Shown in pieces: positions 1-24,802 of a DNA stretch of 24,802 nt. Source of the DNA: a virus; the IMG/VR virus record IMGVR_UViG_3300030090_001917, positions 1 through 24,802 of that record; one strand, written 5' to 3'. How positions within the stretch are numbered: position 1 is the first letter of the stretch; each line of letters starts with the position of its first letter. The position numbers were made by a program, and so were the translations under genes. Below the pieces are notes generated by a model. That model did no database searches and had not been told where the DNA came from. It was given only the letters and a program-made list of their open reading frames with translations.

Positions 1-3000
1 TATATTGCCTCTAATTGCTCTTTAGTTAAAATAAATGCGTTTGCTTTTTGGGTTTTAAAAAAGTTTTTATATAAATTACGTATATTTTCGTTTTGCTCTT
101 TGGTTAAATTTTTATTGTTATAATTTTCTGTAATACCAAATTCATTTTGTAGCCACATCCAAGCGTGATCATTATCCCAATAAACCATTGCGTCCCAATT
201 CTCGCCGTACTTTTTATTTATTTTTCTAGCATCACGACGAACTTGGTCTTCGTAGTTGTCTAAATAAGCTAATTTTAATTGCTCTTGTTTTTCTCTTTTG
301 ATTTTATCATTAATAAACTGTAAGTCTGCTAATGTTTCAGCTACATCAGTCATTTCTAACAACTCATCTTTTTTAAGTCCAGGATTTAATTTTTTAGCGT
401 TTTCAAGTATTTCGTCTCTTTCTTTTTCTAGTTTTATTTTTTCTTTTATTTCTTTTTGAACTCGCATTTCTGACTCAAACAGCAATTTTACAGCCGCTGG
501 ATCTCTCCAAGTTTTTTGGAATTTAGTAAATATTCTATCGGCGCTACTCAAATAGCCCATTGCTTCTTCAAACTCTTTGTCGGTAATTTTACCGTCTTTT
601 AAATCTTTGTTTAATTGTACCTTGTGTTTTTTATTTAGTGCTATTATACCTTCTGGGTTTCTTATAGTTTGATATTGCTCCACAAGTGAATTACCAAAAC
701 TTTGCATTGTTTTACCACCTCCTACTAAACCTGTAGAAGCCATAAATGCTGTTGTAGCCGCGTTTACATAAGGATCCCAACTATTAATTACAAGCTCATT
801 ATAGTCAGATCCATCGCCAGGCATAGCAAAGTTTGTTACTAATTCTTGCGTAACCTCTGTTAGCGCCTCTACAACGCTGGCAGCTGTTATAGATATTCCA
901 GCTCTAGCCGTTTGCTTAATCGCTTGTTTTACGTTTGAATAGTACCACATTCGTAAATAGTCACCAGCATTTTTACCTATAGCTGGGCCTATTTTACCAA
1001 TCATAAATAAATTACCTACGGTTTCTAAAACACCATTTGTAACACCAACAACAGCGGCTTGATCATACAACTTATCTTGCTCTGTATCTAAAATAGTCAA
1101 TAGTGCTCTAGCTTGATCTTCAGCGCCCATTTTATCAAAACCAGAAATTCTGTTTCGCGCAATATCAAACAAACCAGCTTGATAAGCGTTAGCGCCTTCT
1201 GTTAATACAGAACCAAAACCTATTGTAAATATAGACATTGCTGCTCTAAAAACACCATCACCAATTGCTTCTGCCCAGTTCTCGCTAGTTATATTAAAGT
1301 CACCATCTTGAAACATTTCCGAGTCGGTATATGTTATACTTTCTATAACGTTTTTATCTTTTATTATTTCTTTTATTCTTTCAAACTGTTCGCCTTGGTA
1401 ACGAGCTATAACATGCTTTAAAAAATATTCGCTGACACCTTGGCCATCTCTATTGCTTTCGGTTGAGTAATAAGCACTTGGATGGACAAAACCGTCATAC
1501 TTTAACGGATCATAAACTTCGTTTTGATAAGAAGAACCCTTTTTTATTTTTATATGCTTACCTGCATCGTTTAAGTTTCTACCGTTAATAGGTATAATTT
1601 CTATTAAACCATCAGGGTTTTCAAACATACCAAGAGTGGTATTAAATCCATTCTCAACAAACGTTGCGGTATGCATTAAAACAAAGTCCTCTTTTTTTAG
1701 CCAATCAATATGCTCATTTGTAACCACAAATTTAGATAAATCACGAGGATTAGTACTAGCGTTGTATTTTGTTTTGTTTAGGTAAGAAAGTTGATCTGTA
1801 ATCCCGTACGACTTGTTACCACCTAGCCCAGGAGTATATTTATCAAAATTTGCCCAAGTAAACTTAGACATGCTTCTTACTAGCGCTGACCAGTTATCCC
1901 AATTCATTTTTCTTCCGTTGCCCATACCCCTGTCAATAAGTGGCATTGAGTTAATTTTTTCAATATCTGCCAGCGCTTGTTGTTGGTGTGCAAACCCTGC
2001 TGTTTTAAATTCGTTTGGTAATTTAAACCCAAAACCTTTAACAAGTCCAAACGCTAGTTTATTAAAAAACCCAGGTCTAGTGGCCCAAGCACCTACTTCT
2101 AAGCTAATATTGTCATTAACTCTAGCTCTTTCTAAAACATCATCAAAATAACCAGTAGACGCTAATGATATATTATATATTAGTTTTTTATATTCTGGGT
2201 CATTATTAAATGTCCACTCTATTATATCTTCCATTCTGGTCATAAAATCATTCATCATGCCTTCTGAATTTGCAGCTTCGTTTTTATTAATGTATTCCTG
2301 TACAATTTCTAGAAACAAATTGTTGGCACTAGCGTTTATATCATCTACTAAAGTTAATTTTAACTCCGTTCCTTTTTCAGAATCGAGATAAATTTCTAAA
2401 CTATCACTAATAAGATTATTCCTCATTTTTACTAAACTATTAAACCCAGCATATTGATGAACAAGATCTTCTCCAACCCTACCGTGAAAAACACCCGCTC
2501 GTTTTACACCGTGTAAATAATAATCTAGATCAAATTGATCATCTTCAAGTAGCTTGGTTTTTAAAGCGTCTGCAATAACCCAGTTTATTTGGTCAACTCT
2601 AGCTTTGTTTTTATCACCCTCGCCTTTTTTAAATATAGCCGGCATTAAATCAATAAGTATTTGCCCAGAGTTTTCAGATTCTATTGTTACCCAATCACCT
2701 GCTTTTTCACCCCATTTACCTTGCTCATATTCTTTAACAACAACCCCAAGAGCTTCTAATTTATGCCTTAACTCTTTAACCAACCACTCTTCATCGCCTG
2801 TTTGCCCGGTAGGTTTAAACGAGTTTGGATCACCAAAAAAATCATCATTAACAAACAAAGAAGGGTAGTTAGATTTTAATGCGGTTGGTTCGTATGAGGC
2901 TAGTAAAGCTTCTTGTTCTGCTCGCCGCGCTAAAGCTCGATCATATTCTTCTTGAGTAAAATAAAACGCGCCAGTTACAGGATCAAATATCCACCCTCTA

Positions 3001-3281
3001 GCAATAGAGCTGTTGTACCAATCTATTTTGCTTTGCCTCCAATCTGTCATATCAGGAGCTGTATCGTCAACAACAGCATCATCACCAAGAAATACATCTA
3101 CCGGATCAGTTCCTGCTACTGGTATACCAAACTCATTTACCTCTACATCAGACTCTTCTACGTTTGCCGCATCTTGCTGTTCGTTGTATGTCTTTACAAC
3201 ATCTTCTATTTGTTGATCTGTAGAATTGTTTTCAATCATGTCTTCTACAATCTCTTGTAAAAAGGGAGTGCGTTTATTCAT
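1..3281 (-). CDS. Very large virion protein, probable ejection (internal virion) protein, partial
   Basis: The reading frame opens at an ATG at 3281 (protein begins MNKRTPFLQEIVED) and stays open to the left edge, so at least 1093 residues are visible and the C-terminus is missing. The start lies 8 bases after the stop of the 905-residue gene and has an A-rich leader without a Shine-Dalgarno motif. Residues 1-90 are acidic and low in structure. The middle is helical and mixed in charge. Residues of about 675-865 hold four Ala/Gly-rich hydrophobic or amphipathic segments (for example FRAAMSIFTIGFGSVLTEG and AGISITAASVVEALTEV) that could insert in a membrane. The last visible part is a Lys/Glu-rich coiled coil. 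No lytic transglycosylase or peptidase motif was found in the visible part. As the last and largest of three adjacent genes, it sits where podoviruses encode their largest ejected protein (T7 gp16, about 1318 residues). That role is inferred from position, size and the hydrophobic helices. Confidence 0.72.
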   Translation of the reverse strand, partial: MNKRTPFLQEIVEDMIENNSTDQQIEDVVKTYNEQQDAANVEESDVEVNEFGIPVAGTDPVDVFLGDDAVVDDTAPDMTDWRQSKIDWYNSSIARGWIFDPVTGAFYFTQEEYDRALARRAEQEALLASYEPTALKSNYPSLFVNDDFFGDPNSFKPTGQTGDEEWLVKELRHKLEALGVVVKEYEQGKWGEKAGDWVTIESENSGQILIDLMPAIFKKGEGDKNKARVDQINWVIADALKTKLLEDDQFDLDYYLHGVKRAGVFHGRVGEDLVHQYAGFNSLVKMRNNLISDSLEIYLDSEKGTELKLTLVDDINASANNLFLEIVQEYINKNEAANSEGMMNDFMTRMEDIIEWTFNNDPEYKKLIYNISLASTGYFDDVLERARVNDNISLEVGAWATRPGFFNKLAFGLVKGFGFKLPNEFKTAGFAHQQQALADIEKINSMPLIDRGMGNGRKMNWDNWSALVRSMSKFTWANFDKYTPGLGGNKSYGITDQLSYLNKTKYNASTNPRDLSKFVVTNEHIDWLKKEDFVLMHTATFVENGFNTTLGMFENPDGLIEIIPINGRNLNDAGKHIKIKKGSSYQNEVYDPLKYDGFVHPSAYYSTESNRDGQGVSEYFLKHVIARYQGEQFERIKEIIKDKNVIESITYTDSEMFQDGDFNITSENWAEAIGDGVFRAAMSIFTIGFGSVLTEGANAYQAGLFDIARNRISGFDKMGAEDQARALLTILDTEQDKLYDQAAVVGVTNGVLETVGNLFMIGKIGPAIGKNAGDYLRMWYYSNVKQAIKQTARAGISITAASVVEALTEVTQELVTNFAMPGDGSDYNELVINSWDPYVNAATTAFMASTGLVGGGKTMQSFGNSLVEQYQTIRNPEGIIALNKKHKVQLNKDLKDGKITDKEFEEAMGYLSSADRIFTKFQKTWRDPAAVKLLFESEMRVQKEIKEKIKLEKERDEILENAKKLNPGLKKDELLEMTDVAETLADLQFINDKIKREKQEQLKLAYLDNYEDQVRRDARKINKKYGENWDAMVYWDNDHAWMWLQNEFGITENYNNKNLTKEQNENIRNLYKNFFKTQKANAFILTKEQLEAI

Positions 3282-3289
3282 ACTATATT

Positions 3290-6007
3290 TTATTTATTTT
3301 TTTTCGAAAACTTTTTTATATAAGCCAATGCTAATGCTTTTCTTTTTTCTTTTTGCTTTTTATAAGTCATAGGACTTTGTGGTGGTGGGCCTTGTGGCGG
3401 ACCTTGTGGAGGTCCCTGTGGTGGGCCTTGTTGTTGTGAGTCAGCATAAACACCTTCTTTGTTTTGTTTTTCCTCTTCTACACTAGCTAAAGTTTGATCC
3501 ATTATTCCTTGAGCGGCATCTCCTTTTTGTTGTGGTTGCTGCGGGATATTTTGAGTATAAGCTTCTTTCATTTTTGAAGTTAACCAACCGTGTATTTCGT
3601 CTGTTAAACGATCTAAGTCAAACTTAGGGCTTTCTGGCATAAATTGATCAACATCAACCCCAGGATCAACTTCTAAATAATCTTGAAGCCAAGATTGACC
3701 ATACAAAGGATCAAAAGCCCAAGACAAAACACTATCTTCATTTTTTAACAATTGATCAGCATTACCTTTTACAGTATTTTCATTTAAAGGTTTACCACTT
3801 TCTGCTAACTTTTGAAGTTCTTCTGATATTTTTAAAAACTGTGCATAACCCATGTCGTCTTTAGCAAATACATCGGTATCTAATTCTTCTACGTATTTAA
3901 CAGTTGGTAATCCAAAAGATTTTATACCTATTTTACCATCTTCACCAATACCTATAGTGGTATTTTTATCACCCATAAAAGTAATATTACCAATAAACCT
4001 TTCGTCTTTTCTAGAACCTTGAGAAACAACAGATCCACCAGCATTACCTTCTGTTTGGTCCCCAGCGTTTCTAGCTATCCAATCTAAAAACTTACCTGAA
4101 TAAGTAGTTACATCTTGTATTAAAGTATTAACAGCTGTAGATATTCTTTGTTTTTCATCGTTGTTTTTATTAGCTTTAATCATTGCTGCTTTTTGTTCTT
4201 GTAACCATTTTGTTATTATACCAACCCATTCTTGGTTTTGGAATGAATTTATAGGTTTATCTGTTTCAGCATTGTAATTACTGTGTTTTATAAACTTATC
4301 TATTTTCTTATCCATATCAGAACCATATGCTTGTATCTTTTCCCATATACTTCCAAACTCCATTTGGCTAATGTCTTGCTCTTGTTGATGTAATGGACTA
4401 CCATAATTCATCGGTGGTTGAGTTGGCATCCAGTTTTCACGTGTTTTTAAACGACTTCTAAATGCAGAGCGACTAGCAAATGGCGACTTAAACTGAACCG
4501 GTATAGGTTGTGTATAATCAAATTGAGATTTAAAGTTTACAGGTGTATCTTCATTGCTAAAATCACCATTAAAAAATCCTCTAGCATTCATTTTTAATAC
4601 CTCACTAGCTATAGCAGCCTCATGTTGACTAGAATAAGAACTTTGAAACGCATTAATTAAATCACTATTTTTAAGGCCTTGTTTTTGTAATTCTTTTAAT
4701 TTATCTTGAGCTTCTTTTAATGTTTGGTCATATTGTGCTCTAAAGTCTTTCCACTGTGTAGCTGACATCTCTAGTCTAGAGTCGGAAGCAAAACCAAAGT
4801 GTTGAAAAACATACCTTTCAGCACCACGTAATTTGTTAAATTTTATAGTTTTTAGACCGGTACTTTCGTTGGTTTTAAATTTAAAACTATAATCAAAAGC
4901 ATTACCTCTAACTTTACCTCTATTATTAAAACCAGTGACATTACCTTTTCTATCAAATGTAGTTTCTACAGGTCGGTTTTTGCTCCGTCTAATATTTCCA
5001 CCTCCTAGAAATACAGACTCATAACCGTCTACGCTAAGCCCGTCTAAACCTCCAACATATGGATTTACGTTGCCTTGAGAATAATTTTCGTTTAGTTCTT
5101 TTTGCTGCTTTTTATTTAAAGTTTGAGTTCCAAAAGACTGGTTAAAGTCATCAACATCAGCTTGGTTTGAAAACCCTAAGTCTTTCTTTTTAACGTCTTT
5201 TTTATCAGGAACATCAGTGGTTGATTTCTTAACACACTTGCTCCCATCCCAATATTCGTCTTCAGCACATTGGTTTGGGTCTGGTTCATCACAAGGTGGA
5301 CAATCTTGATTGATTGGCACTCTAGTAACAACTTCACCATCACACTCACACGGCTTGTCCACTGCGCCATCCGTATCTTTACATTTTTTATCACAGTCTT
5401 CTTGTGTTTTTTCCTGACCTCCACATTTACAATCTACTAACTTATCTGGATCTGGTTTTTCTTCTTCACAAGGGAGTTCATCTTCACATTTTTTAGTTGC
5501 AGATATTCTACCCATGTAAACACCATCACAATAACATGGTTTTTCTTCTCCACCCACGTCTGTTTCTTTACAAGCTTTCTCGCAATCTGCTTCTGTTTTT
5601 ACTTTTACGCCGCAGTCACAAGTAAATAATTTATCATCATCTGGATCTTCCTTCTTTTCTCTTCTATCTTGACATCTACCTAGTGTAGGATTCCATAGCC
5701 CACCGCTTTCAGCACAATCTTTTTTTAGCTCATTTATTTCTTTTTCTTTTATATTTGCTTTAGTACGTTTAACTGATGCCTCTGCCGAGTTCATTACTCT
5801 TTCAAGAGATGACTTACCAAAATCAATTTTACTCCAGTCTATACTGTAACCAGTGTTTTGTGGGCCTGGGTTACCATAATTACCACCACCAGCCGCATCA
5901 AAAGCTTTATCCGTCCAACTACCGCTTTTTTTGTTAACACCAGCTGTAGCTATATCATAAGTGCTTTGTAAAAAGCTTGTACCTTTCTTATCTTTTTTCT
6001 TTGCCAT
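3290..6007 (-). CDS. 905-residue putative internal virion protein with a cysteine-rich duplicated module
   Basis: The protein starts MAKKKDKKGTSF, with ATG at 6007, 3 bases after the previous stop. Residues 1-97 are a Gly/Lys-rich region. Residues 98-258 contain all 20 cysteines of the protein. Two tandem copies of an eight-cysteine unit (130-180 and 193-239) share the spacing CxC-x9-C-x3-C-x10/11-CxC-x13-C. They are flanked by two similar cysteine pairs, WNPTLGRC before and YWDGSKC after. Residues of about 260-830 are hydrophilic, mostly helical with some beta stretches. Near the C-terminus a Gln/Pro-rich linker holds four QGPP units, followed by a very basic end (YKKQKEKRKALAL... to KKNK). 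No enzymatic domain was recognised. It lies between a 216-residue and a more than 1093-residue gene, so it resembles the middle member of a podovirus ejection set (T7 gp15 is 747 residues). The CDS is certain; the role is inferred from position and could instead be a fibre or decoration protein. Confidence 0.72.
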   Translation of the reverse strand: MAKKKDKKGTSFLQSTYDIATAGVNKKSGSWTDKAFDAAGGGNYGNPGPQNTGYSIDWSKIDFGKSSLERVMNSAEASVKRTKANIKEKEINELKKDCAESGGLWNPTLGRCQDRREKKEDPDDDKLFTCDCGVKVKTEADCEKACKETDVGGEEKPCYCDGVYMGRISATKKCEDELPCEEEKPDPDKLVDCKCGGQEKTQEDCDKKCKDTDGAVDKPCECDGEVVTRVPINQDCPPCDEPDPNQCAEDEYWDGSKCVKKSTTDVPDKKDVKKKDLGFSNQADVDDFNQSFGTQTLNKKQQKELNENYSQGNVNPYVGGLDGLSVDGYESVFLGGGNIRRSKNRPVETTFDRKGNVTGFNNRGKVRGNAFDYSFKFKTNESTGLKTIKFNKLRGAERYVFQHFGFASDSRLEMSATQWKDFRAQYDQTLKEAQDKLKELQKQGLKNSDLINAFQSSYSSQHEAAIASEVLKMNARGFFNGDFSNEDTPVNFKSQFDYTQPIPVQFKSPFASRSAFRSRLKTRENWMPTQPPMNYGSPLHQQEQDISQMEFGSIWEKIQAYGSDMDKKIDKFIKHSNYNAETDKPINSFQNQEWVGIITKWLQEQKAAMIKANKNNDEKQRISTAVNTLIQDVTTYSGKFLDWIARNAGDQTEGNAGGSVVSQGSRKDERFIGNITFMGDKNTTIGIGEDGKIGIKSFGLPTVKYVEELDTDVFAKDDMGYAQFLKISEELQKLAESGKPLNENTVKGNADQLLKNEDSVLSWAFDPLYGQSWLQDYLEVDPGVDVDQFMPESPKFDLDRLTDEIHGWLTSKMKEAYTQNIPQQPQQKGDAAQGIMDQTLASVEEEKQNKEGVYADSQQQGPPQGPPQGPPQGPPPQSPMTYKKQKEKRKALALAYIKKFSKKNK
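3383..3430 (-). repeat. Four tandem 12-base units encoding QGPP
   Basis: Four in-frame 12-base units (3383-3394, 3395-3406, 3407-3418, 3419-3430) each encode Gln-Gly-Pro-Pro close to the C-terminus of the 905-residue protein. Units one and four are identical on the plus strand (tggtgggccttg). The middle two differ mainly at third codon positions, so the peptide is kept while the DNA has drifted. The stretch is distinctly G+C-richer than its surroundings. It is probably a flexible, polyproline-like linker between the folded part and the basic tail. Confidence 0.85.
5291..5620 (-). repeat. Tandem duplication of an eight-cysteine module within the 905-residue protein
   Basis: Copy 1 covers residues 130-180 (bases 5468-5620) and copy 2 residues 193-239 (bases 5291-5431). 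Both begin CxCG, continue with a T-(E/Q)-x-DCxxxC segment, then a KPCxCDG segment, and end with two further cysteines. Cysteine spacing matches at six of seven intervals to within one residue; only the last differs (x5 against x2). Acidic spacers (EEEKPDPDK and DEPDPNQ) follow each copy. This is a protein-level duplication; the DNA copies have diverged. Confidence 0.85.
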
Positions 6008-6010
6008 GTT

Positions 6011-6661
6011 TTATTGTTTATAAGCGTGAAACTGATGTCTTCCTGCCTGCCTGTTGTCTAAATATGTATTAATTCCACCTTGAACACCACCTACAGTATC
6101 CCATATACCTTGGTTGTATAATGTCTCCGCTTGGTTCATCGCTTGGTCAGCTGCTGTTTTTTCACTCATTGCTGCTGACAAAAAGTCTGATTCTCTTGCT
6201 TCTTGTTTATTATAAACCCATTGATCACCTTGAGCTTTTTGGCTTTGTATACTTGCTTCTTGTTGTGCTCTAGCCATTTGATTAGCTCTTTCTTGTTGAC
6301 CTATACTTCCAGCTATTTGGCCTGACATTTGTTGTCCTTGATTCATTATTTGTTGTGCTAAACCTGCCACACCACTACCACCAGCCGCTGCTTGTAGATT
6401 TTGCATAGCGTTAGCTTGTTGAACAGCCATTTGCTGCCTTTGAAAGTCAACTTGCTGTTGGTTAATAGTTAAGTCTTCGTAAGTATTTTGTAAATTAGCA
6501 TATGGATTAGTAAGATCTAAGCTTTCTAATCTTTGTCTACGCATAGCGACTTCTCTATTGGCTCTTTTTTGCTCCGCCTCTCTAGCGTCACGATCTTTTT
6601 TGGCGCTTATCATTTTTGAGACACCACCAACGACAGCAACGCCAACTGTTATCCAAGTCAT
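6011..6661 (-). CDS. 216-residue Gln/Ala-rich membrane-associated virion protein, ejection-protein-like
   Basis: The protein begins with a short hydrophobic stretch (residues 2-18, TWITVGVAVVGGVSKMI) followed by a strongly charged segment (KKDRDAREAEQKR). It continues as a long Gln/Ala/Met-rich helical region with an AAAGGSGVAGLAQQ hinge around residue 92-105, and ends in a basic, His-containing tail. Its ATG overlaps the stop of the upstream cupin-like gene by four bases (ATGA), which suggests translational coupling. Size, hydrophobic N-terminus and helical make-up resemble small ejected proteins of podoviruses (T7 gp14, 196 residues), and it comes first of three such genes. Similar Gln-rich proteins with this Gly/Ala hinge are familiar to me from marine phages, but no function is established here. 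A holin is an alternative, though the single weak membrane segment and long coiled region fit poorly. Confidence 0.7.
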   Translation of the reverse strand: MTWITVGVAVVGGVSKMISAKKDRDAREAEQKRANREVAMRRQRLESLDLTNPYANLQNTYEDLTINQQQVDFQRQQMAVQQANAMQNLQAAAGGSGVAGLAQQIMNQGQQMSGQIAGSIGQQERANQMARAQQEASIQSQKAQGDQWVYNKQEARESDFLSAAMSEKTAADQAMNQAETLYNQGIWDTVGGVQGGINTYLDNRQAGRHQFHAYKQ

Positions 6662-7137
6662 ATTATATTGTTTTTATTATTAACGTATTTTTCATATTCT
6701 TCATAACTACTAGAAACTATTTCTTTTTCTAGCTCGTCTAAATCTTGTGTATTTGTAGGATTTTTATGTATATTTATAAATATAGAATCCTCAATAGCAT
6801 GTATAACTCTTTTTGTTCCTGGTTGAGCCACTACATAACAAGGTGCTTTGTAATCAACGACACCATCTTCAGTAGCAGCAACTATATTTCCAGTTAATAA
6901 ATACCACACATGTAAGTGGTTTTGTATAGCGCCTATAACAGCTGTTCCTTTTGCCATATACATTTGTCGTACATATATCCCGTCTGCAAAAACATGCTTT
7001 AAAGGAAAAACATCAGTATCATGTGTTGCTACAATATTTTCTCCGTCAGCATTTTCAATTAATGCTTTTTCTATATTTAGCACTTTATCTCGCTCTGTTA
7101 CAAGTAAATCTTTTTTCTTTATTTGATTATTAGACAT
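6658..7137 (-). CDS. Cupin-fold-like small protein in the virion gene cluster
   Basis: This 159-residue protein has the look of a single small beta barrel of the cupin superfamily. Residues 54-90 hold YVRQMYMAKGTAVIG, then NHLHVWYLLTGNIV (His74 and His76, the HxH of cupin motif 1, followed by a Gly turn at 83). Residues 99-113 form the second motif, PCYVVAQPGTKRVIHA, ending in His113, with His124 after it. Three or four histidines could therefore bind a metal. The motif 1 glutamate of classical cupins is not in its usual place, so the enzyme identity is open. The C-terminal 30 residues are acidic (DLDELEKEIVSSSYEEYEKYV). It lies among tail and ejection genes and shares a 4-base stop/start overlap with the next gene, so it is probably expressed with, and possibly part of, the virion. 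No host-like catalytic function can be named. Confidence 0.7.
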   Translation of the reverse strand: MSNNQIKKKDLLVTERDKVLNIEKALIENADGENIVATHDTDVFPLKHVFADGIYVRQMYMAKGTAVIGAIQNHLHVWYLLTGNIVAATEDGVVDYKAPCYVVAQPGTKRVIHAIEDSIFINIHKNPTNTQDLDELEKEIVSSSYEEYEKYVNNKNNII

Positions 7138-7177
7138 TTAATTTGATTTATATGTCTATAGTCACACTTTTTGCCAA

Positions 7178-7534
7178 TTATTTACTAGTTTCAAATATAT
7201 CAGCATTTATTCCAAAAAGTTCAGCTTTAGTGGTTGAATTATTTCTAAAACAAACTCTTGCATAATAACCTAGCAAACCACTTGGATTACAATACTTATC
7301 TTTGCTAAAAAGTATAAAACTACTAGATGTAGGTATAACCGTACCGGCATCATAATCTACAGTCATAGACAATCTATCAGCGGCTATAGTCAAACAAGCA
7401 CCTAAAAAAACAACATCTGATTGTGCTGCTGTAGAAAAACCAGCCGTAGTGCTTGGATTGCAATATAAAATCATATCTCCAACTTGTGTTGAAGTTTGTA
7501 TTTTTTGTGGAAAAGTTAATGTTAGTGTGGGCAT
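7178..7534 (-). CDS. Small beta-rich virion-type protein, 118 residues
   Basis: The protein begins MPTLTLTFPQKI and is made of short alternating hydrophobic strands. There is no signal peptide and no membrane segment. Two copies of a YCNPS peptide occur (around residues 29 and 82), the second within SGLLGYYARVCFRNNSTTKAELFG. Four cysteines are present in total. The ATG lies 4 bases after the stop of the adhesin-like gene, and a 40-base gap without a hairpin follows before the cupin-like gene. I recognise this type as one recurrent in marine phage structural clusters, always small and of unknown role. A minor tail or fibre-associated protein is the most likely reading, from position only. Confidence 0.62.
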   Translation of the reverse strand: MPTLTLTFPQKIQTSTQVGDMILYCNPSTTAGFSTAAQSDVVFLGACLTIAADRLSMTVDYDAGTVIPTSSSFILFSKDKYCNPSGLLGYYARVCFRNNSTTKAELFGINADIFETSK

Positions 7535-7538
7535 TTTG

Positions 7539-9845
7539 TTATGTTAAAGTTACTGTTATAGTTGCATCAGAGGAAGGACCTGCTATATCATCTTTCACGC
7601 TATATGTTACAACGTCTGTTGTTGAAGTAGAAGAATCTTCACCTGCTAGTGGAGCTGTATAAAGTATGGATTTTTCATCATTAGATATTTGAACATGACC
7701 ATCACATCCTTCACATAAAGATACTGATCGTATAAATAAATCACCAGTATGACCAGTACAAGATGGTATTGGTTCTAATTTAATACTATTACCAAATGGC
7801 ACAGAGTAGGTACCAGCGCTTATTGTAGCTGCTGTAGGTACAGCATAAGTAGTCACAAAGTTTTCTAAAAGTAAACTGGCTACTATATCAACGTTACCCA
7901 TACTTTCTACATAACCTGACATATTTAATTTAACATCGGAAGTACCAGCGCCTGTAACATTTAATTCATCAATCTGCATATAAGCACCAGCTACACTAAA
8001 ATTTAATACTTGGCTAGCTGATAACGTTTGGCTACTAGAAAGAACTATATTATTACCCACTATGCTACTAACGGTTGGATAGCCAACTATACCAGAACCT
8101 CTTACTAGCATTCCCGGTATTATATTAGAAATACTTGAGCCTGCTTGTTCGCCTAATAACTCTACGACAGGAGAGTTACTAACAGCGTTTTTACATCTAT
8201 AACTAATAGTATTAGATAAACTACCACCACCATCATCTGGTAGAGGCGTAAGCGCCATTATATCTGAGGTTAAAGGCTGTCTAGATATACCAACGGTTCT
8301 TGTGAACGTTATGGTCGTCCCATCAGCAACTGTACCAGATGGCGATTGACTAAGAGTATAAACCTTAGCATTACTACCAACGTTAGTTGCGATAATTGTT
8401 GTGTTTGCGGCTATATTAGTTCCTGTAACTGTATCTCCAACTTCAACTTTTTTAGTTACATAAGACGTGTCCATAGTCATAGTTGTACCAGAAAAACCAC
8501 CTGCGTCATCAACAGTATCTGTAGTTGTATATGCTATATTTTGCGAAGTTGTAAAGTAACCGTTATTACCGCTAATAGAACGTGATACTTGAGCTGGGTT
8601 AAAAGTTGTCAACCGCTGGAAAGGTATTTTATCAGTAATACTTTTTATAGTTGTTGTTGAAACTGTCTCCCCGTGTGTAGCAGCTGTAACTATTAATGAA
8701 AAATCAACATCTCCAAGTTGATAAAGCGTTGTTGTTAAAGGCTCTGTAGTGCTACCATCAGCTTCTGTTTTTGTAGAGCCTAGTGGCGTTATGGTTGTTG
8801 TAAATGATTGAGAAAAATTTCTTTTTCTAGAAAACGCAGGAAAAGTTATTATATGTTCATTTTTGTTTTCATGTTGACCAAGATTATATTGTTGCGTTAT
8901 AGAGTATATATATTGAGCGCCAGAATCAGTAGCGGCTTGAGTAAATGTGTTACTGCTAAAGTCATAAGTAAAACCCGCTGAATCTTGTATTTTTACACTA
9001 TAGCTAGATCCCTCGTTACCATGCACACATAGAGTTAAATTTTCATCTAAAGCTGGTAATATTGCTTGGTCAGCATAACCCTGATAATAACCAGAAGTTA
9101 TAGCAACAACATCTGTTTTGTCCGCCTCGGCAGTTGGTACCGTCCATATAATATTTTCTCCAAGGCTAGCCGCTACATCAGTGCTACCCATTAAATACAT
9201 TATATCAAACACTACCGACGTTATTTGATTATCTGCATTATATGTTATTGTATTGGCATCTATAGACCATTTTTCATAATCACTAGATACTAGTCTAAAA
9301 GAAGGCATACTAGTTAAATGGTAATCAGTAGCTGCTGATATTGTTACTGTTCCAACTTGAGTTAATTGATTAGCTGGTAAATCTATATAACAGGTATGTA
9401 GCGTTATACCGTCTGTAACAACACCAGAATAAGCTCTTACTCTAGGTAGTGTTACTGCTGGAATATCTAGTGCTGCTGTAACATTGGATATAGTGGTAGC
9501 CATAGTGTTAAAGAAGCTTAATCTAGGTATAGGTAAGTTAGTAGTTCCATCAATATCAATATCAATAGATATATTTCCACCAGTTGGCATGGTAAACCAA
9601 GTAGCTAAATTAACCGTTGCTAAAACCTTGTTACCAACTGCTAAAGCCGTGGTAGTATCCGAAAATGAAACAGAAGTAACCTCTGAAGGTAAAGTGGTGC
9701 CTATACTAAAGTCGCTTGCTTGTATAACATAACCAGCGTGTGGCGTTATAGTTAGTACAGCCGAAGGAGCAATACCACCACCTGCCACTGATTCTCCAGC
9801 GGCTTCCATAGTTGTAATATTTGATACTGAATAGTTATTCGCCAT
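7539..9845 (-). CDS. Beta-rich adhesin-like tail protein, candidate receptor-binding or fibre protein
   Basis: The 768-residue protein is Thr/Ser/Val-rich with very few charged residues and no signal peptide, typical of extracellular-facing beta domains. Residues 28-100 form a domain with GYVIQASDFSIG and FTMPTGGNISIDIDIDG. Two related units follow further on: residues 463-516 (VEVGDTVTGTNIAANTTI ... TITFTR) and residues 571-617 (IIPGMLVRGSGIVGYPTV ... VLNFS), both of the pattern G-x-x-V-x-G-x-x-I ... T-x-x-x-x-x-x-G, common in phage fibre-like proteins. The C-terminal domain (about 665-768) ends VTYSVKDDIAGPSSDATI, like an Ig- or cadherin-type strand pair. It contains a cysteine/histidine cluster, C696, H699, C711, C714 and H717. 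It lies directly after the giant nozzle candidate, with a 5-base gap, which suits a tail-attached host-recognition protein. Receptor binding is inferred. Confidence 0.65.
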   Translation of the reverse strand: MANNYSVSNITTMEAAGESVAGGGIAPSAVLTITPHAGYVIQASDFSIGTTLPSEVTSVSFSDTTTALAVGNKVLATVNLATWFTMPTGGNISIDIDIDGTTNLPIPRLSFFNTMATTISNVTAALDIPAVTLPRVRAYSGVVTDGITLHTCYIDLPANQLTQVGTVTISAATDYHLTSMPSFRLVSSDYEKWSIDANTITYNADNQITSVVFDIMYLMGSTDVAASLGENIIWTVPTAEADKTDVVAITSGYYQGYADQAILPALDENLTLCVHGNEGSSYSVKIQDSAGFTYDFSSNTFTQAATDSGAQYIYSITQQYNLGQHENKNEHIITFPAFSRKRNFSQSFTTTITPLGSTKTEADGSTTEPLTTTLYQLGDVDFSLIVTAATHGETVSTTTIKSITDKIPFQRLTTFNPAQVSRSISGNNGYFTTSQNIAYTTTDTVDDAGGFSGTTMTMDTSYVTKKVEVGDTVTGTNIAANTTIIATNVGSNAKVYTLSQSPSGTVADGTTITFTRTVGISRQPLTSDIMALTPLPDDGGGSLSNTISYRCKNAVSNSPVVELLGEQAGSSISNIIPGMLVRGSGIVGYPTVSSIVGNNIVLSSSQTLSASQVLNFSVAGAYMQIDELNVTGAGTSDVKLNMSGYVESMGNVDIVASLLLENFVTTYAVPTAATISAGTYSVPFGNSIKLEPIPSCTGHTGDLFIRSVSLCEGCDGHVQISNDEKSILYTAPLAGEDSSTSTTDVVTYSVKDDIAGPSSDATITVTLT

Positions 9846-9850
9846 ATTTA

Positions 9851-12800
9851 TTAGTCTTGATCACCGATATCTTGTATCGTAAATTTATATTTAGGTGCTG
9901 GTGTTACTACTGTTGTCGCTACAGTTGTAGGAGTACCAATACCTTGTACTGAAAACTGTTTTACATTAAGGTTGGCTAAAGTATTTTCTTCGTTACCTTT
10001 TATAAAATTAAACCATTTACCTTCTTTGTCTCTAAACTCTGGAATAAATCCTTTTTCTAGATCTGTTTCTATAGACTCTGCCCACCAGCCATCGACACTA
10101 GCGTTATTATAATACTCTCCATCATCAGTGTTTTCTATTATTCTAGACTGAGTGCCCTCATAACTTAAAGATGAAAAGTTTTTAACACTACTTGGCATTT
10201 CGTTAAACAATAAACATAAAGTAGAGTCAACAGAATTTAATCCATAAAAAGTATTTCTAGTTTCGTTAGTATGGTGCTCGTATAGCTCACCACCTTTAAA
10301 TGTAAAGTATCTATCATTTAAGCTAATACCAGTTTCTTGAATCCAAGATTTAAAACTAGTCCAACCTTTAGATTGCTCAGAAAAACTTATAGTATATGGA
10401 ATTATTGTTGATGCAGAGTCACCGTCACTAGCAGACGCTTTGTCATAATAACTTATTTTAGCAGCGTGAGCATGTAAATTAAACACACCAAAATCCCAGT
10501 TTAGTGTTATTCTATAATAACTACCACCATTTGTGCTTGTTGCAGCTGCATTAACAGCGGTTACTGTATACACAGCTTCAGAGCCAGGCGCTATACCACC
10601 ACCACCAAAGTTGTTTGGCGCTATAGATAAGTTATGACTATTACCAGCGTTTACACTCGTTCTTAACGCTTCTAACCATGTTGAAACATCTGTTTGGTTA
10701 TAGTCGTGTGTAGATACTTCTATATGAGTAATATCCGCGGCATCGTATTCTATAGTGCCAGCAGAATTAAACGCAACCCAATCATAAGCCTGAACAGTAC
10801 CAGGTGTTAAACCTAAACCTTGATTACCTGTTATACCGTATTCATAACCAACAGTGCCTAAAGGAGTGTTTGCTGAGAGAGACGCTTCTAATCCAGACGC
10901 GTTTTGCTCTAGTGTTAAGTTATAAAGACCTTTTCTATCATCATAACTACCAATCAAAGTAGTATCACTTGATTTTAAAACATCTTTAAACCAAGTTTTC
11001 ATGCCAGATTCTGAAATAGGCGTTAATCCGTTTTGTGACATTCTCATAACCGCGCCTCTAGATCTATCTGTAAAGTATGCTCTATATTGGTCTGCGGCAA
11101 ATGATTCTGGATCTGTAGATATACCAAAATCACCACCAGCTGGTTGAGCATTACCTAGAACTTTACTTGATGCTATAACTTGTGGATTGCCATCAGCGTT
11201 ATATAATATATCTTTATTGGCTGCTATTTTTAAAATTCTATCCTCACAAAAAGCTGTTAAATTAGTATCTTTCGACCAAAGTTTTTGTATACTACCATAG
11301 GTTGGGTTTAAATCTTTAGTTATTGGTTCTGCTTGTATAAACTGATTTAACCTATTAATACCACTAGTTGAATTATATATACCAGAGTGTATTAAACCTG
11401 ATTTTCTTCGTTCTTCTTTATATTGTTCTGCTAAAACAGTAGATGCTTTAGGGCCCTTGTCTACTGTAACAGCGTTGAAATCATCTCTAATTCTATTTGA
11501 TTCTACACCGTTGGCGAAGGAAAAACAGTTGTAATATTTAAGTGGATTGTATCTACCTTCAAAAGCTGTATTTTCTATACTATTTAAATAAGGCGTCCAT
11601 TCTTCTTCTATAGGATACGCTCTACCAACTTCATTATAAAGATCTAAGTCTATATCTTCTTTTGGTTCTGTTTCCCATATAGCTGGGTTATCGCTAGTAT
11701 AACTTCCATCTGAAGAAAACTCTTGTAAAAACTCAATTTGCCTCTTGTATTTACCAGCGTGCGATCCAGTAAAGTTCGCCCAATCATTATTAAAAGTTAT
11801 ATCACCAACATCACCACTTGTTGTACCTTCTGCGTTATGCGTAAATGGATTGTAACCAGTAGCATCGTTACCTAAAGCATCCTTCCCAGTACTACCTAAA
11901 GCTGGCCAAAAAAGAACTCTAAATTTTTCTCTATGATTTGATGCCCAACCATACTGATCACCGTTGAGCGCGGCAGAAGCGCCTAAAGTAAGAACTCCGC
12001 CTAGTCCATAGCCCCAACCACTATCTACATTTACGTCATCTGAGTTGTCATAAAAATTTTCAACTGAATGACTAGCACAATTTAATATTCTATAAACCGT
12101 GGTATCACCTCTCCATCTAAATAGTGTTCCTGGTTTTTTTAATACCGTGGCAATTCTTTTAGAAAAAGCGCTAACACCAGTGTCAGTTGCGGTAGCTACG
12201 TGCCAAGGATAAGATTCATCTCCCTTGCCCATGTTTTCAAACCAATGATAAGATATGTCTATTTTAAAATTATTTGAATGAAGACCCTTACCGTGTTCAA
12301 AACCAGGTGGCGCATGATCGTCTAAATGACACCCTTCCGCTATTATATTGTCAACAAACCACTTATGCTGCAAAGCTTTACCAGGACTACCATCTTCCTG
12401 CCAGCATTCTTTAGAAAGCCTAGCGCCATTAAAACTATCAAAGTTTTTTAACTCTAATAAATCAGAGGTAATATATTTTATTTCAGGGGCTCTTTCTGCT
12501 ATGTGTTTTTCAAACACACCGTCTCTCTCTAATTTAACAAAAAACCTACCAGCAAATTCAGGTAAATTTTTCATTTCTTTTTTTGCTAACTCTATTCTTA
12601 AATTAGGGTTTATATTACCACTAGTAGTACCATCATCTGTAGTAAAAGATATATCAGATTTTAAAGAGCTCCTTAGTATTATTCTTCTGTGCGCTGTGGA
12701 ATAAGCTACTATGCTAGCTACATCATACCATTGAGATATGTTTGTGTTATCATAAATTCTTATTACTCTATCTTGTGCCGATAAAGCTTGATAATAGGTA

Positions 12801-15800
12801 CCGTTTTCATGAAAAAGACTTTCTGGTAAATCTAAGTGTTGTTGATTTTCTCTAGGCTCACCACTTGATGCAAACGTTACTTGTCTAGTTCCAAAAGTAT
12901 CGTATCTTAACTTTATATAATCTGGGGCCTCGTTTTCTATAGCTAAAATTTTATACCTAGCTTTATCTTTAACAAACACGCCAGAGTCGTGTTGCTTTTT
13001 TAATATTAAATGTGTTTCTTCGTCAACTTTATTTCTTTCTGAGGAAGGAAAGCTTACCCAAACATTACCATCATCAGCTGAATAATAACGATCCATAGCT
13101 AAGTTATAATACTCGTTTGAGTTTTCTTTTATATAGTATCTAAAGTGAGTGGCCCATTCTGGATAGTTGTTATTTTCTAATCTAACTGTTAAACCGTTGT
13201 ACTTGTCGGCATCGGCTTTTAATACTCTTTTTACACCTGAATCATGCGCTTGTACTGGTGTTTGTCTACCAAACTCATCAGAATATACCACACCCACTTG
13301 ATAATCTCTTAAAGATTTTACAGATCTCTCTGGTAGTGTTAGTACGTTTGGAATATTATTACGTGCATCCCACCAATCTATTGTACTTCCATCAAGCGGA
13401 TCTCTTAAAGCTGTTCTGTCATTGTACTGAACATTACTTCTAATATTTCTTCTTCTATTTATTGAAATTTTAAATTTAGAATCAACAGAATTTCCTTCCT
13501 CATCTCTCATGTTGTAATTCTGTAGGTAATTACCATACACCACTCTATTACCTGTTACTTCTTGGGCTAAAGCTTTTCTAGGCACGTTATCCCATGGTCG
13601 CAGTAGTTGATTTGCTGGTAGAGCAGCGTGTATCATGTCTGTTGTTATTTGTAGCGATCCTTGAGGATGGTCTATATTAAAAGCTGGTTTCTTAGCTATA
13701 GTTCTTTTAAGGTTAAAAGTATTAGTAGTAGACGTCCAAACTCCATTTGTATCTTCTGTTGCGTTATGATACCACCAATCACTAACACTTCCAGTTGTAG
13801 AAGTTGAATCTGTTACTGCAACACCATTGTGCGTTAAAGCTACAGCTGTTACACTTATACCATTTACTACAGTATTATGTATACCAGCAATAAGCACTGC
13901 CGAATTAAGACCGGTTTGGCCATCTGTAAAATCAATAATGTCACCTATCATTATATTTATACCACCAAAGTTATGGTTTAAAACAAAGTAATCTACACCG
14001 CTTACATCAATAGCTGGCTGTAAAGCTCCAGCGTCATCAAAACCCCAAGATGTAGAAGACACAACATAAGTATCTGTAGTTAATGTATTTGGTGCTTCTT
14101 TAAATACATCAGTATCGGTTTCTATTTTACCAAACCAACCGGGACAATCATTAGGATGTCTACCAAAAGTACCTAAACTGCTAACTTCTTTACTAGGTGA
14201 TTTTATAGTATCTACAGTGTAAACATTTGGCGAGTTAGATTCTTTGTATAATACGTCTATTTCTACAACATCCAAAGGCATTGTTATTGGTTTAAAGCCA
14301 GATATAACTAAATACCTTAAATTATTAGTCATTCCTACATTATAACCTTTTTGAGGTATATAATCAAAAACATCAGGAATAAAAGCTACCTCAGAAAAAG
14401 GAGAATAAGTAGAATATTCACCATCTTCGTATTTCCATCTATAAGCGAACCTAGGAAACTTGAACTCAAACAACGGGTCTTCTTGCTGTAGTCTAACTCT
14501 AAAATTAACATAAGGTTTTATTAGTCGGAAAGATATAGATATTATTTTAAATTTAAATGCAATTTTATTTTGAACATCATGAACCGTGGCAACAACTAAA
14601 GGATCATTGTCAAAACCAGCATCATCATCTTGCGGCATAAACTCTACCGTGTCACCTTCTCTCCAATCTATTTGATTAGGAAAAGTAAGCCAACCAGTTG
14701 TTTTGTCATAAGTCAATCTAGCACCGCTGCTGTTGAAAAAAAAGTCACTACTACCAGAGCTAGCGCCTGGTAAACTAACAAGCGAATCTATTACAACTTG
14801 ACCGTCTTTTGGATCGTCCTTTTCCGCCCTAGTAGAGTTAGACATCGTTAAAACTGGTGGGGTTGTTGGCGCCGGCTTTATAACTGTAGCATATTTATAT
14901 GAAAAGAAGGGATTAGTTATAGCGGAGTTGTAAGAACTAACCGAAGCTAGTCTACCATTACTAGAGTTAGGTAGCTCTCCATTTACAATTAAAAGTGTTG
15001 GGAAGGCGTTAGTGCCATTATAATTATAACCGTTAGCTATTGTATATATAGGTATATGTTTTGATATTGGTTGTTGACTACCATACTTACACCTGTCAAT
15101 ATTAATTTTCTTTGGCTCAGTAAGATTATCTGTCCAAAACAAAAGATTATCAAGAATATTAATACCTGTTATTAGTTTTTTTGGTCTAACAGAAGAGAAG
15201 TGAGAAAAACCTAAAACTCTTTTTTCGGGTGGTAACTCAAACGTCACTGTTGCTCCTGCTGCAACGCTAGATAAACCATTGTAACCGCTATCAGATGGTG
15301 TGTGCTTAGTATACACTCTCCAACCATTCCACGGGGCAGCATCATATTCTATTTTAGTTATGTAGGTCTTCATATTGTTTACATAAACATCCATGCCTAC
15401 TTGTATGCCTACGTATCTAATATCATTAGCTTGGTTTAAGTTACTAATATGTAAGTGGTCGCCAGAATCATGACTGTCATTAGATATTGTTGTTTCTACT
15501 TTATAGTGCTCAACTACAACATAGCTTAATTCACCACTTGTCTCATCGTACTCCATAATATAATCAGAGTATACGTTGTGAACAACGCTAACTGTACCGG
15601 AACTATCTTGCTCCGCGTGAGAATAAGTGGTACTAGCAGCTGTATTTTTGTCTGGTGCAGAAATAAACCAATATAATTTATTTTTACTTTCATCTACTAT
15701 ACTACCAACACAAGTAGCGTTTTCACCAAATAAACTTGTTATAGCTGTGTTACCTTTTAAAGTTTGTACAGCGCCTACATCTGAGCCTTCTGATGTTGAG

Positions 15801-15904
15801 ATTTCGATGTTCATCGCATCTCTATATTCACCATTAGGTACCATTCTTTCGTCAAGGTCTTTGTTCATCCGACCTTGTGTAAAATTATGCTTTAACTCTG
15901 GCAT
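9851..15904 (-). CDS. 2017-residue tail protein, probable nozzle or muzzle component
   Basis: By far the longest complete gene. The N-terminus carries a short signature, F-T-x-G-x-M-N-K-D-L-D-E-R-x-V-P-N-G-E-Y (residues 8-27), followed by RDAMNIEISTSEGSDVG and QTLKGN. This is analogous in layout to the start of podovirus nozzle proteins such as T7 gp12, where a strand with Gly, Asn and Pro landmarks precedes a beta propeller. KLYWFIS (around residue 76-82) and LLFWTDNLTEPKKINID (254-270) look like propeller blade strands of the YWTD kind. A later segment (YQVGVVYSDEFGRQTPV, then YPEWATHFRYYIKENSNEYY) is familiar from large marine phage structural proteins. The C-terminal third has repeated aromatic and Gly-rich strands. 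No enzyme motif was seen. Neighbours are a ring-type protein (3-base gap) and the adhesin-like protein. The usual nozzle is about 800 residues, so this one has a large extra part. The CDS is certain; the role is inferred from the N-terminal layout and gene order. Confidence 0.72.
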   Translation of the reverse strand: MPELKHNFTQGRMNKDLDERMVPNGEYRDAMNIEISTSEGSDVGAVQTLKGNTAITSLFGENATCVGSIVDESKNKLYWFISAPDKNTAASTTYSHAEQDSSGTVSVVHNVYSDYIMEYDETSGELSYVVVEHYKVETTISNDSHDSGDHLHISNLNQANDIRYVGIQVGMDVYVNNMKTYITKIEYDAAPWNGWRVYTKHTPSDSGYNGLSSVAAGATVTFELPPEKRVLGFSHFSSVRPKKLITGINILDNLLFWTDNLTEPKKINIDRCKYGSQQPISKHIPIYTIANGYNYNGTNAFPTLLIVNGELPNSSNGRLASVSSYNSAITNPFFSYKYATVIKPAPTTPPVLTMSNSTRAEKDDPKDGQVVIDSLVSLPGASSGSSDFFFNSSGARLTYDKTTGWLTFPNQIDWREGDTVEFMPQDDDAGFDNDPLVVATVHDVQNKIAFKFKIISISFRLIKPYVNFRVRLQQEDPLFEFKFPRFAYRWKYEDGEYSTYSPFSEVAFIPDVFDYIPQKGYNVGMTNNLRYLVISGFKPITMPLDVVEIDVLYKESNSPNVYTVDTIKSPSKEVSSLGTFGRHPNDCPGWFGKIETDTDVFKEAPNTLTTDTYVVSSTSWGFDDAGALQPAIDVSGVDYFVLNHNFGGINIMIGDIIDFTDGQTGLNSAVLIAGIHNTVVNGISVTAVALTHNGVAVTDSTSTTGSVSDWWYHNATEDTNGVWTSTTNTFNLKRTIAKKPAFNIDHPQGSLQITTDMIHAALPANQLLRPWDNVPRKALAQEVTGNRVVYGNYLQNYNMRDEEGNSVDSKFKISINRRRNIRSNVQYNDRTALRDPLDGSTIDWWDARNNIPNVLTLPERSVKSLRDYQVGVVYSDEFGRQTPVQAHDSGVKRVLKADADKYNGLTVRLENNNYPEWATHFRYYIKENSNEYYNLAMDRYYSADDGNVWVSFPSSERNKVDEETHLILKKQHDSGVFVKDKARYKILAIENEAPDYIKLRYDTFGTRQVTFASSGEPRENQQHLDLPESLFHENGTYYQALSAQDRVIRIYDNTNISQWYDVASIVAYSTAHRRIILRSSLKSDISFTTDDGTTSGNINPNLRIELAKKEMKNLPEFAGRFFVKLERDGVFEKHIAERAPEIKYITSDLLELKNFDSFNGARLSKECWQEDGSPGKALQHKWFVDNIIAEGCHLDDHAPPGFEHGKGLHSNNFKIDISYHWFENMGKGDESYPWHVATATDTGVSAFSKRIATVLKKPGTLFRWRGDTTVYRILNCASHSVENFYDNSDDVNVDSGWGYGLGGVLTLGASAALNGDQYGWASNHREKFRVLFWPALGSTGKDALGNDATGYNPFTHNAEGTTSGDVGDITFNNDWANFTGSHAGKYKRQIEFLQEFSSDGSYTSDNPAIWETEPKEDIDLDLYNEVGRAYPIEEEWTPYLNSIENTAFEGRYNPLKYYNCFSFANGVESNRIRDDFNAVTVDKGPKASTVLAEQYKEERRKSGLIHSGIYNSTSGINRLNQFIQAEPITKDLNPTYGSIQKLWSKDTNLTAFCEDRILKIAANKDILYNADGNPQVIASSKVLGNAQPAGGDFGISTDPESFAADQYRAYFTDRSRGAVMRMSQNGLTPISESGMKTWFKDVLKSSDTTLIGSYDDRKGLYNLTLEQNASGLEASLSANTPLGTVGYEYGITGNQGLGLTPGTVQAYDWVAFNSAGTIEYDAADITHIEVSTHDYNQTDVSTWLEALRTSVNAGNSHNLSIAPNNFGGGGIAPGSEAVYTVTAVNAAATSTNGGSYYRITLNWDFGVFNLHAHAAKISYYDKASASDGDSASTIIPYTISFSEQSKGWTSFKSWIQETGISLNDRYFTFKGGELYEHHTNETRNTFYGLNSVDSTLCLLFNEMPSSVKNFSSLSYEGTQSRIIENTDDGEYYNNASVDGWWAESIETDLEKGFIPEFRDKEGKWFNFIKGNEENTLANLNVKQFSVQGIGTPTTVATTVVTPAPKYKFTIQDIGDQD

Positions 15905-15907
15905 ATG

Positions 15908-16777
15908 CTAGTGTTTAATGTGTTTTGATTTACCTCTTAAAATTTGAGTTATTTCTTCTAATTTAATATTTGAAAGTCTTAATTTTGCTTTTCTTGTTTC
16001 AGCAAATCTTTCTCTTTTAAATCTTTGTACTATATATTCTTGAACGTTAGCCCTTGTTGATAATATAGCATAAGCAATATGTTTGTACATAGCCTCTTCA
16101 GCAAACTTATGAACTTTCATTTCAGCATCCGTACCAAGACTATCACTTATATAATCCAATACTATAGTTTTTCCAGCTAAATTTGAGCTAAAGTGTATCA
16201 AACCAGTATTAGGATCCATATAAAAAGTACCGTTTATTTGTGAATGCTCCGGGTCTATACCATATCTTTGCCCTACTAAAGCGCCATATATATCATCGTC
16301 ATAATCGTCATCATCAAATAAAACTGGCGTTAAACCTTGGTAGCTTTCCCATGTAGTAGAAGTGGTATCAGTGTCTAGTTCGTTTGCAGTAAATGTATAA
16401 TCGTTGTTAGCGTCTTGACCAACATCTGTTGGGTTAGATGTTTTTGATGTAGGTTGTATTACGTGCTTAACACCTTTAGAATCACTCCATGAAATTTTAA
16501 CATAATTAACATAATCTTGTGGTAGTTTCATTGTTAAAGATGATGGCAATGTTATTTCTTGAGACTTAGTAGATTTAAACGTATCAAACGATAGTTCTTG
16601 TAAAGCTCTTTGAGCGTGAAAAGCCACGTCTGTTCTTCTTATTTTTGATATTATTTTATCTTCACCTACGTAAGCAATTATAAATTGATTAATAATATGC
16701 TCTAAAGATGTAAATTGATAATCTCCAAAACTACTACCAGTATAATATGCTTGTCCTGTTTGCGTTATTAATCCCAT
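15908..16777 (-). CDS. Probable tail ring or head-to-tail connector protein (289 residues)
   Basis: The protein begins MGLITQTGQAYYTGSSFGDY. Residues 24-60 form two helices with a conserved-looking RTDVAFHAQRALQEL segment. Then come TFKSTKSQEITLPSSLTMKL and PQDYVNYVKISW, a beta unit that I recognise from many marine phage clusters, where it is annotated only as structural. An acidic run (FDDDDYDDD, residues 154-162) may bind cations or form an interface. The C-terminal quarter is helical and basic (QRFKRERFAETRKAKLRLS). Its ATG follows the stop of the upstream gene immediately, with no intervening base. Position between capsid-side genes and the nozzle candidate fits a ring protein of a short tail, in the manner of the adaptor rings of podoviruses. 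The exact family is not established. Confidence 0.66.
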   Translation of the reverse strand: MGLITQTGQAYYTGSSFGDYQFTSLEHIINQFIIAYVGEDKIISKIRRTDVAFHAQRALQELSFDTFKSTKSQEITLPSSLTMKLPQDYVNYVKISWSDSKGVKHVIQPTSKTSNPTDVGQDANNDYTFTANELDTDTTSTTWESYQGLTPVLFDDDDYDDDIYGALVGQRYGIDPEHSQINGTFYMDPNTGLIHFSSNLAGKTIVLDYISDSLGTDAEMKVHKFAEEAMYKHIAYAILSTRANVQEYIVQRFKRERFAETRKAKLRLSNIKLEEITQILRGKSKHIKH

Positions 16778-17506
16778 CTATTGCATGTTTTTTAATTGTG
16801 TTATAGTATTATCTTCGTTTGCTGCTAATTGTGTTAAACCTGGTTTGTTTAAAGTTACTCCTGCTAGTTCTAGTATTTTATATACCAACTCAGCTTCTTC
16901 TGAAGCCTGTAGTTCAAAATTAGTAGATGTACCCGCGTTGTATAAAGCTTGATTATTTACAACTGTATAGCCCCAAACTGGAGTTACAGGTTTTGCTATA
17001 TAGTTACAAGTTACATTACCAGTGGTATAAGCAACCGTTGGAGACGCGGGAAACAACTTAATAACTGCTTCTGTTTTTCTAACATAAACAGGCCTAGCAT
17101 CTGTAGGTGCTGCTAAAGCTGTTCTTTCTAAATAGTGTAAATCATTTTTCTCTACTCGCTCTACTTCCACGTCATAAACACCAGATGCGTAAAAAACCGT
17201 ACCTAACTTATGCACAGTTGTACTCGTTGGTAAAGTAGCTTCATTGCCACTTACAGCTGACATAGCTACTTTCCATTGTTCAAATGGAGCTATTTTTTCG
17301 TGTAGAATATCTATTTTATCACTGTACTCGCCGCTGTTACCATGAGCTTTTAAATATCTATCAATATCATGAAAGTACTGTTCAAATATTAATAGTTGAG
17401 CTTGCTCAGCCAACAAACCGTACTCTTGAGGTGTTATATAACCTCTTTGTTCTTTGTTAGCTAAAGCTAAAACTCTTTGATATACTGTATCTACACTTAT
17501 CGCCAT
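16778..17506 (-). CDS. Probable head-to-tail adaptor or ring protein (242 residues)
   Basis: Residues 1-60 are helical with the segment GYITPQEYGLLAEQAQLLIF, followed by FEQYFHDIDRYLKAHG. This pattern resembles adaptor or ring proteins in Bacteroidota podovirus-type phages, which start with a helix pair that docks on the portal. The middle (residues 70-180) is beta-rich with a TVHKLGTVFYASGVYDVEV segment and LFPASPTVAYTTGNVTCNYI. The C-terminus is helical (SEEAELVYKILELAGVTL). It contains no catalytic motif. It lies 2 bases after the 57-residue gene and abuts the 289-residue gene, so all three are probably co-translated. The adaptor role is inferred from gene order and fold impression. Confidence 0.62.
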   Translation of the reverse strand: MAISVDTVYQRVLALANKEQRGYITPQEYGLLAEQAQLLIFEQYFHDIDRYLKAHGNSGEYSDKIDILHEKIAPFEQWKVAMSAVSGNEATLPTSTTVHKLGTVFYASGVYDVEVERVEKNDLHYLERTALAAPTDARPVYVRKTEAVIKLFPASPTVAYTTGNVTCNYIAKPVTPVWGYTVVNNQALYNAGTSTNFELQASEEAELVYKILELAGVTLNKPGLTQLAANEDNTITQLKNMQ

Positions 17507-17508
17507 AT

Positions 17509-17682
17509 TTATTTTTTATTTTTATAAGGAAAAGCTTTGTTTAAAGCTTCCTTTCTTTTTGAACAACCACAATCTTTCTTTTTACCAAATATTCCATTAT
17601 CGGCCAATATTTTTGTAAAAGATTTTATTCCCGTGGCTGATGTAAATTTTTCTACTGAGTCTCCTAAACCTTTTGATTTCAT
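17509..17682 (-). CDS. 57-residue basic protein with a DCGC motif
   Basis: The start is placed at the ATG at 17682 (MKSKGLGDSVEKFTSATGIK). A GTG nine codons upstream (17709) is possible, but it lies inside the descending arm of an RNA hairpin, and the upstream nine residues look non-conserved. The leader before 17682 is A/T-rich like those of its neighbours. The protein is strongly basic, with helical N-terminal half, then KKKDCGCSKRKEALNKAFPY. Cys-x-Cys next to basic residues suggests a metal site or a nucleic acid or capsid contact, but two cysteines alone cannot form a full zinc site without a partner or dimer. I know short GLGDS...CGC...R(K/Q)E proteins beside structural genes of marine phages; their role is unknown. 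Confidence 0.68.
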   Translation of the reverse strand: MKSKGLGDSVEKFTSATGIKSFTKILADNGIFGKKKDCGCSKRKEALNKAFPYKNKK

Positions 17683-17701
17683 ATTATTTGATTTTAGTAT
17701 T

Positions 17702-17725
17702 GCAACCACCCGTTAAGATGGTTGC
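17702..17725 (-). promoter_or_regulatory. RNA hairpin without U-tract between two structural genes
   Basis: In the minus-strand transcript, GCAACCAUCU and GGGUGGUUGC pair over ten positions (eight Watson-Crick, two G-U) around a UAAC loop. It lies 14 bases after the stop of the 275-residue gene. The following transcript (AAUACUAAAAUC) has no uridine run, so this is not a standard intrinsic terminator. It may protect or process the mRNA, or slow ribosome access to the 57-residue gene whose ATG lies about 20 bases downstream. Confidence 0.6.
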
Positions 17726-17739
17726 TCTACTTGTTATTG

Positions 17740-18567
17740 TTATTTTAATCTTTTTTCAATATTTGAATAAACCTCCATTCCCTCATCGGTTTTAAACCAA
17801 GCTGCTAGCGCTGAATATGGGTGCTCATCAAAAGGAACTGTAAATAATTTTCTATCGTTAGATCCCCAGGTAAACGTTCTTTGGTCTTGAGATAACTTTA
17901 ATATGTTCATTTCTGTAGCTCTAATACCAAAGTTTCTAAGCATTACATTTTCATCAGTAACCAACTCTAAGAATAACATTGGATTTCTTTTAGCAAATAC
18001 TAATAAATCTCTTTTTATCTCCTTAGAACTCATCTTAGATACCCTAGAACCAATCTCAGCTCTCATAACTGCTTCAGCCATATCTATATCTAGCTCCATA
18101 GCTGCGTTAAGAGCTTTTATTTCCATCTCTATAAAATTAACTTGATGCTCTGCTATTTTTTGAGGTTTTAACTCGTAAAATATTTTATCTCTATGTGGGT
18201 GATATAAAGATAGTAATTTCTGTAAAACTACTTTATTTTTAGGTACTTGTAATACTCCAGCTCTAAAAATAATATGTGATAACCTTTGGTCTCCTTTCAT
18301 TTCATCTACAAATGGAGTTATTTGGTTTTCACAATACTTTAGCTCTCTTTCGTAACCTAGTTTTTCATCAAACCAATATATACCAGCTGCTTTAATAGAT
18401 TTACTTAATGGTTTTTGTCCATTTTTTAATAAGTAGGTCCTATCTTTAATTTCCCAAGTATCTTTTTTAGGTAGTGGTTTTTCCACAACCTTTGTTTCAA
18501 CTTTTGGTTGTTCTACAACCACCGGTGTTTCTACCGTTTCTATTTTTGTTTCTTTTTTCTTTGCCAT
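17740..18567 (-). CDS. Conserved phage protein of unknown function (275 residues), capsid-adjacent
   Basis: The protein begins MAKKKETKIETVETPVVVEQ: residues 1-36 are a Lys/Glu/Val/Pro-rich disordered tail. A compact region then runs from about residue 37, with WEIKDRTYLLKNG, AAGIYWFDEKLGYERELKYC and LSHIIFRAGVLQVPKNK. A long helical middle contains IEALNAAMELDIDMAEAVM-like repeats of small and acidic residues (here ALNAAMELDIDMAEAVMRAE). The end has RTFTWGSNDRKLFTVPFDE and AAWFKTDEGMEVY. The family is familiar to me from marine phage structural clusters just after the capsid gene, without assigned function. It is the first gene after the capsid terminator and has an A/T-only leader. Possible roles are an assembly factor or capsid-associated protein; nothing in the sequence decides between them. 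Confidence 0.66.
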   Translation of the reverse strand: MAKKKETKIETVETPVVVEQPKVETKVVEKPLPKKDTWEIKDRTYLLKNGQKPLSKSIKAAGIYWFDEKLGYERELKYCENQITPFVDEMKGDQRLSHIIFRAGVLQVPKNKVVLQKLLSLYHPHRDKIFYELKPQKIAEHQVNFIEMEIKALNAAMELDIDMAEAVMRAEIGSRVSKMSSKEIKRDLLVFAKRNPMLFLELVTDENVMLRNFGIRATEMNILKLSQDQRTFTWGSNDRKLFTVPFDEHPYSALAAWFKTDEGMEVYSNIEKRLK

Positions 18568-18600
18568 AATATAATATATAATAAAATTAATAAAATAAAA
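18568..18600 (-). promoter_or_regulatory. 33-base A/T-only leader of the 275-residue gene, repeated before the scaffold gene
   Basis: All 33 bases between the ATG of the 275-residue gene and the G+C core of the capsid terminator are A or T. The plus-strand start (AATATAATATA) and the later TTAATAAA match the leader at 21209-21236 at most positions. No Shine-Dalgarno motif is present. It could be an unusual initiation signal of the Bacteroidota type, or a phage late promoter that restarts transcription after the terminator. Confidence 0.5.
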
Positions 18601-18626
18601 GGCCGAGGCCGAAGCCCCGGTCTTTT
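18597..18626 (-). terminator. Intrinsic terminator with UUCG tetraloop after the capsid gene
   Basis: The transcript arm AAAAGACCGGGGC pairs with GCCUCGGCCUUUU around a UUCG loop closed by C-G, the very stable cUUCGg form. Thirteen positions give eleven Watson-Crick pairs, one G-U pair and one C-A mismatch. A U-rich run follows the G+C stem (UUUUAUUUUAUU). It begins 9 bases after the capsid stop codon. The G+C-rich stem stands out in A/T-rich DNA. The A-run before the stem means it could also work on the other strand, but no plus-strand gene is near. It probably allows capsid mRNA to exceed that of the tail genes. Confidence 0.88.
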
Positions 18627-18635
18627 AAAAATTGC

Positions 18636-20069
18636 TTAGTTTAATAACATGAAGTTATTAGCACCTTGAACAACCATACATCTTTCAGATAAGAAGTTGA
18701 CTGTCATAGCATCTAAGTCAGAAGTAAGCGCTCCAACTGAACCTGTTACCCAAGTTTTCATTTTTCTGCTTTCTGCTTGAGAAGCTCTATATCTAACGTG
18801 TAAGAATGGACGTTTTAGGTTTTTACCTAATTGCTCATCATAAACTGAAGATACACCAGCTGGGATTACAACCCCTCTGATAGCCTCACCACCAGTAGCA
18901 GCAGCGTTGATACCACCTCTAGTTGCTAAATCATTTAAGTATTTCCAGTCAGACTTATAGAAGTCGTAAGAACCTCTTCTGAAACCAGAGAAACCTAAAT
19001 TAAGTGCCATATCTTCTTCGTTATCAAATACTCCGTAAGAAGTACCTCCAGCTCCGTAAGAATTCATAGAAGCTAACATGTCATCCATAGCTAAACTAGT
19101 AGCTCTGTTTACAAACATCATGTTTTCTTCAATAGCACCGTTTTTATCAAACTCAGCTAAAATAGCATCAAATTCTGCTAAATCAGTAGCCGCGTTAACA
19201 CCAGTAATACCAGATGATTGGTGACCTCTAGATGTAATAGCTGCGAATAAACCTTCTGTACCCGCTGTACCAGCACCACCGTCAGTAGGTAATGCAATAG
19301 CAGAATTCTCTGCTACTTTTTCAGACTCAATCATACTCATTTCTAAGTAATCAGTAAATCTTGCTCTAGTATCACCTTCAGCTTTTAAGTACCATAAGTA
19401 ACCGTTTTGTCCATCTTCACCAGAAACTTCAACCCAACCGATTTGAGAAGCATCAGATCCTGAAACTTCATACATATCTTTTAAAATAATTGGTTTGTTA
19501 GTAAATGTAGTGAAAGAAGGCTTATTAGCTCTACCACCAACATAACTAGTTCCTTTTGCGTTTTCAGAACCAAATACTAGTATAGTACAAGTGTTATCAC
19601 CATTAACAAAACCTGCGTTTGTCATATGTGCATAACCGTAAGGTTGTACAGTAATAGTTTGGCTACCAGCCGCAGCAACGCTTACACGAGCTGTAACTGT
19701 TTGTCCACCACCAGCGATTAATACTTGATCACCAACTCTAATACCATGTGTAGTTGTTTGTGCTACATCGTCAATATTATGAGTAATATTGATTGTACTA
19801 GCTGTAACATCTAACATATCACATTTGTATGAAAGGTGTAATCTACCTTGTTCTGACCAAATAACTTGGTCTGATTGCATAGCTTCCTCCGCTGAAACTT
19901 GTGCTAAAAAACCTGAGATAGTTCTCTTACCGAAAACTTCAGCTTCTTTTTCCATCAAGTCAGGTAAGTACTGCTGCGCCCACCCATTGTTTTGGATGTC
20001 TAAATAATTTTCAGATGTAGCTGCTTGTATTGCTGCAGCTCTAGTCTGAGATCCTGCTGTAATTGCCAT
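18636..20069 (-). CDS. Major capsid protein
   Basis: The 477-residue protein lies third after the large terminase, directly after the scaffold candidate, the classical place for a capsid gene. Its length fits HK97-fold capsid proteins. The N-terminal 70 residues are helical (AQQYLPDLMEKEAEVFGKR, AEEAMQSDQVIW), like an N-arm. Residues 85-170 are a beta-rich segment (HGIRVGDQVLIAGGGQTVTA ... SQTITVQPYG) that may be an inserted surface domain. Residues 185-250 contain KPIILKDMYEVSG and SGEDGQNGYLWYLKAEGD, ending in RARFTDYLEMSMIESEKVA, the spine-helix type. The C-terminal half (FDNEEDMALNLGFSGFRRGS, KSDWKYLNDLATRGG, RPFLHVRYRASQAE, VNFLSERCMVVQGANNFMLL) I recognise from marine phage capsid proteins. 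The gene is followed by a strong terminator, as expected for the most abundant product. The closest group is not assigned. Confidence 0.88.
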   Translation of the reverse strand: MAITAGSQTRAAAIQAATSENYLDIQNNGWAQQYLPDLMEKEAEVFGKRTISGFLAQVSAEEAMQSDQVIWSEQGRLHLSYKCDMLDVTASTINITHNIDDVAQTTTHGIRVGDQVLIAGGGQTVTARVSVAAAGSQTITVQPYGYAHMTNAGFVNGDNTCTILVFGSENAKGTSYVGGRANKPSFTTFTNKPIILKDMYEVSGSDASQIGWVEVSGEDGQNGYLWYLKAEGDTRARFTDYLEMSMIESEKVAENSAIALPTDGGAGTAGTEGLFAAITSRGHQSSGITGVNAATDLAEFDAILAEFDKNGAIEENMMFVNRATSLAMDDMLASMNSYGAGGTSYGVFDNEEDMALNLGFSGFRRGSYDFYKSDWKYLNDLATRGGINAAATGGEAIRGVVIPAGVSSVYDEQLGKNLKRPFLHVRYRASQAESRKMKTWVTGSVGALTSDLDAMTVNFLSERCMVVQGANNFMLLN

Positions 20070-20086
20070 TTTTAATTGTTTTTAAG

Positions 20087-21208
20087 TTATTTATTTTTTC
20101 TAATTTTAAATTGTTTAAAGTCATTTGGATTATCATTTAAAACTCTTACTTTAACACCAGACCTAACCTCTCCACCGTGTGATTGCCTAGGGTCCATGTT
20201 AATGTTTTTAGATTTTGCAACACTTTCTCTTAAAGCGTCTGCTCTACCTTGTTCATAAAAATGATTAGCAATAGCGTCAGAATTCATAGCTGTAAATAAT
20301 CCTTTATGATAACCACTCGCGTTTTCCATTTCGTTTTTTTCATTAAGAAACTTTCTTATGAAATTATTAATGTCGCTCTGAGTTGTTTTCACTTTTTCAG
20401 TATCACTTACGTTATATCTAAATCTTTTGTCACCAATTTTATATTCAAAACCTTTAAAGTCATTATTGAATAATTGATCAGTTTTTTCTAAAAACATAGA
20501 TTGTGCATTTTCCTGTGCTTGCTTTCTATCTTTTGACTCGTTGAAGAATTTAATAGCGTTTTGTTGCTCTTCAGTGAGCTTAGACCCCATTTTAATATCT
20601 TCATAGTATTTGGACTTTAGCCCGTCCAGGTGGCTTTTAGCGCTGGCAACTTGCTCTTTTAACGCTAATTTTTTTCTCTTTATATCCCTTTCATTATCTA
20701 TCTTTTCATCCCAGTCAAAACTTTCTTGTACTAAAAAGTTTATTTCATCATCATCTAAATGTGGTTTTGTATCTTTATAATATGATCTAAGTAAATCATC
20801 ATCACCGTAATCTTCGTAGTTTCGATTTAAATTCATATAATCATTTAAATCGCCACCAGTATCTTTCATAAAATCAACAACCTTTTGTATACCCTCTGGT
20901 AAATCTGGCTGTGGAGGTAGTTGAGGTTTTACTGGTTCTTCATCTGTAATTTCAACTATAGGTTGCTGCTCAACTTCAGGTTGCTCTACAACTTCCTCTG
21001 TAGCAGGCTTTGCGTTAGTCAAATCAACTTTAGTAACCTCCGGTTTAACTTCCTCTGTAGGCTTTGTTAGTTTTACCTTAACAATATCTGGTATTTCTTT
21101 ACTTTTTGATTTTTTTACTTTTAAACCTTCTACTTTTTCATTAGTATTTTCTTGTTGACTTAGTACTTCCTCTTTTTTAGGTAGTTCTTTTTCTTTGTTT
21201 TCTTCCAT
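20087..21208 (-). CDS. Probable capsid scaffolding protein
   Basis: Lies between portal and capsid genes, the standard place of the scaffold. The 373-residue protein has a long low-complexity Lys/Glu/Val/Pro-rich N-terminus (1-110), then GGDLNDYMNLNRNYEDYG, LLRSYYKDTKPHLDDDEINF and a helical coiled segment with KKLALKEQVASAKSHLDGLK and YYEDIKMGSKLTEEQQ. The middle helices (about 220-300) are charged. The C-terminus is basic and probably helical (VRVLNDNPNDFKQFKIRKNK), like the capsid-binding tail of scaffolds. No protease motif is present, so release of scaffold would be without a self-cleaving domain. A minor structural protein is a less likely alternative. The start has an A/T-only leader very similar to the one before the 275-residue gene. 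Confidence 0.75.
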   Translation of the reverse strand: MEENKEKELPKKEEVLSQQENTNEKVEGLKVKKSKSKEIPDIVKVKLTKPTEEVKPEVTKVDLTNAKPATEEVVEQPEVEQQPIVEITDEEPVKPQLPPQPDLPEGIQKVVDFMKDTGGDLNDYMNLNRNYEDYGDDDLLRSYYKDTKPHLDDDEINFLVQESFDWDEKIDNERDIKRKKLALKEQVASAKSHLDGLKSKYYEDIKMGSKLTEEQQNAIKFFNESKDRKQAQENAQSMFLEKTDQLFNNDFKGFEYKIGDKRFRYNVSDTEKVKTTQSDINNFIRKFLNEKNEMENASGYHKGLFTAMNSDAIANHFYEQGRADALRESVAKSKNINMDPRQSHGGEVRSGVKVRVLNDNPNDFKQFKIRKNK

Positions 21209-21236
21209 AATATAATATAATAATAATTAATAAATT
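21209..21236 (-). promoter_or_regulatory. A/T-only leader of the scaffold gene, matching the one at 18568-18600
   Basis: The intergenic sequence between the portal stop codon and the scaffold ATG consists of A and T only. It shares AATATAATATA and TTAATAAA with the leader of the 275-residue gene in the same order and spacing to within one base. No Shine-Dalgarno motif. It may be a translation enhancer or a late promoter. Confidence 0.5.
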
Positions 21237-23690
21237 TTACATACCCATTGCAGGTGGCATCATAGGCGCCTGCTGAGCATTATTTTGACCTATTTGTACG
21301 CTAGGTAGTTGACCAGGTTCTTCTTTTGGAGTTTCAAAGTTTTTAGGACCTGTATCATTTTTTCTTTGTTCAATCAATTCGCTTTGCTGAGTTGCTTGTA
21401 TTTTTGTTCTTTCATCTTTACGGTCTTCTTTACCTTCTTCTTTAGCTTTCATAGCATCAGCTTGTAGTTTTGCTAATCTAATCTGAATTTCAAATTCATG
21501 ATCCATTATTTGCTTTTTAAGCTCTGCTTCTTGCATCATTCTTTCAGATTCAAATCTAGCTTTAATAGACTCTAACTCTTGCATTGATTGAGATTCTGAG
21601 GCTTTCTTTTGCATTTCCATTTGAGCAGAAGCTTGCTGAGCTTGTATATTAGCTTGAGATTGAGCAAGTATATTTTCTTGCTGCATTTTTTGATCTCTTT
21701 CTAATTTCTTTTTTCTACGTACTTTTAGCAGTTGATTCGCTAACTTAACACTTCTTATCTCTCTAAGATCAATAGCATCTTCTATATCTATAGTTTGTTG
21801 TGCTAAAGCCGCTTGTATGTTGTTTTCTAATAACTGTTTTTCTTCTTCATCTGGCATTAAGTCTATAAATATACCAAAATCATATAAATGTAACTCTGAC
21901 ATTTCATCTAACGTAGCAACATTATGAGCACCTATTTGTTGTATAAAAGCATTTTTTGTTGGTGAATACTCTAGTATGTCAGATATCCTAAGCGATAAAG
22001 CTTCACATACTTCTTGTGTTAAGAACAAACCAGCTTGTAATAGATGTCTAGTTGCTGTGTTAGAATTTGCAGCTGCTAACTTTTGTACACCAACTAAAGA
22101 ATATTTATCAGGCATAGCACCATCTCTAGCTTCATTTAATCCAGTGACATCTCTTATCATCTGTAAATAATAGTTGTATGTTTGTATTAAACTCTGCATT
22201 TTAGCACCACCATTACTAGACTGTATTTCTTGAATAGGCATTTTACCCGGATTCATTTCTCCATCACCGGTCATTGATCTACCAATTATACTACCAGTTT
22301 GGAAGAACATGTTCAAGGCTTCTTGTGGGTTATAATTAGTACCATTACCTAAATCTATTTCAGCAAGTCCATCTGCATCTAAATAAATTCCATCTGGAAC
22401 CATGCGAGACATAACTTGCTGTAGTTTTAAGTGGGTTAATTGTATCATATCAGCAAAACCTGTTATTCTACTAACTAATGATTCTATTTTACCATTATAT
22501 ATTCTAGGTGCAACTATAGCATAATTCATTTTAACTTTAGTAAAATCACTTTTAGGACGCATCATATTTTCCGCTATCTCCCACTTAAGTAATTTATCAC
22601 TACCTAAAATCATAGCGCCTTCAAACAAAACCTCTACACATCTTTTTAAAGCGCTATAGTCTCCTTCTTTATTTTCAGGTGGATCAAACGTGTCATCTTT
22701 TTCTATAGCTTTTTCTCCTCCACTCTTTGTTTGTTTCATTTTATAAACCTCATTCATATGAGTTTTATAATTAAAATACAAAACAGAAACCTTGTTATTG
22801 TCACCATCGCTTTCGCTTTCAAACTTATAAGCATTTTTGTTTCCACCAGAGTTATCTATTATCTCTTCTAAGTTCTCATGTGTTAAATCTGGAAACTGTT
22901 TCACTAGTTCGTTTATAGGTATTTCTTTTACCTCACCAACATAGTATATATCTTCAAAATATGGAGACTCTGTATAAGAATAAACTAAATTAGCTGGATC
23001 AACGTAATCTACCTTAACACCCTCGCTAGGGTTAAAAGTTGTTTTTACAGCCCCAATACCTAACACCGTGAGATCGTGATAAAATCTCTTTTTTATCAAC
23101 TCGTATCTGTTACCTTCTAATAAAACGTTTAAAGCTTGTTCTTCAGCTATTTCTACGGCTTGTTTATATGTTAATTGCATATGTAGATCTAGTTCTTGTT
23201 CTGAGGCCGGTATCATTGCTTTGTCGTTTTCATTTAAGCTTATACCTAATGTTTCTTCTACTAAAGCGTTTAAATCTTTAGTTTGGTAATCTCCTAATAA
23301 AGACTCCATATACTCAGTTCTCTTGCTTACACCATGAGGGTCTTGTGAGTATGCTTTTATATCGTACATTCTTTCAGCCATTCCGTTAACAACTATATCT
23401 ACAAACTTAGGTATAATTGGAACAGGCTTCCAGTCTAAATTTAAATAGGACAAATCACCGTTTATAGATAACTCATCCTTATATTTTTGTATAGATTGCT
23501 CTCCCCTAGAGTATAATCTTAGGCTATGAAAATTATTAGCTGTATTTAAATACTTATTATTATAAGTGCCATTATTAAACCATTCCCCTGAGATAGCTTT
23601 TCCAACCTCTAAACCATACTCGCCAGTCATCTTTTCTAGATCACTAACAACTTGACTCGGGAAATTACCTTTTACACCTGATCTTAACAT
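21237..23690 (-). CDS. Portal protein
   Basis: The 817-residue protein follows the terminase gene by 5 bases. Landmarks: N-terminal helices and YSRGEQSIQKYKDEL (59-73); LDWKPVPIIPKFVDIVVNGM (85-104), the usual portal clip-to-wing segment; YKQAVEIAEEQALNVLLEG (175-193); then GIGAVKTTFNPSEGVKVDYV (211-230). The stem-crown helix region has RDVTGLNEARDGAMPDK, YSLVGVQKLAAANSNTATRH (513-549), which I associate with portals of podovirus-type phages of Bacteroidota. Residues 654-778 form a Gln/Glu/Lys-rich coiled coil, and the end is Pro/Met/Gln-rich. As a ring of about 12 copies it would sit at one capsid vertex and bind terminase, the ring proteins and DNA. The C-terminal coil may form a long barrel or contact the inner core. 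The length is greater than that of most portals because of this extension. Confidence 0.88.
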   Translation of the reverse strand: MLRSGVKGNFPSQVVSDLEKMTGEYGLEVGKAISGEWFNNGTYNNKYLNTANNFHSLRLYSRGEQSIQKYKDELSINGDLSYLNLDWKPVPIIPKFVDIVVNGMAERMYDIKAYSQDPHGVSKRTEYMESLLGDYQTKDLNALVEETLGISLNENDKAMIPASEQELDLHMQLTYKQAVEIAEEQALNVLLEGNRYELIKKRFYHDLTVLGIGAVKTTFNPSEGVKVDYVDPANLVYSYTESPYFEDIYYVGEVKEIPINELVKQFPDLTHENLEEIIDNSGGNKNAYKFESESDGDNNKVSVLYFNYKTHMNEVYKMKQTKSGGEKAIEKDDTFDPPENKEGDYSALKRCVEVLFEGAMILGSDKLLKWEIAENMMRPKSDFTKVKMNYAIVAPRIYNGKIESLVSRITGFADMIQLTHLKLQQVMSRMVPDGIYLDADGLAEIDLGNGTNYNPQEALNMFFQTGSIIGRSMTGDGEMNPGKMPIQEIQSSNGGAKMQSLIQTYNYYLQMIRDVTGLNEARDGAMPDKYSLVGVQKLAAANSNTATRHLLQAGLFLTQEVCEALSLRISDILEYSPTKNAFIQQIGAHNVATLDEMSELHLYDFGIFIDLMPDEEEKQLLENNIQAALAQQTIDIEDAIDLREIRSVKLANQLLKVRRKKKLERDQKMQQENILAQSQANIQAQQASAQMEMQKKASESQSMQELESIKARFESERMMQEAELKKQIMDHEFEIQIRLAKLQADAMKAKEEGKEDRKDERTKIQATQQSELIEQRKNDTGPKNFETPKEEPGQLPSVQIGQNNAQQAPMMPPAMGM

Positions 23691-23695
23691 ATTTG

Positions 23696-24802
23696 CTATT
23701 TAATTATTTTAGATACATTGCCGTCGTTTTTATATCTGGCTATGCTTATATTTAGTTTTTGTCTTTCAATCCTAGCATTTGGCGCGTACAAATGTCTATT
23801 ACATGCCATTATGGCTAAACCAGAACTAATTGCGGCATCGAATTTTGTTCTCTTGTTTATATCAAATTTAGCCCAATCGTTTAGCGTGCGGTTAAAATAC
23901 ATCGTGCCGTAGTTACCGTTAGACTGTAAACCCACTCTATCTTGTATGTACATTTCTATAGCAGCAGCGTGGGCTTGTTTTATATCTTCACTAGAGTTTG
24001 GTATACCACCTATTTCTTTTTCTGCTATAGATAATTTTTTCCATGTTTTATCTGGTCTGTTCATTGAGTAGCCTCTATAACCTCTTCTTCTTAAGTAATA
24101 TAAAAGCCTAGGTTTATTGTTTTCAGCAAGCAAAGGCATACCATAAAACACCAATGCCATTAACACATCTTCAAAAAACATCTCAGCGGTTTGTGGTCTA
24201 GCTATATATTCTAAGAAAAAAGAACTAGAAGGTGCTTCTTCCATTGAAAATTTAGTCAAACCGTGTAAAGCGCCATTAGAACCTCTACCATCTACTGTTC
24301 CTGATATATCATATGAGTCACAACCAAAAGCACCTATGTGTTCATTACCAGGATATTTAACACCATTCTTTGCTATAATTTTATTTTGCAAATGAACTGG
24401 TGGCACCCAACTTATATTAAATCTGCCTTTTGCGTCTGGATAAAATATTACTTGAGAATCTTTAACACCGTTAACCCATTGAAAATTACCTTTTGATATA
24501 ACAGCGCTATTACCTATACCTTCGTTATAATCTATTTGTTCGTATATTTTTACTAAATTAAATATACTGTTTAAAGCCTCATCTCTAAACGCATGCTCTT
24601 CAGTTCTTGGAAACTGTCTGTAGAACTCGTTTAAAGCATCGTGATCTCCTTTTAAACCATCAACTTCATTTTGCCAACTATCTACTACACCTATATCTAT
24701 TAATTCGCCATCTGGGGCAAACACGTCTGTGTCAGGAGTAGTGAATACTGGAACTCCGTACTCGTCAATAAATCCTTCGTAGTTCCATTCCATTGGGATA
24801 AA
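23696..24802 (-). CDS. Terminase large subunit, C-terminal nuclease part (5' end outside window)
   Basis: The frame is open to the right edge: three residues (FIP) precede MEWNYEGFIDEYGVPVF, so the ATG at 24793 is internal and the ATPase domain lies outside. The visible sequence begins with the end of the ATPase and linker: FYRQFPRTEEHAFRDEALN, the usual site where terminases have (Y/F)PxT..EAF. The RNase H-like nuclease follows. Numbering from the internal ATG, GAFGCDSYD carries candidate acidic D159 and D162, LLAENNKPRLLYYLRRRGYR carries E224, and RTKFDAAISSGLAIMACN carries D319. Together they form the usual three-carboxylate site. The domain cuts concatemeric DNA at initiation and headful end. 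The C-terminus (NARIERQKLNISIARYKNDG) is basic. No terminase small subunit gene is visible. Confidence 0.9.
   Translation of the reverse strand, partial: FIPMEWNYEGFIDEYGVPVFTTPDTDVFAPDGELIDIGVVDSWQNEVDGLKGDHDALNEFYRQFPRTEEHAFRDEALNSIFNLVKIYEQIDYNEGIGNSAVISKGNFQWVNGVKDSQVIFYPDAKGRFNISWVPPVHLQNKIIAKNGVKYPGNEHIGAFGCDSYDISGTVDGRGSNGALHGLTKFSMEEAPSSSFFLEYIARPQTAEMFFEDVLMALVFYGMPLLAENNKPRLLYYLRRRGYRGYSMNRPDKTWKKLSIAEKEIGGIPNSSEDIKQAHAAAIEMYIQDRVGLQSNGNYGTMYFNRTLNDWAKFDINKRTKFDAAISSGLAIMACNRHLYAPNARIERQKLNISIARYKNDGNVSKIIK

Follow-up and report, generated by a model that had tools for sequence, protein, structure and literature searches.

A hypervariable cysteine-bead cassette in a gp15-position, probable ejection protein of a Bacteroidota-type podovirus

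How ejected phage proteins thread is a long-standing question. The ejection proteins of T7 are reported to pass through a narrow channel, refolding once in the oxidizing periplasm (PMC8954989), and the cargo of crAss001 is thought to unfold while it is being extruded (PMC10172136). These proteins are also very poor in cysteine, which accounts for 1 of 2261 residues in the ejection proteins of T7, 0 of 1309 in P22, 1 of 1326 in Sf6, 0 of 2416 in phiKMV and 1 of 2282 in P-SSP7. Taken together, the ejection proteins of the five phages contain 3 cysteines in 9,594 residues, compared to 113 in 15,306 for the rest of their virion or packaging proteins (P = 2e-20, an approximately 24-fold depletion), and the crAss001 cargo proteins gp45 and gp46 plus part of gp47 contain 2 in 2670. 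Cysteine goes unmentioned in a review of ejection proteins, and such a rule was not stated in the literature searched; hence, as far as these searches show, a general exclusion of cysteine from ejection proteins is unreported. What is new here is a gp15-position protein, probably ejected, that carries a hypervariable cassette of cysteine beads.

The source record is a 28.1-kb IMG/VR fragment, of which positions 1 to 24,802 were analyzed (the window, 24,802 nucleotides in length). Its portal protein is 42–52% identical to the best-matching portals, which come from podoviruses of Flavobacterium and Maribacter and from an environmental relative, and Cellulophaga and Tenacibaculum phages are likewise among the matches. 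The record is a Bacteroidota-type podovirus and a marine phage. Its genes encode, in order, the terminase, the portal, a 373-aa protein, the capsid protein, proteins of 275, 242 and 289 aa, a 2017-aa tail protein, a 768-aa protein, small genes, a 216-aa gp14-position protein, a 905-aa protein and a giant protein truncated at the record end (Table 1).

Table 1. Positions of the features discussed (window coordinates, unless another locus is named)
Feature	Positions	Strand	Basis or remark
905-aa protein, gp15 (ejection-protein) position	3290..6007	-	ORF, synteny, orthologue alignment
Conserved cysteine-free body, about residues 489-860	3428..4543	-	Orthologue alignment, profile comparison
Cysteine-rich cassette, residues 98-258, 20 cysteines	5234..5716	-	Translation; hypervariable slot from DNA comparison
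Two-cysteine bead C98-x13-C112 (CAESGGLWNPTLGRC)	5672..5716	-	Bead type common to L088 and L091
Eight-cysteine repeat copy 1, residues 130-180	5468..5620	-	Spacing, alignment, AlphaFold2 (pLDDT 73)
Eight-cysteine repeat copy 2, residues 193-239	5291..5431	-	Spacing, alignment; partly common to L001
Two-cysteine bead C247-x10-C258 (CAEDEYWDGSKC)	5234..5269	-	Bead also in L001/L088 (CAEDEYWDGVRC)
216-aa gp14-position protein, no cysteine, conserved family-wide	6011..6661	-	Homologue comparison and remote matches
Giant gp16-position protein, start only, no cysteine in 1093 aa	3..3281	-	Cut by record end
2017-aa tail protein, query for finding the family	9851..15904	-	IMG/VR scan
Tail hub protein with the repeat, L075/L076	5312-12256		
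Tail hub protein with the repeat, L082	4868-11662		
Tail hub protein with the repeat, L078	8174-11986		
Tail hub protein with the repeat, L070	5099-11959		

Two IMG/VR scans, one with the 2017-aa tail protein and one with the 216-aa protein as the query, yielded 160 loci. Nearly all of those reaching far enough encode a homologue of the 216-aa protein, then a gene of 300–1000 aa and then a giant gene. The 905-aa gene is likewise directly 3' of the gp14-like gene and followed by the giant gene, an arrangement that matches T7 genes 14-15-16. The 216-aa protein also matched remotely to elemo gp20 and Panino gp72, both annotated as virion structural proteins, although no proteomics supporting these annotations was found. 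Phmmer and jackhmmer searches of the 905-aa protein against gp15-position proteins recovered L001 only, and profile-profile comparison was therefore needed. In that comparison, the body matched a profile of 34 gp15-position proteins (97% probability, E = 1e-10) and a second cluster of seven (91% probability, E = 1e-6), while shuffled sequences gave E-values of 0.2 or worse and T7 proteins 0.15 or worse. The homologous part spans roughly residues 540–760, and the relationship to the sister-phage proteins (~450 aa) is remote and C-terminal. Homology of the gp14- and gp15-position profiles to T7 gp14-16 was rejected (E = 0.15 for gp15, the level of shuffled controls), so the 905-aa protein is not a demonstrated homologue of T7 gp15. 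By profile similarity and synteny, it is a member of this family's gp15-position proteins and probably an ejection protein. We infer its presence in the virion and its ejection from gene order, the remote homology of the body and the cysteine-free remainder of the protein, which together lend good support to the sequence-only reading of this DNA, where it was called a putative ejected phage protein. Short motifs (FKSPF, NYGSPLHQ and SPMxY) are conserved across orthologues at residues 506–540 and at the C-terminus, and a QGPPQGPPQGPP run lies close to the C-terminus; these are possible packaging or binding motifs.

Cysteine is also scarce at the ejection positions of the wider family. Counted in loci L009–L167, outside the window's own clade, proteins at the gp14, gp15 and gp16 positions contain 8 cysteines in 29,961 residues, 39 in 53,563 and 33 in 196,609, respectively. 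Pooled, this amounts to 80 in 280,133 versus 1,190 in 161,890 for the tail genes just upstream, a 26-fold depletion (the classes rest on gene position and the ORFs on mechanical calling, and related loci do not count as independent). No cysteine at all is present in 306 of the 343 proteins at the three positions, or in 97 of the 116 gp15-position relatives. Within the window, the 905-aa protein outside its cysteine block and the two neighbouring proteins contain none in 2053 residues, compared to 31 in 5966 for the other genes (P = 2e-4). Against this near-absence, a module of 20 cysteines is a striking exception, and the earlier remark that it is unexpected in a virion protein agrees with the counts from both the family and the model phages.

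The 905-aa protein has 20 cysteines (residues 98, 112, 130, 132, 142, 146, 158, 160, 174, 180, 193, 195, 205, 209, 220, 222, 236, 239, 247 and 258), every one of them in the block, and the remaining 744 residues have none. Chance clustering was rejected (P of about 1e-15 for all 20 falling within a given 161 of 905 residues), as was a frameshift or spurious ORF, because the reading frame and flanks are kept in orthologues. The core is a tandem duplication with eight cysteines per copy, spaced C-1-C-9-C-3-C-11-C-1-C-13-C-5-C in copy 1 and C-1-C-9-C-3-C-10-C-1-C-13-C-2-C in copy 2. The duplication is genuine, with a BLOSUM score between copies of 140 compared to 49 ± 10 for shuffles with cysteines fixed (0 of 2000 reached 140). 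Read more finely, the repeats consist of four-cysteine units, CxC(x)G...CxxxC alternating with CxC(x)G...C-x2/5-C. On each side is a single cysteine pair (C98/C112 and C247/C258), and the first of these bead types recurs as CIEQKGQWNPTTGTC in L088 and CEKDGGTWNYQTKKC in L091. The block is acidic (44 D/E versus 24 K/R, net -20). In each of these respects, namely the confinement of the cysteines, the duplication, the flanking pairs and the acidity, the sequence-only description holds.

To place the block among its relatives, the N-terminal slot was compared with that of nine further orthologues sharing the same body. Slot cysteine counts are even in every orthologue, and range from 20 in the window, 18 in L001/L088 (CxC units, several two-cysteine pairs and a GCTN..DDGSC bead) and 16 in both L091 and L095, through 14 in L173, 12 in L094 (CxC pairs only) and 10 in L100, to 2 in L089 (GCMDPKATNYDEYAEVQPDGAC) and none in L092 (TEQPTN repeats) or L158 (DNSQT and EPDVV repeats). 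Outside the slot, L095 and L100 each have two further cysteines and L173 has one. Comparisons of DNA illustrate how local the replacement can be. For example, L092 and L089 are about 89–97% identical along the gene versus 52–61% in nt 301–600, which is the slot, and the window and L001/L088 share 90–96% identity in the body versus 50–53% in the cassette, with one common block at 84%. The middle of the protein (nt 751–1350) has likewise diverged between the window and L088 (52–58% identity). Nonetheless, L095, which is about 23% identical overall, has the copy 1 spacing C-1-C-9-C-3-C-11-C-1-C exactly. The giant proteins of L088, L089, L091, L092, L100 and L173 also carry single two-cysteine beads of the slot types close to their N-termini.

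These alignments show the block to be a hypervariable, exchangeable cassette in an N-terminal linker, and not a conserved functional domain. A single conserved cysteine domain essential to all members was rejected, as orthologues without cysteines exist. The sequence-only reading held that homologues keeping the rest of the protein while lacking the cysteines would speak against it, and L092 and L158 (none) and L089 (two) partly represent that case. The block is exchangeable, but its cysteine spacing is exactly repeated in the distant L095.

The giant proteins of the window and L001/L088 have only about their first 48 residues in common, despite >90% identity in the body of the preceding gene, and the L088 protein (13371-20609) has 11 cysteines in 2413 aa, compared to 0 in the 1093 aa available from the window. 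In sister phages, a GC[TM]DPxAxNYNPxAxxDDGSC repeat, often in tandem, occurs at tail hub C-termini and in the next gene (Table 1), and the downstream genes of L066 and L069 also belong to this set. The repeat is weakly similar to a segment of animal MPEG1 (E of about 0.1). The tail hub of L082 additionally has its own tandem cysteine-rich block at residues of about 150–300 (copies CNCYCAG...CDLCC..C and CKCTCAG...CVTCC..C).

The module had not been recognized as a named family, and searches with it against Pfam, PHROGs, NCBIfam and PDB sequences bear this out, having returned no match. Neither tblastn of the 905-aa protein and of the module against a phage collection, nor scans of IMG/VR and bacterial genomes with the module alone, identified a relative. 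An AlphaFold2 prediction for a single 63-aa repeat (six sequences) gave a moderate model (pLDDT 73), in which a CxC strand is followed by a CxxxC-bearing helix, a second CxC strand and a further strand; as modelled, this geometry could accommodate either a pair of disulphides or a metal site of four cysteines. The model of the full 905-aa protein (two sequences, mean pLDDT 33) was uninformative, also as regards the helical, tube-forming fold of T7-type gp15, with helices predicted in the body at low confidence. Foldseek comparison of the predicted repeat with PDB and viral models gave no significant match (best E = 2.2), and a profile search of the module against PDB returned only a CSab protein at an insignificant E of 4.6.

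The leading alternative to disulphides is metal binding, with each CxC...CxxxC a four-cysteine site for zinc or another metal that is loaded in the cytoplasm and has no need of oxidation. The predicted four-cysteine units (CxC strand, then CxxxC helix) would be suitable for this, the cytoplasm is reducing and hence metal loading before packaging is plausible, and, if the insignificant PDB matches of the predicted repeat point anywhere, it is to metal, as they were mostly zinc fingers. However, all fold matches had E-values above 2, and comparison with C2H2/C4 zinc fingers gave no significant fold match (Foldseek E = 2.2) and no Pfam match to the module. Moreover, the spacing of the second pair differs between units (x3, x5, x2), two-cysteine beads stand alone both in the slot and in the gp16-position protein, and L094 and L100 have mostly CxC pairs set 12–34 residues apart. 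We regard metal beads as rather unlikely, though the most credible of the alternatives.

Stand-alone two-cysteine beads, varied spacings, even counts, the related beads of tail proteins and the weak MPEG1 resemblance favour disulphides over metal. On this basis, the beads are most likely small, disulphide-stabilized elements that acquire their fold at the tail tip or once ejected. T7 ejection proteins refold in the periplasm and crAss001 cargo appears to unfold in transit, so reduced beads could, by analogy, thread and then lock on arrival. We infer the following course. The 905-aa protein would be made and packaged with its beads reduced and loosely folded, able to thread the tail channel. 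Its N-terminal part would then arrive at an oxidizing place (tail tip, outer membrane or periplasm), where cysteines would pair up inside each bead to give a compact, locked knot. Once locked, the beads may form a stable spacer that resists proteases, or make contacts where the ejected conduit ends at the cell surface, a site at which rapid sequence turnover would be tolerated or favoured; variable content beside a conserved body suggests such a spacer or contact element. Because the cassette is dispensable in L092 and L158, an essential ejection switch is unlikely, and cysteine-free orthologues mean that locking on arrival cannot be essential in every member. The ejection-linked redox switch proposed earlier is thus difficult to maintain as an essential feature. 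For an exchangeable cassette of cysteine beads in a gp15-position ejection protein, working by this locking mechanism, we estimate a probability of roughly 0.5.

It may instead be that the slot is a flexible spacer of no specific function, in which cysteine beads and TEQPTN, DNSQT, EPDVV or TTSTT repeats are equivalent, drifting and recombining. The cysteine-free, low-complexity slots of L092 and L158 and the free swapping of content between close relatives are as expected of such filler, but cysteine is strongly excluded elsewhere in these proteins and yet dense and even-numbered in the slot, and bead types with exact spacing recur in distant orthologues, for which drift alone is insufficient; we consider this improbable. 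Least probable, by a little, is a protein that is not ejected but external or in the tail lumen, its beads facing the medium like those of sister-phage tail proteins, since related two-cysteine beads at the tail hub C-termini of L070, L075, L078 and L082 and the partial location of a crAss001 cargo protein in the tail barrel and probably at the muzzle (PMC10172136), are outweighed by a gene placed between the gp14-like and giant genes, remote gp15-position homology and cysteine exclusion outside the cassette, all of which fit an ejection protein.

The data point to a simple general rule that ejected proteins exclude cysteine, visible in about 100 marine podoviruses as well as in T7, P22, Sf6, phiKMV and P-SSP7. 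The cassette is an informative exception because that exclusion is general, and phages of a lineage in which the rule is broken chiefly in a single swappable slot are a natural probe of threading and of where ejected proteins meet an oxidizing environment. A broader and more tentative proposal is that podovirus ejection proteins have been strongly selected to exclude cysteine because they thread unfolded into an oxidizing compartment, and that one lineage added an exchangeable disulphide "fold-on-ejection" cassette, unfolded inside the virion and locking once delivered, with diversification like that of host-interaction elements; we would put this as possible, at odds clearly below even. Beads of this kind could also serve as portable disulphide tags with which to follow ejection.

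Among known systems, crAss001 gp45 resembles the 905-aa protein in its features: it is a large cargo protein, ejected and poor in cysteine, whose gene comes after those of the tail, and its N-terminal part is reported in the tail (PMC10172136); it differs in having no cysteine-rich block (2 cysteines in 842 aa). The predicted repeat, with its CxC strand and CxxxC helix, resembles CSab and C2H2/C4 zinc-finger folds, and the pattern CxxxC-x10/11-CxC occurs in L095 as well as in both copies, although the model is moderate and the likeness to either fold is insignificant (Foldseek E above 2; PDB profile E of 4.6). The two-cysteine repeat of marine phage tails is among the bead types in the slot of L001 and L089, but is not present in the 905-aa protein of the window. 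Neither sequence nor profile comparison detected homology to T7 gp14-16, and T7, P22, Sf6, phiKMV and P-SSP7 are without a long N-terminal extension bearing a cysteine-rich cassette; unlike T7-type gp15, the 905-aa protein as a whole is not cysteine-free, with its 20 cysteines in the cassette. Nonetheless, as with T7 gp15 and P22 gp20, its gene follows the tail genes, with a small gp14-like gene on one side and a giant gene on the other, and its body is cysteine-free, as are those two proteins (0 of 747 and 0 of 471 residues, respectively). The gp15-position proteins of Flavobacterium/Cellulophaga/Maribacter-type podoviruses (elemo gp19 and Panino gp71 by position) share its operon and neighbours, including a remote match at the gp14 position (88–89% profile probability), while the named gp15-position relatives examined (449–644 aa, no cysteine) gave no significant profile match to the 905-aa protein. 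The body of the 905-aa protein does match the large cluster that gp15-position proteins form in IMG/VR.
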